NCBI GenBank assembly: GCA_017627765.1
Contig: JAGAGD010000074.1
Location: 1 to 48,043 of the forward strand
Direction of reading: 5' to 3'
DNA: 48,043 nt
From: Prevotella sp.
Lineage (GTDB): Bacteria > Bacteroidota > Bacteroidia > Bacteroidales > Bacteroidaceae
Part shown: in pieces, positions 1 through 48,043 of the stretch
How the letters are laid out: each line of letters begins with the position of its first letter
Numbering within the stretch: the stretch's first letter is position 1
Notes under the pieces: model-generated
Seen by the model: the letters and a program-made list of their open reading frames with translations, nothing else
The model's database searches: none
Told to the model about the DNA's origin: nothing
Program-made: the position numbers and the translations under genes

Positions 1-341
1 AAAATGTGTTTAATTGTTAATCAATCGGCTTAAACTATGTAAACGAACATGAGGAATGAAAAAGTGAAAGGTGTCCTTTCGCGATGCGAAACGTGGCATA
101 TCGCAGTGCGATATGTGGCATATTGCAGTGCCAAAGGTGCCCTTTCACACTGCGAAAGATGCCCTTTGACTTTTTTAACAGTTACGAGTTCTGAGACGAA
201 ACGTATAATGTCTTGATATTGAACAATTTACTAAAAAGAGCAAAAAGCTGCCAAATACTCGCATATTTTGCAACTTTATTTCGCTCGGTCGTAAAATTTT
301 AAGTTATTTGCGAGGTTAGTTAATCAATTTTTTACCCAACT
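1..341 (+). repeat. Dispersed ~340 bp repeat, copy 1
   Basis: This stretch reappears as its reverse complement near 19.1-19.45 kb, and its AT-rich half again at the right window end. Conserved blocks include the 22-bp dyad array (71-170), a block around TCTTGATATTGAACAATTTA and one around CGCATATTTTGCAACTT. GTTAATCAAT occurs near both ends in the same orientation. No ORF is conserved. The similarity reaches base 1, so the element may begin outside the window. Its function is unknown; it could be a small non-autonomous mobile element or a structural or protein-binding element. Confidence 0.85.
71..170 (+). repeat. 22-bp tandem array of imperfect dyads
   Basis: Four full units and a partial fifth follow an exact 22-base period, starting at 71, 93, 115, 137 and 159. 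Each begins with a spacer like GTGNC, followed by two 7-base arms around a 3-base centre. Unit 2 is a perfect dyad (ATATCGC, AGT, GCGATAT); unit 1 pairs TTTCGC with GCGAAA; unit 4 has one mismatch. Unit 3 joins a left arm of one type to a right arm of the other. The array could be a row of protein-binding sites or a series of hairpins in RNA or single-stranded DNA. Confidence 0.85.
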
Positions 342-640
342 GGCATCCATTTTTTGCAAGTTACGGCTATGATGACCAAAAAGCCCTTACAATTTATAAG
401 TATGCCCTACTTAAAATAAAAAGATTGTTATCGTTTGCTGGCAGAAATTCAGAGAAGAGGCAACTCATTGGAGTTTCTGAAGTTGTTAACTGTTGAAGTG
501 TCAAGGTTTTAAAGCCTTTTTGAATCACCTTGAGACATTATAACCAGAAAAACTCATGACCTAAAAAGCAGAATAGCATCAGAAAAGAAAACGACTCAAA
601 CCTGCTATAAATACAAAAAAGTAAAAAAATAGTGAAAAGG
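342..640. other. Non-coding stretch upstream of the first gene
   Basis: No convincing ORF, tRNA or conserved RNA is visible. A weak dyad (TCAAGGT about 510, ACCTTGA about 527) and words resembling those between cls and dnaG are present. Confidence 0.5.
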
Positions 641-672
641 TTTGGCAGTTTTGCGGAAAGACCCTATTTTTG
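641..672 (+). promoter_or_regulatory. Bacteroidetes-type promoter of the 706 gene
   Basis: TTTG (641-644), 20 bases, then TATTTTTG (665-672), an exact match to the Bacteroidetes -33/-7 consensus TTTG and TAnnTTTG. Transcription should start near 679, giving a short leader before the ATG. Confidence 0.8.
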
Positions 673-705
673 TAGCAACAATTATCACAACATGCCAGTA
701 TTGTC

Positions 706-1446
706 ATGAAACAGTTTATTGTTACCATAATTCTTATCATTGCTTCAGCCGCAACAGTTGAAGCACAAGAAGAGCGTAGTTTTCTCGACCCGATGTTTGA
801 CGAGAAACCTGCGATGAAGAAATCCTACATAGAAGAAGAACCAAACCTTTCGCCAGACATGCGCCTTGCTGCTGACGAAGACTCTCTATACCTGCCACCT
901 TTAACCATGAATGGGCAGATGATGCCTATCGGCAGAATGCCTTACGGGATGTGGGGCTGGAACAGCTGGAACCTGCATAGCGGACTTAATGTCAACATGA
1001 GTGCAACGGTAATGGCAGGGATAGGCAGGCACAGGCGCAGCGGAGCAGGCTTCGGTCAGTCAATAGCCGCAGTCTATGCCATGCCGCTGAGCAACAAACT
1101 CTCGATTGCCATAGGCGGATATATCAACAACATGAATTGGGGAAACGACCACTATGTAGAAGGAGGAATATCGGGTATTCTGACATACAGATTCAACGAC
1201 AAGCTGGAAGCCTATATATATGCGCAGAAAGCACTGACCAACAGAGGCAGAATGGCTCCTTATCCTTACGGATGGGGCTACAACGGCTGGAACGACTGGC
1301 GTGCTGGCGGCGACAGAATAGGTGCAGGAGTGCGCTATGCTCCAAATCCGTCGTTCACGCTTGAAGTTCAGGTAGAGGCACAACGTCTGCCGAGAGGATA
1401 CTACTATGATTACTATCCATATTATCCTCCATACTGGGGATGGTAA
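706..1446 (+). CDS. Exported protein, probably outer-membrane barrel-like
   Basis: A 246-residue protein with a signal peptide (about residues 1-20, ending AEAQ-like before the acidic mature start), so it should pass the inner membrane. After an acidic N-terminal segment (about 25-65) the protein becomes rich in Trp, Tyr, Gly and Asn, with alternating hydrophobic strands (about 95-230) and an aromatic C-terminus, as in small outer-membrane beta-barrels. I do not recognise a named family. It has its own promoter and a hairpin after its stop, so it is probably a single-gene unit. An upstream ATG at 692 is out of frame and closes within six codons, which supports the chosen start. The barrel is inferred from composition; no catalytic motif is visible. 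Confidence 0.85.
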   Translation: MKQFIVTIILIIASAATVEAQEERSFLDPMFDEKPAMKKSYIEEEPNLSPDMRLAADEDSLYLPPLTMNGQMMPIGRMPYGMWGWNSWNLHSGLNVNMSATVMAGIGRHRRSGAGFGQSIAAVYAMPLSNKLSIAIGGYINNMNWGNDHYVEGGISGILTYRFNDKLEAYIYAQKALTNRGRMAPYPYGWGYNGWNDWRAGGDRIGAGVRYAPNPSFTLEVQVEAQRLPRGYYYDYYPYYPPYWGW

Positions 1447-1498
1447 TCAGACGACAATAAACAAAACCAAAGATATAGTATTTTAGCAAAAAAACGTT

Positions 1499-1524
1499 AA
1501 TCCCTGTTTAGAAAAACGGGGATT
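1499..1524 (+). terminator. Hairpin after the 706 gene
   Basis: An 11-base stem (AATCCCTGTTT with AAACGGGGATT, one U-G pair) and a short loop follow the stop codon. The T-run after it is weak. Confidence 0.5.
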
Positions 1525-1628
1525 ATTCGTTATATATATGCACAAAGCAGACAAAGCAAGCAACTGCATAGCGATGTGCATAACGAAAAAAACAATAAGA
1601 CTAAAAACGAAGAACTCACAACTGAGCA

Positions 1629-2126
1629 ATGGAATATCTGAACAAAGAACATGACCTCATAGGCCTACGCACGCTGGCACTGACAACGAGCAGACGCTAC
1701 GGCGCAGGCGAGGAAGAGGCAGAAGACGTGGCTCAGGATGTGATGATAAGACTCTGGCAGATGCGCAATGAGCTGTCTGAAAGAAGCCGAATAGAGGGGC
1801 TTACTATGGTTATGGCGAAAAACATGACTATAGACATGAAAAGAAAAAAGCACACAAAGCAGATTGAAGACTCTCATATAGAAATGGCAAGCAAAGAAAA
1901 TCCTCAGCAGGCTCTGGAGGAAAGCGAAAACGAAAAATGGCTTGCTGAACGTATCAAAAGCCTACCCTCTACTCAATATACTATACTCAAAATGAGACAA
2001 GTGGAACACCTCGACATGGAAGAGATTGCAGACACGCTGGGAATAAAGCCCACGTCTGTTGCAACTTTGCTGGCAAGGGCTCGCCGCACGCTGTTAGACG
2101 AAATAAAAAGGAGGAATGAGAAATGA
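1629..2126 (+). CDS. ECF-family RNA polymerase sigma factor
   Basis: A 165-residue sigma-70 protein of the extracytoplasmic-function type, which directs core RNA polymerase to a specific promoter set. Region 2 lies at about residues 10-80 and includes DVAQDVMIRLWQ. Region 4 (about 115-160) holds the helix-turn-helix, with EEIADTLGIKPTSVATLLARA-like spacing ending in an Arg-rich recognition helix. The length is normal for the family. The stop overlaps the next ATG by four bases (ATGA), so it should be translationally coupled to the downstream membrane protein, a likely regulator. The neighbours suggest an envelope signal, but none can be named. No clear -33/-7 promoter is visible upstream. Confidence 0.95.
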   Translation: MEYLNKEHDLIGLRTLALTTSRRYGAGEEEAEDVAQDVMIRLWQMRNELSERSRIEGLTMVMAKNMTIDMKRKKHTKQIEDSHIEMASKENPQQALEESENEKWLAERIKSLPSTQYTILKMRQVEHLDMEEIADTLGIKPTSVATLLARARRTLLDEIKRRNEK

Positions 2127-2926
2127 ACGACAAGACTATAAGACAAACGGAAGCTATGCTCAACAAGTTCATGTCTGGACTCACTTCGCTCGAAGAGGAG
2201 CAGGAACTTGCTAAGATAATGAGGCGTAACGACATTCCCGAAGAATGGAACGGCTACAAGGAAATGTTCTGCTACTTCGACAACGGAATGCCTCTCAACA
2301 ACGACGGGACTGAAAAACTGCCAACCAATGGAAACACCTATGCTGCCAGTGCCGAAACATCTCGAAAAGAGATGGCTAAGCTAAAGACTTTCAGACCTAT
2401 GCTCTGGGCGGCTGCCATAATAGGAATACTATTTTCCTTTACATTATTATATGATAACAGCAACGACATTCCGTCTGCCGACAATGCAGAAAGCAGGGCA
2501 ACCACAAAGACTACAGCCATGAATGTTGACAAGGAAAAGGAGAACACATACGACTTATGTGCAAGGAAAGTGGACAACACGAAGAACACAACGGAAACAA
2601 CAAAACAAGAAAAAGCAGAAAACAAAAAGCAGGAGAAAATAAGCCCAGACAAAGAAACGGAAGCAGAACAGGCAACAGACCTTGAAGAACTGATAAGAGA
2701 AAACGACGACTTAATCCCAACAAGCGAAATAATAATCCCGCAGGAATTAGCCATGCTGCCATACGAAAAGGAATTTAACGAACTGGAGTTGGCTAAAAGG
2801 GAAATAATGACTGCAAAGGCTTTGAGACTGATTATCGACATGGAGAAGCACAACTACAGCATGGTTCGCAACGAGGAGGGAGGACTCACAATAGTAAACA
2901 ACAATCAAAACAATAGAGCAATATGA
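2123..2926 (+). CDS. Single-pass membrane protein, candidate anti-sigma factor
   Basis: A 267-residue protein with a cytoplasmic-looking N-terminus (about 1-90) containing an F-x-G-L-T-S-x-E-E-E segment. One transmembrane helix follows (about 93-113, WAAAIIGILFSFTLLY), then a Lys/Glu/Thr-rich hydrophilic linker (about 120-190) and a helical tail. This architecture next to an ECF sigma gene fits an anti-sigma factor. That role is inferred from position and topology; no zinc-binding anti-sigma motif is seen. A strong AAGGAGG lies just before the ATG, unusual in this phylum, where Shine-Dalgarno sites are rare. Both ends overlap neighbours by ATGA, so the three genes form a coupled operon. Confidence 0.9.
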   Translation: MNDKTIRQTEAMLNKFMSGLTSLEEEQELAKIMRRNDIPEEWNGYKEMFCYFDNGMPLNNDGTEKLPTNGNTYAASAETSRKEMAKLKTFRPMLWAAAIIGILFSFTLLYDNSNDIPSADNAESRATTKTTAMNVDKEKENTYDLCARKVDNTKNTTETTKQEKAENKKQEKISPDKETEAEQATDLEELIRENDDLIPTSEIIIPQELAMLPYEKEFNELELAKREIMTAKALRLIIDMEKHNYSMVRNEEGGLTIVNNNQNNRAI

Positions 2927-3882
2927 AAACAAACAGATTACTAACACTTGCAATGGCAATGACCCTTGCTGTGACTGTTAACGCACAAGAGAATATAGTT
3001 CGCACATTCTTAGCGCTGAAAACAGCCCCGAAAAGAATAGTAGGACAAAACATCTCGCTTGACAAAGACCCCGTAACAGGCAAGAAAATCTCACAGGTGG
3101 AAATATACGATTTCTCCATTCCTCTCAATGACAAAAAACTAATAACTCAGATTGAAAGTGCTTTCTATACTGATATTGAAAATTCTTACACTTCGGCATC
3201 GGGCACAACACCTGCAAAAAATGGACAAAACGCTGTGAGCATCGCACTGGCTGTAGGGAATGGGAAAAACGCAGGGGTGGCATTAGGAGCAAAACCTAAC
3301 ACAAACTACATCTACGCTTGCTTCCTCGACCCTGAAGATGAGACAAGAACTTATCGCTATGCTTATGCACTTGAATATACAAAGGTAAAGAAGAATTATC
3401 AAGGAAGAATTATAAAGACCTATGCCATGACTCTGGATGCACGAAACAAAAAGACACCAATGACTGGCAATTATAAAACAAACATTGGCAGCAGAAATGC
3501 CGACATTCTGAATAAAGCCCTGATAGCAAAGGACAGCATACTGGCAAACTTAGACGGGCTTAACGACGAGAAGATTTCAGAAATAATATCAGGTATATAT
3601 GATTCGTCTACACCTACAACGATAAGGCTGACTACTGTCAACGATACGGGCGACTGGCTGAGTGCTTTCGGCATATATTCGAGCAAATTCTACAAAAACC
3701 CTAACGGGGCGTATACATCGACTTATGCTTCGCAGATATATAACCTCTGCAAGAAATCGAAGATTCTGACCGACAGCGAGAAAAACCTTGTTGCCGATGA
3801 AGTTGACCGCATGAGCAGACTAACCAAAGACAGATACACAAAAATGCTATTCAGAGCAGCAATAGAGGCACTGAAAGAATAA
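2923..3882 (+). CDS. Exported protein of unknown function, third gene of the ECF operon
   Basis: A 319-residue protein with a clear signal peptide (about 1-21, ending VNAQ). The mature part mixes strand-rich segments (about 25-170) with a helical C-terminal half (about 190-319) rich in Lys, Asp and Ser. I see no catalytic motif, lipobox or sorting domain, and cannot name the family. Its ATG overlaps the stop of the membrane protein (ATGA), so it is made from the sigma-factor mRNA. It may be the periplasmic arm of the signalling system or its main target. A strong terminator follows. Confidence 0.85.
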   Translation: MKTNRLLTLAMAMTLAVTVNAQENIVRTFLALKTAPKRIVGQNISLDKDPVTGKKISQVEIYDFSIPLNDKKLITQIESAFYTDIENSYTSASGTTPAKNGQNAVSIALAVGNGKNAGVALGAKPNTNYIYACFLDPEDETRTYRYAYALEYTKVKKNYQGRIIKTYAMTLDARNKKTPMTGNYKTNIGSRNADILNKALIAKDSILANLDGLNDEKISEIISGIYDSSTPTTIRLTTVNDTGDWLSAFGIYSSKFYKNPNGAYTSTYASQIYNLCKKSKILTDSEKNLVADEVDRMSRLTKDRYTKMLFRAAIEALKE

Positions 3883-4008
3883 CTACAAAGAAGAAACGAG
3901 AAACAAAAAACAAATGACAGAGAAAAGGAAATATGTAAGCAACGTAAATCATAGACTATAAATATAAACAAAAAAAGAAATCGCCTGAAAACAGGTTTAC
4001 TACAACCA

Positions 4009-4064
4009 AAGACTTGCATCCTGCCTGACATGTCAAAGACAAAGCATGGATGCAAGTCTTTTTT
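4009..4064 (+). terminator. Strong terminator of the ECF operon
   Basis: A perfect 13-base stem (AAGACTTGCATCC at 4009-4021, GGATGCAAGTCTT at 4048-4060) followed by a T-run, about 125 bases after the last stop codon. Confidence 0.85.
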
Positions 4065-4200
4065 GTATTTACCGCTTTCCAACTACTTAAACATTGAAAT
4101 TTCAGGAGCTTTCTTTTTTCATCTGCACATCTCAGTCATTATTGGAGAACTGTCTGGGAATATGACAAATGAAATTGTAACACAATTGTAACCATAAAAT

Positions 4201-4232
4201 TTTGGAAAAAGGCTTGTATGCAACTATCTTTG
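4201..4232 (+). promoter_or_regulatory. Bacteroidetes-type promoter of the PepSY-like gene
   Basis: TTTG (4201-4204), exactly 20 bases, then TATCTTTG (4225-4232). The expected start near 4239 leaves a leader of about 80 bases. Confidence 0.8.
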
Positions 4233-4317
4233 TAACCGAAAATAAGATGCTGAGTCGTAAGACTTGTTAAAAGCAGACTTGCAGAAAAATATTTTTATAA
4301 ACTAAACATTTTAGAAT

Positions 4318-4770
4318 ATGAAAGAAGTAAGAAAAATTACATGGCTATGGCTTGCAATGCTGATGCTGACTGTTGGCATGACAGCATGCGCAGACAATGA
4401 GAAAGTAATAGAGTTCAACCAGCTGCCTAAAGCGGCACAGAACATAGTAAACAAACACTTCAGTGGAAAGAAAGTTGCTCTCGTAAGAGTTGATTACGAC
4501 GGCATGAGACGTGAATATGACGTAACATTCAACGACGGAAGCAAGATTGAATTTAACAGCAAGGGACAGTGGACCGACATTGAGTGCAGAACAAGCAAAG
4601 TTCCTTCTGCTCTGATTCCTATGCAGATTAGCAGATATGTAAACAAGAACTATCCTGCAACAACGATTAAAAAGATTGAACACGACCGTTATGGCTACGA
4701 GATAGAACTTTCAAACGGTCTTGAAATCAAGTTCAACAAAAAGATGAAAGTGACGGAAATTGACCACTGA
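4318..4770 (+). CDS. PepSY-like domain lipoprotein
   Basis: A 150-residue probable lipoprotein. The signal sequence ends in a lipobox-like M-T-A-C with the lipidated Cys at residue 24. The mature part is two repeats of about 55 residues (about 31-90 and 96-150). Each has a helix starting near a Pro (QLPKAAQNIV, then VPSALIPMQI), followed by a strand pair containing D/R-Y-x-x-E/V and a closing I-E/K-F-N motif. This matches the Bacteroidetes PepSY-like (putative beta-lactamase-inhibitor-like) family. No enzyme role is known for the family; an inhibitor or envelope-binding role is only suggested. It has its own promoter and terminator. Confidence 0.9.
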   Translation: MKEVRKITWLWLAMLMLTVGMTACADNEKVIEFNQLPKAAQNIVNKHFSGKKVALVRVDYDGMRREYDVTFNDGSKIEFNSKGQWTDIECRTSKVPSALIPMQISRYVNKNYPATTIKKIEHDRYGYEIELSNGLEIKFNKKMKVTEIDH

Positions 4771-4819
4771 TTAGCAAAAAAGAACAATGTCTGGCTAAAC
4801 AAAATAATACTTTAAACTC

Positions 4820-4861
4820 AAAGGAGCTATCCCATCAGTAATGACAGGACAGCTCCTTTTT
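4820..4861 (+). terminator. Terminator of the PepSY-like gene
   Basis: A nine-base stem (AAAGGAGCT at 4820-4828, AGCTCCTTT at 4851-4859) runs into T's. From here to 4988 nothing else is seen. Confidence 0.8.
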
Positions 4862-4988
4862 AAGTCCGCATACGAAATCAATTTCCGTGATTTGAAATTA
4901 TGAAACAACTATAGGGCATTGGCCATAAATAAATTCTCAACTAAAAGACTCTGATAATCACGGAGAAAGGAAAACATATAATACGACC

Positions 4989-5747
4989 TTATTTTCTTAC
5001 GATAACCGAACCGCTTGCCTGATGTGTAGCCAAGACAAGAACTTCGGCAATCTGAACGTGTGCAGGTGCTGAAGCAGCATAGAAAGCAACATCGCCAATG
5101 TCGTCGCCAGTGAGCGGCTTAATTCCTTTATAAACATTGTCAGCCTTATCCTTGTCGCCATGGAAACGGGTAACGCTGAAATTGGTTTCAACCAGTCCTG
5201 GCTTAATGTTTGTAACTCTTACAGCCGACTCAGCGACATCAATGCGCAGTCCGTCAGACAATGCCTTGACAGCAGCCTTTGTTGCACAGTAGACATTACC
5301 ATTGGCATAAGCAGCATCGCCAGCAACAGAACCAATATTTATCACATGTCCGCAGTCGCGCTTAACCATCTGAGGCACAATCATCTTTGTGATATTGAGC
5401 AATCCCTTGATGTTGGTATCAATCATGATGTCCCAATCGTCGAAACTGCCTTCATATTCCTTGTCAAGACCGAGAGCCAAGCCTGCATTGTTAATCAGAA
5501 CATCTACATTAGCCCAACGCTCATCGAGAGATTCAATAGCAGCAGCACACTCAGCACGGTTGCGCACATCGAAGCAGAGCATCTTAACTTCGGCACCCAA
5601 CTCACTAAGTTCCTTACCAACCTGGCTCAACAAGTCTGGTTTTCTTCCAGTAATAATCAAGTCATAACCACCCTGTGCAAACTTACGCGCACATCCAAGT
5701 CCAATGCCACTTGTGGCACCAGTAATCATTACAATCTTTTTTGTCAT
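4989..5747 (-). CDS. Short-chain dehydrogenase/reductase, YdfG-like
   Basis: A 252-residue classical SDR. The cofactor loop GATSGIG lies at 10-16, the structural NNAG at 87-90, and the catalytic Ser141, Tyr154 and Lys158 are in place (YxxxK), so the enzyme should be active. The Arg in the segment after the second strand (TGRK) favours NADP(H). Overall the sequence is closest to the YdfG group, NADP-dependent 3-hydroxy-acid or L-allo-threonine dehydrogenases; the true substrate cannot be read from sequence. It is the last gene of the minus-strand run starting with the M48 peptidase, with a 188-base gap to the WecB-like gene. No promoter match is visible in that gap. Confidence 0.93.
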   Translation of the reverse strand: MTKKIVMITGATSGIGLGCARKFAQGGYDLIITGRKPDLLSQVGKELSELGAEVKMLCFDVRNRAECAAAIESLDERWANVDVLINNAGLALGLDKEYEGSFDDWDIMIDTNIKGLLNITKMIVPQMVKRDCGHVINIGSVAGDAAYANGNVYCATKAAVKALSDGLRIDVAESAVRVTNIKPGLVETNFSVTRFHGDKDKADNVYKGIKPLTGDDIGDVAFYAASAPAHVQIAEVLVLATHQASGSVIVRK

Positions 5748-5935
5748 CTTAAATTATTTATTACTTACTGTAGTTTCGGAGAAGCTCAACTTTTTATTTG
5801 GTTTTAAGGTGATTATACAACATTATCATGTAACATAACATTCTAAGTCAACCTCATGACCTTAAGTCCTTACAACCTTATAAGCCGAGCACTTACGAAA
5901 CCTGAATTACTTATATTATTTATTTTTACTTTTCG

Positions 5936-7048
5936 TTATCGCTTCATGTCAAGAAGAATGCGGACTATTCGCTCTGCTGAACGACCATCCCAACGGTCGG
6001 GCAACGTTGATTGTTTCCACTCTCCTTTTACCATCTTTAGCACTGCATTGTATAAGCCTTCAGAATCTTCGCCGACCAACACATTAGTACCCTTTCTCAC
6101 CGTCTCAATATGCTCGGTATAACTGTTAAGAGTTATGCAAGGAATGTTATTGAACGTTGCTTCTTCTGCCACATTGCCAGAGTCTGTCACTATGCCCATA
6201 GCATTTGCAGTGAGATAGCCAAATTCAAGATAAGGCAGAGGGGAGATGATATGCAAAGGCGACAAACTGCTGCCTGACTCAGAATCGTTGCTAATCAGTT
6301 CTTCCACTACTTTGCGGGCTTCACCACGAAGAGGGGCTACGACAGGAATACCTGCTGAAGCCTGTCGCAAACTGACTAACATTTTTTTCAGGTTCAACTT
6401 ATCTGCAATCAATGCGCGGCGATTAAGCGTAAAGACTATATACTTGCCTTCTTCAAGATGAAACAACTCAAAAACCTGTGGACGATGAAGGCGAGGCAAA
6501 TTGTAACGCAGCGTATCCATCAGAATGTTTCCTACCATATAGACCTTTGACTGGTTGGCACCTTCACGGCTGACAATAGTATTAGAACCAATTCCTGCTG
6601 TGAAAAGAAAATCGCTGAGACCGTCAATAACGAGGCGGTTGACTTCCTTAGGCATATTGATGTCGAAAGAACGTGTTCCTGCAACAAGATGGGCAAGCAT
6701 AATGCCCTGCTTCTTTGTCACTATAGCCGCAGCCATAGTAGATGCCAAGTCGTCAACAACAATTACAACATCGGTAGGGTTATGATGCAGATATTGCTCG
6801 AAAGCACCAATCACCTTACCTGTAATCTCATTAAGACTATCGCTATCTACGGAAAGGAAAACATCAGGTCTGGGCATCTGCAAATCATCGAAAAGCGAAG
6901 ATTCTATCGTAGGGTCGTCTTCTCTTCCAGCATAGATAAGAGTATAGTCTATGTCGCGACCCTGCGCCTTTGCCTTGTTTACAGCCCTGATAATAGGAGC
7001 AACTTTAATGAAATTAGGTCTTGCTCCAGCAACAATGCAGATATTCAT
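5936..7048 (-). CDS. WecB-like protein (UDP-GlcNAc 2-epimerase fold), active site degenerate
   Basis: A 370-residue protein of the non-hydrolysing UDP-N-acetylglucosamine 2-epimerase fold. The N-terminal GARPNFIK loop, the D-x-A-S-T segment with the conserved Asp at 100, the GN-x-x-x-DT segment (about 173-179) and a GTNVLVG segment remain. The residues aligned with E. coli WecB Glu117, Glu131 and His213 appear to be Val122, Lys134 and Asn209. The usual TGQH loop is replaced by YAGRED. The protein may therefore not epimerise and could be a sugar-nucleotide-binding or regulatory paralogue. The start is the ATG at 7048; the codon before it is GTG, an alternative start adding one residue. A perfect hairpin separates it from the SPFH gene upstream. 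Confidence 0.88.
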   Translation of the reverse strand: MNICIVAGARPNFIKVAPIIRAVNKAKAQGRDIDYTLIYAGREDDPTIESSLFDDLQMPRPDVFLSVDSDSLNEITGKVIGAFEQYLHHNPTDVVIVVDDLASTMAAAIVTKKQGIMLAHLVAGTRSFDINMPKEVNRLVIDGLSDFLFTAGIGSNTIVSREGANQSKVYMVGNILMDTLRYNLPRLHRPQVFELFHLEEGKYIVFTLNRRALIADKLNLKKMLVSLRQASAGIPVVAPLRGEARKVVEELISNDSESGSSLSPLHIISPLPYLEFGYLTANAMGIVTDSGNVAEEATFNNIPCITLNSYTEHIETVRKGTNVLVGEDSEGLYNAVLKMVKGEWKQSTLPDRWDGRSAERIVRILLDMKR

Positions 7049-7065
7049 CACTTATATAAATGTAG

Positions 7066-7096
7066 GAGTTTTGGAGCAATCGCTGCTCCAAAACTC
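7066..7096 (-). terminator. Hairpin between the SPFH and WecB-like genes
   Basis: A perfect 13-base stem (GAGTTTTGGAGCA with TGCTCCAAAACTC) and a 5-base loop lie just after the SPFH stop and 18 bases before the next ATG. There is no U-tract, so partial termination or mRNA end protection is as likely as full termination. Confidence 0.55.
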
Positions 7097-7102
7097 ATTA
7101 TT

Positions 7103-8053
7103 CTATTCCTTAAACAATTCTTTAATACCGCCAATTGAGCCCATAACGTTGGTGGCTTCGTATGGCAGATAAACGGTCTTAGCCTTATCGCCCTTAGCAA
7201 GTTCTTCCATCATGGCTATATACTTCTGAGCCAACAAGTAGTTTGCAGGGTTTGTACTCTTGCCTACGGCTTCGGTAATCTTCTCAATAGCGATTGCTTC
7301 TGCCTCTGCCTTGCGTATTCTTGCCTGTGCTTCACCTTCAGCACGCAGAATCTCTTGCTGCTTCTGAGCCTCAGCCTTGTTGATGGTTGCAGCCTTTTCG
7401 CCCTCTGACTGCAAAATCTGTGACTGCTTTTCACCCTCAGAAGTAAGAATCTGCGCACGCTTATTACGCTCTGCCTGCATCTGCTTTTCCATTGCAGAAA
7501 GAACGCTCTCTGGAGGCATAATGTCTTGCAGTTCTACACGGTTAACCTTAATACCCCACTTGTTGGTAGCATCATCGAGCACTGCACGCAACTTTGTGTT
7601 GATTGTATCGCGTGAAGTAAGAGTCTGGTCAAGTTCAAGTTCACCAATGATATTACGCAATGTGGTCTGTGTAAGTTTCTCAATGGCGTTAGGGAGATTG
7701 TTAATTTCATAGACAGCCTTAAACGGATCAACAATCTGGAAATAAAGCAACGCATTGATTTGCATCTGAATATTATCTTTTGTAATAACATTCTGCCTAT
7801 CGAAATCATATACCTGTTCGCGCAGGTCAATCGTATTAGAATAGACATAACGACCCCTGCTAAGCGTAATCAGAGTTTTAGCACTGTCAATAAAAGGAAT
7901 AATGATGTTGATACCAGGCTTGAGAGTTGCATAATACTTACCAAGTCTTTCAATAATCATTGTCTCAGACTGAGGTATAATCACTAAAGTCTTTTTTAGG
8001 AAAATGATAGCCAATATAACGATTGCTATCAGAACATAAGTTGTAACTGTCAT
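7103..8053 (-). CDS. SPFH/band 7 membrane protein (stomatin/QmcA type)
   Basis: A 316-residue protein with an N-terminal membrane helix (about 5-25), an SPFH domain (about 25-190) and a long Ala/Glu/Gln/Lys coiled coil (about 190-265) with repeated SEGEK and AEAEA units. Proteins of this type form large ring assemblies in membrane microdomains and are linked to protease control and membrane integrity. The gene lies 98 bases after an NfeD-like gene, the well-known NfeD/paraslipin pairing, and an M48 peptidase precedes both. Together they suggest an envelope quality-control unit. The coiled coil is clear; the local partner is inferred from context. Confidence 0.95.
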   Translation of the reverse strand: MTVTTYVLIAIVILAIIFLKKTLVIIPQSETMIIERLGKYYATLKPGINIIIPFIDSAKTLITLSRGRYVYSNTIDLREQVYDFDRQNVITKDNIQMQINALLYFQIVDPFKAVYEINNLPNAIEKLTQTTLRNIIGELELDQTLTSRDTINTKLRAVLDDATNKWGIKVNRVELQDIMPPESVLSAMEKQMQAERNKRAQILTSEGEKQSQILQSEGEKAATINKAEAQKQQEILRAEGEAQARIRKAEAEAIAIEKITEAVGKSTNPANYLLAQKYIAMMEELAKGDKAKTVYLPYEATNVMGSIGGIKELFKE

Positions 8054-8151
8054 GGTTTTTATGATTTGATTAAATTGTCAATTAATTTTTAATATAATAT
8101 TCTTATTATCTGAAATATATATATACGCATAAATTGCGAATAAGGTACTGA

Positions 8152-8604
8152 TTAATCGGCCTTCTCTACAGTGATTATAATACTTTCCATGCCGACAACA
8201 CGCACCTTCTCACCTTTTTTTATCTGAGAAGAATCAACGCTCTGGGCCTTCCAGTCGTCACCGTCTATGGCAACTCGTCCGAATCCTCCAGCCTCAATCG
8301 TCTCACTAACTTTTCCCGTGCGACCTATAATTGCCTCAGCATTGCTAAGCCGATTGTCTTCATTGCGATGAAGCCAGCGCAGGGCAGGCGGACGAACAAA
8401 GTAAAGACTGAGAATAGCAACTGCAACTCCGATGACAATTTGCCAGACTAAGTCGATTCCAAATGCTGATGCAACTGAAGAAGCAACTGCACCAATGGCA
8501 AAACAAAGTATGAACAAGTCGCCAGAAGTAAGTTCAAGCAACAGGCACACTATGCTTACCAAAAGCCATATAAGCCAAATGTTTTCTGCAAAATAAGCTA
8601 ACAT
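8152..8604 (-). CDS. NfeD-like membrane protein
   Basis: A 150-residue short-form NfeD-like protein. Hydrophobic segments at about 7-30, 32-52 and 54-70 form the membrane part. The C-terminal 60 residues, starting near GRTGKV and including G-x-V-x-x-x-G-D-x-W-x-A, form the small OB-fold domain of the family. It lacks the N-terminal ClpP-like protease domain of long-form NfeD. Short forms usually occur with an SPFH partner, as here, and are thought to assist its oligomerisation. No promoter match is visible; the hairpin upstream separates it from the M48 gene. Confidence 0.93.
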   Translation of the reverse strand: MLAYFAENIWLIWLLVSIVCLLLELTSGDLFILCFAIGAVASSVASAFGIDLVWQIVIGVAVAILSLYFVRPPALRWLHRNEDNRLSNAEAIIGRTGKVSETIEAGGFGRVAIDGDDWKAQSVDSSQIKKGEKVRVVGMESIIITVEKAD

Positions 8605-8661
8605 AGTTTTTTGTTTTAAGTGGTTATGTAAATGATTTATTTGTGTATATATTTTTTATAA

Positions 8662-8697
8662 CCTGAATTGGAAACAAACAACAATCTCCAATTCAGG
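8662..8697 (-). terminator. Terminator of the M48 peptidase gene
   Basis: An 11-base perfect stem (CCTGAATTGGA at 8662-8672, TCCAATTCAGG at 8687-8697) lies shortly after the M48 stop and leads into an A/T-rich tail on the minus strand. Confidence 0.65.
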
Positions 8698-8720
8698 CTT
8701 GTTTCTTTAATTGCTTACCA

Positions 8721-9650
8721 TTAACCTATGTGGAACGACTGCTTTGTCTTGCTCTTTGTGTTAGTGGTCTTAGTTCCACTCTTAGTTGTTTTTGTGCCAG
8801 TCTTTGCAGACTTTGCGCTAGATGTTGCAGTTGTTCCTTTAGCAGCATGATAGTATTGCTGTGCCTGTGGCAGCCAGTTCTGTATCTGCTGTATGCGCTT
8901 TGCATCAGAAGGGTGGTCGCTGAATATGTCGTTTGAGTTGCCGCCTGACTGTGCAGCCATGCGCTGCCAGAACGATACAGCCACCTGAGGGTCGTAACCT
9001 GCCATTGCTGCAAATATCAGTCCCATGTAGTCAGCCTCGCTTTCGTGGTCGCGAGAGTATTTAAGGTTACGGAACTGGAATCCCTGTTGCACAACTGTAC
9101 TCAATATGCTGGCTGTGTTTTCGCCCATTCCCAAAGCTCCGAGCACAGCACCGCCAATCTGCGTTCCGTATTGCTGCTTTATCTGCTTGCTCATCTGCTC
9201 AGCCGAGTGTTTAGCCACAGCATGAGCTATTTCGTGTCCAAGAACGATTGCAAGCGAAGCCTCATCTTTTGTAACAGGCAGCAATCCTTCGTAAACCACA
9301 ATCTTTCCACCAGGCATGCAGAAAGCATTTACATTGTTGTCTTGCACAAGATTGAATTCCCACTGGAAATTATTAACTTCGTCTGCCATTCCGTTCTGAC
9401 GGAGGTAGGTCTCAACAGCATTGGCAAGTCGCTGACCTACGCGTTTCACCATAGCCGTATTCTGAGTATTAGAAGAACGCTTTGCTGCGTTCATATACTT
9501 AGAATATTCCTGCTGAGAGAGACTAAGTATTTCTGCATCAGAAACTAATAGATTTTGTTTTCGTCCAGAAACAGGCACCGTTCTGGTTGTTCCACAAGCA
9601 GCAAGAAGTGCTACTACGAATGTCGCCAATAGAAATTTTGCTTTTGTCAT
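8721..9650 (-). CDS. M48-family zinc metallopeptidase, lipoprotein
   Basis: A 309-residue lipoprotein. The signal ends in LLAAC with the lipidated Cys at residue 19. The zinc motif HEIAH is at 139-143 and the third ligand is probably Glu203 in the H-E-S-E-A-D segment, the M48 arrangement. Proteins of this group, like E. coli LoiP and BepA, act in the periplasm on damaged outer-membrane proteins. The C-terminal tail (about 268-305) is a low-complexity run of Thr, Ser, Lys and Gly, not part of the fold, which may bind envelope polymers or be disordered. A Bacteroidetes-type -7 element lies upstream and the gene is divergent from the T9SS subtilase. Confidence 0.95.
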   Translation of the reverse strand: MTKAKFLLATFVVALLAACGTTRTVPVSGRKQNLLVSDAEILSLSQQEYSKYMNAAKRSSNTQNTAMVKRVGQRLANAVETYLRQNGMADEVNNFQWEFNLVQDNNVNAFCMPGGKIVVYEGLLPVTKDEASLAIVLGHEIAHAVAKHSAEQMSKQIKQQYGTQIGGAVLGALGMGENTASILSTVVQQGFQFRNLKYSRDHESEADYMGLIFAAMAGYDPQVAVSFWQRMAAQSGGNSNDIFSDHPSDAKRIQQIQNWLPQAQQYYHAAKGTTATSSAKSAKTGTKTTKSGTKTTNTKSKTKQSFHIG

Positions 9651-9733
9651 ATTTGCTTTTATATTTTTAGTTTTTCCATTTTTTTACTGGAGTTGTTGTC
9701 TTACATATTTATATACACAGGCTAACTGTTATG

Positions 9734-9765
9734 CAAATATACAAAAAAAATATTAACTGACTAAA
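9734..9765 (-). promoter_or_regulatory. Promoter of the M48 gene
   Basis: On the minus strand, TATATTTG (-7, at 9741-9734) is preceded at 20 bases by TTTA (three of four -33 positions). Confidence 0.6.
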
Positions 9766-9854
9766 AAGTGAATAAAATTTTTATGATATTTGCCAAAAAT
9801 AAGCGGCACTCAGCAAAATACAAGCGAGCTTGATTTGCATTCATTTGCATTATT

Positions 9855-9886
9855 TTTGGCAGAATGGAGAGAAATATCTAACTTTG
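9855..9886 (+). promoter_or_regulatory. Promoter of the T9SS subtilase gene
   Basis: TTTG (9855-9858), exactly 20 bases, then TAACTTTG (9879-9886). Start expected near 9893, about 22 bases before the ATG. Confidence 0.8.
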
Positions 9887-9914
9887 TAGACATAATCAAA
9901 AAGCAAATATCAAC

Positions 9915-12155
9915 ATGACATATAATATAAAAATAAAGTTCACTCTCATCGCTGGCTTATTGTTTCTATCAATAGGAATCATGGCGCAGAGTACTGACTA
10001 TTCGAAACTTTCATCTTGGGTCAGACAAATAGTTTATGGTCAGGATAAAGCTAATGGCAAGACTAACGATCCTAATAAAACAGCAAGGAATAATCAGAAG
10101 GATAAAGAAAAACAACTATGTGCTTTCATGAAAATAAGTGGCAATGCTGACAAATTACTGAAAGAGAACGGCTGCAAGCAACTTGCCCGTCTCGGAGATG
10201 TTTATATTGTAAATATACCTTTGAGCAGTCTGCCACAACTTTCACGAAACAGTCAGGTTGAGAGAATTGAAGCCAGACAAAGCAATAGTGTGCTACTCGA
10301 CACAACTGCCATTCTGACTGATGCCAAGCACGTTTATAATGCGCTGCACCTGCCTCAGGCTTTCACAGGCAAAGGTGTTGTTGTAGGCATACAGGATGTT
10401 GGGTTTGACCTCACCCACCCTACTTTCTACAATCGTGATTTGAGCGAATATAGAATAAAAACACTATGGGACCAACTATCTACTGACACTATTGGCAGCC
10501 AGATGTATGTTGGTCAGACTTACGATGGCAAAGAATCATTGCTGGAATATGCACATTCACGCGACAACCTCTTAATCTCTCATGGTACGCATACTTCCTC
10601 TACGGCTGCGGGCAGCGGATATGACAGCAACTATAGGGGCATTGCCTTTGAGAGCGACATCTGCCTTGTCAACAATGCTGTTACTACCGACTTGCCTCTA
10701 ATTGACAGTGCCGACGTCTATAAATATACATACGCTACTGATGTATTGGGATTCAAATATATGTTCGACTATGCAGATTCCGTAGGTAAACCATGTGTTG
10801 TTTCATTCAGCGAAGGCTCTCACCAAGACTTGCGAGGCGACGATATCCTCTACTATGAAGCCCTTAATGCCTTGCTGAAACCTGGACATATAATAGTGGC
10901 TTCTGCTGGAAACGAAGGAACTCAGACCTCAATGGTGCCTAAACCTGCGGGAAAGACTTCGGCAGGCACCTACCTGCTGAGCAACAATAAGCGGATAGTG
11001 ATAACGGCAGAGACAACCAGCGACATTACTTTCAGATTGCTAATATACAATAATCGCGAAAAACCCGATACGTTGGAAGTCTGCACCTCAGCGGTTACGG
11101 CTATGGAAGACTCAATCTATAATGACACTATCAGCACTCAAGGAGGCGACTATAATATTGAGATTCATGGTTTCCAGTCGTGTTATGAACCAGAAAAAAA
11201 CGCTTTCGACATACTCATAAATGCTCCAGAAGCAGCAGGAATAAAGACTTCTTTATGGTTTGAAATGGAAGGAAAAGAAGCAGAGTCGCGAATGTTTATC
11301 GCATCAGGATATTTCTATAACACAAAGATGAACATACGTACTGGCGACGCAGTGAAAGGATATAACATTCATTCGCCAGGCAGCGCACCAGGAGTTATAT
11401 GTGTCGGAGCAACAAGTTTTCGTCATTCCTATTATAACTATTTAGGCAACTATTTTGAGTCGTCTGCCTTCATTGACGGACATCGCGCCCATTATTCTTC
11501 TATTGGTCCAACGATTGACGGCAGAATAAAACCAGATGTTGTTGCTCCAGGCACTAATGTCATTGCAGCCTATAGCAGCTATTATCTTGAAGCCAACCCT
11601 GATGCAAGCGACATCGAATCAGACGTAAGCCATTTCGACTTCAACGGTCGTACCTACGCATGGAATGCTAACACAGGCACTTCTATGTCAACACCCGTTG
11701 TTGCAGGGATAATTGCTCTTTGGCTGGAAGCCTGCCCTACTCTAACAACGGCTGAAGTAATTGAGATTTTCAAGAACACCTGCATTCACCCAGAACCTTC
11801 AATGACATATCCAAACAATGAGTATGGCTACGGCGCAATCAATGCCTATCGCGGACTGCTCTATATTTTGGGACTAGACCCTTCACTTGGCATTGATACC
11901 GTTTCGGCTAATCAACCAGAAAAAATAAAGTTCTCACTTGAAGACAGACTCCTGAAAATACATTTTGACAAATCAGCAGAAAGCAGTGGACTATTACATA
12001 TATATACTATAAGCGGACAAAAGGTGAAGAGCTTACCTATAAGTAAAGACTGCCAGCAGATAGACTTATCAAACCTGAAAACAGGTATTTACGCTGTTCA
12101 GATAAGTACAAACAACAAATCAACAACAGGTTCAACACTAATAAGACTACAATAA
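9915..12155 (+). CDS. S8 subtilisin-like serine peptidase with T9SS sorting domain
   Basis: A 746-residue secreted protease. A signal peptide (about 1-24) leads to a propeptide-like region (about 25-140), then the S8 domain. Catalytic Asp161 lies in GIQDVG, His223 in SHGTH and Ser590 in GTSMSTP, with oxyanion Asn333 in SAGNEG. The gap between Asn333 and Ser590 includes a strand-rich insertion (about 355-480). The last 75 residues form a type IX secretion C-terminal domain, with YTISGQKV and LKTGIYAVQI strands, so the enzyme should cross the outer membrane by T9SS and be anchored or released. It has its own strong promoter. Substrates are unknown; host or dietary protein degradation is likely. 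Confidence 0.96.
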   Translation: MTYNIKIKFTLIAGLLFLSIGIMAQSTDYSKLSSWVRQIVYGQDKANGKTNDPNKTARNNQKDKEKQLCAFMKISGNADKLLKENGCKQLARLGDVYIVNIPLSSLPQLSRNSQVERIEARQSNSVLLDTTAILTDAKHVYNALHLPQAFTGKGVVVGIQDVGFDLTHPTFYNRDLSEYRIKTLWDQLSTDTIGSQMYVGQTYDGKESLLEYAHSRDNLLISHGTHTSSTAAGSGYDSNYRGIAFESDICLVNNAVTTDLPLIDSADVYKYTYATDVLGFKYMFDYADSVGKPCVVSFSEGSHQDLRGDDILYYEALNALLKPGHIIVASAGNEGTQTSMVPKPAGKTSAGTYLLSNNKRIVITAETTSDITFRLLIYNNREKPDTLEVCTSAVTAMEDSIYNDTISTQGGDYNIEIHGFQSCYEPEKNAFDILINAPEAAGIKTSLWFEMEGKEAESRMFIASGYFYNTKMNIRTGDAVKGYNIHSPGSAPGVICVGATSFRHSYYNYLGNYFESSAFIDGHRAHYSSIGPTIDGRIKPDVVAPGTNVIAAYSSYYLEANPDASDIESDVSHFDFNGRTYAWNANTGTSMSTPVVAGIIALWLEACPTLTTAEVIEIFKNTCIHPEPSMTYPNNEYGYGAINAYRGLLYILGLDPSLGIDTVSANQPEKIKFSLEDRLLKIHFDKSAESSGLLHIYTISGQKVKSLPISKDCQQIDLSNLKTGIYAVQISTNNKSTTGSTLIRLQ

Positions 12156-12250
12156 TTAAAGAATTGCTATAATACTGTTTTCATTCCATGCGATGTGTAG
12201 GAATGACACAAAAAACATATCAATAATTAAGAAGAAAAGAAAAAAATGTG

Positions 12251-12258
12251 TAATTTTG
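12251..12258 (+). promoter_or_regulatory. Possible -7 element of the HExxH gene
   Basis: TAATTTTG matches TAnnTTTG and sits 20 bases before the ATG; no good -33 TTTG is found at the expected distance. Confidence 0.4.
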
Positions 12259-12277
12259 CAGAAAATATACTTACAAG

Positions 12278-12604
12278 ATGTTCATAATCCGCAATCGCTT
12301 TCTTCCTTTTCCACGATTCGATGCCATAAATCTATTTGGCATCCTGTTCGTTCATCGTGGTGTAAAGCTGACTCCGGAGGTAATAAACCATGAGCGCATA
12401 CACACAGCGCAGATGCTTGAAATGGGAATAATCGGGTTCTATATATGGTATCTTGCCGAATGGACTTTCCGACTATTCAGAAAAGGAAACGCATATAGGA
12501 AACTGCGGTTTGAGCAAGAGGCATACAATCATCAGCATGACTTAGACTATCTGAAACACAGAAAGCCTTATGCATGGCTGAAAACAATGGAACGGGAAAT
12601 TTAA
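12278..12604 (+). CDS. Small HExxH-containing protein of unknown function
   Basis: A 108-residue protein. It contains NHERIHTAQ (about residues 37-45), a full HExxH, followed by a hydrophobic aromatic segment (about 51-68) and a later F-E-Q-E-A-Y-N-H (about 89-96) whose Glu could be a third zinc ligand. I recall similar short proteins in other Bacteroidetes but know no function. A minimal membrane-associated zincin is possible, though the protein is short for a peptidase. The stop codon lies at the edge of an intergenic word repeat. The gene precedes the OPT transporter by 171 bases; a functional link is not evident. Confidence 0.8.
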   Translation: MFIIRNRFLPFPRFDAINLFGILFVHRGVKLTPEVINHERIHTAQMLEMGIIGFYIWYLAEWTFRLFRKGNAYRKLRFEQEAYNHQHDLDYLKHRKPYAWLKTMEREI

Positions 12605-12770
12605 CGGGAGCGGGAACTTTCTTAATTGATAATTGACAATTACTTTCACGTTAATCGTTATTCTTTAATCCTTAATCCAGTGCAACTATGCACTATGCAT
12701 TATGAACTATGCACTGCTAAAGACTATGCACTATAACTGCTTGTCAACTCGAAAAACTTATAAACTCACA
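12601..12770 (+). repeat. Modular intergenic word repeat, forward copy
   Basis: A series of short recurring words: an AACGGGAGCGGGAAC type, AATTGATAATTGACAATT, a CTTTAATCCTTAATCC type, CTATGCACTATGCATTATG and CTTGTCAACT. The same words, in the same order, occur at 19.81-19.92 kb, and in reversed order at 17.9-18.0 and 38.05-38.14 kb. Confidence 0.75.
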
Positions 12771-12775
12771 TATCT

Positions 12776-14758
12776 ATGGAAGAAAAAGAAAAAGACATGA
12801 TTCAGTTGCCCGACAACGCGTTTCGCGAACTGGAGAAGGGCGAACAGTATGAGCCCGTTATGGCTCCCGACCGTGTTTATCCTGAAGTTAACGCATGGTC
12901 AGTGACATGGGGTATCGTTATGGCTGTGTTATTCTCAGCAGCCGCAGCCTACTTAGGCCTGAAGGTAGGACAAGTATTTGAAGCAGCCATTCCTATTGCC
13001 ATCATCGCCGTTGGTGTATCAACAGCATCAAAGAGGTCGAAAGCTTTAGGCGAGAATGTTATCATTCAGAGTATCGGTGCTTGCTCTGGCGCTGTCGTTG
13101 CTGGTGCCATCTTCACACTGCCAGCTCTCTACATCCTGCAAGCAAAATATCCAGAGATGAGCGCATCGTTCTTGAAGATATTCATTGCTTCAGCTCTTGG
13201 AGGTATCATCGGCATACTATTCCTCATTCCATTCCGTAAGTACTTCGTTAGCGACATGCACGGCAAGTATCCATTTCCTGAAGCAACAGCAACAACACAG
13301 GTGCTTGTCAACGGAAGCAAGGGCGGCGACCAGGCTAAACCACTGGTTATGGCTGGACTCGTAGGTGGACTCTACGACTTCATCGTCAGCACCTTCGGAC
13401 TGTGGAATGAGCAAGTAACAACCAGGATGATTGGACTTGGCGAGACTATTGCAGACAAAGCAAAGCTCGTATTCAAGGTAAATACAGGTGCCGCTGTGCT
13501 CGGCCTTGGTTTCATCATCGGACTAAAATATGCACTTATTATCTGTCTCGGCTCACTGTTTGTTTGGTGGCTCGTTGTTCCTGGAATGAATCTGCTGTTC
13601 CATGATTCTGTACTAAACCTATGGAATCCATCTATCACTCAGACTGTTGGTGAGATGTCGCCTGAAGATATCTTCTTCAACTATGGCAGAAGCATTGGCA
13701 TCGGTGGTATTGCTATGGCTGGCATCATTGGCATCATCAAGTCATGGGGCATCATCAAAGGTGCTGTATCACTGGCAGCAAACGAGATGAAAGGTAAGAG
13801 CAACAGCAATGCAGAAGTGAAGCGCACACAGCGCGATATTGCTTTCAAGGTTATTGCCATTGGCAGCATTGTTACAATATTCGTAACATTCTTCTTCTTC
13901 TGGTTTGGAGTAATGGAAGGCAATCTGCTCCACGCCATTGTTGGAATACTTCTCGTAACTGTAATTGCATTCCTCTTTACAACGGTTGCAGCCAACGCTA
14001 TAGCCATTGTAGGTTCTAACCCTGTATCGGGAATGACACTTATGACACTTATTCTTGCCTCTGTAGTAATGGTTGCAGTAGGTCTGAAAGGTACAAGCGG
14101 AATGGTTGCAGCACTCATCATGGGTGGCGTTGTTTGTACTGCACTCTCAATGGCTGGTGCTTTCATCACCGACCTAAAGGTTGGATACTGGCTCGGCAGC
14201 ACACCAAAGAAGCAGGAGACTTGGAAATTCTTAGGAACACTTGTTTCTGCTGCTACTGTAGGCGGTGTTATGATGCTGCTAAATGAAACATACGGATTTA
14301 CAAGCGGCGACCTTGCTGCTCCTCAGGCTAATGCTATGGCAGCAGTTATTGATCCGCTTATGAACGGAGTTGGCGCACCATGGGGACTCTATGCTATCGG
14401 AGCAATAATAGCAGTTGTTCTTACTCTTTGCAAAGTTCCTGCACTGCCATTTGCTCTCGGTATGTTCATTCCAATTCAGCTCAACATCCCATTGCTCATA
14501 GGTGGAGCCGTAAACTGGTTCGTAACATCGCGTAGCAAAGACGAGAACGTAAACAAAGAGCGTGGTGAGAAAGGAACATTGATAGCATCTGGATTTATTG
14601 CCGGTGGTGCATTGATGGGGGTTGTAAGTGCAATCTTGCGCTTTGCCGACCTCAACTTTGTCAACAAAGACTGGATGGCAAACTCACTCTCAGAAGTTCT
14701 TGCATTAGGTGCTTATGCCCTGCTTATTGCTTACTTCATCCGTGCTACAAAGAAATAA
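12776..14758 (+). CDS. OPT-family oligopeptide transporter
   Basis: A 660-residue polytopic membrane protein of the OPT family, which imports small peptides or metal chelates using the proton gradient. About fifteen hydrophobic segments run from residue 35 to the C-terminus. Family-typical features include GLKVGQVFEAAIP near the first helices, PFPEATATTQVL (about 165-176) and the NPVSGMTLMTL segment (about 420-430). The length is normal for bacterial members. It is transcribed toward the BASS-type gene and followed by two hairpins, the second very strong. The substrate cannot be assigned; peptide uptake would suit a proteolytic organism that also secretes the nearby subtilase. Confidence 0.95.
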   Translation: MEEKEKDMIQLPDNAFRELEKGEQYEPVMAPDRVYPEVNAWSVTWGIVMAVLFSAAAAYLGLKVGQVFEAAIPIAIIAVGVSTASKRSKALGENVIIQSIGACSGAVVAGAIFTLPALYILQAKYPEMSASFLKIFIASALGGIIGILFLIPFRKYFVSDMHGKYPFPEATATTQVLVNGSKGGDQAKPLVMAGLVGGLYDFIVSTFGLWNEQVTTRMIGLGETIADKAKLVFKVNTGAAVLGLGFIIGLKYALIICLGSLFVWWLVVPGMNLLFHDSVLNLWNPSITQTVGEMSPEDIFFNYGRSIGIGGIAMAGIIGIIKSWGIIKGAVSLAANEMKGKSNSNAEVKRTQRDIAFKVIAIGSIVTIFVTFFFFWFGVMEGNLLHAIVGILLVTVIAFLFTTVAANAIAIVGSNPVSGMTLMTLILASVVMVAVGLKGTSGMVAALIMGGVVCTALSMAGAFITDLKVGYWLGSTPKKQETWKFLGTLVSAATVGGVMMLLNETYGFTSGDLAAPQANAMAAVIDPLMNGVGAPWGLYAIGAIIAVVLTLCKVPALPFALGMFIPIQLNIPLLIGGAVNWFVTSRSKDENVNKERGEKGTLIASGFIAGGALMGVVSAILRFADLNFVNKDWMANSLSEVLALGAYALLIAYFIRATKK

Positions 14759-14768
14759 TAAAGACCGA

Positions 14769-14809
14769 AGGCTTCAGGAGTTTTAAATTTCCTGAAGTCA
14801 TCAGCCTTT
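14769..14809 (+). terminator. First hairpin after the OPT gene
   Basis: CTTCAGGA and TCCTGAAG (8 bases), extended by AGGC/GCCT after a bulge, ending in TTTAAG. Confidence 0.5.
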
Positions 14810-14831
14810 AAGTTCAAATAAACATAAAGAG

Positions 14832-14885
14832 AAGGCGGAAGAACGCAGAGACAACTTGGTCTTGCTGCGTTCTTCCGCCTTTTTT
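14832..14885. terminator. Strong bidirectional terminator
   Basis: A perfect 17-base stem (AAGGCGGAAGAACGCAG at 14832-14848, complement at 14865-14881) with T's after it and A-rich sequence before it, placed between convergent genes and only 12 bases from the minus-strand stop. Confidence 0.9.
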
Positions 14886-14897
14886 ATTGTCTTTCCG

Positions 14898-15854
14898 TTA
14901 TTCCCCCTCTCGCTTTCTATGCAGCCAGAGTTCAATGCTATTGATGGAGTTTTGCCAAAGGATGTAGCAGCCTGGTCCTACTGACGAGACGGGATTGAGA
15001 TATGTATAAGCCATCCACACAGCAAAGGCTGTGTTTTTCTGTCCAAGTCCCTGACCTGATTCTATCACAGTTCCAAAGAAATGACCTACGTATCTGCCTA
15101 CTGAATACTGAATGATGCAAAGCAGCAGACCAAGAAATGCCATGAGCAGTAATAATGTAACAGAGGTGTCAGCATGGCAGATGTTCTTCACCGTTACACC
15201 TGTAACAATGGAAAGGGAGAATGCCCATGTATAGAACGACAAGTCTTTTATGCTCAATATCCAGCTATGAAGCCGATGAAGATGATGCTTCACGATATAA
15301 GCCAAAAACATAGGAAGAACAAGAACGAGGAATACCTTATATAATATTAAGAAGAAAGCATGAAGGAAACTCATCTCAACAGCCTTGTCGATTAATGGGA
15401 AGCAAACAGGTACGAGCACTGCCGTTATGAAGTTTGTAAGAAATGTGTAGGTTGTCATCTGCTCAATGTTTCCTCCCAGTTTCTGCGTAATCACAGGGGC
15501 TGCTGCGGCACAGGGGCTAATGATGCAGACAAGGATTGCCTCCATGAGTATCAACTCGTTTCCCCTTATGTGGAATGCGAGTATCGAACCAACAACTATG
15601 AATATGAAAACAATCTGAAACAGGGCTACCCACCAATGCCATGATACGGGAATGAGTTTACGGAAGTCTACTTTGCAGAATGTTACAAAGAGTATCATAA
15701 ACATAAAAAATGGAAGAATCTCGTCAAAGACAGGACCAAGATAGTTGCCTACAGAATCTAACTGAGGAACAAAGGCAAAAACAAAATAAACAAGAGTGCC
15801 GACAAGCATGGCTGTCGGCAACGTCCAGTTTTTTGCAATATCTCTGATTGACAT
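14898..15854 (-). CDS. Bile acid:sodium symporter-like (BASS) transporter
   Basis: A 318-residue protein with about nine or ten membrane helices. The family-typical segments are the SPCAAAAPVITQKLGGN motif of the first repeat (about 112-128) and the GLGQKNTAFAVWMAY motif of the second (about 269-283), which frame the sodium and substrate site of BASS folds. Substrates in this family range from bile acids to pantothenate and organic acids, so bile acid should not be assumed. It is 41 bases after the NagB-like/PIG-L gene, probably in one transcript with nagB. That placement hints at an amino-sugar or organic-acid substrate, which is inference only. Confidence 0.88.
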   Translation of the reverse strand: MSIRDIAKNWTLPTAMLVGTLVYFVFAFVPQLDSVGNYLGPVFDEILPFFMFMILFVTFCKVDFRKLIPVSWHWWVALFQIVFIFIVVGSILAFHIRGNELILMEAILVCIISPCAAAAPVITQKLGGNIEQMTTYTFLTNFITAVLVPVCFPLIDKAVEMSFLHAFFLILYKVFLVLVLPMFLAYIVKHHLHRLHSWILSIKDLSFYTWAFSLSIVTGVTVKNICHADTSVTLLLLMAFLGLLLCIIQYSVGRYVGHFFGTVIESGQGLGQKNTAFAVWMAYTYLNPVSSVGPGCYILWQNSINSIELWLHRKREGE

Positions 15855-15895
15855 TCTTTACTCAGTTGTGGGTTATGAGTGTTGAGTTATAAGTG

Positions 15896-17887
15896 CTAAA
15901 GCGGAATATATTCCTTGAATGCTTCCATTGCTTCGTAGCAGGCAAGCCCTAAGTCGTCGTAGAGTTTTGCTGTGGCGCGGTTTCGGTCTTCAGCTCGCTG
16001 CCAGAACAGTCGCTCATCGTTTCCTAAGAACGGAGCACTCTCCATTTGCGACTGGTGCTTCAATATAGCATTACGCTTATGGCGCAGTTCTTCAGGACTC
16101 ATAGGTACACACATCTCTATATTCTCTATCTCCCATTCAGCCCACGCTCCACGATACATCCATATTCTGCACTCATCCAGCCACTTAGCTCCAGACTGTT
16201 TTTCTTCGTCTATTGCAGCCAAGACCGCATCGGTACATTTCTTGTGTGTGCCATGAGGGTCTGCCAAGTCGCCTGCCACATAAATCTGATGAGGCTTTAT
16301 CTGGGCAAGAATCTTCTGAACTATACGCACATCCTCTTCACCCATAGGGTTCTTCTCAATTCTGCCGCTCTCATAGAAAGGCAAATCGAGGAAGTGAACT
16401 CTGTCAAGAGGAATATTGTTGTAGGTACTTGCAGTGCGAGCCTCTCCCCTTCTGATTAGTCCTTTGATAGTCAGAATATCCTTTGTGTCGATGTCGCCTT
16501 CCTTCTTCTGCGCAAGATACTGCTTTATCTCCTGATACTTATTCTTAATGACTTGGTCTGCACTGTCGGCAAATAGTTGGTTGAAACCGTTGATGAAGTG
16601 CATGAAACGCGTCACCTCCTCATCGCCAACGGCAATGTTGCCCGAAGTCTCAAAAACAACATGCACTTCGTGTCCTTGCTCTACAAGCCGTCGGAGCGTT
16701 CCTCCCATCGAAATCACGTCGTCGTCGGGATGAGGCGAGAAGATTACTACTCGTTTCGGGTAAGGCAAAGCACGCTCTGGTCTATAGGTGTCGTCGGCAT
16801 TCGGCTTACCGCCAGGCCATCCCGTTATGGTGTGCTGCAAGTCGTTGAATATCTTTATGTTGGCATTATATGCAGAGCCATAGAGTGCCAGCAGTTCAGA
16901 CAATCCGTTTTCGTTATAATCCTTATTTGTAAGTTTAAGAATAGGTTTCCCTGTCAGTTGGCATAACCATACGAGGGCAGAACGAACCAGCTTGTCTGTC
17001 CATTTGCACGATGCCACAAGCCATGGATGCACAATGCGTGTGAGTCGTCCTGCTGCGGCAAGGTCGATGACAACATGAGCACCATTGTGAGTCTGCAAGA
17101 ACGATGCTGGCAGTTGGTCGGTAATCTTTCCTTCTATTGCCTTCTGAATAATCTCAGCCTTTTCTTCTCCCCATGCAGTCAGGAAAATCTTCCTTGCAGA
17201 GAGTATTGTCTGAATACCAAATGTTATGCTGCATGGCGGCACTTGCTCCTGATTGCTGAAACTCATGGTCATCTCTTCGCGCGTAAGTGGTTCTATAAGT
17301 ATGATGCGCGATGTGCTTGTCATGGTTGAGCCAGGAAGGTTTGTTGCAATGTTTCCTACACGGCCAATGCCTAACAGCATTACGTCTATGCCTCCAAACG
17401 ACTTTATTCGCTGCTCATAGAGGCGGCAGTGCTCTTGCACTTGCTCTTGCGGAATTGTTCCGTCTGGACTGAAGATGTTGTTGGCATCAATGTTGACATG
17501 ATTGAGAAACCTCTCTTTCAGTTGCATTATGCTCTTCACCTTACTGCTCTTCGTATTGGGGAAGTAGTCGTAGGCATTGAAAACTACAACATTATGGAAA
17601 CTCAGTTGCTTCTCCTTGTGCATCTTAATAAGTTCCTGATAGACAGGAGTAAGCGATGAGCCTGTACCTAACCCAAGTACACAAAATCTGCCTTCGTGCT
17701 GTCGGGCTACTATCTCTGCAGCAATCTGCGAAGCAATATGCTGCGCACCCTCGTCGATAGAGGGGAAGATATCTGTTGGTATCTTCTCCATTCTGGTTAT
17801 TTCAGATCGCTCAACGGCTGTACGAGGATGATAGAATTCAGCCGGAACTTTGTTTAAAACAATCTGTGAACTTAGGTTTAGACGCAT
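15896..17887 (-). CDS. NagB-like domain fused to PIG-L/LmbE deacetylase; deaminase site degenerate
   Basis: A 663-residue two-domain protein. Residues about 40-340 have the glucosamine-6-phosphate deaminase fold, with the phosphate loop GLGTGSSLTP (72-81) conserved. The catalytic residues have changed: NMDEY is NAYDY (104-108) and GHIAFNEP is GNIATNLP (178-185). Positions equal to E. coli Asp72, Asp141, His143 and Glu148 read Tyr106, Val177, Asn179 and Leu184. The second domain (about 376-655) is a PIG-L/LmbE N-deacetylase with intact SPHPDDD (384-390) and DPHGTHKKC (543-551) zinc motifs. It should therefore be a deacetylase with a sugar-phosphate-binding domain rather than a deaminase. True nagB lies 136 bases upstream on the same strand. 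Confidence 0.93.
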   Translation of the reverse strand: MRLNLSSQIVLNKVPAEFYHPRTAVERSEITRMEKIPTDIFPSIDEGAQHIASQIAAEIVARQHEGRFCVLGLGTGSSLTPVYQELIKMHKEKQLSFHNVVVFNAYDYFPNTKSSKVKSIMQLKERFLNHVNIDANNIFSPDGTIPQEQVQEHCRLYEQRIKSFGGIDVMLLGIGRVGNIATNLPGSTMTSTSRIILIEPLTREEMTMSFSNQEQVPPCSITFGIQTILSARKIFLTAWGEEKAEIIQKAIEGKITDQLPASFLQTHNGAHVVIDLAAAGRLTRIVHPWLVASCKWTDKLVRSALVWLCQLTGKPILKLTNKDYNENGLSELLALYGSAYNANIKIFNDLQHTITGWPGGKPNADDTYRPERALPYPKRVVIFSPHPDDDVISMGGTLRRLVEQGHEVHVVFETSGNIAVGDEEVTRFMHFINGFNQLFADSADQVIKNKYQEIKQYLAQKKEGDIDTKDILTIKGLIRRGEARTASTYNNIPLDRVHFLDLPFYESGRIEKNPMGEEDVRIVQKILAQIKPHQIYVAGDLADPHGTHKKCTDAVLAAIDEEKQSGAKWLDECRIWMYRGAWAEWEIENIEMCVPMSPEELRHKRNAILKHQSQMESAPFLGNDERLFWQRAEDRNRATAKLYDDLGLACYEAMEAFKEYIPL

Positions 17888-18023
17888 AATTTATAGTTCA
17901 TAGTTCATAATGCATAGTGCAAAGTGATACTGGATTAACGATTAAAGAATAAAGATTAATGACCTGTCAAAGTCCTCATAACTCATAACTCAAAACTAGT
18001 TAACGTTATCGTTCCCGTTAAAG
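17888..18023 (-). repeat. Modular intergenic word repeat, reverse copy
   Basis: On the plus strand the words run in the opposite order to the 12.6 kb copy: TATAGTTCATAGTTCATAAT, ACTGGATTAACGATTAAAG, a TGTCAAAG remnant, CTCATAACTCATAACTC and GTTAACGTTATCGTTCCCG. It fills the whole gap between nagB and the NagB-like gene. Confidence 0.75.
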
Positions 18024-18818
18024 TTAAATAATTGTCGCCTTTTCAATATCCTTGAAGTATCTGTAGGTGCCAACTTTAAGTTCGTCGGTAGCAGCCTCGT
18101 CGCATACTATTATGCCGTGACGATGCATCTGCAGGGCACTGATAGTCCACATGTGAGTTACGCCACCTTCTACTGCTGCCTGCAAAGCGCGGGCCTTATG
18201 GTGACCGTTTACGAGAATCATCACTTCTTTAGCATCCATCACAGTTCCAACACCTACAGTCAGAGCCTGCTTTGGCACCATATTTATGTCGCCGTCGAAG
18301 AAGCGTGAGTTGGCTATTATAGTGTCAGTTGTCAGAGTCTTAACTCTTGTACGCGATGTCAGCGACGAACAAGGTTCGTTGAAGGCGATGTGTCCGTCTG
18401 GACCTATTCCGCCAACAAACAGGTCGATGCCTCCTGCCTCACAAATCATCTGCTCATATCTGCTGCACTCCTCCTCAAGGTTTTCAGCATTGCCATTGAG
18501 TATATGTATATTCTCTTTCGGGCAGTCAATATGGTCGAAAAGATTTCGCGCCATGAATGAGTGATAACTCTCTGGGTGTGCTTCGTCAAGACCAACATAC
18601 TCGTCCATGTTGAACGTAACCACATTCTTAAACGACACACGGCCTGCACGATAAGCCTCAACAAGGCAGGCATACATTCCTTCTGGCGAAGAACCTGTAG
18701 GCAGACCCAGCACAAAAGGTTTTTCGGCTGTAGGTTTTGCCTCGTTTATTTTTTCTATAACGTGTTCGGCTGCCCAGCGAGACATATTCTCATAGTCTTT
18801 CTCAATTATTAAGCGCAT
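18024..18818 (-). CDS. nagB: Glucosamine-6-phosphate deaminase
   Basis: A 264-residue canonical NagB, converting glucosamine-6-phosphate to fructose-6-phosphate and ammonia in the cytoplasm, the last step of GlcNAc and glucosamine catabolism. Active-site residues match the E. coli numbering exactly: Asp72 in NMDEYVG, and Asp141, His143 and Glu148 in [11 protein letters not shown]. The phosphate loop [10 protein letters not shown] is at 38-47. A good Bacteroidetes promoter lies about 110 bases upstream. Downstream on the same strand are the NagB-like/PIG-L fusion and a transporter, suggesting an amino-sugar operon. No nagA is visible in the window. Confidence 0.97.
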
Positions 18819-18933
18819 TGTTATTTCCTTTCCTTTTTTATATAGTTTATTTCGTTATGTTTCAATTCTTTCAGCAATTTGTTTACTTTTTCAGCACCTT
18901 CAGAGCCGCTAAAACCCTTCGCTGCCTGCCATG

Positions 18934-18964
18934 CAAAATTAGAAATTTCCGAATAAACAACAAA
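18934..18964 (-). promoter_or_regulatory. Promoter of nagB
   Basis: Minus strand TTTG (18964-18961), 19 bases, TAATTTTG (18941-18934). The expected start near 18927 gives a leader of about 110 bases, in which the 38 codons before nagB are open but lack an ATG. Confidence 0.75.
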
Positions 18965-19114
18965 ATTTTCATACTGTTTTCATCACGTTTTTTTCAATAT
19001 AACGCCAACATCTTATGGTAAATCAATAAACAATGCCCCAGAAAACCTGCCGATTTTTCAGATTATAAATGCCGAAAAAGTAGCAGAAGTATAGTATGAA
19101 ATTTTTTGACAAAA

Positions 19115-19450
19115 CATTTTTAAATTGATTAACTATACGCCTCCATAACTTAAAAATTTTCGACCGAGCAAAAAGAAGTTGCAAAATATGCGAGTATTTG
19201 GCGGTTTCTTGTCGTTTTTGGTAAATTGTTCAATATCAAGACATTATACGTTTCGTCTCATAATTCATAAGTGTTAAAAAAGTCAAAGGGCATCTTTCGC
19301 AGTGTGAAAGGGCACCTTTGGCAGTGCAATATGCCACATATCGCACTGCGATATGCCACGTTTCGCATCGCGAAAGGACACCTTTCACTTTTTCGTTCAT
19401 CACGACCGTTCACATAGTTTAAGCCAATTGATTAACAAATAAACAGTTTT
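19115..19450 (-). repeat. Dispersed ~340 bp repeat, copy 2
   Basis: The reverse complement of copy 1 over nearly its full length; the 22-bp array is almost identical and the flanks are more diverged. ATTGATTAAC occurs near both ends in the same orientation. No ORF is conserved. It lies between nagB and the predicted small RNA, in an otherwise gene-free stretch. Confidence 0.88.
19282..19381 (-). repeat. 22-bp tandem dyad array, copy 2
   Basis: Units end at 19381, 19359, 19337 and 19315, with a partial unit to 19282: the same period and order as in copy 1. The only clear difference I find inside the dyads is the centre of the third unit (AGT against ACT). Confidence 0.85.
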
Positions 19451-19565
19451 TTACATTCAGCATCGTGCCAAGAGGAAAAAGCACCTGAAATCTTTCTCTA
19501 GATTGAAAAAACGGTTTGTCAAAATTTTTCACACTTTTCTTATTGAAAAATCTTGACAAAGTGAC

Positions 19566-19595
19566 AAAAAAACTGCTGCGAAAAAAACGCAGCAG
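19566..19595 (-). terminator. Intrinsic terminator of the predicted small RNA
   Basis: CTGCTGCG (19573-19580), a seven-base loop and CGCAGCAG (19588-19595) form a perfect GC-rich stem; on the minus strand it is followed by TTTTTTT. No minus-strand CDS ends nearby, so it must serve an RNA without an ORF. Confidence 0.85.
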
Positions 19596-19701
19596 AACCG
19601 AAATTTGTTTTTAATTTTTGTAGACTAAGTTTTAAAAGTATTGAATCTTGAAAATCGGTATGTTTAAAAATCCGATGATATAATCTTATTTTGTGTTAAT
19701 C
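19566..19701 (-). ncRNA. Predicted small RNA, ~135 nt, no ORF
   Basis: A perfect promoter (TTTG, 20 bases, TATCTTTG) points toward a perfect 8-base hairpin followed by seven U's, about 135 bases away on the same strand. Nothing between them encodes a protein: no ATG is present on that strand. The predicted RNA is AU-rich, has a small internal stem (ATCGG with CCGAT, about 19675 and 19655) and ends in the terminator. I do not recognise it as tmRNA, RNase P RNA, SRP RNA or 6S RNA. Its position between nagB and hflX makes regulation of amino-sugar genes conceivable, but this is unsupported by visible base pairing. Confidence 0.6.
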
Positions 19702-19707
19702 TTGTCG

Positions 19708-19739
19708 CAAAGATAAACAAAATATTTTTTATCAACAAA
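19708..19739 (-). promoter_or_regulatory. Promoter of the predicted small RNA
   Basis: On the minus strand TTTG (19739-19736), exactly 20 bases, TATCTTTG (19715-19708), the same spacing as the best gene promoters in this window. The start is expected near 19701. Confidence 0.75.
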
Positions 19740-19808
19740 CTTTTCGAGCAAAAAGTTAGAATTTTCCTCAAATTAACATTAAAATGACAGTTGACTATAT
19801 GAGTTATA

Positions 19809-19925
19809 AGAATGTTAACGGGAACGAGAACGGGAACGGGAACTATCTTAATTGATAATTACGTTCTCGTTAATCATTATTCTTTAATCGTTAATCCTTA
19901 ATCAAGTGCAACTATAAACTTCCCC
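19809..19925 (+). repeat. Modular intergenic word repeat, forward copy
   Basis: Word order as at 12.6 kb: GTTAACGGGAACGAGAACGG, TTAATTGATAATTA, a TTCTTTAATCGTTAATCC word, then GTGCAACTATAAACT, followed by a C/T-rich run (CTTCCCCCTTCCCCCTTCTC). Confidence 0.75.
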
Positions 19926-19974
19926 CTTCCCCCTTCTCAGTCTGTGAAAAAAAAATAATATTAGAGGTTTATTC

Positions 19975-20005
19975 TTTAATTATTCAAAAGATTATAGTAT
20001 TTTTG
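19975..20005 (+). promoter_or_regulatory. Promoter of hflX
   Basis: TATTTTTG (19998-20005) fits -7 exactly; TTTA at 19975-19978 fits three of four -33 positions at 19 bases. A small hairpin (ACCTAT/ATAGGT) lies in the leader. Confidence 0.55.
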
Positions 20006-20085
20006 CCTTTTGTTTGTACCTATATATAAAAATAGGTGCATCGTCAGAGAAAGAAATAGTATAATTAGCATATATCTATAGGATT

Positions 20086-21348
20086 ATGAAAGAATTTGTG
20101 ATAAGCGACGCCAAGACCGAAACAGCGGTTCTGGTCGGTCTCATCACTCAGCAACAAGACGAGGATAAGACTAAGGAATACTTAGACGAACTGGAGTTTC
20201 TTGCAGACACGGCTGGAGCTGTGACTGTAAAGAGATTTACCCAGCGCGTTGGCGGCCCCAACCAGACAAGTTATGTGGGCAAGGGTAAACTCGAAGAAAT
20301 ACGCGAATATATAGAAAACGAAGAGGATGCCGACAGACCTGTGGGCATGGTCATCTTCGACGACGAACTGACTGCAAAGCAGATTCGCAACATTGAACAG
20401 GTGCTGAAAGTGAAAATACTCGACCGCACATCGCTCATTCTCGACATCTTTGCCATGAGAGCTCAGACGGCTGCGGCAAAGACTCAGGTTGAGTTGGCTC
20501 AATACCGCTACATGCTTCCCCGACTGCAGCGTCTATGGACTCACCTTGAGCGACAGGGCGGAGGCTCAGGAAGCGGCGGCGGCAAGGGTAGTGTAGGACT
20601 GCGCGGACCAGGTGAAACTCAGTTGGAGATGGACCGCCGAATTATTCTCGGCCGCATGAGTCTGCTCAAACAGCGACTGGCAGAGATAGACAAACAGAAA
20701 ACTACACAGCGAAAGAATCGCGGCAGACTGATCCGTGCAGCACTAGTGGGATATACCAACGTGGGCAAGTCAACAATAATGAATATGCTCTCTAAGAGTG
20801 AAGTTTTTGCAGAGAACAAATTGTTTGCAACTCTCGACACAACTGTCAGAAAGGTTGTTGTAGACAATCTGCCCTTCCTTCTTGCCGACACCGTCGGATT
20901 TATACGCAAGTTGCCTACCGACCTTGTAGACTCTTTCAAGTCGACACTCGACGAGGTTCGCGAAGCCGACTTGCTTATTCATGTTGTAGACATCTCCCAC
21001 CCCGACTTTGAAGAACAGATAAAGGTGGTTGAGAAGACTCTGGCAGACTTAGGCTGTGCAGACAAGCCTTCTATGATTGTATTCAACAAGATTGATGCCT
21101 ACACATGGAAGGAAAAAGAACCCGACGACCTTACGCCTGCAACCAAAGAAAACATCTCGCTCGACGACCTGCGCCGCACGTGGATGGCAAAGCTGCAAGA
21201 CAACTGCATCTTCATTTCAGCAGCCGAGCGCATCAACATAGAAGAGCTGCGAAGCGTTGTCTATAAGCGCGTAAAGCAGCTTCATGTGCAGAAATATCCT
21301 TATCATGACTTTCTCTACGACATGGTTGAGGATGAAACTAATATATAA
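20086..21348 (+). CDS. hflX: GTPase HflX, ribosome-associated
   Basis: A 420-residue HflX-type GTPase that binds the 50S subunit and, in other bacteria, splits stalled or heat-damaged ribosomes. The N-terminal HflX domain (about 1-170) includes VGKGKLEEI and ends in the Gly/Ser-rich linker [11 protein letters not shown]. The family signature [15 protein letters not shown] (171-185) follows, then a helical arm and the G domain. G1 is GYTNVGKST (222-230), G3 is [10 protein letters not shown] (about 269) and G4 is NKID (about 334). The length is normal. The next gene follows after 25 bases, so the two are probably one operon. Confidence 0.97.
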
Positions 21349-21373
21349 AAGCATCAAACTCTTATAAATTAAC

Positions 21374-23221
21374 ATGAAAGACTACAGAACCCTTACTAAT
21401 GAAGAAATAAATCGTCTGGAAGAACAAGGATGCAGTGCTGAAGACTGGACTGCGATAAGCGTTGCAGACGACTTTTCTACATCACATATACATAATGTTT
21501 CGTTCTACGGAGAAGTAAATCTCGGTGTGTTTGAGAAAAACGTTGAGGTGAGCCAAGACTTTCTGAAACATTCAGGAATAAAGAATGCTACACTAAGAAA
21601 TGTTACTATAGGCGACAACTGCCTGATTGAAAACATAGGAAACTTCATAAACAACTACACTATAGGCGAAGACTGCTACATCTCTAATGTGAACACGATG
21701 GAGACAACCGACGGCGCAACCTTCGGAGAAGGCCATCTGATAAGCGTTCTCAACGAGGTTGGCGAGGGCAACATCATGCTGTTTGACGGGCTTACTTCGC
21801 AATTGGCAGCCCTAATGGTTAAGCATTTCCACGACCGTGAACTGATGTCTACGCTGAAGAAGATGATAAAGGAAGACATTCAGAATACAGTTCCTGAACG
21901 CGGAACCATAGGCGACAGAGTGAAAGTCATCAACACTGGCGAGATAACCAACACGCATATCAACGACGACTGTCAGATAATAGGTGCAACAAGGCTGTCT
22001 GACTGTTCTATAAAGAGTATTCCCGAAGCAAGCGTATATATAGGCAGCGGAGTAATTTGCGAGAACTCTATCATCTACGACGGTTCAACCATACTCAACT
22101 CTGTTAAGCTGGAGAACTGCTTTGTTGGCGAGGCTTGCCATATCACCAATGGATTTACAGCCGACAGCAGCATCTTCTTTGCCAACTCATTTATGGCTAA
22201 CGGCGAGGCCTGCGCTGCTTTCTGCGGTCCGTTCTCAGCTTCTCACCACAAGAGTTCGCTGCTCATCGGCGGTCAGTTCTCTTTCTATAATGCTGGTTCG
22301 GCAACCAACTTTTCTAACCATGCCTACAAGATGGGACCTATGCACTACGGCGAAATGGAGCGAGGCTCTAAGACAGCCAGCGGTGCATATCTGCTCATGC
22401 CTGCTCAGATTGGTGCATTCTCAGTTTGCTTCGGCAAACTGATGTATCATCCTGATACCAGAAACGTGCCGTTCTCTTATCTGATAGCATATTCAGACAC
22501 CATGTATCTTGTTCCAGGAAGGAATCTTACGACCGTAGGACTTTACCGCGACATAAGGAAATGGCCTACAAGAGACAAGCGACCAAGACCTGGACAAAAG
22601 AGCATAGTAAACTTTGACTGGCTCAGTCCGTTTACAGTCGGCGAGATTGTTCAGGGCAAGAAGATACTTGAAGACCTCCGCGCTGCTTCTGGCAACAAAG
22701 TCTCTACATACAACTATCATGAATATGTAATAAAGAACAGTGCGCTGAAGACTGGCATTCAGAACTACGACATGGCTCTGAGAATATTCATGGGTGCGGT
22801 GCTTAAACGCCATCCTCTTCGTGAGCCGTCTACCGACATTGGCATAGGCAAGTGGAACGACCTTTCTGGCTTGCTGCTGCCTGAGTCGGAAGAAATAAGA
22901 ATTATTGATGACATAAAGAACGGAACACTCTCAGACATCAATAAGGTGCTAAAGCGTTTCAACGACATACACAACAACTATAATGAATACAGATGGGCAT
23001 GGGCTTACCAGCTTATGTGCAACTATTATGGCCTCGACATAATCACTGAGGAGGATGCTGAGCGTATTCGTCAAGACTATGTCACAGCCCGCCGTGCATG
23101 GATAGCCGAGATCAGAGTTGATGCTGAAAAGGAATATCAACTTGGCGATGTTGAAGAAAGTGTGCTCAACAACTTCCTTGCACAACTGGACAAGGAAATA
23201 GAATATGAGCAGTGGGACTAA
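21374..23221 (+). CDS. DUF4954 protein with left-handed beta-helix repeats
   Basis: A 615-residue protein. Residues about 60-320 hold hexapeptide-type repeats with many small-hydrophobic-then-polar turns (NCLIENIG, DCYISNV, DCQIIGATRLSDCS, SVYIGSGVICENSIIYDGS), typical of a left-handed parallel beta-helix as in sugar-nucleotide acyltransferases and pyrophosphorylase tails. The region around SASHHKSSLLIGGQFSFYNAGSATN-type residues (about 296-320) is strongly patterned and may form the active site. The C-terminal 200 residues are helical. This fits DUF4954, found in Bacteroidetes and spirochaetes, with no proven role. It follows hflX by 25 bases. Confidence 0.88.
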   Translation: MKDYRTLTNEEINRLEEQGCSAEDWTAISVADDFSTSHIHNVSFYGEVNLGVFEKNVEVSQDFLKHSGIKNATLRNVTIGDNCLIENIGNFINNYTIGEDCYISNVNTMETTDGATFGEGHLISVLNEVGEGNIMLFDGLTSQLAALMVKHFHDRELMSTLKKMIKEDIQNTVPERGTIGDRVKVINTGEITNTHINDDCQIIGATRLSDCSIKSIPEASVYIGSGVICENSIIYDGSTILNSVKLENCFVGEACHITNGFTADSSIFFANSFMANGEACAAFCGPFSASHHKSSLLIGGQFSFYNAGSATNFSNHAYKMGPMHYGEMERGSKTASGAYLLMPAQIGAFSVCFGKLMYHPDTRNVPFSYLIAYSDTMYLVPGRNLTTVGLYRDIRKWPTRDKRPRPGQKSIVNFDWLSPFTVGEIVQGKKILEDLRAASGNKVSTYNYHEYVIKNSALKTGIQNYDMALRIFMGAVLKRHPLREPSTDIGIGKWNDLSGLLLPESEEIRIIDDIKNGTLSDINKVLKRFNDIHNNYNEYRWAWAYQLMCNYYGLDIITEEDAERIRQDYVTARRAWIAEIRVDAEKEYQLGDVEESVLNNFLAQLDKEIEYEQWD

Positions 23222-23283
23222 TTAATTGATAATTATCTAATGTTAACGTCAACTCGTTTACTTGTCAACTTATAAACTTAATA
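23222..23283 (+). repeat. Intergenic word repeat, short forward copy
   Basis: AATTAATTGATAATTATC, a GTTAACGTC remnant and CTCGTTTACTTGTCAACTT fill the gap before the M16 gene. Confidence 0.6.
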
Positions 23284-23292
23284 TATATTTAT

Positions 23293-26196
23293 ATGAAAAT
23301 CAGATTATTTATAGCAACTTGCTTGCTGGCAGTCGGAATGAGTGCCACAGCAAAAGACTACAAGTATCAGACCGTGCCAAACGACCCGATGCAGACACGC
23401 ATCTATACTCTTGACAACGGACTGAAAGTTTACTTATCAGTGAATAAGGAGCGACCACGTATTCAGGCTAATATTGCCGTACGCACTGGTAGCCGCAACG
23501 ACCCTGCTGAGACTACGGGTCTGGCTCACTATCTGGAGCACCTTATGTTTAAAGGTACAAAGCAGTTTGGCGTAACCGACCCTGCTGCCGAAGCACCTCT
23601 GCTCGACGAAATCGAAGCACGCTATGAGGTTTACCGCACTCTGACCGACCCTGCACAGCGCAAGAAAGCCTACCACGAGATTGACAGTATCTCTCAGCTG
23701 GCTGCTAAGTATTTCATTCCTAATGAGTATGACAAGCTGATGTCTGCTATCGGCAGTCAGGGTACTAATGCCTACACAAGCACCGACGTTACCTGCTACG
23801 TAGAGAACATTCCTTCTAACGAGGTTGAGAACTGGGCTCGCGTTCAGGGCGACCGTTTCCAGAACATGGTTATTCGCGGTTTCCACACTGAGCTTGAGGC
23901 TGTTTACGAAGAGAAGAACATCGGAATGGCTCAAGACAGCCGCAAGGTTTGGGAAGCACTCTATGCTAAGTTGTTCCCAAGCCATCCATACGGTACACAG
24001 ACCACGATCGGTACACAGGAACATCTCAAGAATCCTTCTATCACTAACATTAAGAACTATTTCAAACGCTACTATGTACCAAACAACGTAGCAATCTGCA
24101 TGGCTGGCGACTTCAACCCTGACGAAGTAATAGCCATCATCGACAAATACTTCGGAAGCTGGAAACGCTCTGACAACCTGTCTATTCCCCAGTTCCCTGC
24201 ACAGCCAGAGATTACCAATCCTATTGACACAACAGTTGTAGGCAAAGAGGCAGAGATGCTTATGATGGGATGGCGTTTCGATGCAGGCAACAGTGCTCAG
24301 AACGACACACTTGCTGTAATTGCCGACATGCTCACAAACGGCAAGGCTGGTATGCTTGAGGTTGACCTCGAACACACAATGAAGATTCAGGGTGTCAGCG
24401 CTTTCTGCGACCAGATGACAGACTACTCTATGTTTGTTCTCTACGGAGTTCCTAACGCTGGTCAGTCACTCGAAGAACTGAGAGGACTTCTTGTTGACGA
24501 GATGAAGAAATTCCAGCGTGGCGAATTTGACAAAGACCTGCTCGAATCAGTTCTCAACAACAAGAAACTTAACTTCTACCGCTCACTCGACGACAATAAT
24601 TCTCGCGTTTCGATGATGGTTAACTCATATATCAACCACGAGGAATGGGCAGATGTTGTTGCACAGATTGACCGCCAGTCTAAGATGACAGTAGACGACA
24701 TTGTTTCTTTTGCGAAGCGTCACCTCAACGACAACTATGTTTGCGTATTCAAGAAGATTGGAACAGACGAGACACAGGTGAAGATTGAGAAACCAGAGAT
24801 TACTCCTATCCCAACAAACCGCGAACTCTCAAGCGAATTCCTCAACAGCATTAAGAATTCATACGTTAAGCCTATCGAGGCAAGATTTGTAGACTTCAAC
24901 AAAGACCTTACCGAGACTAAGACTAAGAAAGGTCTGCCTCTGCTCTACAAGCAAAACAATACCGACGGACTCTTCAACCTTGCTTTCTACTATAACTTCG
25001 GCGATGAAGCAGACAACGAAATGAGCTATGCTGCTAATTACCTGAGCTATATCGGAACTGACAAGAAGACTATCACTCAGATAAATCAGGAATTCTACAA
25101 ACTGGCTTGCAACTTCAGAGTTTCTGTTGGCAACGACATGATAAGCGTCTCTCTATCTGGTCTTAATGAAAACATGCCTCAGGCTCTTGCCCTCTTGGAG
25201 GACTTGCTCCACAACGCAAAGGCTGACAACGAGTCATACGCAAGTTTCCTCGACTTGTTGCAGAAGCAGATGGACGACAGCAAGATGAACCAGCAGGCTA
25301 ACTTCTCTGCTCTTCGCGACTATGTGATGTATGGTCCTTACAACTCTACACGCAACATTATTCCGATGAACCAGCTACGCAGCATGGATCCTCAGAAACT
25401 TGTTGATAGACTGAAAGACCTTAACAAGTTTGAGCACACTGTTCTCTACTATGGTCCTATGAGTGAAAAAGACCTTGACAAGCTCCTCAGCAAGACTCAC
25501 AAGACAATGAAGAAGATGCAGCCTGTTCCTGTAAACAAGGAATACACAATGACTCTCACCCCAAACAACGAAGTGTATATTGCACCTTACGAGGCTAAGA
25601 ACATCTACATGATTCAGTATCACAACGAGAACAAGCCTTTCGATGTAAACAACGTGCCTGTTATCTCACTCTTCAACGAGTATTTCGGAGGCGGCATGAA
25701 CTCTATCGTGTTCCAGGAACTGCGCGAGAGTCGTGGTTTGGCTTACAGCTCTTATGCTAACTATTCTTATCCTTCGCGCAACAACCATCCTGAGAGCTAC
25801 TTCACTTACATTGTATCTCAGAACGACAAGATGATGGACTGCATAAAGGTGTTCAACGAAATCATTACCGACATGCCAAAGAGCGAGGCAGCTTTCGGTA
25901 TAGCTAAGCAAAGCCTCACAAAGAGCATCGAAAGCTCGCGCACAACTAAGTTCAACATCCTCAACAGCTACTATCTGGCTAAGAAGCGCGGATTCACAGA
26001 GCCTCTGGTTAAGAAGATTTACAATGCTCTTCCTTCACTCACTCTGCAAGACATCCTCAACTTCGAGAATAAGAATATGGTTGGCAAGACATATAAGTAT
26101 ATCATCCTCGGCGACGAGAAAGAACTTGATATGGATGCTCTCGAAAAGATAGGTCCTGTTCACCGTCTTACAACAGAAGAGATTTTCGGATATTAA
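23293..26196 (+). CDS. M16-family zinc metallopeptidase, two-domain
   Basis: A 967-residue exported peptidase with a signal peptide (about 1-20, ending SATA). The first M16 half contains the inverted zinc motif HYLEH (79-83) followed by the family-typical LMFKGT. The third ligand should be a Glu in the ELEAVYEEKN helix (about 199-208). The second half (about 500-960) repeats the fold without HxxEH, including the R-E-x-R-G-L-A-Y-S segment (about 811-819). This is the normal pattern for full-length M16 clamshell peptidases that degrade short peptides. It probably acts in the periplasm, fitting a peptide-using lifestyle. The stop is followed by a perfect hairpin made of intergenic words. Confidence 0.95.
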   Translation: MKIRLFIATCLLAVGMSATAKDYKYQTVPNDPMQTRIYTLDNGLKVYLSVNKERPRIQANIAVRTGSRNDPAETTGLAHYLEHLMFKGTKQFGVTDPAAEAPLLDEIEARYEVYRTLTDPAQRKKAYHEIDSISQLAAKYFIPNEYDKLMSAIGSQGTNAYTSTDVTCYVENIPSNEVENWARVQGDRFQNMVIRGFHTELEAVYEEKNIGMAQDSRKVWEALYAKLFPSHPYGTQTTIGTQEHLKNPSITNIKNYFKRYYVPNNVAICMAGDFNPDEVIAIIDKYFGSWKRSDNLSIPQFPAQPEITNPIDTTVVGKEAEMLMMGWRFDAGNSAQNDTLAVIADMLTNGKAGMLEVDLEHTMKIQGVSAFCDQMTDYSMFVLYGVPNAGQSLEELRGLLVDEMKKFQRGEFDKDLLESVLNNKKLNFYRSLDDNNSRVSMMVNSYINHEEWADVVAQIDRQSKMTVDDIVSFAKRHLNDNYVCVFKKIGTDETQVKIEKPEITPIPTNRELSSEFLNSIKNSYVKPIEARFVDFNKDLTETKTKKGLPLLYKQNNTDGLFNLAFYYNFGDEADNEMSYAANYLSYIGTDKKTITQINQEFYKLACNFRVSVGNDMISVSLSGLNENMPQALALLEDLLHNAKADNESYASFLDLLQKQMDDSKMNQQANFSALRDYVMYGPYNSTRNIIPMNQLRSMDPQKLVDRLKDLNKFEHTVLYYGPMSEKDLDKLLSKTHKTMKKMQPVPVNKEYTMTLTPNNEVYIAPYEAKNIYMIQYHNENKPFDVNNVPVISLFNEYFGGGMNSIVFQELRESRGLAYSSYANYSYPSRNNHPESYFTYIVSQNDKMMDCIKVFNEIITDMPKSEAAFGIAKQSLTKSIESSRTTKFNILNSYYLAKKRGFTEPLVKKIYNALPSLTLQDILNFENKNMVGKTYKYIILGDEKELDMDALEKIGPVHRLTTEEIFGY

Positions 26197-26210
26197 TTTA
26201 TTAGTTTTTC

Positions 26211-26264
26211 AAGTTGACAAGTAAGCGAGTTGACAAGTTGACGAGTTTACTTGTCAACTTTAAT
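26211..26264 (+). terminator. Hairpin built from intergenic repeat words
   Basis: AAGTTGACAAGTAA (26211-26224) pairs perfectly with TTACTTGTCAACTT (26247-26260), 14 bases, just after the M16 stop. The words are those of the modular repeat, and more words (GGTTAAGGATTAAAG, CAACTCATAACT) follow up to the next ATG. It probably works as a terminator, although the following T's are few. Confidence 0.6.
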
Positions 26265-26338
26265 ACATGGTTGTGATGGGTTAAGGATTAAAGATAAAGG
26301 TTATTACTCACAACTCATAACTAAATTAAAGTAAAAAA

Positions 26339-27955
26339 ATGACCCCAGAATTTAAATATGCCCCAATGTTTCAGTTGGGCGAAGATAATACAGATTACTA
26401 CCTGCTAACTAAAGAAGGCGTAAGCGTTGGCGAATTTGAAGGACACGAAATGCTGAAGGTTACTCCTCAGGCTCTTACCATGCTCGCCAACCAGTGTTTC
26501 CACGACGTTTCATTCATGTTGCGCCCCTCACACAATGAGCAGGTGGCTAAGATTCTCAACGATCCCGAAGCGTCAGACAACGACAAATACGTAGCACTCA
26601 CCATGCTTCGCAATGCCGAAGTGGCATGCAAGGGCAAGCTGCCTCTCTGCCAAGACACAGGAACGGCTATAATCCACGCCGAAAAGGGACAGCAGGTCTG
26701 GACTGGATTCTCAGATGAAGAAGCTCTGTCACTCGGTGTCTACAAGACATATACCGAAGAAAACCTGCGCTACTCTCAGAACGCGCCTCTCACAATGTAC
26801 GATGAGGTTAACACACGCTGCAACCTGCCCGCACAGATCGACATCGAGGCTACCGAAGGAATGGAATACCGCTTCCTCTGCGTTACCAAGGGCGGAGGCT
26901 CTGCTAACAAAAGCTATCTCTACCAAGAGACAAAGGCACGCATACAGAATCCTGAAACTCTCGTGCCGTTCCTCGTTGAGAAGATGAAAACTCTCGGAAC
27001 TGCTGCCTGCCCTCCTTATCACATCGCATTCGTCATCGGAGGAACAAGCGCAGAGAAGAACCTGCTCACGGTAAAACTCGCATCCACCCACTTCTATGAC
27101 TCGCTGCCCACCACTGGCGACGAGACGGGACGTGCATTCCGCGACATAGAGCTGGAGCAGACACTCCTTGCCGAAGCACACCGCATAGGACTCGGAGCAC
27201 AGTTCGGAGGAAAATACATGGCTCACGACATCCGCGTCGTACGTCTGCCTCGTCATGGAGCATCATGCCCAATCGGACTCGGTGTAAGCTGCTCTGCTGA
27301 CCGCAACATCAAGGCAAAGATTAACCGCGACGGAATATGGATAGAGCGTATGGACGACAATCCTGCACGTCTCATACCACAGCATCTGCGTAATGCAGGC
27401 GAAGGCGATGCCGTAAAGGTTGACCTTGACCAACCAATGAGTGACATCTGCCGCCAGCTCAGCCAGTATCCTGTTGCTACACGTCTCAGCCTATCGGGAA
27501 CAATCATAGTAGCCCGCGACATTGCCCATGCACGTCTCAAGGCTCGTCTCGACAAAGGCGAAGGACTGCCAGAATACTTCAAGAACCATCCTGTGCTCTA
27601 TGCAGGACCAGCCAAGACCCCAGAAGGAATGCCTTACGGTTCTATGGGACCAACCACCGCACAGCGCATGGACCCATACGTAGACGAGTTCCAGGATTGC
27701 GGAGGCTCACTCGTGATGATAGCCAAAGGCAACCGTACTCAGCAGGTTACCGACGCATGCAAGAAACACGGAGGATTCTATCTCGGCTCAATCGGAGGTC
27801 CTGCAGCAGTACTCGCACAGCAGAACATCAAGTCTATTGAGTGCGTGGAATATCCTGAACTCGGAATGGAAGCCATCTGGAAGATTCGCGTGGAAGACTT
27901 CCCTGCATTCATACTCGTTGACGACAAAGGCAACGACTTCTTTAAGCAGATATAG
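26339..27955 (+). CDS. Fumarate hydratase, class I (iron-sulfur)
   Basis: A 538-residue class I fumarase, interconverting fumarate and malate. It has the N-terminal Fe-S hydrolyase domain and the C-terminal swivel domain (from about 350). Cluster ligands are probably Cys104 (LCQDTGTA), Cys224 (AACPPYH) and Cys318 (GVSCSADRN), placed almost as in E. coli FumA. The swivel domain has [18 protein letters not shown] (about 420-437). In Bacteroidales this enzyme serves the reductive branch to succinate under anaerobic conditions and is oxygen-sensitive. The gene ends with a strong terminator. The numbered FumA/FumB distinction cannot be made from sequence alone. Confidence 0.96.
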
Positions 27956-27994
27956 GACTTCAGGGTTTCATTGCTGAAACAATAATAAAATAAG

Positions 27995-28040
27995 AAACAG
28001 AGAAGAATACTAAAGTTAAAAGATTCTTCTCTGTTTTTTT
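27995..28040 (+). terminator. Strong terminator of the fumarase gene
   Basis: A perfect 14-base stem (AAACAGAGAAGAAT at 27995-28008, ATTCTTCTCTGTTT at 28023-28036) ending in seven T's. Between here and 28173 nothing else is seen. Confidence 0.88.
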
Positions 28041-28173
28041 ATTCAATTTATCTAAAGACACTATTAGATAAAAACAAGAACCAAAACTAACGAAAAGAAG
28101 CATTTCTTTCATATAATATTCATAATTTCCTCTCAACCCTTCATTCAATACATCTCTGAAAAGAAGAGAAAAA

Positions 28174-28205
28174 TTTGGAGAATCGGGTAGTTAGTATTAA
28201 CTTTG
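28174..28205 (+). promoter_or_regulatory. Promoter of the YfhO-type gene
   Basis: TTTG (28174-28177), exactly 20 bases, TAACTTTG (28198-28205). Confidence 0.8.
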
Positions 28206-28254
28206 CAGGCAGAAAGAAAAGACATTAAAAAAAAAGAAACTGAACAGAATATAT

Positions 28255-30804
28255 ATGAAAGACTGGAAACGGGCATTGCCCGACTTGCTGGCGGTTGTGG
28301 CCTTTGCGGTCATCAGCCTTGCCTATTTCTTCCCTGCCGACATAGAGGGGAGAATATTGTTTCAACACGATGCTGCGGCAGGCAGGAATGCGGGACACGA
28401 GTTTGAGGAATACCTTGAGCAGACAGGTGTACGCAGCCGATGGTCGAACAACATGTTCGGAGGCATGCCTACCTATCAGACTGCTCCTTCGTATGCGAGC
28501 AGCGATGGACTGAATGAGGCTATCAAGGCTTACCACCTATGGTTGCCAGAGAATGTGTGGTATGTCTTTGCACTGCTACTGGGTTTCTATATCCTGCTTC
28601 GAGCTTTCGACTTCCGCCGCAGTCTTGCGGTTCTGGGAGCGATAGTGTGGGCATTCTCGTCGTACTTTTTCATAATAATAGCGGCGGGCCATATATGGAA
28701 GGTGTATGCGCTGGCTTATCTGCCTCCAATGATAGCAGGCATTGTGACAGCCTACCGTGGAAAGTTGCTGTGGGGTTTTGCACTGACGGCTCTGTTCACA
28801 GCCTTTGAGGTGAAAGCCAATCATGTGCAGATGACTTACTACTATCTGTTTCTGATTGTACTGATGGCTGCTGCTTTTTTTGCAGAGGCTGTCAGAGCAG
28901 GCAAACTGCGCCAGTTTGCGAAGGCTTCGGCAGTGATAGTGGTGGCAGCTCTGGTGGGTATACTTGCCAATGCGTCGAACCTATACCATACATGGCAATA
29001 CTCTAAAGAGTCAATGCGCGGCAAGAGCGAACTGACAGAGAGGGGCGACAAGGAGCGGCAGACGAGCAGCGGTCTTGACCGCGACTACATAACACAATGG
29101 AGCTACGGCACAGGCGAGTCGTGGACTCTGCTTGTACCTAACGCTAAAGGAGGTGCAAGCGTTCCTTTAGGACAGAACGAGACAGCAATGAAGAAGGCTT
29201 CACCTGAGGTGATGAACGGCTTTCAGCAGATGTATGGCATTGACAATATATATAATAATGTAGTGCAATACTGGGGCGACCAGCCTATGACGAGCGGCCC
29301 CGTATATGTAGGTGCCTTCGTGCTGATGCTGTTTGTCTTGGGACTGTTTATCGTGAGGGGCGCCATGAAGTGGGCTCTGCTTGCGGCTACGCTGCTCTCA
29401 CTGATGCTGTCGTGGGGAAAGAACTTTATGCCTCTGACAGACTTCTTCATAGACTATGTGCCGATGTATGCTAAGTTTCGCACTCCGAGCTCAATACTGG
29501 TAGTGGCAGAGTTTACCATACCTCTGTTAGCGATGATGGCTCTAAAGCGCATTGTTGACGAACCAGAGATACTTACAAAGAAATTAAAATATGTTTATAT
29601 CAGCTTTGGGCTGACGGCAGGTGTAGCCATTCTGTTTGCGCTGATGCCGACAATGTTCTTTGGCAACTTCGTGAAAAGCGAGGAAGTTGAACAGCTGAGC
29701 CAGATACCGCAACTGCCTCAGGAGATGCTAAACGGCCTGTTGAACAGCATAGAGAGCATGCGTCAGCACATCTTCACGACAGACTGCTGGCGTTCGGTTG
29801 CAATAATTGTGGCAGGAACGCTGCTGCTATTGCTGTTTAAGGCAAAGCGGCTGAAGGCAGAATGGATGATAGGCTGCATGGCAGTGCTCTGCCTTGCTGA
29901 TATGTGGATGGTGAACAAGCGCTATCTTAACGACGATATGTTTGTGGAGAAGAGTGTAAGGGAAATGCCTCACGAGAAGACACAGGCAGACGAGATTATT
30001 CTTCAGGACAAGGCTCTTGACTACAGGGTGTTTAACGTTTCGGGCAATGCTTTCAACGAGAGCGAGACGTCTTACTATCACAAAAGCATCGGCGGATATC
30101 ATGCAGCCAAACTGCGCCGCTATCAGGAGCTGGTTGATGCCTATATTGCTCCTACTGGCACTCAAGCTGAGAACAAGGAGATGCAGCGTCTGTCGAAGGC
30201 TGTTGTGGAGTCAGCAGGCGATATGTCAAAGATTAACGGAGACTCATTATTCCCTGTTCTGAATATGCTCAACACTAAGTATTTCATATTCCCTCTGCAA
30301 AATGGACAGACCATACCAGTGCAGAATATCTACACTTACGGCAATGCGTGGTTTGTTGACAAAGTTCACTATGCAAAGAATGCAAACGAAGAGTTGGAGA
30401 ATCTTGGCAAGTTGAAACTTCGCCATGAGGCTGTTGCCGACGAGAGTTTCAAAGATGTGCTTGGTGAAAGCAGCGAGCAGGTAGACACTTCGGTTGTAGA
30501 GATAAAGAGCTATAAGCCAGACGAACTGGAATACACAGCAGAGAGCAAGACTGGAGGCGTGATAGTATTCTCAGAAATCTACTATCCAGGATGGAAGGCT
30601 ACGGTAGACGGTAACGAAGTGGAAGTTGGCAGAGTGAACTATGTGCTTCGTGCAATAAAGGTTGGCCCTGGCAAGCACGATATTAAGCTGACGTTCAAAC
30701 CTCATTCTGTATCAGTCACAGAAACCATTGCCTACATTGCTCTTGCCATCCTACTGCTAAGTATAATAGCTATTGTTGTTGTTAAAGTGAAAATGAAACA
30801 ATAA
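28255..30804 (+). CDS. YfhO-type polytopic membrane protein
   Basis: An 849-residue membrane protein with about twelve helices (first near residues 8-25, last at about 820-842) and a large extracytoplasmic C-terminal domain (about 565-815). That domain contains YYPGWKATVDG (about 780-790), the hallmark segment of the YfhO family. The N-terminal part resembles GT-C-fold glycosyltransferases such as those in lipid-linked sugar transfer, with an Asp-rich loop after the first helix (HDAAAGRN). In Gram-positive relatives YfhO glycosylates teichoic acids; in Bacteroidetes the acceptor is unknown. It has its own promoter and is followed after 71 bases by fkp, consistent with surface glycan assembly. 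Confidence 0.9.
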   Translation: MKDWKRALPDLLAVVAFAVISLAYFFPADIEGRILFQHDAAAGRNAGHEFEEYLEQTGVRSRWSNNMFGGMPTYQTAPSYASSDGLNEAIKAYHLWLPENVWYVFALLLGFYILLRAFDFRRSLAVLGAIVWAFSSYFFIIIAAGHIWKVYALAYLPPMIAGIVTAYRGKLLWGFALTALFTAFEVKANHVQMTYYYLFLIVLMAAAFFAEAVRAGKLRQFAKASAVIVVAALVGILANASNLYHTWQYSKESMRGKSELTERGDKERQTSSGLDRDYITQWSYGTGESWTLLVPNAKGGASVPLGQNETAMKKASPEVMNGFQQMYGIDNIYNNVVQYWGDQPMTSGPVYVGAFVLMLFVLGLFIVRGAMKWALLAATLLSLMLSWGKNFMPLTDFFIDYVPMYAKFRTPSSILVVAEFTIPLLAMMALKRIVDEPEILTKKLKYVYISFGLTAGVAILFALMPTMFFGNFVKSEEVEQLSQIPQLPQEMLNGLLNSIESMRQHIFTTDCWRSVAIIVAGTLLLLLFKAKRLKAEWMIGCMAVLCLADMWMVNKRYLNDDMFVEKSVREMPHEKTQADEIILQDKALDYRVFNVSGNAFNESETSYYHKSIGGYHAAKLRRYQELVDAYIAPTGTQAENKEMQRLSKAVVESAGDMSKINGDSLFPVLNMLNTKYFIFPLQNGQTIPVQNIYTYGNAWFVDKVHYAKNANEELENLGKLKLRHEAVADESFKDVLGESSEQVDTSVVEIKSYKPDELEYTAESKTGGVIVFSEIYYPGWKATVDGNEVEVGRVNYVLRAIKVGPGKHDIKLTFKPHSVSVTETIAYIALAILLLSIIAIVVVKVKMKQ

Positions 30805-30825
30805 CGTGGAAAGAAAACTTTAACT

Positions 30826-30862
30826 TTAACTAGTCAACTTGTTTGCTAGTCAACTTGAATAA
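30826..30862 (+). repeat. Intergenic word repeat, direct pair
   Basis: CTAGTCAACTTG occurs twice (about 30830 and 30846), a variant of the TTGTCAACTT word. Confidence 0.6.
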
Positions 30863-30875
30863 ATAAGAAAAAGAA

Positions 30876-33812
30876 ATGAAGAAGTTACTCTCATTGCCTC
30901 CTAATCTTGTAGACTGTTTCCACGACATAACAGGATATACAACCGACGAATGGTTTTGCACTAACGATCCGATCGGTCATAAACTAGGATCAGGAGGTGG
31001 TTCGGTGTGGCTTCTTCAACAGGCATTCAAGGCTTCGGCTAATGGGAAAGACATAAACGAATGGCTGAAGTCTGACAGACGATTACTGCTTCATGCTGGC
31101 GGACAAAGCCGAAGACTGCCAGCCTATGCTCCTTCTGGAAAGATTCTTACACCAATACCCGTATGCCGATGGGAAAGAGGACAACATCTGTCGCAGAACC
31201 TGCTTGAGATTCAACTTCCACTCTATGAACAACTGATGGAAGTGGCTCCAGAAACACTACACACTATGATTGTGAGCGGCGACGTATATATACGCACATC
31301 ACAACCGCTACCAGAAATACCTGAAGCCGATGTTGTTTGTCTCGGACTATGGCTGAGTGCTGATATAGCAAGAAACCATGGAGTGTTTGTTTGCGACAGA
31401 GAGACTCCATCCGTACTGAAATGTATGTTGCAGAAGCCTTCAATAGAGAAACTGAACGAACTGCAACGCAACAATCTTTATCTTACCGACATTGGTGTTT
31501 GGATGCTAAGCGACCGAGCCATTGAAGTGCTTATGAGGCGTTCAATGAAAGGAAACGAAATCACCCAATATGATTTATATTCTGAGTTTGGATGTTCATT
31601 AGGCAGCCAGCCTACAATAGAAGACGAGGAAGTAAACAGGCTTACGGTGAAAGTGATTCCACTGACAGGTGGAGAGTTCTTCCATTTCGGAACATCTCAC
31701 GACATTATTTCTTCTACATTGCGTATCCAAAATCTTGAAAGTGATCAGCGAAAAATAATGCATCACTCTAGCAAGCCACATCCTTCAATGTTTGTGCAGA
31801 ATGCTGAGACATGGATTAAGATTACAGAACAAAATCAGAATCTCTGGATAGAAAACTCTTGCATAAGCGAAGAATGGACCATTAAGAAAAACAACATAAT
31901 AACTGGTGTTCCTGAAAACAATTGGAAGATAAATCTAAATGACGGACAATGTATTGACATTGTACCAATAGGAGAAACTGAATGGGCTGTAAGACCATAC
32001 GGATTTAACGACTGTTTTCGTGGAAATATTGACAACAAAGAAACTCAGTTCATGGGCAAACCATTGCTGATATGGACTGTTGAACGAAACATAGACCTAA
32101 GTCAGATTAGCAGTTCAGACAATAACAACAATACGTCTGCTACCGACATTCAGTCTGCACGCCTCTTCCCTGTAGTAAACAACATTCACGACATGGGACT
32201 GGTGTTGAGATGGATGCTAAACGAACCTGAGCAAGATGGAGGCAGAATGTTGTGGCAGATGAGCAGAAAACTTTCTGCCGACGAGATTTCAAACCAAGCT
32301 AACCTTCACCGTCTTACAAATCAGCGAAAAGAATTCAGACAAAAGAACTGGCCTACCCTTGCCAGAAACTATCAGCATAGCGTTTTCTATCAGGTTGACT
32401 TAGAAGACGCAGCAACAGAATTTACCGAAGCCAACCTTCCACAGCCCCATCCAATCAGCGATGATGAGCCGATGATGATGAGAATCCACGATGCTATGTT
32501 TCGCTCTGAATGGGCAAGGAAACGATTGGAAACCAATCAGGTAACACTAATACCAAACAAGGAAAACGAGCTGAAAGAAATAGCCAGGCAACAGCAGGAG
32601 AAAGCATTCCACTTGTTGCGAGATGGCATTACGACCTCAGTAATCAACAATATTCAGCATCCTCGAATGGCAGTATATAGCGACCAGATAGTCTGGGGAC
32701 GTTCACCTGTGAGAATTGACATTGCAGGAGGATGGACCGACACTCCGCCATTCTGCCTGATAGAAGGAGGAAACGTAATAAATCTGGCTATAGAACTTAA
32801 CGGTCAGCAACCTATTCAAGCATATATCCGACCAGCAAAAGAACACAGGATTGTGCTAAGAAGCATTGACTTAGGTGCTACAGAGATAGTTGAAACTTAT
32901 GAGCAGCTGGCAGACTTCACTAAGGTTGGCAGTCCGTTCTCCATTCCTAAAGCAGCACTTGCACTTGCAGGATTTCTCCCAACCAACATGATGCATTCAT
33001 CTGCTAAAGACACAGCATGGCAATATTCATCGTTGACACAACAACTCGACGACTTTGGCTGTGGCATAGAGATAACCCTGCTGTCGGCTATACCAGCAGG
33101 AAGCGGACTCGGAACAAGCAGCATTCTTGCTGCTACCCTGCTCGGTTCGCTTAGCAATTTCTGCGGACTGGGATGGGATAAGTCTGAAATAGGTCATCGC
33201 ACTCTCGTCTTAGAGCAACTTCTGACAACTGGAGGAGGATGGCAAGACCAGTTCGGAGGAATAATTGAAGGAGTGAAACTGTTGCAAACAGAAAGAGGAT
33301 TCAGCCAGTCACCAGTAGTCAGATGGCTGCCTGAACATGTTTTCACCAATGCTGAATACCGTCCATGCCATCTGCTTTACTACACAGGAATAACAAGAAC
33401 AGCCAAGCAGATACTGGCACAAATTGTAAGAAGAATGTTCCTAAACCAAGGTGATGAGCTTCAACTTCTTCGACAAATGAAGGCACACACACTGCAAATG
33501 TATGAAGCAATTCAGCAAGGCAACTTTGAGGAAACGGGAAGACTGGTTAGAAAAACATGGACTCAGAACCAACTACTTGACACAGGGACATGCCCTGACG
33601 AAATAAAAAAACTCACTTCTTTAATAGACGATTATTGTTTAGGATATAAACTTCCTGGAGCTGGAGGAGGCGGTTATCTCTACATGATAGCAAAAGATGC
33701 AGAGGCTGCTGCCCATATTCGCAACATTTTAACGGCAAATCCTCTAAACAACAATTCCCGCTTTGTTGAAATGTCTCTTAGCAACAGAGGCTTTGAATGT
33801 AGCAAAAGCTAA
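30876..33812 (+). CDS. fkp: Bifunctional L-fucokinase / GDP-L-fucose pyrophosphorylase
   Basis: A 978-residue Fkp. The N-terminal pyrophosphorylase half contains LLHAGGQSRRLPAYAPSGK (about 71-89), the nucleotide loop of this family. The C-terminal half is a GHMP kinase, with GGWTDTPPFC (about 620-629), the phosphate loop IPAGSGLGTSS (about 737-747) and the closing LPGAGGGGYL (about 927-936). Together the halves convert free L-fucose to fucose-1-phosphate and then GDP-fucose, as shown for Bacteroides Fkp, allowing host-like fucosylation of capsule and glycoproteins. The length agrees with the known enzyme (about 950). It is probably co-transcribed with the YfhO-type gene. Confidence 0.97.
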   Translation: MKKLLSLPPNLVDCFHDITGYTTDEWFCTNDPIGHKLGSGGGSVWLLQQAFKASANGKDINEWLKSDRRLLLHAGGQSRRLPAYAPSGKILTPIPVCRWERGQHLSQNLLEIQLPLYEQLMEVAPETLHTMIVSGDVYIRTSQPLPEIPEADVVCLGLWLSADIARNHGVFVCDRETPSVLKCMLQKPSIEKLNELQRNNLYLTDIGVWMLSDRAIEVLMRRSMKGNEITQYDLYSEFGCSLGSQPTIEDEEVNRLTVKVIPLTGGEFFHFGTSHDIISSTLRIQNLESDQRKIMHHSSKPHPSMFVQNAETWIKITEQNQNLWIENSCISEEWTIKKNNIITGVPENNWKINLNDGQCIDIVPIGETEWAVRPYGFNDCFRGNIDNKETQFMGKPLLIWTVERNIDLSQISSSDNNNNTSATDIQSARLFPVVNNIHDMGLVLRWMLNEPEQDGGRMLWQMSRKLSADEISNQANLHRLTNQRKEFRQKNWPTLARNYQHSVFYQVDLEDAATEFTEANLPQPHPISDDEPMMMRIHDAMFRSEWARKRLETNQVTLIPNKENELKEIARQQQEKAFHLLRDGITTSVINNIQHPRMAVYSDQIVWGRSPVRIDIAGGWTDTPPFCLIEGGNVINLAIELNGQQPIQAYIRPAKEHRIVLRSIDLGATEIVETYEQLADFTKVGSPFSIPKAALALAGFLPTNMMHSSAKDTAWQYSSLTQQLDDFGCGIEITLLSAIPAGSGLGTSSILAATLLGSLSNFCGLGWDKSEIGHRTLVLEQLLTTGGGWQDQFGGIIEGVKLLQTERGFSQSPVVRWLPEHVFTNAEYRPCHLLYYTGITRTAKQILAQIVRRMFLNQGDELQLLRQMKAHTLQMYEAIQQGNFEETGRLVRKTWTQNQLLDTGTCPDEIKKLTSLIDDYCLGYKLPGAGGGGYLYMIAKDAEAAAHIRNILTANPLNNNSRFVEMSLSNRGFECSKS

Positions 33813-33831
33813 TATTTTAGTACATAGTTTT

Positions 33832-33938
33832 TATAGTTGACAAGCAACTATAGTGCATAGTTATTCAAGTAAACAAGTTGACAAGTTAAAGTTAATGTTC
33901 CCGTTAACGTTGAAATTAACTTATCGTTCCCATTAACA
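33832..33938 (-). repeat. Intergenic word repeat, reverse copy, between convergent genes
   Basis: ATAGTTGACAAGCAACTAT (a hairpin), AGTGCATAGTT, AACAAGTTGACAAGTT and two GTTCCCGTTAACG-type words occur in reversed order. No other terminator is visible between fkp and the patatin gene. Confidence 0.7.
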
Positions 33939-34772
33939 TTAAAGTTTCAATTCACAGAGTTCTTCACCCTTTCGTCTTCCAATCATATAAACGCGGTGCA
34001 TCTCGTCTGCATTATGCGAAGTATGACCTATGGGCAGTTTTTCATCTGGGCGAACAACAATAGCTGTTCCTTCTTTTTCTCTCTCTGCCACATAATCAAG
34101 TTGATTGTTATACATTATGTGACGCTCAGCCATAGCCTTTACCAGCTCAGGGTAGCGGTGAAGCCAAAGCTTTGCCAGCGGCATCAGTTTTAGTTTCTCT
34201 TTTCTATAACCCTCAGGCTGAGTTAGTATAACTATATTACGTTTATATCCCCTTCTCTCCGACTCTCTCAATGGAATAGAGTCAGTCACTCCACCATCAA
34301 GTAACTTCATTCCTTCAAGTTCCACAACATTCGAGGCCATCGGCATCGAAGCAGAAGCCCTTATCCATTCCAAAGCATCATAGTCGAAACGGTCAATACG
34401 ATGATATACTGGTAAGCCTTTTTCTATATCAGTGCAAACCACAACAAATTCGGTCTTGTTTTCCTCGAAAGTCTTTCCGTCGAATACATCATATTCAGTA
34501 GGAACAACATGATAGGCAAATTCAGCATTAAACAAATCGCCCGTAGTGATAAGAGAGTGAAGTCCTGCATAGCGCTTGTCCTTGCAGAAACGCATATTAT
34601 ATCTTATAGCCCTGCCCGCCTGCCGCGACTTGTAGTTACAGCCAAAGGCAGCCCCAGCCGAAACACCTATTATTCCGTCTACCTCAACACCATGCTCCAT
34701 CATCACGTCAATGACGCCAGCAGAAAAAAGTCCGCGCATGGCACCGCCCTCAAGTACAAGTCCCGTTTTCAT
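33939..34772 (-). CDS. Patatin-like phospholipase
   Basis: A 277-residue patatin-like hydrolase. The oxyanion loop LEGGAMRGLFSAG is at about 7-19, the nucleophile Ser38 is in GVSAG, and the Asp159 of the Ser-Asp dyad is in LLDGG. Both catalytic parts are intact. No signal peptide is evident, so it is probably cytoplasmic, similar to YjjU-type proteins with lysophospholipase-like or general esterase activity. The C-terminal half carries many basic residues (about 170-250). It lies 104 bases after the DUF4923 gene on the same strand, across a long perfect hairpin. Confidence 0.95.
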   Translation of the reverse strand: MKTGLVLEGGAMRGLFSAGVIDVMMEHGVEVDGIIGVSAGAAFGCNYKSRQAGRAIRYNMRFCKDKRYAGLHSLITTGDLFNAEFAYHVVPTEYDVFDGKTFEENKTEFVVVCTDIEKGLPVYHRIDRFDYDALEWIRASASMPMASNVVELEGMKLLDGGVTDSIPLRESERRGYKRNIVILTQPEGYRKEKLKLMPLAKLWLHRYPELVKAMAERHIMYNNQLDYVAEREKEGTAIVVRPDEKLPIGHTSHNADEMHRVYMIGRRKGEELCELKL

Positions 34773-34795
34773 ATTTTTATTTAGATTATATAAGG

Positions 34796-34866
34796 TTTTA
34801 AGATTATGAGATATTCAGGTTAAAGCCAGGTCCGCCTTGCAACCTAAACTTCTCATAATCTTAAAA
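34796..34866 (-). terminator. Long perfect hairpin between DUF4923 and patatin genes
   Basis: A perfect 16-base stem (TTTTAAGATTATGAGA at 34796-34811, complement at 34851-34866) with a 39-base loop that contains a nested AGGTT/AACCT stem. It starts about 10 bases after the DUF4923 stop. It is AT-rich, so termination is likely but not certain. Confidence 0.65.
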
Positions 34867-34876
34867 ACTTTAATTC

Positions 34877-35551
34877 TTATCTGTTCATGTCAAAGCCAAT
34901 GCGCACGCCATCATAGTTCTTGCTAATGTCGCCAATCGCCTCAACAGTAGAGTTTCCACTCATGGCAGCAGCAGCCTGCAACAGAGTGAGAAGCTTTTTC
35001 GACTCGAAAAGAATGCTTACGCCGCCCATGCCGTTGCGTTTAGCATATCCTTTGGCAGAGAAAAGCAAAGTCTTCAGAGTCAGCTGACCTGTCTTTGCGT
35101 CATATACATAGTTGCCGCTTATGCTTTTTCCGTCAATCTTTCCTGAGAAAGTCTTGTCTTCATTAAACGCAATGAAAGTATTAGACGAACTCAAGCCAAT
35201 AGAAGAATAATAGCTCTGCAACTTTCCCTTTATCTCCGTAGCAGCCACTTCGCCACCAGCCTTAGCCAGCAGGTTGTCGGAAGTGAACGCGCAGCCAGGT
35301 CCTGCATAGTGCCATCTGCCTATCAGTGCAGCCTCAGAGAGTTTGTCAGCACCTATCACACTCGAAATCACATTAGTAATTGTGTTCGGGTCAGTTGCAG
35401 CACCCAGTATGCTGCCTAAGATGTCAGCACCACCAGCCATGCCGTTTTGCGTGCCAAGCGTGCCACATCCTGTTACCGTAAATGCCAATGTCGTTGCAAC
35501 AACTGCAGTTCTTGCAACTTTTTTAACTGATGTTTGTTTTTTTCTTTTCAT
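34877..35551 (-). CDS. DUF4923-like lipoprotein
   Basis: A 224-residue probable lipoprotein with a long basic N-terminus and a lipobox before Cys29 (VTGC). After a Gly/Ala-rich segment (about 36-70), a lipocalin-like strand domain (about 75-220) contains G-R-W-H-Y-A-G-P-G-C-A-F, a K-L-Q-S-Y-Y-x-x-I-G segment, F-N-E-D-K-T-F-S-G-K and S-G-N-Y-V-Y-D. This order matches the Bacteroidales DUF4923 family as I remember it. No function is known; the fold suggests binding of a lipid or other hydrophobic molecule. It is between the RecD-like and patatin genes in the same orientation. Confidence 0.85.
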   Translation of the reverse strand: MKRKKQTSVKKVARTAVVATTLAFTVTGCGTLGTQNGMAGGADILGSILGAATDPNTITNVISSVIGADKLSEAALIGRWHYAGPGCAFTSDNLLAKAGGEVAATEIKGKLQSYYSSIGLSSSNTFIAFNEDKTFSGKIDGKSISGNYVYDAKTGQLTLKTLLFSAKGYAKRNGMGGVSILFESKKLLTLLQAAAAMSGNSTVEAIGDISKNYDGVRIGFDMNR

Positions 35552-35634
35552 AATGGTTTTTATATGTTTATAAATTCATAACTCTATAAGTCGAAAAATG
35601 AAAAACCTTAATCATTAATCCCCCAACCTCCCTG

Positions 35635-37080
35635 CTATGAATCAGATTGATTCTCTGGCCAGTTAACGAGGAAGAGTTTCTCTGTAGCACGAGTGAAGGC
35701 AGTGTATAGCCAGTGGATATAACTTGGCGTCAGCCATTCCTGAGTCATATATCCCTGATCTACATAGACGTGAGCCCACTGTCCGCCCTGCGCCTTATGA
35801 CAAGTTACGGCATAGGCATACTTCACTTGAAGTGCATTGAAATATTGATTAGTTCTCAACTGCTGCAAACGGTCTGCCTTTCGTGGAATATCGGCATAGT
35901 CTTCCATCACTCTCTCATAGAGCTGCTGGCTCTGCTCACGAGTAAGAGAGGGCGACTCCGACTGCAAGGAGTCTACGATGGCAGTCAGTTCCATTTCCAT
36001 ATTGTCATAGTCAGGAAACTGCAATGACAAGTCGGTAAAGGTAAATCCATAGAGTTGTCTTGTCCGCCTCACCTTGCAAACTTTCACTCTGTCGCCATTA
36101 GCTATAAGGAATGCTTGTTTCTTCACGTTGCCGTCCTTCTCGCCACTGTCTCCCTCGTCGATATCAACATACTTGTTTTTCACTACCATCAGATAGTCGC
36201 CATGAGAAATTTCCTCCTCACGGTCAAGCACTCTGTTTCTTATTCCATTATTATATATGTTGGCACGCTTGTTTGAACGGGTGATGACGATGGTGTCGTC
36301 TATTCCTGCGCTGCGATAGCTGTCAGAGAGCTGTTCTATCAAGTCTATGCCGCTAATGCTGACGATGTCTGGAAAACCAGCAAACTTAATTATCGGCAGA
36401 TGGGTGACGGCATCATTTGTTATCATCTGCCTTATTCGTGTGGCATTGAAGAGGATGCCAGAGTCCGCACTCTGTCTCAACACTTCGCTAAGGTCAGCCT
36501 GAAACACATTCATTCCGTATCCTTCAAGCATGCTCCTTGACAAAGCGGGTGAGTCTGCCTCGCCCACTGGGGGCAGCTGCGCCTTGTCGCCAATGAGGAA
36601 GAGGCGGCAATTCTGTCCTCCGTAGACATACTTCATCAAGTCGTCAAGCAGGCAGCCGCTTCCAAAAGCAGTCTCGTCGGTTGCTCCGTTTGATATCATC
36701 GAAGCTTCGTCTACAATGAAAAGAGTGTTGCGATGAAGATTATTATTAAGATTGAAAGCAGAAACGTCACCGAATGTGCGCTGTCGGTAAATCTGCCTGT
36801 GTATTGTCCCTGCCTTCAGTCCGCTCGTGGTAGAGAACACCTTGGCAGCTCTGCCAGTCGGAGCCAGCAAGACAACTCTTTGTCTCAGCCTTGCAAGTGT
36901 CTGCACAATGGCTGACGCAATGGAAGTCTTACCAGTACCAGCACATCCGCGCATGAGCATAAGTGCAGAGGGTTCTCTGCTAAAGAAAAATCGGGAGAAC
37001 TCAAGAATGGCCATGTCCTGTTCTGCTGTAGGCTGGAAACCAAAAGTCTGCTTTATCTGGAAAATAAGTTCTTCTTCCAC
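35635..37080 (-). CDS. RecD-like ATP-dependent DNA helicase
   Basis: An SF1B helicase of about 481 residues. With the GTG start at 37080, Walker A GCAGTGKT is at about 45-52, the Walker B-like IVDEASMI at about 119-126, the LIGDKAQLPPVGEAD segment at about 162-176 and the C-terminal VTCHKAQGGQW (UvrD-like motif V) at about 433-443. It unwinds DNA 5' to 3' and is related to RecD2 but lacks the long N-terminal domain, typical of the short Bacteroidetes form. The frame extends upstream to a TTG at 37128 with no ATG. I prefer GTG because it leaves the usual short lead before F-x-F-x-P-T-x-x-Q, but the longer form (497 residues) is possible. Confidence 0.9.
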   Translation of the reverse strand: MEEELIFQIKQTFGFQPTAEQDMAILEFSRFFFSREPSALMLMRGCAGTGKTSIASAIVQTLARLRQRVVLLAPTGRAAKVFSTTSGLKAGTIHRQIYRQRTFGDVSAFNLNNNLHRNTLFIVDEASMISNGATDETAFGSGCLLDDLMKYVYGGQNCRLFLIGDKAQLPPVGEADSPALSRSMLEGYGMNVFQADLSEVLRQSADSGILFNATRIRQMITNDAVTHLPIIKFAGFPDIVSISGIDLIEQLSDSYRSAGIDDTIVITRSNKRANIYNNGIRNRVLDREEEISHGDYLMVVKNKYVDIDEGDSGEKDGNVKKQAFLIANGDRVKVCKVRRTRQLYGFTFTDLSLQFPDYDNMEMELTAIVDSLQSESPSLTREQSQQLYERVMEDYADIPRKADRLQQLRTNQYFNALQVKYAYAVTCHKAQGGQWAHVYVDQGYMTQEWLTPSYIHWLYTAFTRATEKLFLVNWPENQSDS

Positions 37081-37187
37081 TTCTTTTTTTATTATAACTT
37101 TGGCAGAATAGCAAAGAAAATCATTCAAAAATCAATCTTGCTGAAAAATAAATATCAATTCTTATGCCTTCTTCTGACTATTTTTTG

Positions 37188-37195
37188 TATTTTTG
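37188..37195 (+). promoter_or_regulatory. Possible -7 element of the DUF3822 gene
   Basis: TATTTTTG matches TAnnTTTG, 57 bases before the ATG; no TTTG is found at the expected -33 distance. Confidence 0.4.
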
Positions 37196-37252
37196 CGGAG
37201 ATAAATTTGCGTATGCAAAAGTAGAAAAAGAAAATGAAACACGCAATTGATA

Positions 37253-38047
37253 ATGGAGAAAAATAACATTATCGCTATTCGCATCAGCCACCAGTCACTT
37301 TCGTTTGCTGCAGAAGACAGTGAAGCTGCAAACGGCTTGAGCTATGAGCCTTATATCATAAACAGCAGTATTTCTATGGCTGCCAACCTGCGTGAGGCTT
37401 TCGTGCGCTCCACACTTCTTTTACGCAACTATCGCAGAGCAGTTGTCTTCATCGACAGTCCTGTGATGATTCTGCCTACGGAGGAGTTCCGCGAGGATGA
37501 GAAAGAACTACTCTACGAGCATACGTTTACGAAAAGACATCTGCATGTAGTCACTCATGCCGTAATACCTGAGTTGTCAGTGGTTGCCATCTTCTCAATA
37601 GAAAGAGACATAAAGAATGTCATCGACGACCATTTCGCAGACGTAAGATATCTGCCGCTGCCTATGCCGGCATGGTCGTTTCTTCACAACAGAAGCTATA
37701 GCAACCTCAACAAAAAACTATATGCTTATTTCCATGATCAGCAGATGGAGGTTTTCAGTTTTTCGCAAAACCGCTTTAAGTTCTGCAACTGCTTCAAGGT
37801 TGCCAGCCATCAGGATGCGCTCTATTTCCTGACAAGTGTGTGGCAGCAACTGGGTTTCAATCAAGAGAAAGACGAACTGCACTTTGTTGGACACATAGAC
37901 AAGCAGGATGAATTTTTAAATGAGGCTAAAGAATTTCTGAATAACGTTTACCTGATAAGGCCAAAGGCAGACTTCAACCGACACCCGTTCTGCGAAACAC
38001 CTGCTCTACCTTACGACCTTATGGTCTATTTTGTTGAAAAAAAATAA
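37253..38047 (+). CDS. DUF3822 family protein
   Basis: A 264-residue protein matching the Bacteroidetes DUF3822 family. The N-terminus has I-A-I-R-I-S-H-Q-S-L-S-F, followed by strands and helices of an actin/HSP70-like (ASKHA) fold in two halves (about 1-130 and 135-264). Its function is unknown. In many Bacteroidetes it sits directly before rsmD, as here (104 bases), suggesting a conserved link to ribosome biogenesis or simple co-transcription. A TTG six bases upstream could start two residues earlier; ATG is preferred. The overlapping ten-codon ORF at 37234 is probably chance. Confidence 0.88.
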   Translation: MEKNNIIAIRISHQSLSFAAEDSEAANGLSYEPYIINSSISMAANLREAFVRSTLLLRNYRRAVVFIDSPVMILPTEEFREDEKELLYEHTFTKRHLHVVTHAVIPELSVVAIFSIERDIKNVIDDHFADVRYLPLPMPAWSFLHNRSYSNLNKKLYAYFHDQQMEVFSFSQNRFKFCNCFKVASHQDALYFLTSVWQQLGFNQEKDELHFVGHIDKQDEFLNEAKEFLNNVYLIRPKADFNRHPFCETPALPYDLMVYFVEKK

Positions 38048-38145
38048 GTTGACAAGCAACTATAGCTCATAATTCATAGTTATACTGGATTAATTATTAA
38101 TGACGAGTTAACGTTATCGTTGCCGTTCTCATAACTACATAAATA
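38045..38145 (-). repeat. Modular intergenic word repeat, reverse copy
   Basis: Word order AGTTGACAAGCAACTATAG, CTCATAATTCATAGTT, ACTGGATTAATTATTAATG, GTTAACGTTATCGTTGCCG, CATAACTAC, close to the copy at 17.9 kb although the flanking genes are unrelated. Confidence 0.75.
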
Positions 38146-38151
38146 AGAATA

Positions 38152-38694
38152 ATGCGAATAATTACAGGACAATATAAAGGAAGACATTTCGACATACCGC
38201 GCACTTTCAAGGCTCGGCCTACAACTGACTTTGCAAAAGAGAATATTTTTAATGTTCTTAACGGATACCTCGACTTTGAGGATACGTTAGCACTCGACCT
38301 ATTTGCTGGCACTGGCAGCATTTCACTTGAACTTCTTTCAAGAGGATGCAAACAGGTTGTAAGTATTGAAGCCGACCGCGAACATGTTGCTTTCATTCGC
38401 CAGTGTTCACAGAAACTGAACACCGACCGGCACGTAATTATCCGCTCTGATGTTTTCCGATACATCAAACACGTCAGCCAACCGTTTGATTTTATTTTTG
38501 CAGACCCACCTTATGCCTTGCCTAATCTGCCAGAGATACCCGACATTATTTTTCAGCACAAACTGCTGAAACCCGGAGGCATCTTCGTTTTTGAGCATGG
38601 CAAGGGCAACGACTTCAGTTCACACCCCAACTTTATTGAACATCGTAACTACGGTAGTGTGAACTTCAGCATCTTCAAGGAAAAAGGCGAATAA
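38152..38694 (+). CDS. rsmD: 16S rRNA (guanine-966-N2)-methyltransferase
   Basis: A 180-residue RsmD, a SAM-dependent methyltransferase that modifies G966 of 16S rRNA in the assembled small subunit. The N-terminal MRIITGQYKG and RPTTDFAKENIFN (22-34) segments are family signatures, the SAM loop is DLFAGTGS (49-56) and the catalytic DPPY is at 118-121. The length is normal. It is separated by only nine bases from the convergent cls stop, with no clear terminator between. Confidence 0.97.
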   Translation: MRIITGQYKGRHFDIPRTFKARPTTDFAKENIFNVLNGYLDFEDTLALDLFAGTGSISLELLSRGCKQVVSIEADREHVAFIRQCSQKLNTDRHVIIRSDVFRYIKHVSQPFDFIFADPPYALPNLPEIPDIIFQHKLLKPGGIFVFEHGKGNDFSSHPNFIEHRNYGSVNFSIFKEKGE

Positions 38695-38703
38695 TTATCT
38701 CTG

Positions 38704-40128
38704 TCATAGCAACGGAGCCAACAGACGGACTATAGACTCCCATAGCCTGTAGAAGAACGGTCGGTTGCTGATAATCCTAACGTCGTTTATCAATATACTA
38801 TGTCGCTGGTCTTCCATGAAAACCTGCTTCAGACGCAATGCCATCTGCTCATCATAGAAGAAAGCATTCGCCTCGAAGTTGTTTTCAAAACTGCGGAAGT
38901 CCACATTAGTTGAGCCGCAAGTGCAGAGCGTGTCATCGCATATAAGCAGTTTAGAATGGTTGAAACCAGCCTTGTAGAAATAAACCTTCACTCCTGCATC
39001 GAGCACCTGCATCACATAGGAACGGCTTGCCCACTCAACAAAGCGTGCATCAGTGTGGCGAGGTATCATCAATCGTACATCCACTCCTGCCAATGCTGCT
39101 GTGCGTAGGGCAAACAGCACAGGCTCCGTAGGCAAGAAGTAAGGAGTCTCAATGTAGACATATCGCTTTGCTTCAAGAATAATCCTTACATAGCCTTGCA
39201 TTATGTCTGGCCATGTGCTGATAGGGCTGCTTGTTACTATTTGTGCAAGACAGTGATTGTCAAGGCTTTGTGGTATAGACGGATAATACACATGGTCGTC
39301 TATTAGTCGCTGCGACACAAAGAACCAGTCAGACAGGAATGCACTCTGCAATCCATAGACTGCCCCACCCTTTATACGCAGATGTGTGTCGCGCCAAGCC
39401 TGCTTACCAGTACCAGTAATGTAACGCTGCGCAATATTCATTCCTCCTATGAACCCTTCACAACCGTCAATGACACATAGCTTACGGTGGTTACGATAGT
39501 TCACCTTACTTGTAAGCATAGGGAAACGAACAGGCATGAATGCCCTTATGTCAACTCCTGACTTTCTCATTCGGTCATAGAATCGCGACGGAACTCTCCA
39601 GCAGCCTACATCGTCATAAATAACTCTTACCTCAACTCCTTCTTTTGCTTTTTCTATCAGTATGTCTGCCACTTGCCTGCCAAGTTCGTCGTCGTCGAAA
39701 ATGTACGTAAGCAGATGAATGTGATGCTTTGCCTTTCGGAAAGAATCCATCAGTGCGGGAAAGAACTCACTCCCGCAAGTGAATATGTCAACATCGTTAT
39801 TCTTGAAAGGAAGAGCCCAGCCCTGCCGTGAAAAAAGATGGATCAGCTGCTCATGCGATTCTGGAACAAGTATTTCATTTTGGCTCACGAAATTAAGCAT
39901 GCTTCGCTTTTTCAGTTCTTCCAGACTCTGTCTGCCTATGATACGCTCCTTTCGCGTATTCTGACCGAAAAAGAAATATAAGATTATGCCTGCTACTGGC
40001 ACGAAAGCCAGCACCATGAGCCAAGCCAAAGCCTTTGCAGGCTGGCGGTTATCCATCAGCACCGCTACCATAGTCAGTATGATAATGATGGAATAAACAG
40101 GAATGACAAACCAGTTAAAATAGATCAT
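38704..40128 (-). CDS. cls: Cardiolipin synthase
   Basis: A 474-residue phospholipase D-type cardiolipin synthase, condensing phosphatidylglycerol molecules at the inner membrane. Two N-terminal membrane helices (about 5-25 and 33-53) are followed by a PLD-N segment ending GQNTRKE. Two intact HKD motifs are present: His214, Lys216 and Asp221, then His391, Lys393 and Asp398. Both are needed for activity, so the enzyme should be functional. It lies downstream of dnaG on the same strand with a 191-base gap. Of the Cls types it resembles ClsA-like proteins most. Confidence 0.95.
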   Translation of the reverse strand: MIYFNWFVIPVYSIIIILTMVAVLMDNRQPAKALAWLMVLAFVPVAGIILYFFFGQNTRKERIIGRQSLEELKKRSMLNFVSQNEILVPESHEQLIHLFSRQGWALPFKNNDVDIFTCGSEFFPALMDSFRKAKHHIHLLTYIFDDDELGRQVADILIEKAKEGVEVRVIYDDVGCWRVPSRFYDRMRKSGVDIRAFMPVRFPMLTSKVNYRNHRKLCVIDGCEGFIGGMNIAQRYITGTGKQAWRDTHLRIKGGAVYGLQSAFLSDWFFVSQRLIDDHVYYPSIPQSLDNHCLAQIVTSSPISTWPDIMQGYVRIILEAKRYVYIETPYFLPTEPVLFALRTAALAGVDVRLMIPRHTDARFVEWASRSYVMQVLDAGVKVYFYKAGFNHSKLLICDDTLCTCGSTNVDFRSFENNFEANAFFYDEQMALRLKQVFMEDQRHSILINDVRIISNRPFFYRLWESIVRLLAPLL

Positions 40129-40319
40129 TGTTCTTTAGTTGTTAAGTTTTTGAAGTGTCGGGTTATTAAGTTCTGTTTATTCGGTGACAAGTTCCATAAG
40201 CAAGAGTTTTGGAAGTAATGCTTAAAAGGTTTTCAGGCTATAAGTTTATAGTCTAAACCATTAACCTAATGACCTTACCCCCATTTTATCTGACAAGCTT
40301 ATCTCTTGCGAAACCTAAA
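40129..40319. repeat. Gap with a second vocabulary of recurring words
   Basis: AAGGTTTTCAGGCTATAAG, AATGACCTTA and GCGAAACCTAAAT resemble words at about 5800-5910 (ATGACCTTA, ACGAAACCTGAAT) and about 34790-34870. No gene or clear terminator is visible. Confidence 0.45.
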
Positions 40320-42365
40320 TCAATTAATAATATTACTGCCAAGATGTTTTGCAAACACATTGCGTTGCTCTTGCAGAGTATGAATCTGCTTCATAACAGC
40401 CATCATGCGCTCTGTGTCGTTGGCAACGAGCGACAACTGCTGCTGCAGCTGTTTCAACTGCATTTCAACATGATACATACGGTAGTCGAGCATGAGATGG
40501 CGGACCTGATTGCGCAGCATTTCCTCTTCAACCTCAATCTGCATACTCTTCGACAGGTTGTAGTCGTCAATGCTCAGCGTTGTGGCAAGCTGCGCTATCT
40601 CAATGTCGTGATGCTGCAGGAAGAAAGTCTCAGCTGTGAAACCATCGTCATGAACATGCTCCATTGCCTCCTCAAGCATCTTATTATATATAGGTACAGA
40701 CAAGTTTAGATTGTCCGAATTAAAATCGTAGTAAATATATTCTATCACCGTCAGGTCTATTACGCTTCCATCTTCTGTCTCTACATTGTGGAAAATAATC
40801 TGCTCGCCATATCTCACTATGGTCTGCACTATCATTCTCTCTATAGCAGAAGAGAGTCGCAACTCCTTGTTGGTTCTGTCAACATGTATCTCTGCAGCCG
40901 TCAGCCTGCTGATTGCCCCATTGCCATTTACTGAGACGCGGTCTGGTTCTCTGTTATTGCCAACAGCACCTTTGTTGCCATCTTGCGGTGACTGCGGGCG
41001 GTTGCGCTCATCACGGATAAACTTGTTCATCTGAGTGATGAGAGTCTGCTCCGCTATGCCTATGCGCTGCGAACAGTCTTTTATGTAGGTAGCCCTTATT
41101 ATCGGGTCTTTAATCACCGATATGCTCTTCACTATGCTGCTTATAGCCTCGCTTCGCTTTATCGGGTCGCTAACACCTTTCAGCATCAGACGAGTCTTAA
41201 ACTCAATGAAGTCGGTCTGGTTTTCCTCAATATACTTTCTGAACTCCTCAGCCCTGTGCTTGCGTGCAAAACTGTCTGGATCTTCATTGTCAGGCAGCAG
41301 CAAGACCTTCACATTCATGCCTTCGGCAAGCAGCATGTCGGTACCACGCATTGCTGCATGAATACCAGCTTCGTCACCGTCGTAGAGCAGCGTTATGTTC
41401 TGCGTAAACCTGCGCAACAACTTTATCTGGAACACGCTGAGTGCTGTACCAGAGTTTGCCACAACATTCTCTATGCCGCACTGGTGCATGGAAATGACGT
41501 CAGTATAGCCCTCAACCATGTAGACCCTGTCTTCTTTCACAATCTGGCGTTTTGCCTGAAATATGCCATAGAGTTCATGGTCTTTATGATAGATGTCGCT
41601 GTCGGGCGAATTGACATACTTCTGAGCAACTCCCTTTGTTCTGGTGTCAAGAAGTCTGCCTCCAAAGGCTATCACCTTTCCGCCTACTCCAATCCAAGGG
41701 AAAATCACTCTGCCTCTGAAGCGGTCAATTATCTCTTTGCTGCTCTTTCCGTCCTCAACGTTGTCGGCATCCTCGTCGGTTTCTTTTCTTCCATCCTTCT
41801 CGTAGCATAAGCCTGTCTTAACAAGAAACTCAGCCTTATAGCCTTTCTTCAGAGCAGCCTGAGCCATAGCGTCGCGGCGGTTGAGGCAGAAACCGAGTTC
41901 GAAACGCTCTATTATGTCGTCGCGGAATCCGCGCTGCCTGAAATATTGCAGTCCTATAGCCCTTCCGTCAACATCGTTAATCAAGACATCGTGAAAATAG
42001 CCGGCAGCCCATTCGTTAACAATCAGCATCGACTCGCGCTCTCCCTGTTGCTGTCGCTCCTCGTCGGTCAGTTCGCGTTCCTCTATCTCTATGTTATACT
42101 TGCGAGCCAGCCAGCGCAGTGCATCGGGATAGGTCATCTGCTCATGCTCCATTATGAAGTTGACTACATTGCCAGCCTTGCCACAGGCAAAGCACTTATA
42201 CACGCCTTTTGCCGGCGACACAGAGAATGAAGGGGTAGTGTCGTCGTGGAATGGGCACAAACCCTTATAGCTCGTTCCGCGCTTGCGGAGCGAAACAAAG
42301 TCGGACACCACGTCAACAATGTTGGCAGCATCCATTATCTTGTCTATAGTCTGTCTGTCAATCAT
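40320..42365 (-). CDS. dnaG: DNA primase
   Basis: A 681-residue primase making RNA primers for replication. The CHC2 zinc site has Cys37, His40, Cys58 and Cys61 (CPFH and CFACG). The core has ERFELGFC (about 153-160), and the TOPRIM domain has EGYTD (285-289) and DGDEAG (329-334). The C-terminal 250 residues are longer than in E. coli DnaG and contain a polar linker (about 455-490) and a Gln/Leu-rich helix near the end (about 630-665), probably the helicase-binding part. The upstream side is the border of the restriction-modification region; the gene itself looks native. Confidence 0.98.
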   Translation of the reverse strand: MIDRQTIDKIMDAANIVDVVSDFVSLRKRGTSYKGLCPFHDDTTPSFSVSPAKGVYKCFACGKAGNVVNFIMEHEQMTYPDALRWLARKYNIEIEERELTDEERQQQGERESMLIVNEWAAGYFHDVLINDVDGRAIGLQYFRQRGFRDDIIERFELGFCLNRRDAMAQAALKKGYKAEFLVKTGLCYEKDGRKETDEDADNVEDGKSSKEIIDRFRGRVIFPWIGVGGKVIAFGGRLLDTRTKGVAQKYVNSPDSDIYHKDHELYGIFQAKRQIVKEDRVYMVEGYTDVISMHQCGIENVVANSGTALSVFQIKLLRRFTQNITLLYDGDEAGIHAAMRGTDMLLAEGMNVKVLLLPDNEDPDSFARKHRAEEFRKYIEENQTDFIEFKTRLMLKGVSDPIKRSEAISSIVKSISVIKDPIIRATYIKDCSQRIGIAEQTLITQMNKFIRDERNRPQSPQDGNKGAVGNNREPDRVSVNGNGAISRLTAAEIHVDRTNKELRLSSAIERMIVQTIVRYGEQIIFHNVETEDGSVIDLTVIEYIYYDFNSDNLNLSVPIYNKMLEEAMEHVHDDGFTAETFFLQHHDIEIAQLATTLSIDDYNLSKSMQIEVEEEMLRNQVRHLMLDYRMYHVEMQLKQLQQQLSLVANDTERMMAVMKQIHTLQEQRNVFAKHLGSNIIN

Positions 42366-42380
42366 TTCACAATACGGCTA

Positions 42381-42414
42381 CAAAGTTACAAACTTTTAAC
42401 TGATAATCGGCAAA
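42381..42414 (-). promoter_or_regulatory. Promoter of dnaG
   Basis: Minus strand TAACTTTG (42388-42381) with TTTG at 42414-42411, spacing 22 bases, slightly longer than elsewhere. The start would be only about 10 bases before the ATG. Confidence 0.55.
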
Positions 42415-42499
42415 TGCCACTCAACTTTTTTATATGATTAAGCAGAAAAGAAATATATTCGTTTGGTTATTTGGCGGGAATTTCAGCTTATATCATCAG

Positions 42500-42688
42500 C
42501 TACAATTCCACCATCCACAAAAATGTAGTCGAAGTCAAATTGCCCTCAATATATAGTTTTAGTATTTGCCTCTCTGCAAAGAACAGATATGCGATAAGTA
42601 GAATTACCCAATAAATTATATACGATAAAGATGTAGAACAACCCTGGCCAGTGTTTAAAAAGACGAAAACAACCAATACACCAATCAT
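42500..42688 (-). CDS. Doubtful small hydrophobic ORF
   Basis: A 62-codon ORF with two hydrophobic stretches (about 1-12 and 22-40). The same frame stays open upstream for about 38 more codons, through the terminator hairpin. No promoter, ribosome site or family match is visible. It may be a remnant or chance. Confidence 0.2.
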   Translation of the reverse strand: MIGVLVVFVFLNTGQGCSTSLSYIIYWVILLIAYLFFAERQILKLYIEGNLTSTTFLWMVEL

Positions 42689-42714
42689 TCGCTCTATGGG
42701 ATCATTTTGGGAAC

Positions 42715-42764
42715 AATAAACCCACTGAACTTTGGCATAACTGCTGAAAGTCAGTGGGTTTATT
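42715..42764 (-). terminator. Terminator of the restriction-modification operon
   Basis: A perfect 14-base stem (AATAAACCCACTGA at 42715-42728, TCAGTGGGTTTATT at 42751-42764) lies 57 bases after the HNH gene stop on its strand. With the A/T ends it may work in both directions and insulate dnaG. Confidence 0.8.
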
Positions 42765-42820
42765 TGTATGGCTGTAAATCTTGATAAGATGATTTTACCT
42801 CGATGGGACTATAAATCTAA

Positions 42821-44014
42821 TTACGCAGCATTATTATATATCAACCTCAATTGAGTGCGAATATCAGCAAACGACAGGTTCATACTTAATTCTACATCAA
42901 GACCTATATTGATTACGTAGATGAAAGACTCTTTTCTATAGTATCTGTCACCAACGGTATTGAGCGATTTCTCTATAGTCTGAGATTTCCAAAGCAAACA
43001 CACCAGTTGATAATCCTTATTGGTTATTTGGGTGTGGTTGTTGGGGTGCGCTTTCGTATAATGCTGAGTTGCTGTAAGCTTAATCAGATTTTCCAGATAG
43101 TGGGCAATGCTTGGGAATTGAGATTTGGGGAATATGTGATGTACTTGGGTTGCTTCTCCATTAGCATACTGGTCTTTTACCTCGCTTTCCACTTGTATTT
43201 TACGCAACAAATTCATTGCCTTTGTTACCTGATAAGCATCATATTCTTCTTGCAAGCGAACATCCTCTGCGGATGCGGCTTCTTTGCGTGTTATCGCTTT
43301 TGATTTGTCAATATCTCGCCAATTCTTACGATTATACATCAAATCCGAGAAAGTTATAATGTCCTTTGAAAGCCGTCCTCTTTCCGTACCTTGTATATCG
43401 TTTTCAGCTGCATAAACGTTTATTATCTTTGTAAAGATACGACGAACTTCTACTTCACCATTAATAGCGGTATTACCTATAATAAAGCGTGTGTATTTTT
43501 CTTTCAGTTCCAAGTAATCTTGTTGGGTGACACGCCCTGCCTGACATTCATCCTTAAACTTTTCAAAGTATTTAATCAAATTGCTGTCTGTCAGCACCTT
43601 GACAATATACTGGTAAAGAAAATTATACGCATTACGTTCTTTTGTAGCAATATAGTCCAGAATGTCATAGTTGACAATTCGGTAATAATTGGAAGTTCCA
43701 CGTTTCTCTATATCAAGAATATGGGCATATGCCAGCATCCTTAAAGGTTGCTGAATGAATTTGTCATATTCGCTATGCGCAGATGTATTTTTAGGGCTGG
43801 GCTTCCCAAAAATCGCAGATGCATTTTTTACGAAGTATTTCATGTCCCAAACATCCTGTACAGTAAATTCGCCTTTTGGATTAAGATTTATAAGGCAATC
43901 TGCAATAAAGCACACTACATCTGGTGTACATTTTTGATCCATGAATCGAGCATCACCCGACTCACGAACATCTAAATCGTATTGATTTAGGAAGTTTGCT
44001 ATCGTTTTTATCAT
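42821..44014 (-). CDS. HNH restriction endonuclease of the R-M operon
   Basis: A 397-residue protein with a C-terminal HNH (beta-beta-alpha-metal) nuclease motif: His292-His293 in VHHIFPKSQF, Asn309 in LENLIKL and His318/His323 in TATQHYTKAH. The N-terminal 280 residues include DARFMDQKCTPDVVCFIADC (about 21-40) and should recognise DNA; this segment resembles ones I associate with type II restriction enzymes. The ATG overlaps the methyltransferase stop (ATGA), so production is coupled to protection. HNH nucleases with a C5 plus N6 methyltransferase are known in the Alw26I/Eco31I/Esp3I type IIS group. Membership is inferred and the target site is unknown. Confidence 0.85.
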   Translation of the reverse strand: MIKTIANFLNQYDLDVRESGDARFMDQKCTPDVVCFIADCLINLNPKGEFTVQDVWDMKYFVKNASAIFGKPSPKNTSAHSEYDKFIQQPLRMLAYAHILDIEKRGTSNYYRIVNYDILDYIATKERNAYNFLYQYIVKVLTDSNLIKYFEKFKDECQAGRVTQQDYLELKEKYTRFIIGNTAINGEVEVRRIFTKIINVYAAENDIQGTERGRLSKDIITFSDLMYNRKNWRDIDKSKAITRKEAASAEDVRLQEEYDAYQVTKAMNLLRKIQVESEVKDQYANGEATQVHHIFPKSQFPSIAHYLENLIKLTATQHYTKAHPNNHTQITNKDYQLVCLLWKSQTIEKSLNTVGDRYYRKESFIYVINIGLDVELSMNLSFADIRTQLRLIYNNAA

Positions 44015-47007
44015 AATTGTTTTAACTTTCCAAAGAAAAATACAGAGTTGTTATCAATGTTAAGAGAGCGTGTTCCCCGATTCCGTGCAATACTATAAAA
44101 CTTGCAAAATTCATCTGTGGCATAATATGCCAAATCCTCCTTTGTAACCGAATTGCCATCTGTTGTTGTCAGTATTGCAACAGAACCGTCTGCGATACAG
44201 TTATGAGGCATAAAGCATGCACGCGGATTATAGGTCAAGTTGGGCACTAACACGCAATCTGTCCTGTCTAAGAATTTACCTACTTCTATGTTGCTTACAT
44301 CATCAATGTAAGTATCATAGTCTGGGATATTCAGAACTTCATTGTTACCGATGTTGCGAGACTTTAGAACTCTGATTCGCCCTTGTCTTACAGTGTTTGA
44401 CTTTGTTAAGGTACGGTCACGAAAAGACTTGAATATGCCAAATGTCATTTTGTTTGCAGCAGCATCAAAATCTGAATTTCTATATATGAGCCAATACGGA
44501 AATTCTGTGGACGTAATATAATCTTGTGGCTTGGTGTCAAGACTGTATGTTATATACGATTCGACTTTGGTGTTGTCTCTGTGAGCTTTCTTGTTTAATG
44601 TGAATGCAATGGTTTCTATTTTCACGCCCTTGAAACCTTTCTCTCCAAAATCAATTAGATTGGTTATCGGGTATTCGTTCATCAATTGTCGTGTCAAGTC
44701 AAATTCCGGGGCATTTATTAAGCTTTTTGGAACAATGAGAGACACAACATCGCCTAATTGAATGGCTTTTTCAATGAAGAAAGAGAATATGTTATTTGTA
44801 TTGATATTCTTTACAGCAGCCTTATATCTTTTCAACAAAGACTTATCAGCAACTTTCATGTATGGTGGATTTCCTACCACTATATCATAGTGTTTGGGAA
44901 AACTCTGCAAAAGGGTGTCTTTGATGATAAAATTAAGGCGGACATTTTCGGGGATAGAAATAGTTTTTAATATCTGTTTGAGAATGGCTATACTATCAGC
45001 ATTTATATCAATTACGTCAATATGAAGTTCAGCTACATTTGCATACTTCTTAATTAAGGAGGGTATGAAGTTCCCGACCCCAGTAGCAGGTTCAAGAATA
45101 TGCAAAATTTTAGAGTCTGCATAGTCTGGAAGATTTTTGACTACAGCATAACATATATCCTGTCGTGTATAATATGCGGCAGTGGCTGTCCTTAGACCAT
45201 TTGCATATTCGGCTATTTTTGCTAATCTAACAAAGCCTAATTTGCGATGTTTCTTAACATAACTGAGCAATTTAGATTTTTCTTCTAAACCGTTTTTCTT
45301 GATTATATCAAGTGCGTCTTGCTCTGTCAATTCTGTTTTTGCAAGTTTTTCCTTAATGTTGTGTGCAATTTGTTGGAAGATGATTGTGGGTACAGCTTCG
45401 CCAAGGCTTTGCCGTATATTCACATCTTCTTTCTTCAAAAACTTTTGTTTTTCATCCAGTGGTAATTCATTAAGTTTTTCGTACGGAATGGAACTCCATT
45501 CAAAAGAAGAAGGAACTGACATCATAAGCATGACCTCACGAATAGAGAACACGCGGTTATCTGTTGGATGCACTGTATTTTGGCTCGCAAGAATATCGTT
45601 GCGAGTGTGAATGCAGGGTGGTGTCTTATCCCAATACTGACGAGTGTATTTATCTCCATTCTTTCGCTGATGAAACACTATCTCGCCATCTTTGACCATG
45701 TGAGGAATGCGAGATTGCTCCTCATTGTCAAATGCAGATTGTCCCTCGGTTATATTTTCAATCCACTCCATCATGTGGGGAGCATAAGGACGGAATGTAT
45801 GGTAAATATCTTTTTCCCAAATTTCACCCATGAAGTTCAAATGTGGAAGATGCCCTATGGTTTGTCTTAATGTTTGCTCTTCTTGTTTATCTGGGAAAAG
45901 TTCAAGAGGGGTAATTTCCTTTAGGTCTTTCCTAACTCCAATAACCAAAGTCCTTGTCCTACTACTGGGATTGCCGTAGTCCTTAAAATTGATGACCTTT
46001 GCAGCAATGTTGTATGCTCCAACAAGATTTCGCTCTATAGCATCCCGTATGGGTTTATCATTACCATCGATGTCTGTGCAAATGGATTTGAGAAATGCAG
46101 GGACGTTCTCAAAAATAAAGAAACGAGGCTTTATCTGTTGAATTATTTTAATTGACTCAACCACAAGAGAATTGCGCCCTAATTCGTCCTTCTTTTTATG
46201 ATTTGCAACCGACATACCCTGACAAGGTGGGGTGGCTATGAGGACATCCAACTCCGTCATCCTGTTTTGACGTTGCCATCGCTGTATTTCCAGAAAGACT
46301 TTATTTTGAGTATCTTCCTGGGTCATATCACCACAGATATAGCCACTCTCATAAAGGCACTTATGGTTGTACCGTTGGACGTTGAGCCTACGTTCAATCA
46401 GTTCAACCGTAGCAACGCAATTATAGTTCTCTTGTTTGAAACCATAGCATCCTACACCAGCACTACTAAACAGGCTAACATAAGTCAAATCCCGCTTTGT
46501 TAAACGATTAGAACTCTTAGTCATACATATTTCTTCCAATGTGGTATCCGTATAAGTATCCCAAATCTGCAAACGTATTTTCCTGTAATCGGAGAAAATA
46601 TGTTTTACAAACTGAAGTTCAAAGACTATTCTCAAATCATTAGGGTCATTATCAAGTTCACCCTCACGACGAGAACCAACACGAGCTATTTTTATAAGAT
46701 ACAGGTCGCGAATTCCGTAATAGTCAAGGTCACATTTCTTCCCGATATACGGAATAAAGTAATGAAGTTTATTCAGCGCAACAGTGGAGGGAAAACGTTT
46801 TCCCGTATAATAAACTTTGGCCGTGCTATTGAGAAAATGTTCAACATTGTCTGGCTTGACATTGCAAATAAGGACATTCAGAGACATATCCAAATCATCC
46901 AAATCAATTTCTTGAACCGGATTTGTGATAATTTCTTTTGGATAATCAATCTGCAACTGGAATAAATCCAATTGCTGTGGGTTACTTATTTTATTTGTCT
47001 TTGCCAT
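44011..47007 (-). CDS. Fused cytosine-C5 and adenine-N6 DNA methyltransferase
   Basis: A 998-residue two-enzyme fusion. After an N-terminal region of about 170 residues with no recognised motif comes a C5-cytosine methyltransferase: motif I SLFSSAGVGCYG (about 178-189), catalytic Cys262 in PPCQG, ENV (300-302), an RTR segment (about 350-352) and motif X-like GEAVP (about 536-540). The second half is an N6-adenine methyltransferase with EPATGVGNF (639-647) and catalytic NPPY (713-716), then a target-recognition-like tail. Two different modifications fit an asymmetric site whose strands are methylated on different bases. ATG at 47007 is chosen; a TTG at 47016 would add three residues. The local base composition looks more AT-rich than that of the neighbours, suggesting transfer. 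Confidence 0.92.
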   Translation of the reverse strand: MAKTNKISNPQQLDLFQLQIDYPKEIITNPVQEIDLDDLDMSLNVLICNVKPDNVEHFLNSTAKVYYTGKRFPSTVALNKLHYFIPYIGKKCDLDYYGIRDLYLIKIARVGSRREGELDNDPNDLRIVFELQFVKHIFSDYRKIRLQIWDTYTDTTLEEICMTKSSNRLTKRDLTYVSLFSSAGVGCYGFKQENYNCVATVELIERRLNVQRYNHKCLYESGYICGDMTQEDTQNKVFLEIQRWQRQNRMTELDVLIATPPCQGMSVANHKKKDELGRNSLVVESIKIIQQIKPRFFIFENVPAFLKSICTDIDGNDKPIRDAIERNLVGAYNIAAKVINFKDYGNPSSRTRTLVIGVRKDLKEITPLELFPDKQEEQTLRQTIGHLPHLNFMGEIWEKDIYHTFRPYAPHMMEWIENITEGQSAFDNEEQSRIPHMVKDGEIVFHQRKNGDKYTRQYWDKTPPCIHTRNDILASQNTVHPTDNRVFSIREVMLMMSVPSSFEWSSIPYEKLNELPLDEKQKFLKKEDVNIRQSLGEAVPTIIFQQIAHNIKEKLAKTELTEQDALDIIKKNGLEEKSKLLSYVKKHRKLGFVRLAKIAEYANGLRTATAAYYTRQDICYAVVKNLPDYADSKILHILEPATGVGNFIPSLIKKYANVAELHIDVIDINADSIAILKQILKTISIPENVRLNFIIKDTLLQSFPKHYDIVVGNPPYMKVADKSLLKRYKAAVKNINTNNIFSFFIEKAIQLGDVVSLIVPKSLINAPEFDLTRQLMNEYPITNLIDFGEKGFKGVKIETIAFTLNKKAHRDNTKVESYITYSLDTKPQDYITSTEFPYWLIYRNSDFDAAANKMTFGIFKSFRDRTLTKSNTVRQGRIRVLKSRNIGNNEVLNIPDYDTYIDDVSNIEVGKFLDRTDCVLVPNLTYNPRACFMPHNCIADGSVAILTTTDGNSVTKEDLAYYATDEFCKFYSIARNRGTRSLNIDNNSVFFFGKLKQL

Positions 47008-47041
47008 ATTGTTCAAAACAGCAATCTAATCTTTTAATATT

Positions 47042-47200
47042 TCACTCGCCATCTACAAGAGGCGAATAGACCCCCCAAGTAGTGTCTCGACAGGCGACCA
47101 AACCTTTGTAAACACTACGAGGGAGTTCATTTATTCTGTTACCTTTTATAAGGCGATGATGGTCTTTACCGAGGTAGCGAAACACATTACTGTCTCTCAT
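47042..47200 (-). CDS. Small ORF (52 aa) heading the R-M operon
   Basis: A 52-codon ORF with ATG start, placed about 10 bases after the predicted transcription start and 34 bases before the methyltransferase ATG. Its product would be basic near the N-terminus (RYLGKDHHRLIKGNR, about 8-22), then NELPRSVYKGLVAC and TTWGVYSPLVDGE at the end. The composition is protein-like, with no long low-complexity run. I do not recognise it; it is too short for the usual helix-turn-helix controller (C) protein, although a controller or anti-restriction role is possible. The frame also contains GTAGTGT and ACACTAC (47079-47085, 47112-47118), so an RNA-leader function is an alternative. Confidence 0.5.
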   Translation of the reverse strand: MRDSNVFRYLGKDHHRLIKGNRINELPRSVYKGLVACRDTTWGVYSPLVDGE

Positions 47201-47216
47201 GCGCTCACTTTGTGCG

Positions 47217-47247
47217 CAAAGGTACTAAAAATAATTCAGAACTCAAC
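47217..47247 (-). promoter_or_regulatory. Promoter of the restriction-modification operon
   Basis: Minus strand TACCTTTG (47224-47217) matches -7; GTTG at 47247-47244 matches three of four -33 positions at 19 bases. Confidence 0.55.
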
Positions 47248-47890
47248 CACTCTGACTATTAAATAAGGTGAAGAAGTTGAGTTTTGCCTCATTTTTATCA
47301 AAATACTCATCTTCACATTCCTTTTTGTGGGCTTTTTCTACTCGTTTTTCCGCTAATAGGTGCAACCTCCAAATGACAAAATATGAAAATTGGCTTTGCC
47401 TTCGTTTTCTCGCCATGCCAGAGTGAACGTGTCCACCTCTGGTCATCTAGCTTATCGAAAACATTGCCGTTGCTTTGCAGTAGCGAAACTTGGCGGCACC
47501 TCTGTATAGCTCAAACAAGTTTGGCTCTACTCTCGGTTTGCACAAGTTTTCCATGTTAAGATTTGCTAAAAAATGTTTTCATTTTGGGCTTTCTCAAAAT
47601 TTTGTTTCCAGTTTGTTTCTTCTGCATATTTCACCCAAAGAACTATTTTGTGTATCAGTCACTTACGAATAATCGACAAGATTTGAAGAAGAATATTATG
47701 ATGGTAGTAGATACCTACAAGTTCTTTCATTTGCTTAAAAGAATAAATAAAATTCTGAAAACAATCCTACTTGACAGGAAAATGCAGGGAAATTTCATAC
47801 TGTAAAATCAAAGTATAATATCTTTCAATCTGAAAGCTGTTTTCTGTTTATTGCCTTTAGCGAAAGGAAAACTTGCAATTTTCAGAGCCG
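47248..47890. other. Gap without a supported gene
   Basis: About 640 bases between the operon promoter and repeat copy 3. A 67-codon minus-strand ORF (47243-47446) overlaps the promoter and looks unlike a real protein. No RNA gene, transposase remnant or clear terminator could be supported. Confidence 0.5.
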
Positions 47891-48043
47891 AGTTGGGTAA
47901 AAAATTGATTAACTAAACTCGCTGATAACTTAAAAATTTGCGACCAAGCGAAACGAAGTTGCAAAATATGCGATTCCTGAGAGGTTTCTCGCTCTTTTTA
48001 GTAAATCATTCAATATCAAGACATTATAGACTTCGTTTCATAA
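47891..48043 (-). repeat. Dispersed ~340 bp repeat, copy 3, cut by the window end
   Basis: Begins AGTTGGGTAAAAAATTGATT, matching the end of copy 1, and continues through AAGTTGCAAAATATGCGA and CAATATCAAGACATTATA as in copy 2. The 22-bp array, if present, lies beyond the window. Orientation is as in copy 2. Confidence 0.85.

Follow-up and report, generated by a model that had tools for sequence, protein, structure and literature searches.

Two groups of small RNAs (sRNAs) from Bacteroides thetaiotaomicron are among the closest described systems for the element analysed here. According to the available text of the respective sources, GibS (BTnc035) is an intergenic RNA of 145 nt that is mostly single-stranded in its 5' part and ends in an intrinsic terminator (PMC7366714), is encoded between BT_0763-68 and BT_0769-71 (PMC7366714) and uses promoter motif 2 (PMC11697453). 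The FopS sRNAs, as given in the available text of PMC11697453, are about 65–70 nt long, occur in 14 copies per genome and combine a canonical promoter with a single-stranded 5' seed and a terminator, the seed (termed R1 in that work) being shared with GibS. The available part of a catalogue of 3161 candidate structured RNAs from human microbiomes calls two of them, HMP2_6893 and HMP2_905, Prevotella-exclusive (PMC8040213). An sRNA between hflX and nagB is undescribed in the available texts of PMC7366714, PMC10861873, PMC13370916, PMC3878776, PMC11107044, PMC11697453, PMC7160235 and PMC8040213. BTnc231 (Rfam RF04180) is a further Bacteroides sRNA, with a GUGAG loop in its terminator, and our literature search found no sRNA that had been studied by experiment in Prevotella or Segatella. 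In E. coli, FnrS and Spot 42 are sRNAs under the control of a global FNR- or CRP-type regulator.

The element lies in a 48,043-nt stretch of a Prevotella sp. assembly (GCA_017627765.1, contig JAGAGD010000074.1), which we call the window, in the gap between nagB and hflX (Table 1). The original prediction had described an orphan promoter–terminator pair on the minus strand enclosing about 135 bases without ATG, and this description was borne out in its details: TTTG, exactly 20 bases and TATCTTTG were recovered at 19739-19708, the 137-nt transcript predicted from 19702 to 19566 contains no ATG and no GTG or TTG either, and the hairpin at 19595-19573, followed by seven T's, has a perfect 8-bp stem and a loop of 7 bases. 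The plus-strand sites at 641, 4201, 9855 and 28174 indeed show the same 20-base promoter spacing. Given that nagB and hflX are both directed away from the gap, neither gene has this hairpin at its 3' end, and the claim that no coding sequence lies behind either signal also stood.

Under the definitions set here, this is the sole promoter followed by a terminator at a distance of 60–300 nt on either strand of the 48 kb, and such pairs were absent from order-2 Markov controls (0/60 simulated windows and 0/5000 simulated versions of the 1267-nt gap). Promoters alone numbered 6 in the window vs 0.78 per Markov control window. A simple sigma-70 scan, whose definition is loose and uninformative here, did not list the sRNA promoter, and the terminators found by the simple scan were two, that of the sRNA included, vs 2.1 expected from shuffles. 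The 137-nt RNA folded better than its shuffles (z -2.86, 2/200 as good); with the terminator removed, the fold was not better than controls (70/300 as good). Rfam gave no match at gathering scores anywhere in the window, and on the gap, searched at E up to 10, it gave sub-threshold matches only, for example to LhrC (22.9 bits vs 110).

Table 1. Coordinates of the features discussed, in positions of the window.
Feature	Position	Strand	Remark
Promoter	19708..19739	minus	-33 TTTG (19739-19736), 20-base spacer, -7 TATCTTTG (19715-19708)
Predicted sRNA, ~137 nt	19566..19702	minus	start deduced via the -7 box, end via the T run
Intrinsic terminator CTGCTGCG-TTTTTTT-CGCAGCAG-TTTTTTT	19566..19595	minus	hairpin 19595-19573, seven T's 19572-19566
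Conserved 5' block ATACCGATTTTCAAG	19647..19661	minus	same 15 nt in the syntenic sRNA of L087/L138 (two ids for one genome)
nagB, glucosamine-6-phosphate deaminase	18024..18818	minus	TIGR00502 above cut-off; downstream of the sRNA, same strand
hflX	20086..21348	plus	TIGR03156 above cut-off; divergent from the sRNA
Promoter-like site before nagB, TTTG-N19-TAATTTTG	18934..18964	minus	separate from the sRNA promoter
330-nt dispersed repeat	19122..19451	plus	between the sRNA terminator and nagB

Two repeats share the gap with the predicted sRNA. The 330-nt repeat has an inverted copy at window positions 1-330 (90% matching) and a partial copy at 47902-48043, and its presence at both window ends may have caused the assembly to break there. 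A 44-nt repeat, rich in AACGGGAACG units followed by TTAATTGATAATT, occurs in two copies, at 12591-12634 and at 19817-19860, the latter just upstream of the sRNA promoter.

A DNA search with the window element itself matched relatives in short stretches only and was uninformative; the sRNA family became visible only via its synteny with hflX and nagB. A plasmid search returned no match. With hflX as anchor, 137 of 150 genus genomes were matched at E<=1e-60. nagB adjoined hflX in 4 of the 29 relatives' loci read; three of these four contained a conserved element on the same strand as in the window, and the fourth (G118) had a 134-nt gap without an sRNA. The 17-mer ACTGCTGAAACATTCAA, with up to one mismatch, was found in 15/150 genus genomes, at sites not all of which are sRNA genes, and was absent from the window's own genome (G000). 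The core GCTGAAACATT was present in 10 of 60 hflX-upstream regions, which were picked from the 137 genomes by hit rank and flank length rather than randomly; this motif scan overlooked divergent members later found by covariance models. In a collection of 84,980 species genomes, the exact 19-mer AAACTGCTGAAACATTCAA occurred in 40 stretches, 36 of which are sRNA genes by sequence, all from records of Prevotella, Segatella or Prevotellaceae and with S. copri, S. buccae, S. baroniae B14 and P. lacticifex among the species. The 19-mer was also present in L149, L158, L163 and L164, from other groups, which were dropped as lacking the gene architecture.

Gene order around the 36 named loci was recurrent but not fixed. 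hflX lay on the strand opposite to the sRNA in 27 of them (in 8 it was not found within the stretch covered) and nagB on the sRNA's strand in 17, and both genes were reversed in L150. The gene following the sRNA was nagB in 14 loci, another gene on the same strand in 10 and a gene on the opposite strand in 7 (n = 31; 5 more were too short), a count in which L154 enters as opposite-strand though nagB lies on its sRNA strand. Covariance model R1, built from 37 sequences (L146 of the 36 loci left out, L077 and L078 added), gave hits of at least 50 bits in 17/60 hflX-upstream regions, each of them on the strand opposite to hflX, and no clear hit in the other 43. When 398 genus genomes were searched, 98 matched model R1 at E<=0.01, 91 of these with one match each, and 86 matched at E<=1e-4. 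No match at E<=1e-4 was obtained in the order sample beyond the genus (148-149 genomes; best E 0.0016, at noise level), in which Bacteroides is thinly covered and another genus of the same family is represented by one genome (G456, no match); the scan for the exact 19-mer, by contrast, extended over all of the genome collection. As read from its sequences, the predicted sRNA family, which is defined here, has the architecture of an autonomous gene, and 16 family loci (some from the same genome) gave no Rfam match at gathering score.

The relatives' genes are preceded by a promoter of the form TTTG or CTTG, 19–21 bases and TAnnTTTG in 34/36 family loci. A TTGA-N6-TCAA dyad, which we take to resemble an FNR/CRP site, was found in 35/36 loci (Markov controls, 0.51 per 36), and so was a palindrome of the AAACGTTTACG type (35/36 loci; Markov controls, 0.085 per 36), presumably similar to LacI/PurR operators and called LacI-type below. 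The dyad starts 22–24 bases before the -7 box in 33 loci with both, thus overlapping the -33 box, and the palindrome lies 40–42 bp before the dyad in 32 of 34 loci with both. The palindrome–dyad distance is 83 and 87 in L141 and L146, respectively, two loci in which both sites lie much further upstream, the 5' part is longer and no standard promoter was detected where it usually stands. The pattern TTGATNNNNATCAA-N9-TAnnTTTG occurred in 8/10 genomes, once in each and twice in G110, with one site in each of the 8 genomes being the sRNA promoter, and its backward control yielded one site in total. Within the sRNA body, conserved blocks are GATTTTCAA on the 5' side, with up to 3 changes in some members, CTACAT, and ACTGCTGAAACATTC on the 3' side, which is changed in divergent members. 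Family cores showed no excess of structure over controls (mean z 0.20 over 35 cores), and the terminator stem, with two-sided changes in 9/9 pairs, was the only conserved structure found.

Measured against this anatomy, the window copy keeps its position between hflX and nagB on the strand opposite to hflX, has the family promoter type TTTG-N19..21-TAnnTTTG and retains the block ACCGATTTTCAA, by which it counts as carrying the family 5' block GATTTTCAA. The place and type of the terminator are common to the window and the relatives seen, and the stem sequence differs. Missing from the window copy are the 3' block ACTGCTGAAACATTC (no match in G000 even when 1 mismatch was allowed), the LacI-type palindrome and the TTGA-N6-TCAA dyad. 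The divergent members L221-L223 retain ACCGATTTTCAA or ACCGATTTCCAA and are likewise devoid of both palindromes and of ACTGCTGAAACATTC; the palindrome is also absent from L095.

Model R1 placed its first hit in the window at 19686-19558 (E 0.071). We also used model R2, a covariance model of 51 core sequences that excluded the window copy as well as L152, L173, L219, L210 and L220 (wrong automatic core call), the duplicates L116 and L146, and L174. Its first match in the window was at 19662-19567 (27.3 bits, E 0.002), followed by one of 19.1 bits (E 0.097). A core-only profile without promoter and terminator had its best hit in the 48 kb at 19659-19637 on the minus strand (E 0.06), with a score that 2/2000 Markov versions of the gap reached. 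The 17 hflX-upstream regions named above scored at least 50 bits with R1 and R2, and the best R2 score among the other 43 was 15.3 bits (L097) vs 27.3 for the window copy. In the whole genome G000, belonging to the named subset of genomes to which whole-genome R2 and LacI counts apply, the window locus ranked third with R2 (27.3 bits, E 0.10), after an element downstream of groEL (38.4 bits) and the terminator that follows a protease gene (36.7 bits), and its membership of the family hence rests on score plus synteny. The best-scoring place (L255, C115:10329-10436, minus strand) is itself an orphan promoter–terminator pair downstream of a groEL-like gene, sRNA-like and without GATTTTCAA. Elsewhere in G000, R1 had a single hit at E<=0.01 (C92, 32 bits), in a terminator after a TonB-type gene, which we judged to be noise given that it follows a coding sequence and shows no promoter.

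From these comparisons, we consider it probable that the window element is a free-standing sRNA gene, most likely a strongly diverged member of the Prevotella/Segatella hflX–nagB sRNA family. Its membership of the family is likely, not proven. The prediction of a small RNA gene outside known families is well supported, given that an sRNA gene is conserved in relatives at the equivalent location and in the same orientation.

The LacI-type sites led to a candidate regulator. The pattern YGYAAACGTTTWCG was present in all 20 genomes searched, with 1–7 counts each (perfect palindromes count twice), and exceeded its backward control in 19/20, being equal to it in G285; the narrower pattern RAAACGTTTWCGT, which leaves out the commonest form of the site, showed no excess in 6 genomes (11 sites vs 12 in the backward control). 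Among 29 palindrome loci read, 8 lay beside a LacI-family gene and about a dozen were the sRNA promoter. Other palindromes, in 1–2 genomes each, were located near genes of pectin degradation, namely rhamnogalacturonan lyase and pectate-lyase-like genes (one assigned by Pfam and another by an NCBIfam match under the cut-off), near RseC genes and near arginine deiminase (L326, L327, L336, L323, L329, L320). Such sites in single relatives could represent a candidate small regulon. A LacI orthologue (68–100% identity; 49% in G132) was found in 25/30 sRNA-positive vs 2/24 sRNA-negative genomes (Fisher p 4e-8, ignoring relatedness). Within the 30, it was present in 25/26 genomes whose sRNA has the palindrome (the exception, G094, is 84% complete) and in 0/4 without it (G353, G411, G198, G066). 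G000, 88% complete, had no match to the orthologue at E<=1e-30, and the HflX tree placed the window near LacI-positive relatives without strong support. Supported branches offered only 3 independent pairs for the link between sRNA and LacI (sign test p 0.25), and we regard this link, seen in genome content, as suggestive, not significant on supported tree branches.

In the relatives, sRNA transcription would be set by the LacI protein together with a further regulator resembling CRP/FNR, and the sRNA would base-pair through its conserved blocks, GAUUUUCAA first, near the start codons of target mRNAs and lower their translation. The start-codon pairing model is borrowed from GibS and FopS of Bacteroides as presented in the available texts (PMC7366714, PMC11697453). 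The predicted fold of the window RNA has CCGAU, a part of the 5' block, paired to an AUCGG that lies upstream of it, and the proposed seed may consequently be partly hidden. CAT triplets, which are anti-start-codon, averaged 2.1 per core vs 1.2 in mononucleotide shuffles, a weak hint only. Pairing with the starts of nagB (16 loci) and hflX (25 loci) showed no excess over shuffles (mean z 0.06 and 0.40, respectively). When GAATGTTTCAGCAG was sought in 20 genomes at up to one mismatch, no shared target with complementarity to the 3' block emerged, as judged from the exact matches; 16/20 genomes had a single exact match, in every case at the location of the sRNA itself. The proximity to nagB, which had prompted the comparison with GibS as a GlcNAc-induced sRNA, is real and recurrent; however, a GlcNAc role does not follow, given that the sRNA adjoins other genes too.

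Where the window lineage is concerned, no LacI regulator was found and the copy has lost both palindromes; it is therefore probably expressed without control by LacI or the second regulator and may be decaying. As a tentative and more speculative picture, possible at best, the family could be a mostly single-copy sRNA under joint LacI-type and CRP/FNR-like control that serves as the RNA arm of a sugar (pectin or amino-sugar) control system, and the window's lineage could have lost the regulator and its operators together, upon which the sRNA was released and diverged.

Other readings of the window element have to be weighed against family membership. It could be an sRNA unrelated to that of the relatives, a lineage-specific orphan transcript that shares the gap by chance, as the weak model scores, the third rank in its own genome and the missing 3' block, palindromes and family terminator sequence would allow. 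Yet the 15-nt block, strand, gene order and promoter are shared at a syntenic place, two models and the core-only profile all have their best window hit here at a core score that hardly any Markov gap attained, and L221-L223, also without both palindromes, bridge the distance to the typical members, so that we regard chance sharing as unlikely. The loss of the palindromes and the 3' block, together with the LacI regulator not being found in G000, would also fit a family sRNA that has decayed into a silent relic. The window copy nevertheless retains its -33/-7 promoter, its 5' block and a strong terminator ending in seven T's, and a silent copy appears to us rather improbable.

Being upstream of nagB and on its strand, as it is in the relatives with nagB on the sRNA's strand, the element might instead be a regulated leader of this gene (an attenuator or riboswitch) and not an independent sRNA. 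Against a leader speak the promoter-like site that nagB has of its own, the 330-nt repeat lying here between the two, the terminator as the only conserved structure without any Rfam riboswitch, and the downstream gene, which varies among relatives and lies on the other strand in 7/31; given this variation, a gene leader is very unlikely. Least credible is homology to GibS or FopS, to which a length near that of GibS (145 nt in the available text of PMC7366714), the terminator and a brief TTTTCA similarity towards the 5' end might point. The comparison with GibS suggested by the original prediction found no support: Rfam, which may not include GibS, gave no match, and both the locus and the promoter class differ from those in the available descriptions. 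The FopS R1' consensus, as given in the available text of PMC11697453, fitted no better than shuffles, 98/400 being as good for the family and 1127/2000 for the window core.

Of greater interest is the Prevotella/Segatella sRNA family itself, in which the window copy is probably a diverged member. If the family is real, it offers a testable, mostly single-copy sRNA with a predicted transcription factor in gut Segatella copri and in rumen species, and the window's lineage, without operators and regulator, would constitute a natural experiment.

Compared with the known systems, the element resembles GibS, as described in the available sources, which comes from a relative of Prevotella, in being intergenic, about 140 nt long, mostly single-stranded on the 5' side and terminated intrinsically, and differs from it in its nagB–hflX gap and its canonical -33/-7 promoter, GibS thus being set apart by description and not by alignment. 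With the FopS sRNAs, to the extent that the available text describes them, it shares a canonical promoter, a 5' seed that is single-stranded and a terminator, and start-codon pairing as a borrowed model; unlike the 14 FopS copies, 91/98 genomes have one match to our model R1. BTnc231 has a weak match to L088 (27.3 bits), which stays far under the 80.4-bit gathering score and is confined to the terminator, and RF04180 was above its cut-off in 0/119 order genomes. HMP2_6893 and HMP2_905 are located near uvrC in the available part of their catalogue, unlike this family, a comparison that covers these two of 3161 candidates, with overlap possible among the rest. FnrS and Spot 42 provide an analogy in how such control works and in nothing further: the family has a LacI-type site in addition, and its second dyad extends over the -33 box.
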